Positions 1-40,751 of a stretch of DNA of 40,751 bases are shown here, one piece after another. The position numbers and the translations under genes are program-made. Each line of letters begins with the position of its first letter. Position 1 is the first letter of the stretch. The stretch covers positions 1-40,751 of the forward strand of contig JAJZAD010000007.1 of NCBI GenBank assembly GCA_021799575.1, in the 5' to 3' direction. The notes beneath the pieces are model-generated. The model saw only the letters and a list, made by a program, of their open reading frames with translations. It had not been told where the DNA came from and did not search any database. The DNA comes from a bacterium. GTDB lineage: Bacteria > Patescibacteriota > Saccharimonadia > Saccharimonadales > UBA4665.

Positions 1-1
1 C

Positions 2-124
2 ACTACACCAGAAAAGTTCCCAGACTACGTTAGAGAATTCTGCTTCAGATTTTCCACGCCAGAGTTATTTAGTTCGCCCCAGTTATATTGTGAGAAAACA
101 TTAATTCTTGTACCAACACGTTAA
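2..124 (+). pseudogene. C-terminal fragment of an unidentified gene running in from the left edge
   Basis: An open frame enters from the left edge and stops at TAA 122-124, giving 40 residues. The fragment contains the run FPDYVREFCFRF, which resembles the C-terminal end of some IS transposases (Y-x-x-EF-x-FRF pattern). The tail after it does not look familiar, so this may be a degenerate remnant. Family assignment is a guess; no start or upstream domain is visible. The following bases 125-209 are AT-rich and carry nothing I recognise. Confidence 0.25.
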
Positions 125-209
125 CATAACCCCTTAAAATTGCAGATAGTTTTAAAGTATTTTCAATTTAACTATTTAGCATTTGGTTTTAACGTATTGC
201 TTAATTAAA

Positions 210-941
210 TTATCTAGCCAAATACGCTTCGCTTAGATCCTTAAATTGTGTCTTAATGTCCCTGCCGGATAAGATCAAAAGGTTCTGGGGGGTTGAACTA
301 AAAAAACCTTTGTCAACGCTTACTATCTTGATAGGACCGATCTGCTTACGGTAAGAACTGGCAATCTCTAGTGCCGGGGCGGCTAAAGGACCGGATAGTG
401 CAGCAATGCAGTTAGTGGCCACAACACCTCCTGGCAGTAAAATCCGGGCCAACTGGCTGGCGAACTCCTGATTCCTGAATTCGGAAGGAATATTAAAAGC
501 GTTAAAGATATCAATTAAGATAAGCTCATAAGAGGTTTTGGTTTCGGATACGAAATCTTTGGCATCGTTAATAATTACTTTTAGGCTGGGAATTGGATGA
601 TATCCGAAAAATTTACGAGCCAAATCGATCAGGTCATGGTTGATTTCAACGACTGTAATCGCACTTGACGGCAACTGTTTCATTAGCGCCATTGGTAAAG
701 TCATGGTTCCGCCGCCAAGCATTAAAATGTTCCTCGGGCCAAGTTTTACAGCAATATCGAGAAGGTACTGATTGTAATCGAACAGTAAGCGCGGATTGCC
801 GTCCAGGGCAATGCCTGACTGGGCGGCCCGGTTCGGGCCGTTAAAAAGTACCCTAGCCCGCCTTCCGTTGTAGAGCAAGTCTTCAACCGAAAAACTCCCA
901 TACCGGTTTGTAAGTTCTGCTAGTACTTGGCGTCCAAACAC
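210..941 (-). CDS. Spermidine-synthase-like SAM-dependent methyltransferase fold protein
   Basis: A 243-residue protein with a class I Rossmann core. The nucleotide-binding loop is LMLGGGTMTLP (about residues 74-84), followed by the acidic strand end VVEIN and the motif NDAKDF, then ELILIDIF and LLPGGVVATN. This order matches the catalytic domain of spermidine synthase-like proteins. True aminopropyltransferases have GGGDGG in the first loop and a conserved Asp in the gate loop; here the loop is GGGTMT and the later motif is DIFNAF, so polyamine synthesis is doubtful. The start is GTG, with GGGGG about 5 nt upstream. It is divergent from the gene at 1037, so the 95-bp gap may hold promoters for both. 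The substrate cannot be told from sequence. Confidence 0.75.
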   Translation of the reverse strand: MFGRQVLAELTNRYGSFSVEDLLYNGRRARVLFNGPNRAAQSGIALDGNPRLLFDYNQYLLDIAVKLGPRNILMLGGGTMTLPMALMKQLPSSAITVVEINHDLIDLARKFFGYHPIPSLKVIINDAKDFVSETKTSYELILIDIFNAFNIPSEFRNQEFASQLARILLPGGVVATNCIAALSGPLAAPALEIASSYRKQIGPIKIVSVDKGFFSSTPQNLLILSGRDIKTQFKDLSEAYLAR

Positions 942-1002
942 AATACCCCCAAACAGCTTAAGCGCGATTTTATCGTAACTCGGTAATAATCATTCTTTAA
1001 AG

Positions 1003-1030
1003 TTTAACTTATTATTTATCCATATATAAT
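1003..1030 (+). promoter_or_regulatory. Promoter of the 1037 gene, leaderless type
   Basis: A perfect -10 box TATAAT lies at 1025-1030 with a weak -35 candidate TTTAAC at 1003-1008 (16-bp spacer). The GTG start codon follows only 6 nt after the -10 box, about where transcription should begin. No Shine-Dalgarno sequence is present, so a leaderless mRNA is expected. Confidence 0.55.
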
Positions 1031-1036
1031 TAACTA

Positions 1037-2140
1037 GTGCCGATTGAGAATAGCCTAAAACTAATGCTGGCCAGAATAAGCAGGCGAAAATGGCTGCTTG
1101 CCATGCTGCTAACTTTAGGATTTATACTGGTTACCGTAGGGCTAGGCTATTATTCCAACCTCGTCATTCCCGGAAATCCGGATCATAACGCCCGCTATCT
1201 TGCCGAACCGGGCACCCATCTTGACTTCATGTCCGAATGGGACGGACCACATTATATTTATATTGCCCAACACGGTTACGGGAATAATGTCGGTCTAAGT
1301 GCTTTTTTCCCGCTTTATCCGCTATTAATCAGATTGGTCATGTATATAGTCAGATCACCGCTTATCTCAGCGTTGCTGGTCAGCTGGCTATGTCTTTTTG
1401 GTGCCCTGTATTTTTACTTCAAAATAGCCCATAAACTGTTTGGGTCGGATACTACAACCCTGTTAGCGGGTGCTCTGCTGTTTTTATTATTCCCAACCGG
1501 AGTATTTTTAGCTGCCACTTATTACAGCAGTCTTTTGGCTTTCACGACTCTGGCAGCTTTTTATTTCGGCTTACGTGGCAAGTATATATACGCCGGCCTG
1601 TTTTGCTTGTTGGCAGCAGCTACTCAACCGATCGGCATTTTTACTGCCGTTGCCGTTGCCTTATTGCTTTATGAAGCCAAAACTGGTCTGGTAAAAAGCA
1701 CGGTGGCTCTGGTGTTCGGCATGGCTGGAATAGGGGGTTATATGCTCTATCTGGATGCCAGCATGGGTAAGCCTTTAGCATTTATTAGCGGACAAAGGCA
1801 AACCGGCTGGTTAAGCGGACATTACCTTAATGAACTTACCGGATCGATTACCGCGGTTTCGTTAATACTGTTCGTTTTAATGTTGATATCCGTTATCTAT
1901 TGGTGGCGTAAACGCTTAAGTTTCGCGATTTACAATCTGCTGTATGTAATAACTCCGATTATAGGAGGAAATTTTGCCGGTTACGGGCGGTATATCTTAA
2001 CCGCTTTCCCGCTACAATTTATGCTGCTAAAAAAATTTAAGAACTCTACTCTGGGCTACAGTGTGGTACTGTCACTTTCTACGATGGTGTGGGCATACTT
2101 CGTAATCCATTACGCTGCGGGATATACGGGGGGCTCCTGA
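1037..2140 (+). CDS. PIG-V-like integral membrane mannosyltransferase (GT-C fold)
   Basis: A 367-residue protein with a basic N-terminus, a first membrane segment at about residues 18-38, a long extracytoplasmic loop, and roughly seven or eight further membrane segments. The loop carries SEWDGPHYIYIAQHGYG followed by AFFPLYPLLIR, the signature of PIG-V/GPI-mannosyltransferase-like proteins (WDG...Y, FFPLYP). Such enzymes transfer a hexose from a polyprenyl-phosphate sugar donor on the outer face of the membrane. The acceptor is unknown; a bacterial envelope glycan or glycoprotein is more plausible than a GPI anchor. The GTG start fits the leaderless promoter; an internal ATG at 1064 is an alternative. 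The next gene starts 30 nt downstream with its own SD. Confidence 0.75.
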   Translation: MPIENSLKLMLARISRRKWLLAMLLTLGFILVTVGLGYYSNLVIPGNPDHNARYLAEPGTHLDFMSEWDGPHYIYIAQHGYGNNVGLSAFFPLYPLLIRLVMYIVRSPLISALLVSWLCLFGALYFYFKIAHKLFGSDTTTLLAGALLFLLFPTGVFLAATYYSSLLAFTTLAAFYFGLRGKYIYAGLFCLLAAATQPIGIFTAVAVALLLYEAKTGLVKSTVALVFGMAGIGGYMLYLDASMGKPLAFISGQRQTGWLSGHYLNELTGSITAVSLILFVLMLISVIYWWRKRLSFAIYNLLYVITPIIGGNFAGYGRYILTAFPLQFMLLKKFKNSTLGYSVVLSLSTMVWAYFVIHYAAGYTGGS

Positions 2141-2170
2141 TAAAATAAACACTTAGGAGACAAACACGAG

Positions 2171-2587
2171 ATGGGAACATATAGCAAGATCAGAATTAAC
2201 ATCCCCGTATGGGCAGCCTGGTTGTTCGTGATTATATCCGTCGGGCTTGTTCCCTGGACCATATATTTAAGTGCAGCCTTGCCGGAGCACCATTTATCCC
2301 GTAATTGGGACATTACTTGGGTAGGTTTTGACGCCTTCCTGATAATATCCTTGCTTGCCACCGGCATACTGGCAAAAATGAAGTCAATATATATGATAAT
2401 GGCCGCCGCCATTACCGGTACGCTGTTCTTAACTGATGTCTGGTTTGATATCTTAAGTTATAAAACCGGCTCTACCGGTTTTGATAAAGCGATCATCATG
2501 GCAGTTTTTGGCGAAATACCGGTTGCGGTTATGAGCTTCGGCTTGACTATACACGGGCTAAGACGTTTGCACTCGGGTAATAAATAA
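2171..2587 (+). CDS. Small four-helix integral membrane protein of unknown function
   Basis: A 138-residue hydrophobic protein with four predicted membrane segments at about residues 11-33, 48-67, 72-92 and 105-126, with acidic or aromatic residues at their borders (WDITWVGFD, TDVWFD). The ATG is preceded by a TTAGGAGA ribosome-binding site at 2153-2160. It lies 30 nt behind the PIG-V-like gene and is followed by an intrinsic terminator at 2605-2630, so the two genes probably form one transcript. I do not recognise the family. Confidence 0.65.
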   Translation: MGTYSKIRINIPVWAAWLFVIISVGLVPWTIYLSAALPEHHLSRNWDITWVGFDAFLIISLLATGILAKMKSIYMIMAAAITGTLFLTDVWFDILSYKTGSTGFDKAIIMAVFGEIPVAVMSFGLTIHGLRRLHSGNK

Positions 2588-2604
2588 GCTTTTTTATTGT
2601 TTAG

Positions 2605-2630
2605 GCAACTTAACGGAAGTTGCGGTTTTT
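2605..2630 (+). terminator. Intrinsic terminator after the 1037-2587 gene pair
   Basis: Stem GCAACTT (2605-2611) pairs perfectly with AAGTTGC (2617-2623) around the loop AACGG and is followed by GG and five T. It lies 18 nt after the stop codon at 2587. The remaining sequence to 2773 shows no gene. Confidence 0.75.
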
Positions 2631-2773
2631 ATAGCCATGTCGTGTAAGTTACTGAGTACTTTTTCTAGAGTCATCTGTTTATCCCAACTTTTATTTAATG
2701 TTCATTATAAGGAGGATGCTTATACTCCGCACCCATCATAAAATTAACTATAAGCAGTTTCATGTAATAATTC

Positions 2774-3319
2774 TTACTTCCGGTTTCCGGGGGGTAGCAG
2801 TTGTTGCTTTTGCCCGTAACGAATGTAAGTCAGGGCAACACCAACCGCTTGTATCATATCCGTAGCTTGTTCGTAGCTCATGCCGACACGCGATACCGGC
2901 AAGTTCTTGCCGTTGGATAATGACTGGGTAAAAGTTATCTGTAGGCCGTTTTTGTTTGCCTCAACGTGTAAACCGTCGGTGTACATAGTACGGGTATCCG
3001 TCGCCAGAACCATTATCAGTTGTTTCGCGGCAACCAGCGCTTCCTGGATATCTTCTCCGTCATTAGGAACGTCACCATATCCGGCCAAATCCCAAAGCTG
3101 CGCCGCTAAACGGTCATTCAAGCCATAATGATTAATTAGTAAATAAAGTACTTCTTCGTCCGGCCGGTCCATACCGGCTTCATAGCGTTCGAGAATGTGC
3201 TCGTCAATCTCAACCGCTCCGGACACATCAGATAAACTTTCATTACTGCTTTTGCGTAGGTTTCTTAGTTTAGCCCCTAACTGAGAATAGGGATTGGGAC
3301 CGATAGAAGGCTTGTTCAT
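2774..3319 (-). CDS. XRE-family helix-turn-helix protein with a separate C-terminal domain
   Basis: A 181-residue protein. Residues about 12-70 form an XRE/Cro-type helix-turn-helix (LGAKLRNLRKSSNESLSDVS, then IDEHILERYEAG). After an acidic linker, the C-terminal ~90 residues hold HVEANKNGLQITFTQ and SRVGMSYEQATDMIQAV. That pattern (ligand-like beta strands followed by an rVxMS-E-A helix) is reminiscent of DUF3467-like proteins, but this is inference. It is divergently arranged with murB (start at 3379), so it may regulate the shared 59-bp intergenic region. The target is unknown. Confidence 0.7.
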   Translation of the reverse strand: MNKPSIGPNPYSQLGAKLRNLRKSSNESLSDVSGAVEIDEHILERYEAGMDRPDEEVLYLLINHYGLNDRLAAQLWDLAGYGDVPNDGEDIQEALVAAKQLIMVLATDTRTMYTDGLHVEANKNGLQITFTQSLSNGKNLPVSRVGMSYEQATDMIQAVGVALTYIRYGQKQQLLPPGNRK

Positions 3320-3378
3320 GATTCCATGTTAGCGCTACAGCAAGACATCATGCAAGTCTTTGTTATAGTGAAAGTAAT

Positions 3379-4407
3379 ATGGAATTTCAACCTAATGTAC
3401 CGTTATCCAGGTATTCAACCATGAGGCTGGGCGGAAACGCCGATTACCTGATTGAGGTCCACGACCAGGCCACTCTGATTCAAGCAGCGGAAAATGCTAA
3501 AAAAAACCATCTGCCGATAATAATTGTCGGCAACGGCAGCAACATTGTCTGGAGAGACGAGGGTTTCTCCGGCCTGGTAATTGTTAACCGAATTCCGGGC
3601 TTTGAAGTAATCAGCCAGGACGATTTCGGTACTTACGTTTCAATAGGCGCAGGCGAGCCTTGGGATAGTGTGATTGAACGCAGTGTTGAAATGGGACTGT
3701 CCGGCATAGAATGTTTGAGTCTCATCCCCGGCACAGCCGGTGCTACACCGGTACAAAACATCAGTGCATACGGGCAGGAAATATCTCAAACCCTGGTAAC
3801 GGTAACGGCTTATGACCTGTTCGGTTCGCAAACTGTAAATATTCCTGCCGCCGATTGTAATTTCGCTTACCGTAGCAGTATCTTCAACTCGTCTTCTAAA
3901 GGAAGATATTTAATCACCGGCATTACTCTGGTGTTGACTAGAAACAAACCGCTGCCGCCGTTTTATCCCTCGGTAGCCAATTATCTGGAACAGCACGGGA
4001 TATCCGATTTTACTCCAGCGGCCTTGCGACAGGCCGTAGTAGATATCCGAAGATCCAAGCTTCCTAACCCAGAATCGACGCCTAATTGCGGTTCGTTCTT
4101 CCATAACCCGATAGTCGACGAATCGCTTGTAGCTACGCTTGAAGAAAAGTTCGGTTCGGTTCCCTACTGGCCGGAAAATAATTCAATGTTTAAGTTGTCG
4201 GCTGCCTGGCTTATCGACAAGTCAGGTTTCGGGAATTACTATGATCAGCAAACCGGCATTGCCACATGGCCGTACCAGCCTTTGGTATTTGTGAACCGGT
4301 CGGCTAAATCGACCGGAGATCTACTCAGATTCGCGGACAAAGTAAAATCCGCGGTTTCTCAGCGTTTCGGGATCGAATTAAATATCGAGCCTGAGATATT
4401 ACCTTAG
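3379..4407 (+). CDS. murB: UDP-N-acetylenolpyruvoylglucosamine reductase
   Basis: MurB reduces UDP-GlcNAc-enolpyruvate to UDP-N-acetylmuramate with NADPH and FAD, the second committed step of peptidoglycan precursor synthesis in the cytoplasm. The 342 residues match the usual length of type I MurB. Visible FAD-binding motifs are STMRLGGNADYL near the N-terminus, GNGSNIVWRDEGF, and IPGTAGATPVQNISAYG. The YRSSIFN loop, the proton-donor serine in NCGSFFHNP and the C-terminal Glu in EPEI are all present, so it should be active. An extended -10 (TGTTATAGT, ending at 3369) lies close to the ATG, suggesting a leader of only a few bases. Its 3' end overlaps convergent glyA by 4 bp. A HTH-MurA fusion lies 1.4 kb away. 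Confidence 0.95.
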   Translation: MEFQPNVPLSRYSTMRLGGNADYLIEVHDQATLIQAAENAKKNHLPIIIVGNGSNIVWRDEGFSGLVIVNRIPGFEVISQDDFGTYVSIGAGEPWDSVIERSVEMGLSGIECLSLIPGTAGATPVQNISAYGQEISQTLVTVTAYDLFGSQTVNIPAADCNFAYRSSIFNSSSKGRYLITGITLVLTRNKPLPPFYPSVANYLEQHGISDFTPAALRQAVVDIRRSKLPNPESTPNCGSFFHNPIVDESLVATLEEKFGSVPYWPENNSMFKLSAAWLIDKSGFGNYYDQQTGIATWPYQPLVFVNRSAKSTGDLLRFADKVKSAVSQRFGIELNIEPEILP

Positions 4408-5681
4408 GTATCGTTAGGTAACGGAAATCCGCTGGCAAACCCTTTAACCTCCGTTGCTATCTTATCCAATGCCGTCTCGTCGTTATGATGAGAAAGAGCC
4501 AGATGAATCCAGTCAGCTAGTTGTTCCATGTGTTCTTCTTTTAAACCCCTGGTTGTTATCGCCGGGGTTCCCAATCTTACGCCGCTCGGCTTATACGGTG
4601 GCAATGGATCGTTTGGAATAACGTTCTTGTTAAGTGTCAAGCCGATTCGATCCAGAGTTTTTTCCGCTACGTCGCCATCAAAACCAAAACTGGTCTTAAT
4701 ATCCGCAAGCATCATATGGTTATCCGTTCCGTTAGTAACCAGTTTAATCCCTTTTTTCATTAAGGCCTCGCTTAACGCTTTTGCGTTAGTTAAAACGTCC
4801 AGGCAGTAACTCTTGAACTCAGGTTGTGACGCTTCATAAAAGGCTACGGCTTTAGCGGCAATAATGTGCATGTGGGGTCCTCCCTGAAGACCAGGGAAAA
4901 CCGTTCTGTCAATTAGAGTCGGCAGGTTCTCCTTGGTTTTATCCACGGCCTTAAGGGGGTTGGATACCTTCCCTTGGGATAATATCATCGCACCCCGCGG
5001 TCCCCTCAATGTTTTATGCGTAGTGGTTGTTATGACATGGAAACCGTAGTCGAAAGGATTAGCAAGTACTCCACCTGCAATCAGACCGGCAATATGTGAC
5101 ATGTCAGCCATCAGTACGGCGTTTACCTCATTGCCTATTTCCGCAAATTTGGCATAATTCAGCTCCCTCGGGTAAGAAGAAAAACCGGCTAAAATTATTT
5201 TCGGTCTAGTCTTCAGGGCAAGCTCATGCATGCGGTCATAATCAAGCTCGCCGGTCTCTATATCCTTTATGCCGTAACGTACGAAATTAAATAATTTGGC
5301 GGAGATAGTTCCAGGACGGCCATGAGTCAAGTGACCGCCATGACTCAGTTCCATGCCCATGATAGTGTCGCCAGGCTCCATCCAGGCATGGTAAACGGCC
5401 TCGTTGGCGGGAGCACCCGAATGGGATTGAACGTTGGCATGATCGGCTCTAAACAGGTTCTTGGCTCTGTCTATGGCCAGCTGTTCGACGGCATCAGTAT
5501 TGATTTGTCCTCCGTAATAACGTTTACCGGGAAAACCTTCGGAGTACTTGTTGGTAAAAACACTGCCCATCGCCGCCATAACTTCAGCACTTACGTAATT
5601 TTCACTGGGTATAAGCTCTAAACCTTCACGTTGCCTTTTGGCTTCAGCGGCAATTAACTTCTCGACTTGCTTATCCTTCAC
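4404..5681 (-). CDS. glyA: Serine hydroxymethyltransferase
   Basis: This PLP enzyme interconverts serine plus tetrahydrofolate with glycine plus 5,10-methylene-tetrahydrofolate and supplies one-carbon units. The 425 residues are the normal length. Diagnostic motifs include LIPSENYVS, NKYSEGFPGKRYYGG, QSHSGAPANEAVY, ADMSHIAGL, and the PLP lysine in TTTTHKTLRGPRG (about residue 223). The start is GTG at 5681, and an extended -10 (TGCTACAAT on the minus strand, 5722-5730) lies about 40 nt upstream. It is convergent with murB with a 4-bp overlap. Confidence 0.95.
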   Translation of the reverse strand: MKDKQVEKLIAAEAKRQREGLELIPSENYVSAEVMAAMGSVFTNKYSEGFPGKRYYGGQINTDAVEQLAIDRAKNLFRADHANVQSHSGAPANEAVYHAWMEPGDTIMGMELSHGGHLTHGRPGTISAKLFNFVRYGIKDIETGELDYDRMHELALKTRPKIILAGFSSYPRELNYAKFAEIGNEVNAVLMADMSHIAGLIAGGVLANPFDYGFHVITTTTHKTLRGPRGAMILSQGKVSNPLKAVDKTKENLPTLIDRTVFPGLQGGPHMHIIAAKAVAFYEASQPEFKSYCLDVLTNAKALSEALMKKGIKLVTNGTDNHMMLADIKTSFGFDGDVAEKTLDRIGLTLNKNVIPNDPLPPYKPSGVRLGTPAITTRGLKEEHMEQLADWIHLALSHHNDETALDKIATEVKGFASGFPLPNDT

Positions 5682-5779
5682 GACGTGGAGCCTTTCATGA
5701 AACTCTATTTTTCTAATACCTATTGTAGCAAGTGACTACATAGAATAGAATTAAGTCAGTATCCTAAAAACAAAAACTT

Positions 5780-5809
5780 TTGCTAGATTAACGTCATATA
5801 TGGTATAAA
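5780..5809 (+). promoter_or_regulatory. Promoter of the HTH-murA gene, leaderless type
   Basis: A -35 candidate TTGCTA (5780-5785) and -10 TATAAA (5804-5809) are separated by 18 bp. The ATG at 5816 follows 6 nt after the -10 box and no ribosome-binding site is visible, so translation probably begins at or next to the first transcribed base. Confidence 0.55.
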
Positions 5810-5815
5810 GTCTCT

Positions 5816-7339
5816 ATGCTTTCCACAAATCAACAGATAGGTAAACTAATTGCCCAGATCAGGCAGGAACGCGGACTGACTCAAAACGAATTCGCTAAGC
5901 GTTTATCCACTTCCCAATCGGCAGTTAACAGAATGGAGCACGGCAGACAAAATATGAGCCTGGAAACGTTAGGCCGAATCAGCGAAGTTTTAAACAAACA
6001 GCTGATCAGTATCAATGGCAATGCCATTGATTTAAAAATAGAAGGCGGTCATGAACTGAAAGGTGAAATTACTCTTAAGACCAGTAAGAACGCGGCAGTC
6101 GGTTTACTGTGCGCCAGTCTTCTTAACAAAGGAACTTCCGTACTAAAAAACGTCGCTCGGATCGAAGAGGTTAACCGGATTATAGAAGTCCTACAAAGCA
6201 TCGGTGTTCACATCAGGTGGCAAAACGGCAACGATCTTGTGATTAAGGTACCGGAAAAACTTAATCTTGATCAGATCAATCACGAATCAGCCAAGAAAAC
6301 CCGCAGCGTTCTTATGCTGATCGGGCCACTGATACACCAAGCCAAAGAGTTCAGCATCCCTTACGCCGGTGGCTGTGACCTGGGCAGGAGAACAGTGCTG
6401 CCGCACCTCTACGCGTTAGAGGAATTCGGAGTGGAGGTCGCAACCAAATCGGGCCACTATTTGGTAACTTCTAAGGTTAAAATCCCGGGGCGCAACATAG
6501 TTCTCTACGAATCTGGCGACACTACCACCGAGAACATCCTGATGGCAGCGGCATTAACTCCAGCCAAGGTAGTTATTAAAATGGCCAGCGCCAATTATGC
6601 GGTTCAGGATCTGTGCTATTTCCTCATTAAACTCGGAGTTAAAATCGACGGGATCGGAACGTCAACCCTGATCGTTCACGGCTTAGGCAGCATCAACAAA
6701 ACCGTTTCTTACAGCCCGAGTGAAGATCCTGTAGAAGCTATGACCTTTATAGCAGCTGCCGTTACCACCAATTCTTCAATTACGATAAGGCGGGCACCGA
6801 TTGAATTTTTAGAGCTGGAGCTGCTGAAAATGGAGAAGATGGGGCTTAAGTTTGATTTAAGCCGGCCGTATAAGGCGGATAACGGGCACACCGATCTGGT
6901 AGACATTCACCTGCATAAACATAACGGCAGGCTAATAGCTCCTAAAGAAAAAATACATCCCAACGTATTTCCCGGTCTCAACATCGATCATTTGCCATAC
7001 TTCGTGCCGATCGTAGCTGTAGCGCACGGCAGAACTTTAATACATGACTGGATTTATGAAGACCGGGCGTTAATGTATACCGAGATGAAGAAAATCGGGG
7101 TTAACCTTGAGTTGGCTGATCCGCACCGGGTTTTTATCACGGGACCGACGAGATTTAAGCCCGCCGATATGGTATGCCCGAGCGGCATTCGCCCGGCGGT
7201 AATGCTCCTGATAGGCATGCTAGCAGCCCCGGGTATATCCACGCTTAGAAACGTCTATACCATCAATCGCGGGTATGAAGACCTAGCTACGCGTCTAAAT
7301 TCACTCGGTGCGCATATAACGGTTCTTCATGAAACTTAA
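5816..7339 (+). CDS. murA: UDP-N-acetylglucosamine 1-carboxyvinyltransferase with an N-terminal XRE HTH domain
   Basis: A 507-residue fusion. Residues about 5-65 are an XRE helix-turn-helix (IRQERGLTQNEFAKRLSTSQ, then SAVNRMEHGRQNMSLETLGR). From about residue 70 onward it is MurA, which transfers enolpyruvate from PEP to UDP-GlcNAc, the first committed step of peptidoglycan synthesis. MurA landmarks are present: SKNAAVGLL (substrate lysine and Asn), the catalytic Cys loop GGCDLGRR (Cys about residue 187), and INRGYEDLATRL near the C-terminus. Both parts are in one uninterrupted frame. The enzyme portion is full length, so it should be functional. The HTH could bind DNA or act as an assembly module; the sequence cannot distinguish these. 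Confidence 0.92.
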   Translation: MLSTNQQIGKLIAQIRQERGLTQNEFAKRLSTSQSAVNRMEHGRQNMSLETLGRISEVLNKQLISINGNAIDLKIEGGHELKGEITLKTSKNAAVGLLCASLLNKGTSVLKNVARIEEVNRIIEVLQSIGVHIRWQNGNDLVIKVPEKLNLDQINHESAKKTRSVLMLIGPLIHQAKEFSIPYAGGCDLGRRTVLPHLYALEEFGVEVATKSGHYLVTSKVKIPGRNIVLYESGDTTTENILMAAALTPAKVVIKMASANYAVQDLCYFLIKLGVKIDGIGTSTLIVHGLGSINKTVSYSPSEDPVEAMTFIAAAVTTNSSITIRRAPIEFLELELLKMEKMGLKFDLSRPYKADNGHTDLVDIHLHKHNGRLIAPKEKIHPNVFPGLNIDHLPYFVPIVAVAHGRTLIHDWIYEDRALMYTEMKKIGVNLELADPHRVFITGPTRFKPADMVCPSGIRPAVMLLIGMLAAPGISTLRNVYTINRGYEDLATRLNSLGAHITVLHET

Positions 7340-7412
7340 GGTTCTTTTTCAACCTCTCTAAACGCTAAAAACTTTAAAAGTACATCTTTAAGTGTTGTTG
7401 TTTATGGGTATG

Positions 7413-7487
7413 TGGTGCGAGTGAGGGGAGTCGAACCCCTGTGACTGGTTTGGAAAACCAGTGTAATAGCCGTTATACTACACTCGC
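7413..7487 (-). tRNA. tRNA-Gly(TCC)
   Basis: The minus strand reads GCGAGTG at the 5' end, paired with CACTCGC at the 3' end, then discriminator A and an encoded CCA. The anticodon stem CTGGT/ACCAG closes the loop TTTCCAA, giving anticodon TCC. The T arm is AGGGG-TTCGACT-CCCCT. All stems pair. Confidence 0.95.
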
Positions 7488-7542
7488 CGGATAAAAACTT
7501 TAAACCCGATTATACCCTAAAAACCGGTTTGTTTAACACCCC

Positions 7543-7551
7543 TGGTATAAT
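7543..7551 (+). promoter_or_regulatory. Extended -10 promoter of tRNA-Arg
   Basis: TGGTATAAT, an extended -10 element with a perfect TATAAT at 7546-7551, lies 10 nt before the tRNA 5' end. No convincing -35 box is seen at the right spacing. Confidence 0.6.
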
Positions 7552-7561
7552 CTTAATCGAT

Positions 7562-7638
7562 GCCCCGGTAGCTCAGCTGGATAGAGCAGAGGACTTCTAA
7601 GCCTAAGGTCGTTGGTTCGAATCCATCCCGGGGCGCCA
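7562..7638 (+). tRNA. tRNA-Arg(TCT)
   Basis: Acceptor GCCCCGG/CCGGGGC pairs perfectly, with G discriminator and encoded CCA. The anticodon loop is CTTCTAA (anticodon TCT). The anticodon stem GAGGA/GCCTA has only three Watson-Crick pairs, with mismatches at 27-43 (G-A) and 31-39 (A-G). The T stem GTTGG/CCATC has a U-U at 50-64. The overall tRNA fold is clear but weaker than usual. Confidence 0.9.
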
Positions 7639-7643
7639 AAAAC

Positions 7644-7716
7644 TGTGGATAAAAGATATCGGTCAGTGGAATGATAAAATTAACTTCATAGGTGTTATTT
7701 ATGAGTCTTATCCACA
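7644..7716. promoter_or_regulatory. Pair of inverted perfect DnaA boxes
   Basis: TGTGGATAA at 7644-7652 and its exact reverse complement TTATCCACA at 7708-7716 match the classical DnaA-box consensus. The 55 bp between them are AT-rich. This could be a DnaA-binding site pair acting on replication or transcription, or simply a 9-bp inverted repeat. No dnaA, dnaN or rpmH gene is nearby to support an origin. Confidence 0.4.
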
Positions 7717-7732
7717 TACTATACACAGTAAG

Positions 7733-7872
7733 TGTCTTGGGGGGTTGCATAAGACAATCATTGCTGCTAAATTAGTAATTACCATCGTTGAGGTGGTTGC
7801 CATCGCAAGATGACAGATTAAGCCGGAAACGACTTAATCAAGTAAAAAGACCTGGAAACAGGTCTTTTTACT
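7733..7872 (+). ncRNA. Candidate structured small RNA ending in a perfect terminator hairpin
   Basis: Five hairpins follow one another without a plausible protein gene. H1: TGTCTT 7733-7738 with AAGACA 7751-7756. H2: ACCATC 7781-7786 with GGTGGT 7792-7797. H3: TGCCATC 7798-7804 with GATGACA 7809-7815, loop GCAA. H4: GATTAAG-C-CG with CG-A-CTTAATC (7816-7839), loop GAAA. H5: 14-bp perfect stem 7841-7854/7859-7872, loop GAAA. H3 and H4 each hold one C-A mismatch. A -10-like TACTAT (7717-7722) lies just before H1. It does not look like SRP RNA, tmRNA or RNase P RNA. It could be an independent transcript or a processed tail of the tRNA-Arg transcript. Confidence 0.45.
7841..7872. terminator. Strong bidirectional terminator hairpin
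   Basis: AGTAAAAAGACCTG (7841-7854) pairs perfectly over 14 bp with 7859-7872 around a GAAA loop. The 3' arm contains five T and the 5' arm five A, so it can terminate transcription on both strands. From here to 7982 nothing else is recognised. Confidence 0.85.
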
Positions 7873-7982
7873 ATTTACAGCCCTAATCAATACCCGTCAT
7901 AACTATTCTTAAGCTTTAAACCGGCTTGCCAACCTATACCTAAATCTCGTATAATCACCTCTGTTATTTTTATTGAAATCGT

Positions 7983-8060
7983 GGCGGGTGTAGCTCAGCT
8001 GGTCAGAGCGCCGGATTGTGGTCCCGGAGGTCGTGGGTTCAAAACCCTCCACTCGCCCCA
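7983..8060 (+). tRNA. tRNA-His(GTG)
   Basis: The gene carries the histidine-specific extra G at position -1 (7983) facing C73, followed by an encoded CCA. The acceptor is GCGGGTG/CACTCGC with one G-U pair. The anticodon loop TTGTGGT gives GTG. The anticodon stem CCGGA/CCCGG has an A-C mismatch at 31-39, and the T stem GTGGG/CCCTC a U-U at 50-64, the same two positions that are mismatched in the neighbouring tRNA-Arg. Confidence 0.93.
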
Positions 8061-8110
8061 TATGTGCTTGCTTAAAAAAAGTTGTAATTAACATCCGGGG
8101 GAGACAAAAA

Positions 8111-8128
8111 ATGAGGGCTGGTAAATAA
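8111..8128 (+). CDS. Five-codon leader ORF before the metal ATPase
   Basis: ATG 8111 to TAA 8128 encodes MRAGK. It is preceded by a strong ribosome-binding sequence GGGGGAG (8097-8103) at ideal spacing, whereas the ATPase start codon at 8129 is 25 nt from that site. The stop TAA directly abuts the ATPase ATG and is in the same frame. It could couple or limit ATPase translation. It is too short for conservation to be judged from one genome. Confidence 0.35.
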   Translation: MRAGK

Positions 8129-10030
8129 ATGCCACTTAAAAAAATTTATTCCTTTCTTATAAGGTATAAGCTGCTGGATCTGGCTTTTGTAGCCATAGCT
8201 GTAGGCGGCGGACTTTACCTAAGCGGACAGCATCTGATTGCTAACTGGATTATGGGTAGCGTAGCGATAATTGAAACGCTGCCGATTATCAAATCCATGT
8301 GGGAAGATTTGCGCAGTGGCACTTACGGCATCGACATCCTGGCGATAACCGCAATTGTAACTTCCGTAATACTGCGCCAGGATTTAGCAGCCATGGTAGT
8401 CGTAATTATGCTTACCGGAGGCGAAAGCCTTGAAGATTATGCAGAACGACGGGCTCACAGTGAACTTGACGCATTACTGAAAGGATCACCCCAGCAGGCG
8501 CATGTTTTACGTGGACGTAAGATCAATGACGTAAAAGCAAGCGCGGTTAAAGTCGGGGATAAGATAATAATCAGACCCGGTGAGCTGGTACCGGTCGATT
8601 CGATTATCATAGAAGGCAGTAGTAGTTTTAACGAAGCCAGTTTAACGGGTGAAAGTCTGCCAGTTTCCCACGGCGAGGGCGAACAAATCCTCAGCGGTTC
8701 TTTGAACGGAGACATGTTGATAACTGCCAAGGCTATCCGTAGCGCTTCAGAGAGCCAGTACCAGCAAATTGTTAAGCTCGTGGAATCGGCCCAAGCATCC
8801 AAGGCTCCTTTCGTGCGTCTGGCGGACCGCTACAGTATCCCTTTTACCGGAGCGGCATATATTCTGGCGGTCGCGGCATGGGTATTAAGCGGTCATGCAA
8901 TCAGATTCTTAGACGTTATTATCGTGGCCACCCCTTGTCCATTGTTGTTGGCGGCACCGATTGCCCTGATTTCCGGTATGAGTCGAGCCAGTAAATACGG
9001 CATTATAGTCAAAACCGGATCAGCTCTGGAAAAACTAGCCGAAGCGAGAACGGTAATATTCGATAAAACCGGTACTTTAACGTCCGGCAATTTATCCTTG
9101 GAAACTGTTAAGGCTTACCCTCCTTTCGATAAAGATAAAGTCTTAACTTTGGCGGCTTCCGTGGAACAAAATTCTGCCCATATTATAGGTGATGCGATTG
9201 TGAATGCGGTTAAACATATGAAGTATCCGCTTAATTTAGTGAAGGTAAAAAACGTCAAAGAAATACCGGGTCAGGGTCTGGTCGCCTCATACAAAGGAGA
9301 CCAGATAATGATCGGACGGGCAGATTTTTTAGCTAAAAACGGAGTCAGTTTAGCCAAGTTGCCGCACAGCCAGGCTAAAACCACGGTCTTGGTTGCGGTC
9401 AACGGCACACTAGCAGGGGCTATTTTCCTAAGCGACCAGTTACGCGAAGAATCAAAGCAGACAGTAGCCGATTTAATAAAACTCGGAATTGAACGTATAG
9501 TCATGATTACCGGAGATAATAGGGAGACCGCAGAAACAATTGCTAAACAGATAGGTATTGCAACCGTTTATGCAGAAACTTTGCCGGGAGAGAAGTTGCA
9601 TGCCCTGGATGACATCCAAGAACGGCCGGCGATCTTTGTTGGCGACGGCGTTAATGATGCGCCGGTTTTAACCGGGGCAGATATAGGCATAGCCATGGGT
9701 GCCAGGGGGTCGACGGCTGCCAGTGAATCAGCAGACCTGGTTATTATGACCGACGACTTAAATAAAGTTGCCCAGGCGGTTGAGATTGCCAAAAAAACTT
9801 TCTCTATAGCCAAACAAAGTATATTAAGCGGCATAGCCCTAAGTCTGGTTTTAATGGCGGTTTTTGCCAGTGGAAAGTTCCATCCGGTTTACGGAGCCAT
9901 CTTGCAAGAGGTGGTTGACGTGGTAGTCATCTTTAACGCTCTAAGGGCGCATAGTATTAAGCTGGCGATTACAAACGGCTTAGAATCAAAGCGACACTTA
10001 CCGGTAGCAGCAGGTCATCCAACCCCATAA
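8129..10030 (+). CDS. P1B-type heavy-metal transporting ATPase with a TPC metal motif
   Basis: A 633-residue ATP-driven metal pump of the inner membrane. Landmarks in order: N-terminal membrane helices without a metal-binding domain, actuator motif LTGESLP (about residue 175), the metal-site helix motif ATPCPLLLA (about 268), phosphorylation site DKTGTLT (about 311), the ATP-binding His in NSAHIIGDAI (the usual HP dipeptide reads HI), hinge GDGVNDAPVL (about 505), and a C-terminal helix with QEVVDVVVIFNALR. TPC instead of CPC plus QExxD in the last helices recalls the P1B-5-type pattern rather than Cu or Zn/Cd exporters. The metal is therefore uncertain. Translation may depend on the mini-ORF just upstream. 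Confidence 0.88.
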   Translation: MPLKKIYSFLIRYKLLDLAFVAIAVGGGLYLSGQHLIANWIMGSVAIIETLPIIKSMWEDLRSGTYGIDILAITAIVTSVILRQDLAAMVVVIMLTGGESLEDYAERRAHSELDALLKGSPQQAHVLRGRKINDVKASAVKVGDKIIIRPGELVPVDSIIIEGSSSFNEASLTGESLPVSHGEGEQILSGSLNGDMLITAKAIRSASESQYQQIVKLVESAQASKAPFVRLADRYSIPFTGAAYILAVAAWVLSGHAIRFLDVIIVATPCPLLLAAPIALISGMSRASKYGIIVKTGSALEKLAEARTVIFDKTGTLTSGNLSLETVKAYPPFDKDKVLTLAASVEQNSAHIIGDAIVNAVKHMKYPLNLVKVKNVKEIPGQGLVASYKGDQIMIGRADFLAKNGVSLAKLPHSQAKTTVLVAVNGTLAGAIFLSDQLREESKQTVADLIKLGIERIVMITGDNRETAETIAKQIGIATVYAETLPGEKLHALDDIQERPAIFVGDGVNDAPVLTGADIGIAMGARGSTAASESADLVIMTDDLNKVAQAVEIAKKTFSIAKQSILSGIALSLVLMAVFASGKFHPVYGAILQEVVDVVVIFNALRAHSIKLAITNGLESKRHLPVAAGHPTP

Positions 10031-10083
10031 CAGCCAGATTTTCAATACCTGTTGCCACAAGGTGAAATGATTAAAGCTGCCGG

Positions 10084-10397
10084 TCATGATATATTTACCA
10101 ATTTAATTGTTATGGCAATGGCAAATATCGCTAAACAACAGATGAAGAATGTAGCCGTCCCGACAATGCTCCTAGTGTGGCCAAAAACTTTATAACTGTT
10201 CGATTTAATATATCTAATACCGTCTACGCCAGCCATTCCACTACCCAAACCCATCAGTAAAAGTGCAATCGTATAAACGAAACGGTTTTTCGGTTATAAA
10301 AGTTAGGGTGCCCACTGCTAAAGCAAAACAAATTTCCCCTAAAGAAAAGCGTTCGATACTGTGGATCGACTTAAAAAATATGCTAGTATTTAGATAC
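10084..10397 (-). pseudogene. Frameshifted small membrane protein remnant
   Basis: Two overlapping minus-strand frames join into a coherent hydrophobic protein of about 100 residues. The upstream frame contains IERFSLGEICFALAVGTLTF; the downstream frame contains TIALLLMGLGSGMAGVDGI and later SIVGTATFFICCLAIFAIA, ending at TGA 10084-10086. The frames would fuse if one A were removed from the A5 run (plus-strand T 10286-10290). The upstream frame has no ATG, GTG or TTG start after its preceding stop. It is therefore probably decayed, although a homopolymer sequencing error is possible. Two or three membrane segments are visible. Family unknown. Confidence 0.45.
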
Positions 10398-10400
10398 TAT

Positions 10401-10605
10401 AACCCCGATAAAAAAGGCTAAGCAAAGAGGAGTTTTTGAACGTAATAAAAACGGCTCCAGATAAGATGAAAGCTAATTCGGCAGTTTAAAAAAGATAACT
10501 ATGCCGGATTTTATTTTTGAACGTAAGTGTAGACAATGAAAAAGTCGTTGAGTACCTCTGGAGAGAACCTTTTGCTAGCCTAGTGAAACTAAATGAATTA
10601 TCAAC
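10401..10605. other. Gene-free stretch with a duplicated 13-mer
   Basis: No supported gene. An inverted repeat TAGTAT-TTAG-ATACTA (10384-10399) lies at its left border. The 13-mer TTTTTGAACGTAA occurs twice, at 10433-10445 and 10514-10526, 81 bp apart. A purine-rich AGAGGAG (10426-10432) precedes a possible TTG-initiated 17-codon ORF, but the spacing is too short to be convincing. Confidence 0.4.
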
Positions 10606-10682
10606 TGGTCGGGGTGATCCGATTTGAACGGACGACCTCAGCGTCCCGAACGCTGCGCGCTACCAAGCTGCGCCACACCCCG
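10606..10682 (-). tRNA. tRNA-Pro(CGG)
   Basis: Minus strand. Acceptor CGGGGTG/CACCCCG, discriminator A and encoded CCA (complement of TGGT 10606-10609). The anticodon stem CAGCG/CGCTG closes loop TTCGGGA, giving anticodon CGG. All stems pair, with one G-U in the T stem. Confidence 0.95.
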
Positions 10683-10844
10683 TTAATCAACTATCCAAGT
10701 ATACCAAGTATTAAAAGATACGCATCAACGGTACCAGCTTATCCAGACATTAATTTTTAGTACGTCATGCATTAAAAACTAACTAAACCGGTCACCAGTT
10801 CCTGCCAAAGTTAATAGAAAATATTGCTCTTTAACTAGTAGTAA

Positions 10845-11237
10845 TTACTGGAATCGAGCTAAAGGCACGATCTCAATATCAAGTTTTAGGTTGGCTAACC
10901 GACTATCGTTAGTGACGAATTGATGTGCACGATTCTCTAAAGCGGTTGCAAGGTAGATTGCGTCTGCTAACTTAAGTGACTTATGGATATACATTAATTC
11001 GCCAGCTAGAATAGCCAAGGAGGCAGTAAAGTCATGTACATCAAATTGCGGATTAGCAAAGAAGTCAATTATCTCCATGCTATTAGGAGCCCCGCTTCGT
11101 ATTTCCATGAATGTAATGACTGGCACGCAAATAGGACCAGATGTTAAAGCGTACTTAATAGCTTTCTCGGCAGTATTATAAAATTTTGAGTTCTTCTCAA
11201 GAAAGTAAATATACACGTTGGTATCAAGTGCTACCAT
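10845..11237 (-). CDS. vapC: VapC-type PIN-domain ribonuclease toxin (locus 1)
   Basis: A 130-residue PIN-domain protein, normal VapC length. The metal-binding acidic residues are visible: ALDTNVYIYFLE near the N-terminus, a Glu in ITFMEIRSG, LKLADAIYLATAL, and VTNDSRLANL. VapC toxins are Mg-dependent RNases that often cut tRNAs or the 23S sarcin-ricin loop. It follows its antitoxin gene after 2 nt. The locus lies next to a tRNA-Pro gene. Confidence 0.88.
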   Translation of the reverse strand: MVALDTNVYIYFLEKNSKFYNTAEKAIKYALTSGPICVPVITFMEIRSGAPNSMEIIDFFANPQFDVHDFTASLAILAGELMYIHKSLKLADAIYLATALENRAHQFVTNDSRLANLKLDIEIVPLARFQ

Positions 11238-11239
11238 AA

Positions 11240-11503
11240 CTAATCCCAGTTTTTGTCACGCTGTCGACGAATCCAATCGGATGCATCAATTCCCTGTCGG
11301 CCCCATTTAGTCTCTTTGGTCTTAATACTACCAGCAAACATAGCTAGATTATCAAAACCTGTTAACCGATCTGCTTGCCTAACAATAATATCTCCATTAT
11401 CTGTAGCTTCGACCTGCATTTTCTGACCAGGTTTAATCTCAAGCTGCCTACGAACAGCTTTGGGTATGACAATCTGATACTTTGTTGAAACAGTGGTAAT
11501 CAT
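11240..11503 (-). CDS. vapB: VapB-type AbrB/SpoVT antitoxin (locus 1)
   Basis: An 87-residue antitoxin. The N-terminal swapped-hairpin AbrB domain is VSTKYQIVIPKAVRRQLEIK followed by PGQKMQVEATDNGDIIV. The C-terminal part (WGRQGIDASDWIRRQR) should wrap the toxin. I place the start at ATG 11503 rather than an in-frame start 69 nt further upstream, because the AbrB domain begins right there and a -10 TATACT sits 7 nt before it. It is co-transcribed with vapC, 2 nt apart. Confidence 0.85.
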   Translation of the reverse strand: MITTVSTKYQIVIPKAVRRQLEIKPGQKMQVEATDNGDIIVRQADRLTGFDNLAMFAGSIKTKETKWGRQGIDASDWIRRQRDKNWD

Positions 11504-11516
11504 ACTTTTAAGTATA
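11502..11516 (-). promoter_or_regulatory. Leaderless promoter and palindromic operator of vapBC locus 1
   Basis: On the minus strand a -10 box TATACT (11516-11511) ends 7 nt before the vapB ATG. The perfect palindrome ATACTT-TT-AAGTAT (11502-11515) covers the -10 and the start codon. It is a good candidate for VapB autorepression, by analogy with other AbrB-type antitoxins. Confidence 0.5.
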
Positions 11517-11574
11517 TATAAACGTAAAACTTTCGCCAAGTTTCGTAAAACGAAATACTGGTCGAGACGCACGG

Positions 11575-11694
11575 ATGCTCCTCGAACTATTTGAGTATAT
11601 CACCGAGAACCTTGAACCATCACAAAAGCTGCTGGATAAACTTAAGCTTGCTGAACCAAAACAACCAAAGTTAATAGAAGGGTTGATGTTTTAG
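11575..11694 (+). CDS. Short ORF between the two vapBC loci, possibly a gene remnant
   Basis: ATG 11575 to TAG 11694 encodes 39 residues, rich in Leu, Glu and Lys (LLELFEYITENLEPSQKLLD). No ribosome-binding site or -10 box is obvious. It is on the opposite strand to the flanking vapBC operons. It may be the tail of a lost gene or a chance ORF. Confidence 0.2.
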   Translation: MLLELFEYITENLEPSQKLLDKLKLAEPKQPKLIEGLMF

Positions 11695-11695
11695 C

Positions 11696-12097
11696 CTACA
11701 GACTAAGAATTGGCATTTCATTAATTTGCAGATCAATAAGAGTGCTATCATTGGTGACGAATGATGCGGCCTTATACTGAATTGCAGTCGCAATATGTAT
11801 TGCATCGTAACCATACAATTTCTTGCCATATTTCTTGGTTAGCATAGTTGCTTTCTCACATATAGCTAGGCTCACAGGCACAAATCTAGTTGCACCTAAA
11901 TCATTTAGTACAGTCACCAGTTTTTTGTCTAAATCGCCGCCTTGTAAAACCAGTCCAGTTACTAACTCCTGCCATGCCAGAACTGATAGTACTGCACCTT
12001 CATGTTCCCCTTGTTGCACGATAGCCTGAGCAGCTTTTGACCAAGGGCTGGCACCCTCAAGAGCATAAATAAGTATATTTGTATCGTAAGCTATCAT
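11696..12097 (-). CDS. vapC: VapC-type PIN-domain ribonuclease toxin (locus 2)
   Basis: A 133-residue PIN-domain protein. Acidic active-site motifs: AYDTNILIYALEG at the N-terminus, a Glu in SVLAWQELVTG, YGYDAIHIATAI, and FVTNDSTL. It differs clearly from the locus 1 toxin, so the two loci are not a recent duplication. It follows its antitoxin after 3 nt. Confidence 0.88.
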   Translation of the reverse strand: MIAYDTNILIYALEGASPWSKAAQAIVQQGEHEGAVLSVLAWQELVTGLVLQGGDLDKKLVTVLNDLGATRFVPVSLAICEKATMLTKKYGKKLYGYDAIHIATAIQYKAASFVTNDSTLIDLQINEMPILSL

Positions 12098-12100
12098 CTT

Positions 12101-12367
12101 TTATCTAGCTTTGGGCTTAGGCTGCATCGAATTACGCAATTTTCTTGTATAGTCGGCAGCATCTTGGCCATTTGAAGTCCACGCATTAGCAAGTACCCCA
12201 AAGTGCTTCTCTATGGGCAACTTTTCCGACAGCTGCAGCTTACCATCCTCTGCTACTTTAATTGTTATACGAGAACCTGGCTGCAATCTTAAACTTTCAC
12301 GTAAGGCCTTAGGTAAAGTGATCTGGCTCTGGGAAGAAACCTTTAGTGTATATGTAGCACTTTTCAT
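12101..12367 (-). CDS. vapB: VapB-type AbrB/SpoVT antitoxin (locus 2)
   Basis: An 88-residue antitoxin. The N-terminal AbrB domain reads VSSQSQITLPKALRESLRLQ then PGSRITIKVAEDGKLQL. The C-terminus is basic (KLRNSMQPKPKAR). The minus-strand -10 box TATACT (12380-12375) ends 7 nt before the ATG, the same leaderless layout as locus 1. It lies 56 bp beyond the 3' end of tRNA-Pro(TGG). Confidence 0.85.
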   Translation of the reverse strand: MKSATYTLKVSSQSQITLPKALRESLRLQPGSRITIKVAEDGKLQLSEKLPIEKHFGVLANAWTSNGQDAADYTRKLRNSMQPKPKAR

Positions 12368-12423
12368 AAAACCGAGTATATAGTATTGTGTGCATAAAGT
12401 AAAGTTAATTATTTTACTTTACT

Positions 12424-12500
12424 TGGTCGGGGATAGAGGACTCGAACCTCCGACCTCCGCGTCCCAAACGCGGCGCGCTAGCCAACTGCGCCAATCCCCG
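12424..12500 (-). tRNA. tRNA-Pro(TGG)
   Basis: Minus strand. Acceptor CGGGGAT/ATCCCCG, discriminator A and encoded CCA (complement of TGGT 12424-12427). The anticodon stem CCGCG/CGCGG closes loop TTTGGGA, giving anticodon TGG. All stems pair. Confidence 0.95.
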
Positions 12501-12532
12501 TGATTCAGGGGCTAGTATAACAAAAGAGAGGA

Positions 12533-13351
12533 TTATTCGTATATCCGGTTTACGGATTCAGCGTTCAGTGCTTTACCGGTTTTGGGATCCACCTCAAAGA
12601 TTATACCGTTAAGCTGCCAAGGTTTATTTGTTTCCAATTGATTAGTGTTGATAAGACCATCGCGCCAACGTTTAACTATAATGTCGGTTTTGACACCGAG
12701 ACTGGAGTTTAAAGTTCCCACCATTCCAACGTCTGTTATGTGAACTGTACCTCCGGATAACACCCTGGCATCTGCAGTAGGAACATGCCAGTGATCCCCT
12801 ATAACAGCACTTACCCGTCCGTTTAAGTACTGGCCGATCACTACTTTTTCGCTACTGAAGTCGCCATGGAAGTTAACGACCGTTGCGGCTCGCACGGTGT
12901 TTTTTTCGGCTTCCAGTATCTCGTCAACGATTTGTAAGGGATTATCCAGTTCGGTTGCAGCAGCCCTACCAACAGTCTGACCGAGCAGGCTTATAACTAA
13001 TACTTTACCAAAAGATGTAGAACTATATTTATACCCCATTCCCGGCGTACCGCTTACATAATTGGCCGGACGAATGATCGGCTGATCCTGATCATTAAGC
13101 AGTGGTATTGTGTCTTTTCGCCAGAGTGTCCAGTTGCCTCCGGTGCAAAAATCCACACCTGCTCTTCTTAAGCGGGAAAACTCGTCCGGAGTGCAACCGC
13201 GACCGTCGCTGACGTTTTCAGCTTGCGCCACTACAAAGTCCAAACTGAATTCTTGTTTAAGCCCAGGCAGTTCGGTTTCAACAAGCTCAAGCCCGACATT
13301 GCCCATAATGTCGCCTATATAGAAGAACCTGACTCTATTTGGCAAATTCAA
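12533..13351 (-). CDS. YmdB-like metallophosphoesterase with a Trp replacing the catalytic His
   Basis: A 272-residue protein, the usual length of the YmdB/TIGR00282 family, whose members hydrolyse 2',3'-cyclic nucleotides and work with RNase Y. Metal-binding motifs present: [11 protein letters not shown] (Asp about 14), AENVSDGRG (Glu and Asn), FHGDFSSEK, and [14 protein letters not shown]. The motif usually read GNH is GNW here (Trp about 74). That His is the general acid in characterised YmdB, so catalysis may be weak or altered. The TTG start lies inside the 3' end of rny (17-bp overlap), indicating translational coupling and a shared role in RNA turnover. Confidence 0.85.
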
Positions 13352-14849
13352 CCGCTCTGGTTTCCCTTATTACGTTAACCTTGATCGTGCCCGGATATTG
13401 CATCGATGACTCAATTTTAGTGGCAATATCTCGTGCCAGTCTGATCGCACTTAAGTCGTCGACTTGCTGGGGACGAACCATTACGCGAACTTCTCTACCG
13501 GCACTGATCGCGTACGATTTGTCGATACCACTGAAACTGTTGGCAATGTTTTCCAATTCCTTCATCCGCTCTATAAAGTTTTCGGCACTAATATTCCTAG
13601 CACCAGGTCGGCTGGCACTTATTGCATCTACTACCCGAATAATTAAAGCTTCTACGCTGGTAGCTTCTACATCATCATGATGCTGTTCGGCTGCCAAAGC
13701 CACTTCCTCGGGAGCCCCGTACTTACGCAGCATTTCGCCTGAAATGTGATGGTGTTTGCCTTCCATCTTGTGGGTTAAGGCCTTGCCTAAGTCATGGGTC
13801 AGTGCAGCGTATTTAGCAGTCTTGATATTTGCGCCGATCTCTTCGGCGATCATACCGGCCATATGAGCCATTTCAATCGAGTGCTTAAGAACATTCTGAC
13901 CGTAACTAGTCCGATATTTTAACTCTCCTAACAGATGCAGTATTTCTTTCGGAATGCCTATAATACCGACTTCGCGGGCAGCATCTTCTCCCGCTCTAAC
14001 TACTTCTTTTTCAACATTTTTCTGAGCCTTTTCTACCACTTCCTCAATCCTGCCCGGATGTATACGACCGTCCTTCATGAGCATCTCCAGGGATTGGCGG
14101 GCAACCTCTCTCCTTACGGGATCGAAAGAGCTTAAAACAATGTAACCGGGAGTATCGTCAACCATGATATCGACACCGGTAGCTCGTTGGAGGGATTGAA
14201 TATTGCGACCCTCTTTGCCGATAATCCGGCCTTTCATTTCTTCGTCTTCGAGTTTAACCGATGTGACAGTACGTTCCGCCGTTACCTCACTGCTCATTCG
14301 TTCCATAGCGGTAGTAATGATCAATGCGGCCGTCTCTTCAGCGGTTTCTCTGGCTTCGGTCTGCAACTTACTAATAAGACTGACCAGATCATGCTTAATA
14401 TCTCTCTCCGTCATCTGCATCAATTTTTCAGCCGCTTCGGCTTTGGTCAACTTAGCGATCTTTTCTAATTTTTCTTGTTGCTTGGTACGAATGTCGCGGA
14501 TTTCATCTTTCAGCTTTTCAATCTCTTCTTCGCTCGCACGTAATTTCTGAGCCCGTTTATCCAGCTCATCAAGCTTTTTATCCAGTGATTCCTCTCTTAA
14601 TACAAGTCTGTTTTCTAAATCCTTGAGTTCTTTACGACGTGTCTGTTCGTCCCTGCGAGCTTCTTCGGATAGTTTAGCCGCGTCCTCTTTGGCTTGAGAA
14701 ATTAATCTCTCAGTTTCTTTTTCCGCCTTTTGCCTTTCTTTTTCCACCCTTGCTTTCAGGTTACCTTCTCTCTTTTTGCTAATAACAGTGCTGGAGCTGA
14801 AACCGACAATTACTCCAACCACAGCAAGTACTATGGATAGTATGACCAT
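13335..14849 (-). CDS. rny: Ribonuclease Y
   Basis: A 504-residue membrane-anchored endoribonuclease that initiates mRNA decay. The layout is complete: one N-terminal membrane helix, a long charged coiled coil (about residues 25-190), a KH RNA-binding domain with GRIIGKEGRNIQSLQ, and an HD domain with HSIEMAHMAG, LTHDLGKA and HHHISGE. I choose ATG 14849 over a TTG one codon upstream. AAAGGA lies 7 nt before it. The rny-YmdB arrangement is widespread in bacteria. Confidence 0.95.
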   Translation of the reverse strand: MVILSIVLAVVGVIVGFSSSTVISKKREGNLKARVEKERQKAEKETERLISQAKEDAAKLSEEARRDEQTRRKELKDLENRLVLREESLDKKLDELDKRAQKLRASEEEIEKLKDEIRDIRTKQQEKLEKIAKLTKAEAAEKLMQMTERDIKHDLVSLISKLQTEARETAEETAALIITTAMERMSSEVTAERTVTSVKLEDEEMKGRIIGKEGRNIQSLQRATGVDIMVDDTPGYIVLSSFDPVRREVARQSLEMLMKDGRIHPGRIEEVVEKAQKNVEKEVVRAGEDAAREVGIIGIPKEILHLLGELKYRTSYGQNVLKHSIEMAHMAGMIAEEIGANIKTAKYAALTHDLGKALTHKMEGKHHHISGEMLRKYGAPEEVALAAEQHHDDVEATSVEALIIRVVDAISASRPGARNISAENFIERMKELENIANSFSGIDKSYAISAGREVRVMVRPQQVDDLSAIRLARDIATKIESSMQYPGTIKVNVIRETRAVEFAK

Positions 14850-15053
14850 CAATAAATCCTTTCTATTGCTTCAGGGTCGGTCTTTATTTAAGGATATATC
14901 TTAAGTCTATACGCCATAACCATCGCTATCACTTTCACTAGTTATTGCGCTCAAGATCCTGGTTAGAAAGTCCTAATAAAAGACGACAAACCTTGAAATG
15001 CTTATATCACAGTTGTACGTAAAGGAGCCGCGATTTTAGAAAAAAGTCTCTCT

Positions 15054-15068
15054 AAGAGCGAAGCTCTT
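15054..15068 (-). terminator. Terminator of the tsaE-tsaB operon
   Basis: AAGAGC (15054-15059) pairs with GCTCTT (15063-15068) around a 3-nt loop. On the minus strand the hairpin is followed after a short purine stretch by six T. It lies 60 nt past the tsaB stop. The rest of 14853-15127 shows no gene. Confidence 0.5.
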
Positions 15069-15127
15069 TTAGTAATATACTATTTGAGGCTTTAAACGGT
15101 CAATTGATCTACAGTTTTGATATGAAT

Positions 15128-15520
15128 TTATTTCCGTGGTTTAGTGATCCGTGCCTGGCGTCCGTAATTAGGTAAAACCATAGTTTCGTGTTTGCCGGAC
15201 AATAGTTTGGTTAAAACCCCCTGCTGCCAATTCTTACCGCCCGCAGAATCAATAGGTAAGTCTAAAGCGTACGCCAACGCATTGCCGACCGCATGACCGA
15301 TTCGCAGGCCGGTAAAACTGCCGGGACCGCTGAAAATACCTATTCCGTCCAAGTCGGCCAAAGACTTACCGGCAGAGGTTAATAAGCGCTCGATTGATTG
15401 GTTGAGAGTTTCAGCCAATGACCGGTCGGCTTGCCAAAAATATTGGCAAACAAGCTTCTTATCTTCATATAAATAAAGTTTCGCCAACGGCTGATCGGTC
15501 TTAAGCAACAGATTTAACAC
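15128..15520 (-). CDS. tsaB: Short TsaB, t6A tRNA-modification subunit
   Basis: TsaB forms the scaffold with TsaD for threonylcarbamoylation of A37 in ANN-decoding tRNAs. The family core motif is present: LDGIGIFSGPGSFTGLRIG, followed by GNALAYALDLPI. The protein has only 130 residues, against about 220-235 in E. coli or B. subtilis, so the C-terminal half of the ASKHA fold is missing. The N-terminal half is the TsaD-binding part, so it may still work. GTG start, directly abutting the tsaE stop. Confidence 0.85.
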   Translation of the reverse strand: MLNLLLKTDQPLAKLYLYEDKKLVCQYFWQADRSLAETLNQSIERLLTSAGKSLADLDGIGIFSGPGSFTGLRIGHAVGNALAYALDLPIDSAGGKNWQQGVLTKLLSGKHETMVLPNYGRQARITKPRK

Positions 15521-15991
15521 CTAAAACATCCCTTCAAACAGGTATCTAAGTCGTTCCGGACAAAATACTTTAACCAAGCGTTCATTCGGAGCAGTAGTAT
15601 TTAATATAATCTTGACGTGCTCATACGGTAAAACTCCCTTTACGGCATCAGCCCATTCGACTACCACCACTGTGTCCGGCAGGGATATGGCTTCCGATAG
15701 CAGATCGGTTAAATTACCAGGGTCATCGTTCAAACGGAAAAAGTCAAAGTGGGCAATTTTCAATTTTGGAGCCTCGTAGTCGTTACGGATGGTAAAAGTT
15801 GGGCTGGTAACATGCTCTTTACTGCCGGATCCCTTGGCCAATCCTCTGACAAAAGTGGTTTTTCCGCCTCCTAAGTCGCTAATCAGCTCAATAACCTCTC
15901 CGCCGACCAATCTCGAGCCGACTTGAGCGCCAAATTCTTCGGTATCCGCTGCTCCTTTTAACTTCCTGGACATAAAGTGGTTTTCATTCAT
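15521..15991 (-). CDS. tsaE: TsaE, ATPase of t6A biosynthesis
   Basis: A 156-residue P-loop ATPase (YjeE family) that drives turnover of the TsaB-TsaD complex. The Walker A reads DLGGGKTTFVRG, followed by VTSPTFTIRNDYE and HFDFFRL, and VVVEWAD near the usual Walker B position. The length is normal. The ATG at 15991 follows a minus-strand TATAAT (16008-16003) by 11 nt, so the leader is very short. It is the first gene of the pair with tsaB. Confidence 0.92.
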   Translation of the reverse strand: MNENHFMSRKLKGAADTEEFGAQVGSRLVGGEVIELISDLGGGKTTFVRGLAKGSGSKEHVTSPTFTIRNDYEAPKLKIAHFDFFRLNDDPGNLTDLLSEAISLPDTVVVVEWADAVKGVLPYEHVKIILNTTAPNERLVKVFCPERLRYLFEGMF

Positions 15992-16073
15992 CTATAAAGC
16001 TAATTATAATCAACAAAAAACAAAGCCGTGAGTAGAACCAATACCAAGCACCGGTTTATACTAAACTTAAGCT

Positions 16074-16592
16074 ATGTTAAAACTAACCGCAGCACTGATT
16101 AATAAACAGGTCTTATCGCTCAGAACCGGAGCCCGGATTGCCGTTGTTACCAGACCGTTGATTAACCCCGACATTTTAAAAATTGAGGGTCTATATTGCA
16201 TTGATCGGTTTAATGGTCAGACTATGATCCTGCTGTATCAGGACATACGTGAGCTATCGCCAAGCGGTTACATAGTAGATGATAACGATGCCTTAAGTGT
16301 GCCGTCCGATTTGGTACGTTTAAAAGATATCATTGCAATCGATTATGAATTGATTGGCAAACAGGTAGTCACAACCAGTAAAGAAAAGGTCGGTAAGATC
16401 ACGGACTACGCCGTGGAGATCGAAACGATGTATATCCAGAAGTTGTACGTCGAACAGTCTCTGCTAAAAAGTTTCACCGGCGGCAGCTTAAGTATCGATC
16501 GTAGCCAAATCCAAGAAGTTACCAATAGCAAGGTAGTTATACACGACCTCATCAAATACAAACCGGTTACCTTGCCTTTGGCGACCGTTTAA
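16074..16592 (+). CDS. PRC-barrel domain protein
   Basis: A 172-residue soluble protein with two PRC-barrel-like repeats: LINKQVLSLRTGARIAVV near the N-terminus and LIGKQVVTTSKEKVGKITDY from about residue 97. PRC barrels occur in RNA-processing and photosynthetic proteins; the role here is unknown. A -10 TATACT (16057-16062) lies 11 nt before the ATG. It converges on recX with a 26-bp overlap of the coding ends. Confidence 0.75.
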   Translation: MLKLTAALINKQVLSLRTGARIAVVTRPLINPDILKIEGLYCIDRFNGQTMILLYQDIRELSPSGYIVDDNDALSVPSDLVRLKDIIAIDYELIGKQVVTTSKEKVGKITDYAVEIETMYIQKLYVEQSLLKSFTGGSLSIDRSQIQEVTNSKVVIHDLIKYKPVTLPLATV

Positions 16593-17205
16593 GCCGAGAG
16601 CCCATGTTAACGGGAGAACCGATGCGTTTAGCAATAGCGTCGTAGTTAAATCCCTGTCTTAGAAGATAGTGAAAGAAGCGTGATTGGTTGTCCTTGTAGT
16701 AAGGAGCCTTTTTAGCAATCAACTGGTCCAGGACCGATTGTTCGTCATAACCGGATTCAGCCAGGTTGGCGGAAATTACATCCTGAGAAATTCCTTTTTG
16801 CTTAAGCTTAGCTATCAGCAAGCGCCTGCTTACCGGTTTAACCAGTTCGGCATCGTGAATAAAAGCAGCCGCCAGCTTAGCTTCGTCAATCAGTCCAAAA
16901 CTTTCCATTCGGGAGGTTATCTCTCTGGCTATTACCGGATCGCAGCCGTGTCTTTTCAAATAAAACTCAACTTCGGATTTGGAACGCAACCTAAGATCGG
17001 CATATTTAACGGCCTTCATATAACAGTCGGTGTACTTTATCTGTCTAATCAGTTTGGAATAGGCCTGCCGGTTTAAATCCCGGTTGACTCTTATATCAAG
17101 CCCGATAATATCCTCCGCCCTCACATAACCCAAAGGCTTACCGTCTACGACAACTCTATACAGTGCGGTTTGGTTGGCTTTTGGCTCAATGGCAGTTACT
17201 TTCAC
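16567..17205 (-). CDS. recX: Regulatory protein RecX
   Basis: RecX binds RecA filaments and modulates their growth. The 212 residues contain repeated three-helix units: YADLRLRSKSEVEFYLKRHG, then DEAKLAAAFIHDAELVKP and LLIAKLKQKGISQDVISANL. The start is GTG with a GGGGGGAAG purine tract just upstream. It lies 29 bp after recA on the same strand, the classical recA-recX order. Confidence 0.9.
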   Translation of the reverse strand: MKVTAIEPKANQTALYRVVVDGKPLGYVRAEDIIGLDIRVNRDLNRQAYSKLIRQIKYTDCYMKAVKYADLRLRSKSEVEFYLKRHGCDPVIAREITSRMESFGLIDEAKLAAAFIHDAELVKPVSRRLLIAKLKQKGISQDVISANLAESGYDEQSVLDQLIAKKAPYYKDNQSRFFHYLLRQGFNYDAIAKRIGSPVNMGSRLKRSPKAR

Positions 17206-17234
17206 TTTTCTTCCCCCCTGTATCCGTTAATCGC

Positions 17235-18284
17235 TTAGACGGACTGTTCGGATGTCAGTATTGATTTGGTGATCGTCTCCAGGATTTCAGGGTTATCCTT
17301 TAGATAAGTTTTGGCGGCTTCCCGTCCCTGGGCTATTTTTTCTCCATGGTACGAATACCAAGCACCGGTTTTTTCGACAATCCCGCGTTCGGCAGCCAAA
17401 TCGATAATATCCCCGGTTTTTGAGATCCCCTCGTTATACATAATGTCAAACTCCGCTTCCTTAAACGGCGGTGCTATTTTATTCTTTACCACCTTAACCC
17501 TGGTTCTGTTACCTATCACTTCGTCACCCTGCTTTATCTGCCCTATGCGACGGATATCCATACGGACGCTGGAGTAAAATTTAAGCGCGTTACCACCGGT
17601 TGTTGTTTCCGGGTTACCAAACATAACGCCGATTTTCATGCGGATTTGGTTGATGAATATCACGGTAGTTTTGGAGCGGGAAATAACCCCTGTGAGTTTA
17701 CGTAACGCCTGGCTCATCAGCCTGGCTTGAAGACCCGGCAGGCTTTCGCCCATATCTCCTTCTATTTCGGCCCTCGGTACCAAGGCGGCCACCGAGTCGA
17801 CCACGATTAGGTCTACCGCATTGGAACGCACTAAAGTTTCGGTGATCTCTAGAGCCTGCTCTCCGTTATCCGGTTGGCTTAGCAATAAATTGGCGATATC
17901 CACACCGATACGCTTAGCGTATGTCGGATCAAGGGCATGCTCGGCGTCAATGAACGCCGCTGTTCCGCCTTTTTTCTGCACTTCGGCAATGGCATGCAGT
18001 GTAAGTGTAGTTTTTCCTGAAGACTCCGGTCCGTACACCTCTATAACACGGCCTCTGGGTAAACCGCCCCCTAGTGCCAGGTCCAGCGACAGACATCCGG
18101 TAGAAGTAAATTCCACGTTACCGGCGGCATGATTTTCCCCGAGTTTCATAATTGCTCCCTTTCCGAATTGCTTTTCTATCTGTTCGAGAGCAACATCAAG
18201 AGCCTTAGCTCTGCCGTTTTCATTCGTCTGATGTTTGTTTCCAGCTTCCTGCTTGTTTTTGTTTACCGCCTTAACTTGTGTCAT
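17235..18284 (-). CDS. recA: Recombinase RecA
   Basis: RecA forms ATP-dependent filaments on single-stranded DNA for homologous recombination and SOS induction. The 349 residues are full length. Walker A is [13 protein letters not shown], the Walker B region is [16 protein letters not shown], loop regions include [20 protein letters not shown] and [14 protein letters not shown]. The C-terminal domain is intact. The ATG is preceded by a GAGGTAAG ribosome-binding site. No clear LexA-type box was seen in the 210 bp upstream. Confidence 0.98.
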
Positions 18285-18494
18285 GATAAAATCTTACCTC
18301 CTCATACGCGCAAAAAACCGATCTTGAATTTCCACCTTACTAATACTATACGTCTAGAACAGACTTAACCAAAGTGCTTAAGACTGATGGGTTTAAGAAA
18401 AAATTAACTCCCGCTCGTCCGTTTAGCATTTTTGACTCTACGCTGCTATACTTTAGCATAAAGGAAAAGTGGGCAACCCTTTATAGATACAAAA

Positions 18495-20309
18495 ATGCGC
18501 ATCGCCGATAAGATTGTCGAAAACTTTTTGCAAAAAAGCGGGAAAGTTGATAACGATCAACTGGCTAACTTATTGGAGCAAGAAAAAACCGAAAAACGGC
18601 CGCTGCAAGACCTGGTTATTGCCAGTAACATTTTAAGTGAGAGTGATTTAACTAAACTTTATGCACAAGAGGTTGACGTACCGTTTGTCGAACTCAATCC
18701 CAAGAATATCCACCCTGAAGCCTTAAAGCAGCTGCCCGAACGGATTGCCCGGCAGTACAACGCTGTAGTATTCGATACCGATGAAGACGGTGTTAAGTAT
18801 GTGGCCATGGCTGATCCGGATGACGTTCAAGCACTTAACTTCCTGCAAAAACAACTGGGTAATAAGATACGGGTTTACGTGGCGCCGGAGAGTCAGATTA
18901 AGTCGGCACTGGATATCTACCGCGGTAATATTGCCGGCGAGCTAAACAAGGTCATATACCGTGATGAGATGGAATCCGAAGAGGAGGAAGAGTCCGACAT
19001 TGACGAAAACGACATCAAAGAAGATTCCCCTATCGCTCAGACCGTGAATTTAATCATTGAATACGGTATCAAGGTGGGGGCAAGCGACATCCATATTGAA
19101 CCGAGGGAAAAATTTATAATCGTCCGCTACCGTATCGACGGTTTATTGAGAGAGGCGAATAAACTGCCTAGACGTGTACTCAATGCTTTGGTCAGCCGGA
19201 TTAAAATACTGGCTAACTTAAAAATCGATGAGCACCGAGCCCCCCAGGACGGACGGTTCAAGATTGAAGCCGGCGGCCAGGTTTTCGCTTTAAGGGTTTC
19301 TACTCTGCCTATAGTGGACGGCGAAAAAGTCGTGCTGAGAATCCTCAACGAATCCAGTAAAGCTTCAAATCTTGAGGAATTGGGTTTTTGGGGTAACGCG
19401 CTTAGATTGTTTAATCAGGCCATGGTACAACCTAACGGGATAATCTTGGTTACCGGGCCAACCGGATCCGGTAAATCCACTACGTTGTTCAGCGTGTTGT
19501 CGATACTCAATACGCCAAGCGTAAATATATCAACTGTTGAGGATCCTGTGGAATACCGAATACCCGGTGTTAACCAGGTGCAAGTCAACCCGATTGCAGG
19601 TATGACATTCGCTAACGGTCTCCGTTCGCTGCTGCGCCAGGATCCGAACATTATAATGGTCGGCGAGATAAGGGATACTGAAACCGCAGATCTGGCTATC
19701 CAGGCGGCTCTGACCGGTCACTTGGTATTCTCTACGCTCCACACTTCGGACGCGGCAACCACCCTGCCGAGACTCTTGGATATGGGAATCGAGCCGTTCT
19801 TAATCGCCAGTACGGTTAGAGCCGTTATAGCTCAACGCCTGGTCAGACGGTTGTGTCCAGACTGTCGCGAAACATTTGAACCGGACAGTGGTATGCTCGA
19901 GCGAATTAAAGTCGCGTTTAACTTACAGGGCGATAAGGCTTTTGTACACATTCACGAACTGGAAGAACAGGCTCAAAAAGACGGTGTCGGAAGCAGTGCC
20001 GAAAACGGTAAAGGAGAAATTAAAGACTTAAGCAGTACCGAACGTGGAATCAACAGGCTTTTTAAGGCTCATGAAGACGGTTGCGACAGTTGTAACCACA
20101 CCGGATACAAAGGCCGTATCGGTATTTACGAAGTATTGGAAAATGATCAGGAACTACAAAAAGCCATCATTAAGAATTCTTCCAGTGAAGATCTTGAAAC
20201 CATGGCCATCAACAAAGGCATGATCAGTATGCGTCTGGACGGTTTCATTAAAGCCCTGCGTGGACAGACTTCCCTTGAAGAAGTAATGCGCGTAACCTCC
20301 AGCGACTAG
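18495..20309 (+). CDS. pilB: Type IV pilus extension ATPase PilB
   Basis: The cytoplasmic hexameric ATPase that powers pilus assembly. 604 residues: an N-terminal MshEN-like domain (about 1-150), an acidic linker, a central domain with ASDIHIEP, Walker A GPTGSGKSTT (about 321-330), the Asp box, Walker B with IIMVGEIRDTETADLA, and LTGHLVFSTLHTSD. A zinc site is formed by CPDC (about 454) and CDSCNHTG (about 531), the second pair displaced by a ~75-residue insertion. An extended -10 (TGCTATACT, 18444-18452) is upstream. pilC follows after 8 nt. No pilT is seen in the window. Confidence 0.95.
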   Translation: MRIADKIVENFLQKSGKVDNDQLANLLEQEKTEKRPLQDLVIASNILSESDLTKLYAQEVDVPFVELNPKNIHPEALKQLPERIARQYNAVVFDTDEDGVKYVAMADPDDVQALNFLQKQLGNKIRVYVAPESQIKSALDIYRGNIAGELNKVIYRDEMESEEEEESDIDENDIKEDSPIAQTVNLIIEYGIKVGASDIHIEPREKFIIVRYRIDGLLREANKLPRRVLNALVSRIKILANLKIDEHRAPQDGRFKIEAGGQVFALRVSTLPIVDGEKVVLRILNESSKASNLEELGFWGNALRLFNQAMVQPNGIILVTGPTGSGKSTTLFSVLSILNTPSVNISTVEDPVEYRIPGVNQVQVNPIAGMTFANGLRSLLRQDPNIIMVGEIRDTETADLAIQAALTGHLVFSTLHTSDAATTLPRLLDMGIEPFLIASTVRAVIAQRLVRRLCPDCRETFEPDSGMLERIKVAFNLQGDKAFVHIHELEEQAQKDGVGSSAENGKGEIKDLSSTERGINRLFKAHEDGCDSCNHTGYKGRIGIYEVLENDQELQKAIIKNSSSEDLETMAINKGMISMRLDGFIKALRGQTSLEEVMRVTSSD

Positions 20310-20317
20310 GATTCATT

Positions 20318-21580
20318 ATGCCGGACTATACTTTCACCGCCCGCCAGGCAAACGGCCAACTTCAAAAAGGAATTATTAATGCCCGAAATAAAGAAGTAGC
20401 GATCACTACTTTGCGGGCAAAAGAGCTTCAACCAATAGTCGTTGAAGAAGCCAAAAAAGTCGGGCTAAACATGGAGATTTCCCTGCCCGGGGGAAATAAA
20501 GTCAAATCAAAGGATTTAGTGATATTCACCCGGCAGCTAGCTACCATGGTTGACGCCGGCGTCCCGATATTGCGCTCGCTGTCGTTACTTAAGGAGCAGA
20601 CATCTTCCCTGACCCTAAGAAAAGTACTGGAGAGGGTTATAGCGGACATTCAGGGCGGAAGCAGTTTGAGCGACGCTCTAGCAAAACACCCTGATGCTTT
20701 TTCTCCGATCTATATAAACATGGTCCGGGCAGGTGAAACGGGCGGTATTTTAGACAAGGTACTAAGCCGGTTGGCCGTACAGCAAGAGAAAGATTCCGCC
20801 ATCAAGGGTAAAATCCGTGGGGCTATGATCTACCCAAGCATCATCTTTACCGTCGCTATGATAGCTTTCTTTATCCTGATGACATTTATAGTACCTAAAA
20901 TCGGTGCCATGTTAACCCAGCTCAGCAACGGCAAATCCAAACTGCCTATTTATACCAGGGTATTGCTTTCGATCAGCCACACCATGAAACAGCCGGTTTT
21001 TATCTTATCGATCGTTATAGTCCTTCCAACGCTTATAATCTTGTTCCGTCGCTACACTAAAGCCGGCAAAGGCCGTTATGCCTGGCACTCGTTCTTGCTT
21101 AAAGTCCCACAAATTAAAAATCTTATTATAAAGAGCTCGGTCGCCCGTTTCGCCCGTACTTTCTCTTCCTTAATGGGTGCCGGGGTTACGATTGTCAGCG
21201 CCATTAATACTACTGCCGGGGCAATCGGTAATGCGGTAATAGAACGAGAACTGCTGGAATGCTCTAAAGCCGTACAATCCGGCAGCAGTTTCTCAAGCGA
21301 GCTGGAGAAAAAGCCGCACTTTCCTCCCATAGTGACTCAGATGCTAGCCGTTGGTGAAGAAACGGGAAAAACCGACGAAGTGGTTTTGAAAGTCGCCGAA
21401 TTTTACGAAGAGGAGGTCGATACGGCCATCAGTTCCATATCTTCCATCATCGAGCCGGTTACGATCATTATGCTAGGCGGTATGGTTGGCCTGATTGTCA
21501 TCAGCGTATTCGGTCCCATAACCCAAGCCGAAACCAGCCCTTCGGGAGTATTGTTAACTCTACCGAGATTGTTTTTCTAA
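20318..21580 (+). CDS. pilC: Type IV pilus inner-membrane platform protein PilC
   Basis: The 420-residue membrane platform that couples the ATPase to pilin insertion. It has two T2SSF repeats: the first around FTRQLATMVDAGVPILRSL, the second around FARTFSSLMGAGVTIVSAI. Each is followed by a G-E-x-G motif (RAGETGG, AVGEETGK). Three membrane segments are visible (about residues 170-195, 220-245 and 375-400). The start lies 8 nt after pilB, so they are co-transcribed. Confidence 0.95.
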   Translation: MPDYTFTARQANGQLQKGIINARNKEVAITTLRAKELQPIVVEEAKKVGLNMEISLPGGNKVKSKDLVIFTRQLATMVDAGVPILRSLSLLKEQTSSLTLRKVLERVIADIQGGSSLSDALAKHPDAFSPIYINMVRAGETGGILDKVLSRLAVQQEKDSAIKGKIRGAMIYPSIIFTVAMIAFFILMTFIVPKIGAMLTQLSNGKSKLPIYTRVLLSISHTMKQPVFILSIVIVLPTLIILFRRYTKAGKGRYAWHSFLLKVPQIKNLIIKSSVARFARTFSSLMGAGVTIVSAINTTAGAIGNAVIERELLECSKAVQSGSSFSSELEKKPHFPPIVTQMLAVGEETGKTDEVVLKVAEFYEEEVDTAISSISSIIEPVTIIMLGGMVGLIVISVFGPITQAETSPSGVLLTLPRLFF

Positions 21581-21608
21581 ATTTCGCTAGCCGGATTTAA
21601 AAAGGATA

Positions 21609-21639
21609 TTGACTTTATGCTAAGCATAAGAAATAATAC
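21609..21639 (+). promoter_or_regulatory. Promoter of the major pilin gene
   Basis: -35 TTGACT (21609-21614) and -10 AATAAT/TAATAC (21632-21639) with 17-19 bp spacing. A small inverted repeat TTATGC-TAA-GCATAA (21615-21629) lies in the spacer and could be an operator. The transcript would have a leader of about 65 nt ending in the AAAGGTGG ribosome-binding site (21693-21700). Confidence 0.5.
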
Positions 21640-21712
21640 TAGCTACAGATGAAAGCAACTAAAGTCTGCTCATAAAAATACATACAAATTAGAAAGGTGG
21701 GCAAAAAGTACC

Positions 21713-22168
21713 ATGCACAAAAAAATTAACGCTAAAGGGTTTACCCTTATAGAGCTACTGATAGTAATTATCATTATCGGTATATTGGCGGCTATAGCTT
21801 TCGTAGCCTATAACGGCACGACAAATAAGGCACATCAGGCTGCAGCTCAATCAACTCTGGCCGAAGTCAAGAACAAATTGGCAGAATATTACGCCACCAA
21901 CAGTAGTTACCCCGCAGCCGGTTCTTCCGGTTCGACTACCATTAACGTGGATAACTGGTTAGCAAGCAGTGCCGGCGGCAATAACACTACGATGTCAAAC
22001 ACGTTTACTGATGGTAATGGTTATCAGTACGCAGTCACACCAAGTGGTTGTGGTGATACGATCGCTAGTGGGGGTGCTATAACTCCCGGATCAACCGCAT
22101 GCACCGGATTTACCTTGACTGCCACTACTCAGGCGGCTCCAAACGGCGCCATAACGGTTACGAACTAG
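21713..22168 (+). CDS. Major type IV pilin (PilA/PilE-like)
   Basis: A 151-residue prepilin. A short basic leader ends in KGFTLIELLIVIIIIGILAA, the class III signal cut by prepilin peptidase before the Phe, followed by the hydrophobic assembly helix. The globular head is rich in Ser, Thr, Gly and Asn and carries two Cys (about 122 and 139) that may form the D-loop disulfide. It has its own promoter and a strong SD. A hairpin terminator follows, consistent with high expression relative to the minor pilins. Confidence 0.92.
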   Translation: MHKKINAKGFTLIELLIVIIIIGILAAIAFVAYNGTTNKAHQAAAQSTLAEVKNKLAEYYATNSSYPAAGSSGSTTINVDNWLASSAGGNNTTMSNTFTDGNGYQYAVTPSGCGDTIASGGAITPGSTACTGFTLTATTQAAPNGAITVTN

Positions 22169-22187
22169 CTTTAAACAGTTGCAGCAA

Positions 22188-22226
22188 TTATAAACCGCTT
22201 GGGTGAAAGCTTAAGCGGTTTTATAA
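22188..22226 (+). terminator. Hairpin terminator between the major pilin and minor pilin genes
   Basis: TTATAAACCGCTT (22188-22200) pairs with AAGCGGTTTTATAA (22213-22226), with one bulged base and a 12-nt loop. The 3' arm has a T4 run. It probably stops most transcripts after the major pilin. Confidence 0.6.
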
Positions 22227-22227
22227 T
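22199..22227 (+). promoter_or_regulatory. Promoter of the minor pilin operon embedded in the hairpin
   Basis: -35 TTGGGT (22199-22204), a 17-bp spacer and a perfect -10 TATAAT (22222-22227), which overlaps the 3' arm of the terminator hairpin. The next ATG is at 22239, so the leader would be about 4-5 nt and no SD is visible. Confidence 0.5.
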
Positions 22228-22238
22228 AGGTAAGCAGT

Positions 22239-22652
22239 ATGAGGCAATCAAAACGGCGGATCATAAGTAGTGGCGGCTTTACGCTGATCGAACTTTTACT
22301 AACCATACTGGTACTAGGCATCGTTGTCTTAGGATTGAGTGCCATGTACTACCAGATGCAGATGACCCAGGTAGAAAGCATGCACTATGATCTGGCCGTC
22401 AACGCTGCCAGAACAGCAATCGAAGAACTACGCAATAGCGGTTACAATTCGCTTAATCCGAGTAGTCCCCCTGCTTTTCCCACTAATTTACTGGCCGGCT
22501 TACCGGCTAACAGCAGCGGTTCGGTTAGCGTTACCCAGCCTATGGCAGGACTGAAGGAAGTCAACGTAACAGTTACCTATACGGATTACGGGCAGCCGCA
22601 AACGGTTATTTTAAGTTCGGATATAGGTATCATAGGCATCAGCCAAAGTTAA
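22239..22652 (+). CDS. Type IV minor pilin (PilV/PilI-like)
   Basis: A 137-residue prepilin with a basic leader and the processing signal SGGFTLIELLLTILVLGIVV. The head contains AARTAIEELRNSGYNSL, typical of PilV/GspI-type minor pilins, and ends in beta strands (VTVTYTDYGQPQTVIL). It is the first of three closely packed pseudopilin genes (next starts 3 nt downstream), which probably form the pilus-tip initiation complex. Confidence 0.85.
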   Translation: MRQSKRRIISSGGFTLIELLLTILVLGIVVLGLSAMYYQMQMTQVESMHYDLAVNAARTAIEELRNSGYNSLNPSSPPAFPTNLLAGLPANSSGSVSVTQPMAGLKEVNVTVTYTDYGQPQTVILSSDIGIIGISQS

Positions 22653-22655
22653 GTT

Positions 22656-23324
22656 ATGAGCAGAGTCAATACCGATAAAAACGGCTTTACACTAGTAGAA
22701 CTTATTGTGGTGTTGCTGATAATGTCAGTACTGTCCATAGTATTAATGAACTTCGTAGCCGATTGGCTGCAGGTATCAAGCGAAGCCCAAGCGGAAGTTA
22801 ATTTAACCTCTACAGCCCAACTGGCACTGGATAAAGTAACAAACGATATCATGCTATCAGGCAGTGTCGATGCTACCAACCGTTGGCCCGACCCTAACGG
22901 ACCCGGAGGCAATGAGTACGGCTGGACCTCTAATGCCCAAACTCTGATACTGGCCAAGGTAGCTATTAACAGCAGCGGCCAGCCGATCTTTACCGATTCG
23001 TCTGATTACGTAACCCTAAAGGACGATGAGGTGTATTTCCTATCCGGAACAACTCTTTATCGGCGGACGTTAGCTTCAGGTCAGACGGGGGATATAGCTG
23101 TGACTACCTGCCCGCAATCAGATGCCAGCTCGTCTTGTCCGCCAGACAACGTTGTAGCTACCGGTGTAACCGGTTGGTCGGTTTCATACTATGGCATAAA
23201 CGGTGACGTAGTTAGTCCGGCTGACGCTAGGTCGGTCCAGTTATCGATTACCCTCAGTTCTCAATACGGAAGCCAGCCCATAACCGCCAGCTATACCACA
23301 AGGATGGTTTTCAGAAATGAATAA
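22656..23324 (+). CDS. Type IV minor pilin (PilW/GspJ-like)
   Basis: A 222-residue prepilin with signal NGFTLVELIVVLLIMSVLSI. The head begins with QLALDKVTNDIMLSGSVDAT, the LxxlxxDIrxAG-like pattern of PilW/GspJ proteins. Two Cys in TTCPQSDASSSCPP may form a disulfide. It overlaps the next gene by 8 bp. Larger size and position fit the J-like tip subunit. Confidence 0.85.
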   Translation: MSRVNTDKNGFTLVELIVVLLIMSVLSIVLMNFVADWLQVSSEAQAEVNLTSTAQLALDKVTNDIMLSGSVDATNRWPDPNGPGGNEYGWTSNAQTLILAKVAINSSGQPIFTDSSDYVTLKDDEVYFLSGTTLYRRTLASGQTGDIAVTTCPQSDASSSCPPDNVVATGVTGWSVSYYGINGDVVSPADARSVQLSITLSSQYGSQPITASYTTRMVFRNE

Positions 23325-24750
23325 AATAATACTGAAAAAAATTATAGCCTTAGACAAAAAACAAACCGAAGGAGGTTGGTTTTTGGTTACTGTATTGGTT
23401 ATAACTTTATTTCTAACTACCCTCGGTTTGGCAATTATGGCGTTTGCGACGACAAATTATCAGGTGTCGAGACAGCAGCTATATATCCAGAACGCTCAGT
23501 TAACGGCTGAAGCGGGGATTGAACAAACAATCGCCCAACTAAACCAGAACAGCAGTTTTGCCGGTTACCCGTCGGCAACCGAGTTTTTCGATAACTCGAC
23601 ACAGGGTTACGGCGCGTTTACTACAACCATCGCCTCTATGTCGGGCAACCCTAACGGCAAAGTTATCACCTCAACCGGAAAAGTATATAACTATAACGAT
23701 ACTACGCAGCTCATGGCGTCATACGCGGTACAGGTCACAACCGTCGGTACTTCGGCTTCGGGTTATTCAGTCATTACCGGTCCGGGAGGGCTAATTTTAT
23801 CCGGTAGCGGTGCCGTAACCAACTCGACGCTTTATGTTAACGGGTATATTAATATGAGTGGCGGATCGTCAATCGGTACTCAGTCGAGTCCGTCTACCGT
23901 ATATGTTGCGGATGATTGGTGCCCTCAAGGATCCAATCCCGGCAGCACTTTTCCAAGCGTGTGTTCATCTTCAGTCCAACCGATTACACTAGGCTACAGT
24001 ACCTATATTTATGGGTCCGTCTGCGCAACTAACCAGACTTCGAAAGGGCCAAACGGTAATGAAATACAGCCCGGTAACGGCGGACAAGGATTGGAGGTTG
24101 GGTGTACAGCTAACCCGATCAGTCCCCCTTATTATGATTGGCAGACGCAGGAATCGTCGGTGACTACCGTTGCCAGCGGTACATCGGGACAATATGCCTG
24201 TAGCGGTTCGGGAACGGTTACCATACCCGCAAATACCGAGTTAACCGGAAGTAACATAACCTGGGGTAACAGTTGTAATTACGATATCTTGGGCAACGTC
24301 TATATACCGGGGAACCTGACAATTAACGGGGCTTCACAGGTCAGTGTCAGCAATTCGCTTGGTTCTACCATGCCCGTAGTTTTGGTAGGCGGGACCATAA
24401 ATGTTGATGGTAGTGCCACTATTCTAGAAAATTCTGACAAAACCGGCATTGATTTTATCTCCATTGACAGTAATGCACCATGTGATTCAAGCTGTACCTC
24501 GATTACCGGTACCGATCTATACAACACGATGACGTTTCAAACCGTAAAGGTCGGAGGGGCTGCTCAGGTTCAGGGCTCAATTTTTGACGCCTACTGGGGT
24601 GAGGTTACGTTAGACGGTTCGGGAATTATAGGTGGTGCGGCGGGTCAAACCATTAATATGAGTGGAGCAGGTACGATTACTTTTGGAACCGAGTTAGACT
24701 CGGGCAGTACTACCTGGACGATCACCAGTTATGAGCCGATAGCCCAGTAG
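23317..24750 (+). CDS. PilX/GspK-like tip protein with a repetitive beta-rich secreted domain
   Basis: A 477-residue protein. The N-terminus is basic, then GGWFLVTVLVITLFLTTLGL and the helix QLTAEAGIEQTIAQLNQN, as in PilX N-terminal-domain proteins; the usual Glu5 is replaced. The rest is a Gly/Ser/Thr/Asn-rich region with repeated short strands (GGLILSGSGAVTNSTLYVNG, NISGGSSIG-like units, VGGTINVDGSATI), resembling a polymer-forming or bactofilin-like beta-solenoid. Several Cys pairs are present. It is probably exposed at the pilus tip or on the cell surface and may bind a ligand; that is inference. Confidence 0.75.
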   Translation: MNKIILKKIIALDKKQTEGGWFLVTVLVITLFLTTLGLAIMAFATTNYQVSRQQLYIQNAQLTAEAGIEQTIAQLNQNSSFAGYPSATEFFDNSTQGYGAFTTTIASMSGNPNGKVITSTGKVYNYNDTTQLMASYAVQVTTVGTSASGYSVITGPGGLILSGSGAVTNSTLYVNGYINMSGGSSIGTQSSPSTVYVADDWCPQGSNPGSTFPSVCSSSVQPITLGYSTYIYGSVCATNQTSKGPNGNEIQPGNGGQGLEVGCTANPISPPYYDWQTQESSVTTVASGTSGQYACSGSGTVTIPANTELTGSNITWGNSCNYDILGNVYIPGNLTINGASQVSVSNSLGSTMPVVLVGGTINVDGSATILENSDKTGIDFISIDSNAPCDSSCTSITGTDLYNTMTFQTVKVGGAAQVQGSIFDAYWGEVTLDGSGIIGGAAGQTINMSGAGTITFGTELDSGSTTWTITSYEPIAQ

Positions 24751-24832
24751 AATATAAAGTTTTATAAGCGCATTTTAGGTCAAACAGCGTTAGAATATGC
24801 TTTGGACAGTTTAAAAACAATCCATTTAAAAA

Positions 24833-25315
24833 ATGTCTAAACTCTCTAATGAAAACGGTCTTAGTATGATTGAACTGATGATTGTATTAGTGACCGTGCT
24901 CGTATTGGTAGGAATAGTTGGCTATGCATACGATGGAATTAAAGCGCGCTCCAGAAATGATCAGAGAACGACGGAAATACGCCGTTTACAGGTGTTTATT
25001 GAAACTTTTTACTCTCAGAATATGTATTATCCCAGCCGGGCAGACTTAAATAATCCAACATGGGACCAGGCCAATCTAAAAGGATTTAGTATTACCTATC
25101 TAGAAGATCCGCTATGGAGCAGCAAAGGTAAGGAATGCACGTCCAGTAGCGGCCAGCCTATCCTGCTTGCTAAATCGAAACTGGGTTGTTTCGGCTACGA
25201 TCCCACCGATAACGGAGTCAGCTGCGAAAGTGACGCTCAAAGTTGTGACAAGTATACACTGAGTGCAACACTGGAAAACGGAGCCGGAGTTTATACCAAA
25301 TACCAGCTGGATTAA
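24833..25315 (+). CDS. Pilin-like protein (GspG/PilE-type)
   Basis: A 160-residue prepilin with signal NENGLSMIELMIVLVTVLVL (Leu instead of Phe at +1, Glu5 kept). The following helix and head read ARSRNDQRTTEIRRLQVFIE, then YYPSRADLNN, the GspG/PilE-like order. Four Cys in the head (near residues 102, 118, 129 and 137) could form two disulfides. An 82-bp gap separates it from the tip protein gene. Confidence 0.85.
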   Translation: MSKLSNENGLSMIELMIVLVTVLVLVGIVGYAYDGIKARSRNDQRTTEIRRLQVFIETFYSQNMYYPSRADLNNPTWDQANLKGFSITYLEDPLWSSKGKECTSSSGQPILLAKSKLGCFGYDPTDNGVSCESDAQSCDKYTLSATLENGAGVYTKYQLD

Positions 25316-25378
25316 TAAATGTCGTAAAAAGGTGCGCATTTTAGTTAAAATCGACTATACTAGTAAGTAATTAAACTA

Positions 25379-26491
25379 ATGCTTGTGGGCAGCATACAAA
25401 AACTTCCGTATTTCTTTAAAGCAAAGCCGTTGTTTGGACTGGACATAGGTAACGGCTCTTTAAAGGTGATGCAGACCGAGAGCGCTCCTAACTCAGATAC
25501 TGCACATACCAGCGCCAAAACGATATCCAGACTAATAGGTTACGGCAGTTGCGTTTTCGATCGCAGCGCCATAGATAAAGGCATAATAACCAATCCTGAA
25601 ATCGTAGCCCAGGCAGCCCAAAAACTTTTTGCCTCCGACTTAGTAGGTGACATTACCACTAGGCGAGTAGCGATGACTATCCCCTCTTACCGTACTTTTA
25701 CCCGTTCGCTTAAATTACCGAATCTCTCTTCTAAAGAACTAGACGAAGCAATCAAAATGGAAGCGGAACAATACATACCGATGCCTTTAGATCAACTGTA
25801 TTTGGATTATCAACCGATCCGTAATACCGAGGAGGGCAAAGAGTACCTGTTAGTAGCAGTAGCGAAGAGTATTGTCGATTCATACATTGAACTGGCAGTA
25901 ATTATGGGTCTCGAACCGGTTCTAATTGAGACCACAATGAGTGCCGCCGCCCGATTGTTTTCAAATGACTACCAAAGCGATGTACCGACCATAATTATCG
26001 ATTTCGGATCGCTTTCATCGGATATCAGCGTGATTGACGGCAACATGTTAACAACCGGTACCGTACAAGGTGGCGGAGAAATATTTACCAAAACTATCGC
26101 CGATACCTTGCATGTTACTCCTGAAGAGGCACATATCATTAAAACCAGATACGGCCTGGGGGTAAGCAAACGCCAGGATGAGGTTCGTAACGGACTTAAA
26201 CCGGTATTCGAGCAAATAAGCCGGGAAATCAAGCGTCTGATACGTTATTACGAGGAGCACTACGGAAACGAACGGTCCATTAAGCAGTTAGTTACCTTAG
26301 GCGGAGGAAGTAATATGCCCGGTCTAAACGAGTTGCTTACGGACAGCCTTCGACTGGCAGTGCGTCCGTGCGACCCTTGGCAATACCTTAAAGTAAGTAA
26401 GATGAAGCTGCCTTCGCATCCCGATAAACAGATGTATGCTACTGCCGCTGGCTTGTCCATGGCGGATCCCTCGGAGGTGTTCTTAAAATGA
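25379..26491 (+). CDS. pilM: Type IV pilus assembly protein PilM
   Basis: The 370-residue cytoplasmic actin-like ATPase that binds the N-terminus of PilN and links to PilB. ASKHA motifs are FGLDIGNGSLKVMQ (phosphate 1), IIIDFGSLSSDISVI (phosphate 2) and LVTLGGGSNMPGL (adenosine). EAIKMEAEQYIPMP is the typical PilM signature. A -10 TATACT (25356-25361) lies 17 nt upstream of the start. It overlaps pilN by 4 bp (ATGA). Confidence 0.94.
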   Translation: MLVGSIQKLPYFFKAKPLFGLDIGNGSLKVMQTESAPNSDTAHTSAKTISRLIGYGSCVFDRSAIDKGIITNPEIVAQAAQKLFASDLVGDITTRRVAMTIPSYRTFTRSLKLPNLSSKELDEAIKMEAEQYIPMPLDQLYLDYQPIRNTEEGKEYLLVAVAKSIVDSYIELAVIMGLEPVLIETTMSAAARLFSNDYQSDVPTIIIDFGSLSSDISVIDGNMLTTGTVQGGGEIFTKTIADTLHVTPEEAHIIKTRYGLGVSKRQDEVRNGLKPVFEQISREIKRLIRYYEEHYGNERSIKQLVTLGGGSNMPGLNELLTDSLRLAVRPCDPWQYLKVSKMKLPSHPDKQMYATAAGLSMADPSEVFLK

Positions 26492-27102
26492 TTAACTTGC
26501 TGCCGCCGGAAACTAAGCGTGCTTACTACTATGCGCAAGTCAATACCAGACTGCTTAAATGGATACTGGTCTTAATTGTTGGGATTATCGGGTTGGTAGC
26601 AGTCGGAACCTACGGATGGATAAACTTGCACCGGTCTACTACTAAAAACCAGGCCATAGTAAATAATCTAGATCAGACATTAACCGCCAATCATCTTCCG
26701 AGTGTCGAACAGCAAATACTGACAATTTCAAATGACTTTTCGTTGACGGTTAAGGTACTTTCTCAAGAAGTGTTATTCTCTAAGCTGCTCTCGCGCATGG
26801 CGGCCGCCATGCCGGCAGGAGCAAATTTAACCGCTCTTAATATAACCAATACGGCGAGCGGGTCCGGACTGGATATCACGGCCGAGGCGACCGATTATAC
26901 TGCCGCGACACAGGTACAGGTTAACTTATCGGATCCGGCTAACGGGATTTTCTCCAAAGCGGACTTGGTAAGCATCAGTTGCAGTAGCTCGCAAAATAAC
27001 TCCTCAACCTTTAATAGTGCTTATCCTTGCATCGTATCTTTAAGAGCCCAATTCGCCCCAAATAATCAGTTTTTATTCATAAACCAAAAGGCGGGACAGT
27101 AA
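26488..27102 (+). CDS. pilN: Type IV pilus assembly protein PilN
   Basis: A 204-residue bitopic membrane protein. It opens with MINLLPPETK, the conserved PilM-binding peptide, followed by a membrane helix (about residues 25-47) and an extracytoplasmic domain with a coiled segment. Its start overlaps the pilM stop and pilO begins 1 nt after it. Confidence 0.9.
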   Translation: MINLLPPETKRAYYYAQVNTRLLKWILVLIVGIIGLVAVGTYGWINLHRSTTKNQAIVNNLDQTLTANHLPSVEQQILTISNDFSLTVKVLSQEVLFSKLLSRMAAAMPAGANLTALNITNTASGSGLDITAEATDYTAATQVQVNLSDPANGIFSKADLVSISCSSSQNNSSTFNSAYPCIVSLRAQFAPNNQFLFINQKAGQ

Positions 27103-27103
27103 A

Positions 27104-27727
27104 ATGGAACGTAAGAAAATGGAATTTACTAGCCATCTGTTAAACCGTCTGCTCATAGTTTCAATAATCATTCTGATTTTAGGAGTTTTCCTCGGAAGTA
27201 AAGTTATTTTAGGAAAGCTCAAGACTCAATCGAATACGCTTGTCAGCTTAAAAGCCCAAAGCCAAGCCCTTTCGGACGAACAAACCTATTTAGCCCAAGC
27301 GAAAGCCGAGATTAAGAAATATTCCGTCCTTGAGCAAATCACCCAATCCATAGTTCCCCAGGATAAGGACCAAGCCCAAACGGTAAGAGAAATAGTTAAT
27401 CTAGCCCAAGCTAACGGTATAACCCTATCCGGTATCAGTTTCCCCTCATCGACCCTTGGCAGTACTACCGGTGCCCCGGCCAATACCAGTAGTATATCCC
27501 TCTCTCAATTGACACCGGTTAAGGGCATTTCAGGAGTTTACGTTTTGCCGATTCAAGTTAATGACAGCCAGGCCTCTGGTGCGGTCAGCTATAGTAATTT
27601 CTACTCATTTTTAACTAGCCTTGAGCAAAACCGGCGTACTAGTCTTGTTACGGGACTCAGCATCGAGCCCCTAAACAACGGATTAATAACTTTCAGCTTA
27701 ACAATTAACGAGTATATTAAACCTTAG
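27104..27727 (+). CDS. pilO: Type IV pilus assembly protein PilO
   Basis: A 207-residue bitopic protein: short cytoplasmic N-terminus, membrane helix at about residues 15-35, coiled coil (LVSLKAQSQALSDEQTYLAQ), then a ferredoxin-like periplasmic-type domain including VREIVNLAQANGITLSGISF. PilO dimerises with PilN. Assignment rests on position and architecture more than on strong sequence motifs. Confidence 0.82.
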   Translation: MERKKMEFTSHLLNRLLIVSIIILILGVFLGSKVILGKLKTQSNTLVSLKAQSQALSDEQTYLAQAKAEIKKYSVLEQITQSIVPQDKDQAQTVREIVNLAQANGITLSGISFPSSTLGSTTGAPANTSSISLSQLTPVKGISGVYVLPIQVNDSQASGAVSYSNFYSFLTSLEQNRRTSLVTGLSIEPLNNGLITFSLTINEYIKP

Positions 27728-27736
27728 AGCGACGTT

Positions 27737-28045
27737 ATGAATAATAATATCTCCAAATCAGGTTTAAAACTCAGCTCGCAAACGATTCGCGAACTGCTCA
27801 TTAAGAGCCGGAAATACGTCTGGTTATTATTGCTAGTCTTCTTTGTCGTTGTTTACGGCTATATACTGTTACAGATTAACAGCTTTTCGCACACTCAACC
27901 GTCGCAGCTTCAGGTGTCCTCTTATCAAAAAACTTCAGCCGCTCCACCAATTAATCCGGCAGTGGTAAACAAACTGGAGCAGATGAAAAACAATTCCGTA
28001 AGCGTTCAGGCGTTATTTAATCAGGCAAGATCGAATCCGTTCTAG
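27737..28045 (+). CDS. Small bitopic membrane protein at the end of the pilus operon
   Basis: A 102-residue protein with one membrane helix at about residues 29-50 (WLLLLVFFVVVYGYILLQIN) and a short outside tail ending VQALFNQARSNPF. It lies 9 nt after pilO, in the place of pilP in other systems, but lacks a lipobox and is far too short to be a normal PilP. A role in the PilMNO platform is inferred from context. Confidence 0.7.
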   Translation: MNNNISKSGLKLSSQTIRELLIKSRKYVWLLLLVFFVVVYGYILLQINSFSHTQPSQLQVSSYQKTSAAPPINPAVVNKLEQMKNNSVSVQALFNQARSNPF

Positions 28046-28090
28046 AAGACAAAATCAAATCAATGTCGACTGATTGGGGTCGTCTTTTTT
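28046..28090 (+). terminator. Terminator of the pilMNO operon, overlapping the ruvB 3' end
   Basis: AAGAC (28046-28050) pairs with GTCTT (28082-28086), with a nested AATCA/TGATT stem inside, followed by a run of six T ending at 28090. It starts directly after the stop codon at 28045 and lies within the end of the convergent ruvB gene. Confidence 0.5.
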
Positions 28091-29083
28091 CTTGCCCAGG
28101 TGCGAATAAGTCTTAGCGGTCACTTTACGTCCCCTAGGAGTACGTTCGAGTAACCCTATTTGTAATAAATACGGTTCAATCATGTCTTCTATAGTTAAAC
28201 GTTCCTCTGCGGTAATAGCGGCCAAAGTTTCTATGCCGACCGGTCCGCCATGATAATTGTCGATTATAGCGCTAAGAAGCATCCTGTCCGCGGGATCTAA
28301 TCCTAGTTCGTCAATATCTAATAATTCCAATGATTTATAGGCAATTTCGGAGTCTATGATCCCGTCACCGTTTATATCCGCATAATCACGTACGCGTTTC
28401 AATAATCGGTTGGCAATTCTAGGAGTTAGCCGGGAACGCGAGGCTAAGACAGCTGCCGCCTTAGTGTCGATCTTGATATCCAGTATCTTAGCCGCCCGCT
28501 TAATGATAGCTTCAATTTGATCCTGGGTATAAAAATCCAACCTGTGAACCATACCGAACCGATCACGCAGAGGAGCTGCGATTGCGCCGGTTCGCGTAGT
28601 CGCCCCTATGATCGTAAAGTGCGGCAGATCCAGGCGAAGACTGCGGGCAGACGGTCCCTTGCCTAACATAATATCCAGTTTGAAATCTTCCATTGCCGTA
28701 TATAACACTTCTTCTACAGTACGGTGCAACCTGTGAATTTCGTCAATGAACAAGATGTCGTTATCTGCAAGATTTGTTAATAGACTAGCCAGATCTCCCG
28801 GACGTTCAACGGCTGGACCGCTGGTAATCCTTATCTGAGCCCCCATTTCATTAGCGATAACCGAAGCCATAGTCGTTTTACCTAGGCCGGGAGGACCATA
28901 AAGCAAAATGTGATCAAGCGGTTCGTTCCTTTTCTTCGCAGCGGCGATTGCCAGTTTCAAATTTTCTTTCAGGCGGTCTTGCCCGATATAACCCGCAAAA
29001 TCTTTAGGTCTTAAAGTTATATCTACTTGCGGATCTTCGCTATCTAAGCCATCGGCTGATGCATTGATAATACGATCGATCAT
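28055..29083 (-). CDS. ruvB: Holliday junction branch migration ATPase RuvB
   Basis: A 342-residue AAA+ motor that drives branch migration with RuvA. Motifs: [15 protein letters not shown], Walker [12 protein letters not shown], Walker [11 protein letters not shown], sensor GATTRTGAI, the arginine finger region PLRDRFG, and a C-terminal winged helix with [13 protein letters not shown]. Full length. Last gene of the yebC-ruvC-ruvA-ruvB cluster. Confidence 0.97.
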
Positions 29084-29108
29084 AGACTTAAAGCCATTGT
29101 ATCAGGTA

Positions 29109-29690
29109 TTAAGCACGGCTCTTCAGCGCCAGCTTAATTCTTTCTTGAGTCGAGAGCGTAGGATCAATGTTAACAAGTGCCTTTTTAGCGTCGTATACAT
29201 CAAAGCCCAGGCTAATCAAAGCCTCAACAGCTTCGTCATTATCCATGTCTCCGCTACGACCTACTACTGCTTCCGCCTCAGCAGACGCCAAAAGACCGAC
29301 CTTATCTCTAAGTTCAACTACTATTTGTTCCGCAGCGCGTCTGCCAACTCCTTTAGCGCTCTGCAGCAGTTTGGTGTCACCGGCGGCAATAGCCTGGCGG
29401 ATTTTTTCACTCGAACCAAGGTTCATTACCGCCAGCGCTACTTTAGGACCGACATTTTTAACCGACAGTAGTCTATTAAACAGTTGCCGGCTTTCACTGG
29501 ACGTAAAACCGTATAACACGTGTGCATCTTCTTTGATTTGCTCATGAATAAATAGTTTGATCGGTTTTGCGGTTTCCAGTTGGTTGAGTATCTCAGTAGT
29601 AGTGAAAATTTCATAACCTATTCCGGATACGTTAATTACTAACCTGTCAATATCTTTTTCCTCTACGTAGCCTTCTATAGACGAAATCAT
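29109..29690 (-). CDS. ruvA: Holliday junction binding protein RuvA
   Basis: A 193-residue tetrameric junction-binding protein. An N-terminal OB domain (MISSIEGYVEEK) precedes two helix-hairpin-helix motifs (LLSVKNVGPKVALAVMN and LQSAKGVGRRAAEQIVVEL) and a C-terminal RuvB-binding domain (EALISLGFDVYDAKKALVNI). It sits 25 bp before ruvB on the same strand. Confidence 0.95.
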   Translation of the reverse strand: MISSIEGYVEEKDIDRLVINVSGIGYEIFTTTEILNQLETAKPIKLFIHEQIKEDAHVLYGFTSSESRQLFNRLLSVKNVGPKVALAVMNLGSSEKIRQAIAAGDTKLLQSAKGVGRRAAEQIVVELRDKVGLLASAEAEAVVGRSGDMDNDEAVEALISLGFDVYDAKKALVNIDPTLSTQERIKLALKSRA

Positions 29691-29703
29691 GGGTCTTATT
29701 ATG

Positions 29704-30186
29704 TCACATATTTATGGCTGAGGTTTGGGCGTGTGTAATTGCTGCCGCCAGTGCATCGGCTGCATCATCCGGCTTAGGGACGGTTTCGAGCTTAAGAATT
29801 ACCCGCACCATTTCCTGCATCTGCTTTTTATCTGCACGTCCGTACCCCGTAATTGCCATCTTAATCTGTAAAGGCGTATATTCGGCAACCTTCAGCTTGG
29901 CTTGGATAGCTGCCAATAGGATAACTCCTCTACTTTGTGATACGGTCATAGCGGTTGTGACGTTACGGGCAAAAAATAGTCTTTCTACGCTGACGCAATC
30001 GGGTTTGTGGTAATGAATTAGTTGGTTCAGCTCGTCATAGATAGTTAAAAGACGCACTTCATCAGATTGTCCAGCGCGAGTCCTAATTACTCCTGCATCA
30101 ATTAAATTCAGCCCACCGGTTTGGGCGTTAATCAACCCGAAGCCAACGATACCTGTGCCCGGGTCTATGCCTAGAATTTTGAACAT
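29704..30186 (-). CDS. ruvC: Holliday junction resolvase RuvC
   Basis: A 160-residue RNase H-fold endonuclease that cuts Holliday junctions. The four catalytic acids are in view: Asp in LGIDPGTGIVGFG, Glu in SVERLFFARN, and two Asp in DDAADALAAAITH. Full length; 13 bp separate it from ruvA. Confidence 0.96.
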   Translation of the reverse strand: MFKILGIDPGTGIVGFGLINAQTGGLNLIDAGVIRTRAGQSDEVRLLTIYDELNQLIHYHKPDCVSVERLFFARNVTTAMTVSQSRGVILLAAIQAKLKVAEYTPLQIKMAITGYGRADKKQMQEMVRVILKLETVPKPDDAADALAAAITHAQTSAINM

Positions 30187-30210
30187 AACTGTTAACTAAT
30201 TCTAGCCGTA

Positions 30211-30945
30211 TTAACTAATGTGCGCCAGGACCGATTCAGAAATATCAAAGTTAACATATGTATTTGTAACTTCGTCTATATCCTCCAGGGCTTCCATCAG
30301 TCTAAGTATCTTCGAGGCAGTTTCGGCATCTTTAATTTCTACCGTATTTTTCGGGACAAACACTATTTCGGCATCTAGAGGTTTAAGTCCCGATGTCTCT
30401 AAAGCCTTCCTTACTTGATTTAGTACCTTAGGATCGGTGTAAATAACTGTGCCATCATCTTCTTCAACTATATCGTTTGCCCCGGTTTCAATGGCGATTT
30501 CTAAAACCCTGTCACCTTTTTCTGCTACTCTAACCATGCCCCGCCGGTCAAACTGAAATACCACGCTGCCCTTTTCCGCTAAAGTACCTCCATGACGATT
30601 AAAAGCCACTCTAATATCTGAGTAAGTCCGATTAATATTATCCGTCGTACACTCAACCAATACCGCTACTCCGCCAGGCCCATAGCCTTCATAAAGCAAT
30701 TCCTGCAGTTGAGCGGCATCTTTGTCTTTCTGTCTGTCTATTGCCCTTTGAATATTGGCCATAGGCATATTGGCAGCTTTAGCTTTATCTATAGCCAGCC
30801 TTAGAGCAAAGTTAGTTTCAGGATCGGTACCATTTCTAGCAGCAACAGCAATTGTATTGCCTAGTTTTGTGAATATAGCACCACGGGCCGCATCCTTAGC
30901 TCCCTTTTGCCTCTTGATAGTAGACCATTTACTATGACCGCTCAT
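30211..30945 (-). CDS. yebC: YebC/PmpR-family regulator or translation factor
   Basis: A 244-residue protein with the invariant start MSGHSKWSTIKRQKGAKDAA and later ANMPMANIQRAIDRQ, EGYGPGGVAVLVE and RHGGTLAEKGSV. The family has been described as DNA-binding regulators near ruv genes and, more recently, as factors relieving ribosome stalling at proline stretches. First gene of the ruv cluster; GAGGAA precedes the ATG. Confidence 0.95.
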   Translation of the reverse strand: MSGHSKWSTIKRQKGAKDAARGAIFTKLGNTIAVAARNGTDPETNFALRLAIDKAKAANMPMANIQRAIDRQKDKDAAQLQELLYEGYGPGGVAVLVECTTDNINRTYSDIRVAFNRHGGTLAEKGSVVFQFDRRGMVRVAEKGDRVLEIAIETGANDIVEEDDGTVIYTDPKVLNQVRKALETSGLKPLDAEIVFVPKNTVEIKDAETASKILRLMEALEDIDEVTNTYVNFDISESVLAHIS

Positions 30946-31032
30946 AGTTGTTTGGTTCCTCGTTTATAAAAACACTTATTCTATCTGTTATTTTATCACT
31001 ATACATAACAATGCTCCATGATTAGTAAACAA

Positions 31033-31060
31033 TTGACAATCTTCTTACTTACCGGATAAT
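31033..31060 (+). promoter_or_regulatory. Promoter of tRNA-Lys
   Basis: A perfect -35 TTGACA (31033-31038), a 16-bp spacer and -10 GATAAT (31055-31060). Transcription would start near 31067, leaving a short leader to be trimmed before the tRNA 5' end at 31095. Confidence 0.7.
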
Positions 31061-31085
31061 GTAATGGGTAAATCACCTGAAAAAG

Positions 31086-32846
31086 TTATGCTATGGGCCC
31101 ATAGCTCAGTCGGTTAGAGCACCTGCCTTTTAAGCAGGGTGTCGTGGGTTCGAATCCCACTGGGCCCTCCATATTACCTTCGTCTTCAAAAGCAAGCTTA
31201 AAGACCTCGCTCAGCCCTGTTATTTTTCGAATCTCTGGTGTTTCACAAGTTAAATCCGAGTAAACCGGCGCCATGTTGAATAAAACACCGAAAAAGTTAG
31301 CTTTTTTAAGTGGATCAATCTGTTTGAGCAGCAGATAATCCAGGTGTTTCACAAAATATTTTACGTAAGCCATTATGACCTTAAGATCAGTAGGCTCTTC
31401 TTTCTTTTCTTCTAGCTTTTGCTGTTCCAGCTCGGCTATGTCTGCTTGGAGCTTCATAATATCCTCCTCCATATATTTAATTGCTACTTCACTGCTCAAA
31501 ACCTTGATTTTATCGACCAGTACTTTAACCTGGGTTTTAAGTGACTCAATACGTTTATCAATTGCTTGCCCGTCCTGCATCATGGCAGCTTGGCGTTTTT
31601 CCCACTCGGCCATAACCGCCTTCTCAAGAGCATCAACATAGCTAGGGCTCACTTGTACGCGCTTTATAAAGTTTTCTATAACCGCTTCAAATTCTTCTTT
31701 GGGTATACGTAAATAATGATCCCCCCTGCTGCAGTGATATGCAGGATAATATTTTCCAAGCTTTCCTCTAGCCGCACTACCGCTGAACGGCTTACGGCAA
31801 GTAGGACATAATACTACCTTTTTATACGGGTAGTCCGGATTGATAACCTTCTTATTCTTTTGAAACTCAGGCAACGGACGCCTATATATACTTACTTCTC
31901 CTGTTGGATCTTCTGAGATTATTATTTTGCCGCGGTTGGCTTGATTAAATGTCTCTATGGAAACTAAACCTTTAAACTTACATTTGATAGGTTTATCGCC
32001 AGTCCACTTCTCGCAGTTAATACCCACGTAGATAGGATTCTCCAGATGCCTTAGCAGTCCCTTAAGGTCAAGTTCAACACCGCCCTTCTCTCCCAGTATT
32101 TTAGATGGATCTTTTTTATCTCTAATGACGTCTATCCGTGTCTTATAGCCAAGCCGGTTGATTTCTTCAACTATCTGGTTATCGGATAAAGTGCTATGGC
32201 ACCTGAGATCGAACATTTTAATAATAAACTGGGCCTCATTCGGATTGGCTACCAATATGCGACGTTTACCGTTTGGCGTCTCTATTGAAGTACTATCATA
32301 ACCGTATGGTTGCCGGCGCATCCAATAACCCATTTGCGTGTAGCGGATCTCAGCACCGATCATCCGACTCATGATGTCGCGCATCTCGTCTTTGGCCCGT
32401 TCAGCTTCAAGTATTTCGGATTTCTGCGTTGGTGAGTAAACGCTCCATTTATATTCAAAACCCAGGTGTTCTAGCGTATTAACCTTCTGCGAGCTAATAA
32501 TCCCGTAAATGTCGATCAGCCTGACGTTTGACTTATCTAGCTGCATCTTTAGATGATCATATGAATATGAACCACCACGGGTAAAGCGGTCAATCGACTT
32601 GATAATAAACAGCTGGGTATCGTTCTTCTTGTTTTTGCAGTAATCAATAGCTTCCTGCATCGGTTGCTCTTCTTTAAATGCGGACTCAAAAAAAACAAAG
32701 AACTTTTTAATAGTTATTCCCTTCGACTCCGCAAAGCGCACTATCTGCTCGCGCTGTGCTTCTGGTGAATCACCATCACGCCCCTGTTTGTCTGTTGAAA
32801 CACGAATAGCAGCCACTGCATTCAAGTTTTCTAATTGACCCTGCAT
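31086..32846 (-). CDS. Large serine recombinase (site-specific integrase)
   Basis: A 586-residue recombinase. The N-terminal resolvase domain has the catalytic serine in AAIRVSTDKQG (about residue 17) and later IKSIDRFTRGG. A Recombinase domain follows (GYWMRRQPYGYD, IYVGINCEKWTG), then a zinc ribbon (VVLCPTCRKPFSG and YHCSRGDHY) and a long C-terminal coiled coil (residues about 400-480). The conserved protein seems to end near LSEVFKLAFEDEGNM. The last ~25 residues (containing VGFEPTTP) are translated from the antisense strand of tRNA-Lys, and the stop lies 7 bp beyond it in chromosomal DNA. It probably integrates and excises the element at this tRNA. Confidence 0.93.
   Translation of the reverse strand: MQGQLENLNAVAAIRVSTDKQGRDGDSPEAQREQIVRFAESKGITIKKFFVFFESAFKEEQPMQEAIDYCKNKKNDTQLFIIKSIDRFTRGGSYSYDHLKMQLDKSNVRLIDIYGIISSQKVNTLEHLGFEYKWSVYSPTQKSEILEAERAKDEMRDIMSRMIGAEIRYTQMGYWMRRQPYGYDSTSIETPNGKRRILVANPNEAQFIIKMFDLRCHSTLSDNQIVEEINRLGYKTRIDVIRDKKDPSKILGEKGGVELDLKGLLRHLENPIYVGINCEKWTGDKPIKCKFKGLVSIETFNQANRGKIIISEDPTGEVSIYRRPLPEFQKNKKVINPDYPYKKVVLCPTCRKPFSGSAARGKLGKYYPAYHCSRGDHYLRIPKEEFEAVIENFIKRVQVSPSYVDALEKAVMAEWEKRQAAMMQDGQAIDKRIESLKTQVKVLVDKIKVLSSEVAIKYMEEDIMKLQADIAELEQQKLEEKKEEPTDLKVIMAYVKYFVKHLDYLLLKQIDPLKKANFFGVLFNMAPVYSDLTCETPEIRKITGLSEVFKLAFEDEGNMEGPVGFEPTTPCLKGRCSNRLSYGPIA
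31095..31171 (+). tRNA. tRNA-Lys(TTT), attachment site of the integrated element
   Basis: Acceptor GGGCCCA/TGGGCCC, discriminator T and encoded CCA. The anticodon stem CCTGC/GCAGG closes loop CTTTTAA (anticodon TTT). The T stem GTGGG/CCCAC is perfect. The AT-rich element begins directly after the CCA, and the recombinase gene reads antisense through the whole tRNA. I found no second copy of the tRNA 3' end in the window, so the far junction lies outside or shares only a very short core. Confidence 0.97.
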
Positions 32847-32852
32847 AACCTT

Positions 32853-32999
32853 TTACCCCACTGGTTTTTCGTCTTGTAAACCTAGGATTCGGTCAACAAT
32901 AATATTAGCTAGCAATGTCACCCGCTTATCACTGGACAGATAGTACTCGGGGAGCAAATCTTTGTCTTTTTTATTCTTAGAGCCCATCGATCGAGCCAT
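32853..32999 (-). CDS. 48-residue protein encoded just upstream of the recombinase
   Basis: ATG 32999 to TAA 32853 encodes 48 residues: a basic N-terminus (ARSMGSKNKKDKD) followed by LPEYYLSSDKRVTLLANIIV and DRILGLQDEKPVG. It has an excellent ribosome-binding site (GGAGGG, 4 nt before the ATG). The recombinase ATG lies 6 nt after its stop, so both are on one transcript. A small gene in this position could be a recombination accessory or directionality factor, but no family is recognised. Confidence 0.7.
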   Translation of the reverse strand: MARSMGSKNKKDKDLLPEYYLSSDKRVTLLANIIVDRILGLQDEKPVG

Positions 33000-33010
33000 T
33001 TTACCCTCCG

Positions 33011-33072
33011 TATCAGGATTTGGACTAACCTGATATGGTTATATCATACTATCCTTATCGGGTTAGTTGCAA
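33011..33072 (-). promoter_or_regulatory. Promoter and operators of the recombinase operon
   Basis: On the minus strand -35 TTGCAA (33072-33067) and -10 TATGAT (33048-33043) have an 18-bp spacer. An 11-bp inverted repeat with one mismatch flanks the -10: CTAACCTGATA (33025-33035) and TATCGGGTTAG (33056-33066). A third related half-site TATCAGGATT lies at 33011-33020. Placement in the spacer and at +1 suggests repression of the integrase operon by an unidentified regulator. Confidence 0.5.
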
Positions 33073-33120
33073 GTACTTTTTAGTTCGTATTTCCAACCAT
33101 TCATCTGCGTGGTTATCCAT
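33055..33120 (-). CDS. Possible 21-residue ORF upstream of the recombinase operon
   Basis: ATG 33120 to TAA 33055 encodes MDNHADEWLEIRTKKYLQLT plus Arg, preceded by AAGGAAA at 6 nt. It overlaps the recombinase promoter, so it would be read by an upstream transcript. It could be chance. The remaining stretch to 33400 holds no convincing gene. Confidence 0.22.
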   Translation of the reverse strand: MDNHADEWLEIRTKKYLQLTR

Positions 33121-33348
33121 AATTTCCTTGGTCTTATTTATACTAATGGCTCCTCATCAGAGCATGCGCGGTGTTGTCCAGTTTGTTATTTACGGCGTTC
33201 AGCCTTTCAGATTCTTCTATGCGTAGTTAAGTTCATTATTAAAGGTCAGTTTTAAGTAGTAATTGTTAAATATTCTAGAGGTTGTGTGGTTACATGTCTT
33301 AGCTAGTTACTCGTTATAATTTTGATTCGCAATAGGTATATGATCATA

Positions 33349-33412
33349 TTTTCCACACAAAATCCGCTAATAAATCCAAATATTTTTGGATATCCACAGG
33401 ATAATATATACT
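33349..33412 (+). promoter_or_regulatory. Lectin gene promoter region with inverted repeat and DnaA-box-like 9-mers
   Basis: TATACT (33407-33412) is a likely -10 box, about 24 nt before the ATG at 33437. Upstream lie a perfect inverted repeat ATCCAAA-TATT-TTTGGAT (33374-33391) and two 9-mers one base off the DnaA box: TTTTCCACA (33349-33357) and ATATCCACA (33390-33398). The repeat could be an operator; an element replication origin is a weaker possibility. Confidence 0.4.
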
Positions 33413-33436
33413 AAAAGCATAAGAAGAATATTTCTT

Positions 33437-34879
33437 ATGAATAATTATATAAGAAGATCGGAAAATGTTTTTAGTATTACAAAAAGTCGTATTAGAAACT
33501 ATTTTAATTTAACTAGAAATCATATTAATAAATACGCCGCCATCTTTTCTGCAACAATAGCGTGTCTAATAATTGCTATTCCTTCAACTACTTCGGCTGC
33601 CATGTACTCTCAAGTCATATACTCACCAGCAGATCCTCCTGCTGGATATCTAGCTACTCCTAATAATGCGGGAGGTCTTGCTTGGATGCTTGATAATGCC
33701 ATATCAAGCGATTTAAGTGTTTCAACTGCTGGCGATTACTGCAACTACTATAATACAAGCGGGCCAAATTCGATGGTCTATCAGAATAACTTATCCCAAA
33801 GTAGTGTTACTGGGTTTAGTCCAAGTTCACCTTTATATTACTGGCAAGAAGGAGACCAAAACAATAATAGTGTTTGTCAGGCAGAACAAGGTACTTGGGG
33901 ATTTAAAATAAATAATCCAGAGGGCAACGATTGTACTACAGCTGGTAAAGTTTGCGGGATGCAGCATTTTGCTCGTTTTAGCGGTACGTATTATCCATGG
34001 AGTTCTTATGGAACTGCGCCCGAACCAGCTCTGACTTTTAGTGTTAACGTAAAGCCTCAAACAGATAACTATGCATCCGGCACCGATGGTTACTTCTGCC
34101 CTATTCTTAAAGATAGTTACTCTGGAAATTATATCGAATATTGTTTTGTAAACTGGCAGACAGGAGGGGGATACCCGAATATATCTCAATTTGATCAAAT
34201 CGGTATGAACGGATGCGGGACAACTTCAGGAGGTCAAAATGTCGCCACTATATATACAGCATTTGGACCCGATTTAACTTGGTCCACCGAGAGAGCTGGC
34301 TCAGCTAATACCTTTGGAAATATACCTAATAATGTTACTCAAACTGCATCAATTACCGGTCCTAACTTGCTTAATGCAATTAATCAAATTGATAATTCTC
34401 CTCCGATACCCAATGGTTGTGGCTGGAATCTATCAAAGAATGTAGCCAATTATCAGGTTATTGGATTTGAGGATGGCATGGAGGGCGGAGGTTATTCCAC
34501 ACTAGGAGAGTCTGTTTCTAATGAAAATATGAGTATTACTACTGACAGTCTATTTGCGGGAGACACATTACAATCTGGAAGTACTATGTATTCATCAAAT
34601 TATGTAGCTGGTAGTAGTGGATATAGAATAACAATGCAGACTGATGGTAATCTAGTGGTCTACAATTACGCTAATTCAGCTTTATGGCAATCACATACAT
34701 CGACTCCGGGATCGTATGCAGTAATGCAGACTGATGGTAATCTTGTCGTATATAATCCATCCAATATTGCTCAATGGTCATCGGGTACCTCTAATGCAGG
34801 ATCCTACGCTATAATGCAACCAGACGGTAACTTTGTAATATATAAAGGTAACGTGTATCAATGGCAAAGTGGTAGCTAA
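33437..34879 (+). CDS. Secreted protein with C-terminal bulb-type mannose-binding lectin domain
   Basis: About 480 residues from ATG 33437, preferred over an ATG 51 nt upstream that lies before the -10 box. A long basic N-region precedes a hydrophobic signal segment (AAIFSATIACLIIAIPSTTS) and likely cleavage near SAAM. The central ~320 residues are Cys-, Gly-, Asn- and aromatic-rich with no family I recognise. The C-terminal ~110 residues are a B-lectin domain with three repeats about 30 residues apart: MQTDGNLVVYN twice and MQPDGNFVIYK, matching the QxDxNxVxY mannose-binding motif. It is probably released or surface-held and binds glycans. Codon use is AT-rich. A terminator follows. Confidence 0.85.
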   Translation: MNNYIRRSENVFSITKSRIRNYFNLTRNHINKYAAIFSATIACLIIAIPSTTSAAMYSQVIYSPADPPAGYLATPNNAGGLAWMLDNAISSDLSVSTAGDYCNYYNTSGPNSMVYQNNLSQSSVTGFSPSSPLYYWQEGDQNNNSVCQAEQGTWGFKINNPEGNDCTTAGKVCGMQHFARFSGTYYPWSSYGTAPEPALTFSVNVKPQTDNYASGTDGYFCPILKDSYSGNYIEYCFVNWQTGGGYPNISQFDQIGMNGCGTTSGGQNVATIYTAFGPDLTWSTERAGSANTFGNIPNNVTQTASITGPNLLNAINQIDNSPPIPNGCGWNLSKNVANYQVIGFEDGMEGGGYSTLGESVSNENMSITTDSLFAGDTLQSGSTMYSSNYVAGSSGYRITMQTDGNLVVYNYANSALWQSHTSTPGSYAVMQTDGNLVVYNPSNIAQWSSGTSNAGSYAIMQPDGNFVIYKGNVYQWQSGS

Positions 34880-34957
34880 AATCCAAATCAAGGATAGACT
34901 AACAAATTTTACGTCACTACTTTTACGAGTCTATCTATAGAACAATAATCATTTACT

Positions 34958-34981
34958 AGTACGCCTATCGTTAGGCGTACT
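34958..34981 (+). terminator. Terminator after the lectin gene
   Basis: AGTACGCCTA (34958-34967) pairs perfectly over 10 bp with TAGGCGTACT (34972-34981) around loop TCGT, followed by ATAGTTTGTTTTG. It lies 78 bp past the stop codon. Confidence 0.75.
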
Positions 34982-35085
34982 ATAGTTTGTTTTGTACTCT
35001 GTTATTTTACATAGTTAATGTTTCTATTATTATATGTATATAAGGATGTAGAAATAATATAACTTAATCTACTACATTTAAATCT

Positions 35086-35880
35086 ATGAACACTAATCCT
35101 AAATACAGAAGACCCCTAAATCCCAATCAAATCAATACTTTATTATTTCTATTTAAATTTCGTTTTATTTCTTCTCATCTTCTATCAGCAGCCTTTGGCA
35201 ATAAATCCCGGAGGACCGTACAACAAACACTTCAGATCTTAGAAGCTCAGGGATTCATCGCTAAACACTACGACTCTTCATATAAACTGCAGGGACGCCA
35301 GGCTACCTATTATTTATTGCCAAAGGCGGTGCGCGAACTTAAAGCCAGATATTCACTTAACGAATCCATATTAAGAACTTACTTAAGAAATTCATCTTTA
35401 AGTGAAGGCTTTATAGATCATCATCTTGATATAGTTAAGACCTATATAAACCTAAAGAACAGTTATCCTAAGCAGTTTCATATTTTTACAAAGTATGAAC
35501 TTGCAGATTTTGACTATTTTCCAAACCAGAAGCCGGATATATATCTTAGAAGAATCAAAGGCAACCATAACAAACCAAATGAGTATCTTTTAGATATTTA
35601 TGAAGATACACCGTTATTTGTTATCCGTAGAAGAGTAGATGGCCTAATAAACCATTTCGAAGCCAACGAATGGGCAGGAGCTTACCCCATATTACTGTTT
35701 GCTTGTCCCGACTCAAAAGCAGAAAACAGAATCCTAAACTTCGCTTTAAAAAAGTTAGACGGCTCAGAACTCACCGAACTATCAATATATACGACTACAG
35801 GGAAGGCACTGCTGTCTACCAGCTCAAGCAAAAACATTTGGAGCAACATAGAAAACCCAGAGCAATTGTTAATATTATAA
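35086..35880 (+). CDS. Replication-relaxation-like winged-helix protein
   Basis: A 264-residue protein. The N-terminal ~85 residues form a winged helix: LNPNQINTLLFLFKFRFISS, then RRTVQQTLQILEAQGFIAKH and a wing ending in YYLLPKAVREL. The C-terminal part has an alpha/beta region with KPDIYLR, LLDIYEDTPLF and YPILLFACPD. The arrangement resembles replication-relaxation/MobC-like proteins common on mobile elements of actinobacteria and CPR bacteria. A restriction-like fold in the second half (D-x-x-x-Y-x-D) is possible. It may control replication or mobilisation of the element. No SD is visible. Confidence 0.65.
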   Translation: MNTNPKYRRPLNPNQINTLLFLFKFRFISSHLLSAAFGNKSRRTVQQTLQILEAQGFIAKHYDSSYKLQGRQATYYLLPKAVRELKARYSLNESILRTYLRNSSLSEGFIDHHLDIVKTYINLKNSYPKQFHIFTKYELADFDYFPNQKPDIYLRRIKGNHNKPNEYLLDIYEDTPLFVIRRRVDGLINHFEANEWAGAYPILLFACPDSKAENRILNFALKKLDGSELTELSIYTTTGKALLSTSSSKNIWSNIENPEQLLIL

Positions 35881-35884
35881 TTGG

Positions 35885-36115
35885 CTACACCTGAACCCAA
35901 GTTTTATCTTTGAGTACTTTTGTGATAGATTCTTCATCTACCCACATGCCGTTCCACTCTTTTGTTTTTTCAATCTCTTCATAGTGAAAGTCAATTCGAT
36001 AACCCCACTTATCTAGATCTTCAAAGAAAGCCGCCTCGGTAATTCTTCCCATCCCAGTAATACTTTTTTCTTCGAAAATAACCCATTGTAAAGGAAAAAA
36101 TTTTGGATCACTCAT
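35885..36115 (-). CDS. Hypothetical 76-residue acidic protein
   Basis: A 76-residue protein rich in Glu, Lys and Trp (WVIFEEKSITGMGRI, then EEIEKTKEWNGMWVDEESIT). No family is recognised. A minus-strand TATAAT (36127-36122) ends 6 nt before the ATG, another leaderless arrangement, which supports it being a real gene. It converges with the replication-relaxation-like gene, 4 bp away. Confidence 0.55.
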   Translation of the reverse strand: MSDPKFFPLQWVIFEEKSITGMGRITEAAFFEDLDKWGYRIDFHYEEIEKTKEWNGMWVDEESITKVLKDKTWVQV

Positions 36116-36183
36116 ATCCCAATTATAACTCCTCTTTTTATAGTTCAGAAAGAGCAGTTTAACGCCATACTCAGGGCTTTACT

Positions 36184-36444
36184 CTACTGAGAGATAACCA
36201 GCTCTACCCAGTCAACCTTACTTAGTACTTCAAACATCAGATCTTTCCAAAGCGTAATGGAAGTATCTTCAAGAAGTTCATTAAAGTACTGGTTAACTTC
36301 TTTAGCCTGCTTTAAAGAATTACCTTCTCTTAGTCTGGCAATTAAGTAGTTAAAGCTGATCTCATCATTGTTCAGCCAGACATTAACTAACCATGTCTCT
36401 CTATTCTTCCAACCGTTGTAAGTGGATACTACTTTATCGTTCAT
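36184..36444 (-). CDS. DUF7249-like small protein
   Basis: An 86-residue protein with YNGWKNRETWLVNVWLNND near the N-terminus, the signature of a small family found in phages and mobile elements (NG-x-KNRETW-x-V-x-LW-x-NND). The function is unknown. It overlaps the preceding gene by 4 bp (ATGA) and also has a purine-rich site GGAAAGGAAG upstream. Confidence 0.7.
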   Translation of the reverse strand: MNDKVVSTYNGWKNRETWLVNVWLNNDEISFNYLIARLREGNSLKQAKEVNQYFNELLEDTSITLWKDLMFEVLSKVDWVELVISQ

Positions 36445-36635
36445 GATTCACTTCCTTTCCGACCACACATAGGGCAGTCATAGTTATGAGTAATAACTCG
36501 TATCAGCTCCAAAGATGAAGTTGAGTCCAGGTTGTCCTGCAAGTCATAGTACTGACACGCACATACTTCCTTTAGAGCTGCTTTTTCCAGCGCCATTCTT
36601 CCTATCTGACGCCTTGATAAATAAGCTACGTTCAT
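36441..36635 (-). CDS. Small protein with a C-terminal CxxC motif
   Basis: A 64-residue protein. The N-terminal part is a helix (RRQIGRMALEKAALKEV), followed by CAC and a C-terminal YDCPMCGRKG that could bind zinc together with the upstream Cys pair. It has a perfect AAGGAGG ribosome-binding site (36650-36644) and is preceded by a long hairpin-forming leader. First gene of the two-gene minus-strand operon. Confidence 0.6.
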   Translation of the reverse strand: MNVAYLSRRQIGRMALEKAALKEVCACQYYDLQDNLDSTSSLELIRVITHNYDCPMCGRKGSES

Positions 36636-36652
36636 GGTTTTAACCTCCTTTA

Positions 36653-36763
36653 CCTTTACGTAACGGTGAAGCCTAACTACCCCGCAGCTACGAAGGCAAG
36701 GTGGAGACGAAGTACTACCTTGCCGAAGTAGATCGGGGAGTACAATGGGAGACTACGTAAAGG
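36653..36763 (-). promoter_or_regulatory. 111-nt nested inverted repeat, candidate structured leader RNA
   Basis: Arms pair in register: CCTTTACGTA (36653-36662) with TACGTAAAGG (36754-36763), 10 bp perfect; CCCCG (36680-36684) with CGGGG (36734-36738); CTAC (36688-36691) with GTAG (36728-36731); GGCAAGGT (36695-36702) with ACCTTGCC (36717-36724). A symmetric GAA/GAA internal loop separates the last two, and the apical loop is 14 nt. The outer arm ends 3 nt before the AAGGAGG ribosome-binding site of the 36635 gene, so in the mRNA it would be a 5' leader. A replication or transfer origin is the main alternative. It is not protein-coding. Confidence 0.55.
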
Positions 36764-36905
36764 AAACTAGTTATTTGTGTTTTAAGGCTAGGAAACTATG
36801 CTATACAGTTCTTATGCATATAAGACTTTAATAAAATATCGTGACGACAAATAAGATTTAAAAAGTTACAATATTACTCTTGTCTTACCATAAGCAAGAA
36901 TAAGA

Positions 36906-36911
36906 TATAAT
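36906..36911 (+). promoter_or_regulatory. -10 box of the restriction-modification operon
   Basis: Perfect TATAAT with a weak TTGTCT (36880-36885) 20 bp upstream. The first usable ATG is at 36926, so the leader would be about 8 nt. A TTG at 36911 overlaps the -10 and cannot be the start. Confidence 0.5.
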
Positions 36912-36925
36912 TGGATTGTAGGGCT

Positions 36926-37780
36926 ATGCTAAGTACAATAGGAAAAACTAATCAAAAATATATTCCTGCTACCTCAAAAGGACAGCCGTTTCTAAAATGG
37001 GCTGGTGGCAAAACTCAACTCTTACATGAATTGTTGCCAAGAGTCCCCCAAAAGTACAATACGTACTATGAGCCTTTTATTGGTGGGGGCGCGCTATTCT
37101 TTGCCATATCACCTAAAAAAGCTGTTATAGCAGATATAAATGATGACCTAGTAAACGCATACATTGTAGTTCGAGACTTTCCTGAACAGCTCATTGAACT
37201 TTTAGCAGAATACGTTAACGACAAAGAGTTCTTCTATAAAATCAGGGAACAAGATACTAACAACCTTCAATCAATCGAACAAGCTGCAAGACTGATTTAT
37301 CTAAACCGAACATGTTTCAATGGGCTTTATAGGGTAAATAAGAGCGGTCAATTTAATGTTCCTTTCGCAGGATACAAGAACCCAAACATAACTCAAGTTG
37401 AGAGGATCCTAGCAGATAGTAACTTACTGCAAGAAACTCAGATATATAATGTCGGCTTTGATAAGGTCTTAGACCGCGCTAAGAAAGGTGACTTTATATA
37501 CTTAGATCCTCCTTATTATCCAAAGAGCGTTTATTCAGATTTCAAAAGATACAACAAAGAACAGTTTCATAAAGATGACCACATAAGGTTAGCCGAGCTG
37601 TATAATAAGCTCACTGAGAGAGGTTGCAAAGTCATGCTTTCAAACTCAGACACTCCGTTCACTTGCGATCTATATAAGAGGTGGCATGTAGACAAAGTTT
37701 ACGCAAAAAGATTAATCAATAGAGATGTGTCAAAACGGGGTGAGGTAACAGAAATTATCGTCACCAATTATGACTACTAA
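36926..37780 (+). CDS. Dam-like D12-class N6-adenine DNA methyltransferase (M1)
   Basis: A 284-residue methyltransferase of the alpha group. SAM-binding motif I-like KWAGGKTQLL at the N-terminus and EPFIGGGALFF, then ADINDDLVNAY and the catalytic DFIYLDPPYYP, closing with GEVTEIIVTNY. The overall arrangement is that of Dam/DpnM-type enzymes, which methylate GATC. I chose ATG 36926 because an upstream TTG is within the -10 box. It overlaps M2 by 11 bp. Together with M2 it should protect both strands of an asymmetric site. Confidence 0.9.
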   Translation: MLSTIGKTNQKYIPATSKGQPFLKWAGGKTQLLHELLPRVPQKYNTYYEPFIGGGALFFAISPKKAVIADINDDLVNAYIVVRDFPEQLIELLAEYVNDKEFFYKIREQDTNNLQSIEQAARLIYLNRTCFNGLYRVNKSGQFNVPFAGYKNPNITQVERILADSNLLQETQIYNVGFDKVLDRAKKGDFIYLDPPYYPKSVYSDFKRYNKEQFHKDDHIRLAELYNKLTERGCKVMLSNSDTPFTCDLYKRWHVDKVYAKRLINRDVSKRGEVTEIIVTNYDY

Positions 37781-38813
37781 AGATGCAGTAAAAATATTAT
37801 CGAGATACCCTAATACAAGATATATGGGAAGCAAAAGAAAGCTAATTCCCATTATTGCTCAAGTTGTTAAACAGTTAAGTCCAAGCACTGCTCTCGATGC
37901 CTTTTCGGGTAGCGGTTGCGTGGCTTACCTGTTTAAGGAAATGGGGATTAAGGTCACGGCCAATGACTTTTTGAAGTTTGCCTATAATATAGCCGACGCC
38001 TCGATTGCTAATAGTCACACGAGGCTTACCGATGAAGATATTGATTTACTCATAAACAACGAAGGCAACAATAATACGTTCATAAGAGACCACTTTAGAG
38101 GATTGTATTTTAGCGATGAAGACAATGCATTTTTAGATAGCCTATGGTGGAATATTAGCAAGCTTAAAGACAATCATAAGGAATCTCTTGCCTTTGCAGC
38201 CATAAGCAGAGCATGTATTAAGAGGAGGCCAAGAGGCATGTTTGCCTATACAGGTTTTCGCTATGATGATGGCAGAAAGGACTTAACCCTAACACTTAAA
38301 GAGCATTTCTTAAAAGCTGTTCAAGAGTGGAATGAGACAGTTATAGATAATGGAACTGTCTGTTCGGCATACAATAATGATGTCTTCGAACTAAAAGACA
38401 ATAATTACGACCTCGTATATATAGACCCTCCCTATGTAAGCAACCACTCGGATAATGACTATACCCGTAGGTATCATTTTGTTGAAGGATATATGACATA
38501 CTGGCAAGGGGTCAAAATACAGGAACATACTAAAACTAAAAAGATAGAGAGCATTCCTTCCAGGTTTAGTTCTAAATCAACTATATATGGCGCTTTCGAC
38601 GATCTTTTTGGTATGTTTCCAAAAAGCACTTTGCTAATTTCATACTCCTCAAACTCAATACCAACGAAGGAGGATATGATTAAACTACTTAAGAAGCACA
38701 GAAGGGATGTAGAAGTCCTAGAAATAGATTATAAGTACTCTTTTGGTACTCATGGACATAAAATAGGAGATAACAATAACTCAGCTTCAGAGTATTTGTT
38801 TATAGCAAAGTAG
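37770..38813 (+). CDS. D12-class adenine DNA methyltransferase (M2)
   Basis: A 347-residue methyltransferase of a second D12 subgroup. Motifs: RYMGSKRKLIPIIAQV, LDAFSGSGCVAYLFKE (SAM loop), TANDFLKFAYNIA and the catalytic DLVYIDPPYVSNH. It is only distantly similar to M1, as expected when two enzymes modify the two different strands of a non-palindromic site. The endonuclease ATG follows its stop after 1 nt. Confidence 0.9.
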   Translation: MTTKDAVKILSRYPNTRYMGSKRKLIPIIAQVVKQLSPSTALDAFSGSGCVAYLFKEMGIKVTANDFLKFAYNIADASIANSHTRLTDEDIDLLINNEGNNNTFIRDHFRGLYFSDEDNAFLDSLWWNISKLKDNHKESLAFAAISRACIKRRPRGMFAYTGFRYDDGRKDLTLTLKEHFLKAVQEWNETVIDNGTVCSAYNNDVFELKDNNYDLVYIDPPYVSNHSDNDYTRRYHFVEGYMTYWQGVKIQEHTKTKKIESIPSRFSSKSTIYGAFDDLFGMFPKSTLLISYSSNSIPTKEDMIKLLKKHRRDVEVLEIDYKYSFGTHGHKIGDNNNSASEYLFIAK

Positions 38814-38814
38814 T

Positions 38815-40497
38815 ATGAAAACCTGGAACCTAGGAAACACTACAGTAAGAAATCCCGAGCGAATAAAAGCAGGTCTTAGAATTTTACAAGAGCAATTCGA
38901 AGGTAAAGTATTTGACCTAAGTGCACAAAGAGAGTTCTTCGAATCTTTGCTGAGTGCAGGATTGATAGAAGGCGACCCACCTCAGGAAGCCAATAGGGCT
39001 GCTTCTGGTCGTAAATGGCAAAGTGTATGTAACAAGCTTGGTCTGATACAGCGTAGCACAAGGATAAACGGCATTATTACTGTTACAGATGCAGGTAATG
39101 CGTTGCTAAGTGATGACACATTGGAAAGTGACATTTATTTACGACAGCTGCTTAAAGTGCAGCTACCATCTCCAACAGAATCAAACCTTGATAACGCATC
39201 AATACATCCTTTTTACCTAGTTTTAGCGATCAGTGTGGAGCTTAAAGAACTATGCATGGATGGCCTATCAAAGGAAGAGATTGCCTTATTCGTGCAATCA
39301 TCTACTAACGACAGACAGGTTGACGAAATTGTTGAAAAGATTAAAAAGTATAGGTCACTAAGAGATGCTAAGGAAGGGAAAGTTAATAAGAGAAGGTTTT
39401 TCCTAGAACAGCTTGCAAACAAAACTCATGAACTTTATGGTGACGCTGCAAATGTACAAAAAGCAAGAACCTTACAAGATTACAGCGATACTACTGCTAG
39501 ATACTCTGCTATTACTGGCATTTTTGGTATGGGTCGACAATCCATAGTCATTAAGGAAGATCAATATAATCTTGCTAAAGCCATAGTAACGACTGGACCT
39601 CCCCCTATACTTAGCGGTGATGACTTTTTAGATATGTTTCACAACCCAATGTTACCAGCATTACCAACTGACAATACCGATTTTCTACTTAGAGATATAT
39701 CCACTCTAGTAAAGAGACTTGATGAACTATCAAAACAGACAGGTTCAACTAAAGAAAACCGGATTAACGTTAGGTCGGCAGACATACTGGCACTTAAGCG
39801 AAGACGTGAAGATCTTGAACAAGAACTTATTTCGTTAAAGGAAATACAATTCTATCACGCCCAAAACAATCCAGAGCAAGTAGAGGATATTAGAAACTTA
39901 TTTGAGAGTATAAAAGCCAGAGAGATTATTGGAGGCAGTGATTACAGGCCAGCCTGGGCGGAATGGGGCGTCTGGCGTATATTTTTATCCATTAATACCA
40001 TATCAAATCCAGTTAATCAAACTCGTGGATTTAAATTAAACTCAGAGTTATATCCTACTCATCACGCAAAGGCTGGAGCGGCAGACCTTTGTTTTGAATA
40101 CAAGAATAATATAGTAATTCCTGCCGAGGTGACACTCGCAACTAATGAAAGACAGTTCAATATGGAAGGAGAAGCGGTGAAGTTTCATGTCAAGTCAGTT
40201 GTAGAAGCAAATCAAGGCAGTACTGTAATAGGCGTATTTACGGCACCTGAAATTCACGTAGCCACAGCTCATGAGTTTTTTGGAGCTGAATTTTACAGCC
40301 AGAAAATGGGAAGAGTTGTAAAGCTAGACATAGTTCCACTAACATTTGAGCAAATTGAGTCATTATTGCCAGGACAAAGCAACTCCTGCAATAACGGAGA
40401 TCAGTTACTAAGTAAGTTAAAAGACCTAATCAGACTTAAAGACCGCTCTAAAGACGGATCTATATGGCTACAGCAGATAAATGATAATCTGATGTAA
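38815..40497 (+). CDS. AlwI-family type II restriction endonuclease
   Basis: A 560-residue protein whose N-terminus (RNPERIKAGLRILQEQFEGK), size and C-terminal block identify it as AlwI-like. AlwI cuts GGATC at a distance on both strands. The likely catalytic core is AGAADLCFEYKNNIVIPAEVT (Asp then Glu-Val-Thr) followed by MEGEAVKFHVKSV, a variant PD-(D/E)xK pattern. The N-terminal ~170 residues resemble a winged-helix recognition region (WQSVCNKLGLIQ, TVTDAGNALL). Placement directly behind two adenine methyltransferases fits. Exact specificity is inferred from family, not shown. Confidence 0.85.
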   Translation: MKTWNLGNTTVRNPERIKAGLRILQEQFEGKVFDLSAQREFFESLLSAGLIEGDPPQEANRAASGRKWQSVCNKLGLIQRSTRINGIITVTDAGNALLSDDTLESDIYLRQLLKVQLPSPTESNLDNASIHPFYLVLAISVELKELCMDGLSKEEIALFVQSSTNDRQVDEIVEKIKKYRSLRDAKEGKVNKRRFFLEQLANKTHELYGDAANVQKARTLQDYSDTTARYSAITGIFGMGRQSIVIKEDQYNLAKAIVTTGPPPILSGDDFLDMFHNPMLPALPTDNTDFLLRDISTLVKRLDELSKQTGSTKENRINVRSADILALKRRREDLEQELISLKEIQFYHAQNNPEQVEDIRNLFESIKAREIIGGSDYRPAWAEWGVWRIFLSINTISNPVNQTRGFKLNSELYPTHHAKAGAADLCFEYKNNIVIPAEVTLATNERQFNMEGEAVKFHVKSVVEANQGSTVIGVFTAPEIHVATAHEFFGAEFYSQKMGRVVKLDIVPLTFEQIESLLPGQSNSCNNGDQLLSKLKDLIRLKDRSKDGSIWLQQINDNLM

Positions 40498-40541
40498 TTA
40501 AGGGAAAAATAGCTATCATCGATTAAGAACTACAGTAACGT

Positions 40542-40547
40542 TATACT
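40542..40547 (+). promoter_or_regulatory. -10 box directly before the truncated ORF at 40554
   Basis: TATACT ends 6 nt before the ATG at 40554, the same leaderless spacing as at 1037, 5816 and the vapB genes. Confidence 0.4.
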
Positions 40548-40553
40548 ATCGAC

Positions 40554-40646
40554 ATGGACGATGAATACGCCTTAAATTTACAAATAGATAAACGATACCT
40601 TGGCAGCGCTGGTGAATATCTAACTGTCAGGCTCCCGATAAAATGA
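40554..40646 (+). pseudogene. Truncated gene cut off by a probable insertion sequence
   Basis: ATG 40554 to TGA 40646 gives 30 residues with KRYLGSAGEYLTVRL. LGxxGEYLV-x-x-L is a common N-terminal pattern of small nuclease-like proteins of mobile elements. The stop codon coincides with the start of TGAACACATT, which may be the end of an IS, so the gene seems interrupted there. Confidence 0.35.
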
Positions 40647-40751
40647 ACACATTGTCTAGCTAGCAAGCAGTACAATACTCGGTAAAGAAGGGAGTTAAAC
40701 TATGCCTGTTGGCAAACACACTGACCCGGCCGTTAAGGCCGAGATTGTTAG
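40644..40751 (+). mobile_element. Left part of a probable insertion sequence
   Basis: The sequence from TGAACAC at 40644 leads into a short non-coding stretch and then a probable transposase gene, as at an IS3-type left end. Only 108 bp are in the window, so no terminal repeat or target duplication can be confirmed. Confidence 0.3.
40702..40751 (+). CDS. N-terminus of a probable transposase (orfA-like), runs off the right edge
   Basis: ATG 40702 follows a purine-rich GAAGGGAG. The visible residues MPVGKHTDPAVKAEIV resemble the start of IS3-family OrfA helix-turn-helix proteins. The reading frame is open to the window end. The assignment is tentative because only 16 full codons are visible. 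Confidence 0.35.
   Translation, partial: MPVGKHTDPAVKAEIV

What the first reader, a model, noticed from the sequence alone, without database searches (positions are those of the whole stretch)
33437..34879. Secreted mannose-type lectin carried on an integrated element of a probable epibiont
Three QxDxNxVxY repeats form a full bulb-lectin domain after a ~320-residue Cys-rich region of unknown family and a signal sequence. Cultured Saccharibacteria live attached to actinobacterial hosts, so a mobile glycan-binding secreted protein could affect host recognition, host range or competition (lectin-type bacteriocins use the same fold).
Basis: partly seen in the sequence, partly recalled or inferred. 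Interest (0 to 1): 0.6.

Follow-up and report, generated by a model that had tools for sequence, protein, structure and literature searches.

The report
Mobile-element-borne secreted mannose-type lectin
A very small bacterium carries, on a piece of mobile DNA inserted at a tRNA gene, a gene for a probably exported protein with an intact sugar-binding (bulb-lectin) domain joined to a 320-residue region that matches nothing searched; it probably helps stick something to another cell's surface sugars, but what the unknown region does is open.

Summary
ORF 33437-34879 (480 aa) ends in a full bulb-lectin (B_lectin/MMBL, PF01453) domain with three exact QxDxNxVxY motifs; an MSA-based model (pLDDT 89) matches monocot mannose lectins (TM 0.75-0.83). 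It starts with a plausible Sec signal sequence (rule-based, no SignalP). Residues 56-372 (8 Cys) are an orphan: no Pfam, NCBIfam, PHROG, PDB, phage or plasmid match, and none in the genomes searched of its order, phylum or Actinomycetota. The gene sits just inside a tRNA-Lys-integrated element with a large serine recombinase, a replication-relaxation protein and an AlwI-like restriction-modification set. That backbone recurs across the bacterial family with changing cargo; no congener has a B_lectin gene. B_lectin proteins are moderately common in the order (19/168 genomes), usually with several lectin modules and other regions. Best reading: an accessory, probably horizontally acquired secreted glycan-binding protein whose lectin aims the orphan region at mannose- or rhamnose-type surface glycans. 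Bacteriocin activity is possible, but LlpA membership fails (one lectin module; NCBIfam score 74 against cut-off 275). The target (host, self or competitor) is not determinable here. New member of a known kind; moderate interest.

The parts
33437..34879 (+). Secreted lectin gene, 480 aa (alternative TTG start 33386)
33437..33601 (+). Predicted Sec signal sequence, residues 1-55 (long basic n-region, h-region about 34-48, cleavage after A54 or A55)
   Evidence: hydropathy and -3/-1 rule; not SignalP
33602..34552 (+). Orphan central region, residues 56-372, 8 Cys (102, 147, 166, 173, 221, 236, 260, 328)
   Evidence: no match; only chance hits
34553..34876 (+). B_lectin / MMBL domain, residues 373-480
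34637..34663 (+). Sugar-binding motif 1, QTDGNLVVY (401-409)
34727..34753 (+). Sugar-binding motif 2, QTDGNLVVY (431-439)
34817..34843 (+). Sugar-binding motif 3, QPDGNFVIY (461-469)
31095..31171 (+). tRNA-Lys(TTT), left attachment site; yebC-tRNA-Lys order conserved in the genus
31086..32846 (-). Large serine recombinase, 586 aa; its last ~28 codons read antisense through the tRNA-Lys
   Evidence: Resolvase PF00239 E 8.5e-10, PHROG integrase E 5.5e-40, relatives
32853..32999 (-). 48-aa ORF immediately upstream of the recombinase, possibly co-translated
   Evidence: sequence
35086..35880 (+). Replication-relaxation (MobC-like) protein
   Evidence: PF13814 E 6.7e-7; a relative is linked to the recombinase in 8 of 8 related elements
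36184..36444 (-). DUF7249 protein, element backbone
   Evidence: PF23907 E 3.6e-11; found in 5 related elements
36441..36635 (-). Small ORF, 64 aa, shared with 2 related elements
36911..37780 (+). Dam-type N6-adenine methyltransferase
   Evidence: PF02086 E 7.3e-63, TIGR00571
37770..38813 (+). Second D12-class adenine methyltransferase
   Evidence: PF02086 E 4e-19, PADLOC MTase_II
38815..40497 (+). AlwI-type restriction endonuclease
   Evidence: PF09491 E 1.4e-61, PADLOC REase_II

Best explanation
An accessory protein gene carried by a tRNA-integrated mobile element. The protein is exported by the Sec route (inferred) and uses its C-terminal bulb-lectin domain, with three intact sites (sequence and model), to bind mannose- or rhamnose-type surface glycans (inferred from family knowledge). 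This holds the N-terminal orphan region, probably a disulfide-containing extracellular domain, against that surface. The likely surface is the host or a neighbouring cell, with the epibiont's own coat as the alternative. The orphan region is the effector or second adhesive part; its activity is unknown. The element supplies mobility, so the gene can be gained and lost between relatives.
For: Lectin domain and motifs; model pLDDT 89 matching mannose lectins. N-terminal signal-like sequence. Relatives in the same bacterial family are also large proteins, mostly with N-terminal hydrophobic signal-like segments, B_lectin modules and other extracellular regions, so B_lectin is used there as a targeting module. 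Element: recombinase overlapping tRNA-Lys; same recombinase family overlaps the 3' end of a tRNA in 9 of 10 relatives; linked replication-relaxation protein in 8 of 8; variable neighbouring genes such as restriction-modification, metal P-type ATPase, glycosyltransferases and a conjugation coupling protein; AT-rich DNA to the right of 33 kb. No B_lectin in 18 congeners. In a cultured Saccharibacterium, envelope proteins with polysaccharide-binding domains, including a lectin-like VCBS protein, were essential and proposed to target host glycans (PMC10633639).
Against: No binding data, host unknown, organism not named by any tool. The second attachment site is not in the contig or elsewhere in the assembly, so the element's right end and present mobility are unproven. 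The long n-region could be an uncleaved membrane anchor. The central region cannot be modelled or matched, so effector or adhesin is a guess.
Confidence: 0.6

Rival explanations
1. A lectin-directed antibacterial protein: the lectin binds a competitor's or host's cell-wall glycan and the orphan region kills or lyses, as in albusin B (B_lectin plus peptidase M15) or LlpA/LlpB bacteriocins.
For: Pyocins L2 and L1 are among the best PDB sequence matches; NCBIfam LLB_putidacin E 1.1e-20 over the lectin part. Single-B-lectin bacteriocins (LlpB) and the B_lectin plus enzyme bacteriocin albusin B exist (PMC6465234, PMC6240691). Linkage to a mobile element and lower GC fit a bacteriocin gene. A related B_lectin protein in the same bacterial family ends in an M15-like His/Asp pattern (G076, read by eye).
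Against: Score 74 against the LLB cut-off of 275; no second lectin module; no recognisable enzyme in the orphan region; no obvious immunity gene beside it (though LlpA bacteriocins need none). LlpA kills through BamA of Gram-negative cells, which an actinobacterial host lacks (general knowledge).
Confidence: 0.15
2. A self-directed envelope or matrix protein: the lectin binds the producer's own exopolysaccharide or cell wall, as a structural or wall-modifying protein.
For: Several related B_lectin proteins lie next to glycosyltransferase-like genes, the cell's own glycan synthesis (assignment by reading).
Against: This gene is on a mobile element rather than in a glycan locus, and no B_lectin gene is found in 18 congeners, so it is not part of a conserved coat.
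Confidence: 0.2
3. A phage- or element-derived protein that acts in the element's own transfer (for example, attachment to recipient cells).
For: It sits between the recombinase and the replication-relaxation gene; predicted viral proteins with bulb-lectin domains exist, including an uncultured Caudovirales protein.
Against: Not conserved in the 8 related elements; no structural phage genes in the visible part of the element.
Confidence: 0.05

Closest known systems
Monocot mannose-binding (bulb) lectins, PF01453: GNA, gastrodianin, SCAfet
   Same: Fold, three QxDxNxVxY sites, one Trp per subdomain
   Different: Bacterial, single lectin domain at the C-terminus of a larger exported protein with an orphan region
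LlpA/LlpB lectin-like bacteriocins (putidacin L1, pyocin L1)
   Same: Bacterial B_lectin with sugar motifs; LlpB also has a single lectin module
   Different: LlpA is a tandem of two modules and LlpB is only a lectin plus a short C-terminal extension; neither has a 320-aa N-terminal region
Albusin B of Ruminococcus albus
   Same: B_lectin module fused to another domain in one polypeptide
   Different: Albusin B has the lectin followed by a peptidase M15 domain; here the lectin comes last and the other region is unidentified
B_lectin proteins elsewhere in the same bacterial family (for example G008, G034, G044, G030)
   Same: Signal-like N-terminus plus B_lectin repeats 27-49% identical to this one
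   Different: Two or more lectin modules, weak NBR1-like Ig match in several, no relative of the central region, no recombinase seen beside them

Membership tests
B_lectin (PF01453) / MMBL domain | Profile score above the curated cut-off | tested here: met
   37.4 bits against 32.4
B_lectin (PF01453) / MMBL domain | Up to three QxDxNxVxY pockets | tested here: met
   three exact motifs
B_lectin (PF01453) / MMBL domain | Beta-prism fold of the monocot lectins | tested here: met
   model pLDDT 89, TM 0.83 to 1xd6
B_lectin (PF01453) / MMBL domain | Mannose or related sugar binding | not testable with these tools
   needs a binding assay
LlpA lectin-like bacteriocin | Tandem of two B_lectin domains | tested here: not met
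   one domain, residues 373-480
LlpA lectin-like bacteriocin | NCBIfam NF033557 cut-off of 275 bits | tested here: not met
   74.2 bits
LlpB lectin-like bacteriocin | Only one B_lectin domain plus ~32-aa C-terminal extension | tested here: not met
   480 aa with a large N-terminal region; the protein ends with the lectin domain
Albusin-B-like bacteriocin | B_lectin followed by peptidase M15 | tested here: not met
   no peptidase match
tRNA-integrated mobile element | Integrase gene at the 3' end of a tRNA gene | tested here: met
tRNA-integrated mobile element | Direct repeat of the attachment site at the far end | tested here: inconclusive
   no second copy in the 16-contig assembly; contig ends inside the element
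Integrative mobilizable or conjugative element | Relaxase or conjugation genes | tested here: inconclusive
   only a replication-relaxation (MobC-like) protein visible; right end missing
Saccharibacteria | Phylogenetic placement | not tested

The most novel reading that the evidence does not exclude
The orphan region is a new extracellular domain (adhesive or lytic) which, aimed by the lectin, sets which cells this epibiont can attach to or exclude, so that host range or competition can be changed by gaining one mobile element.
Probability: 0.12. Interest if true: 0.75.

Novelty: new member of a known kind. Interest (0 to 1): 0.38.

Why it matters
How epibiotic Patescibacteria choose and hold their hosts is largely open. 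A mobile, single-gene, secreted glycan binder would be a concrete accessory candidate that can be tested by binding assays. The element family described here (a recombinase overlapping the 3' end of a tRNA gene, linked to a replication-relaxation protein, with exchangeable cargo) gives a way to find other such accessory genes in reduced genomes.

Tried and rejected
Full-length AlphaFold2 from a single sequence: pLDDT 32, unusable. Relatives of the central region: order, phylum, 12 genomes from contigs titled mostly as actinobacteria plus 346 genomes drawn from the phylum of one of them, PDB, plasmids, phages, Pfam at E 10: nothing. Weak hits were read and rejected as chance: a MurD-like ligase, a repeat protein, an ABC-type permease locus, an antisense GC-rich frame and a Streptomyces plasmid HTH gene at E 1. 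Degenerate DNA patterns built on the GFEDGMEGG motif in viral and genome contigs hit only unrelated phage proteins and chance frames. DUF2793 match at E 0.16 ignored.

Full report
What is there. ORF 33437-34879 (+) encodes 480 aa. The last 108 residues are a B_lectin domain (PF01453, E 3.9e-9); by sequence the nearest solved structures are SCAfet, pyocins L2 and L1 and gastrodianin. Three exact QxDxNxVxY motifs stand at residues 401, 431 and 461, 30 residues apart; 20,000 shuffles never gave even two relaxed copies. An AlphaFold2 model of the domain, made with 18 lectin segments from relatives in the same bacterial family (alignment A1), has pLDDT 89 and matches monocot mannose lectins with TM 0.75-0.83 over the domain. 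The domain has three Trp, one per repeat, in line with the central Trp triad described for LlpA-type lectins (PMC6240691). Coordinates of the model were not inspected residue by residue.

Export. The first 55 residues have seven K/R before a hydrophobic stretch at about 34-48, then Pro49 and TSAA. This fits a Sec signal with a long n-region, or an uncleaved anchor. Cys43 lies inside the hydrophobic stretch and does not make a lipobox (by rule). SignalP could not be run.

Central region. Residues 56-372 are rich in Gly, Asn, Ser and Thr, have few Lys and Arg (7 in residues 55-375), and hold 8 Cys: the composition of an extracellular domain. It has no match in Pfam even at E 10, NCBIfam, PHROGs, the PDB, phages or plasmids, nor in 393 genomes of the order or 380 of the phylum (partly the same genomes). 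Among 346 genomes drawn from the phylum of an actinobacterial genome there was one weak hit, read as a chance antisense frame. These were single-sequence searches, so remote relatives may be missed.

Element. The gene lies 2.3 kb from tRNA-Lys (31095-31171). A 586-aa large serine recombinase (31086-32846, -) overlaps that tRNA so that its last ~28 codons read the tRNA in antisense. The yebC-tRNA-Lys order is conserved in the genus wherever both could be read. The recombinase family was traced: in 9 of 10 relatives (46-55% identical) the gene overlaps the 3' end of a tRNA gene (Lys, Gly, Glu, Leu), including the same tRNA-Lys in congener G062. In all 8 relatives whose interior could be read, a relative of the Replic_Relax protein (35086-35880 here) lies near the recombinase; DUF7249 is shared by 5. 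Neighbouring genes differ: restriction-modification, a heavy-metal P-type ATPase, glycosyltransferases and a TraG/TrwB-like coupling protein were found in the flanks read; the far limits of those elements were not mapped. Here the visible cargo is the lectin gene and an AlwI-like restriction enzyme with two D12 methyltransferases. GC is about 45% left of the element and 35-39% from 33 kb on. The contig ends inside the element and no second copy of the tRNA 3' end exists in the assembly, so the right boundary is unknown.

Relatives of the lectin. B_lectin matches occur in 9 of 93 genomes of the family, this genome included, and in none of its 18 congeners, and in 19 of 168 mostly complete genomes of the order. 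Those read are large proteins (464-801 residues), mostly with an N-terminal hydrophobic segment, several with two or more lectin modules and, in four, a weak NBR1-like Ig match below Pfam's cut-off; several lie next to genes that read as glycosyltransferases. So the lectin module is an ordinary targeting part in these bacteria; the present protein differs in its orphan partner and in sitting on a mobile element.

Mechanism. Shown: intact lectin fold and motifs, element context, absence of B_lectin in congeners. Inferred: export, sugar binding, cell-surface targeting. Guess: what the orphan region does. Bulb lectins in bacteria bind mannose or D-rhamnose (PMC3585409, PMC3916391), and in one cultured Saccharibacterium envelope proteins with glycan-binding domains are needed for epibiotic growth (PMC10633639). 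An adhesive or effector-targeting role at another cell's surface is the best-supported reading; a self-directed coat protein and a bacteriocin are live rivals. Formal LlpA, LlpB and albusin B membership was tested and not met.

Novelty. No paper found in the searches made describes a bulb lectin in Saccharibacteria; concanavalin-type lectin genes in Patescibacteria phages have been proposed to aid attachment (PMC12911398). The finding is real but is a new member of a known kind with one unknown part.

Noticed in passing
window 31086-40751: Family of integrated elements (large serine recombinase overlapping the 3' end of various tRNA genes, linked Replic_Relax protein, often DUF7249) recurring across this bacterial family with changing cargo; not found described in the paper search made.
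   Followed up: partly
window 36911-40497: Complete-looking AlwI-like restriction-modification set with two D12 adenine methyltransferases as element cargo.
   Followed up: partly
L072 7306-8697 (G076): B_lectin protein whose C-terminal part shows an M15-peptidase-like His/Asp pattern, an arrangement like the bacteriocin albusin B; no Pfam match, read by eye.
   Followed up: no
L271 3-758 (G027): Another exported-looking, Cys-containing ORF close to the recombinase/Replic_Relax backbone of a related element; possible alternative surface cargo.
   Followed up: no
L026 and L027, tRNA-Lys flank: Two congeners (G060, G056) carry what read as other, divergent recombinase genes at the same tRNA-Lys, so the site may be an integration hotspot; not tested with a profile.
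   Followed up: partly
window 32853-32999: 48-aa ORF ending a few bases before the recombinase start, with a strong GGAGGG ribosome-binding site; could be a directionality factor.
   Followed up: no
window 40702-40751: Contig ends a few codons into an ORF (MPVGKHTDPAVKAEIV...), so further element genes are missing.
   Followed up: no
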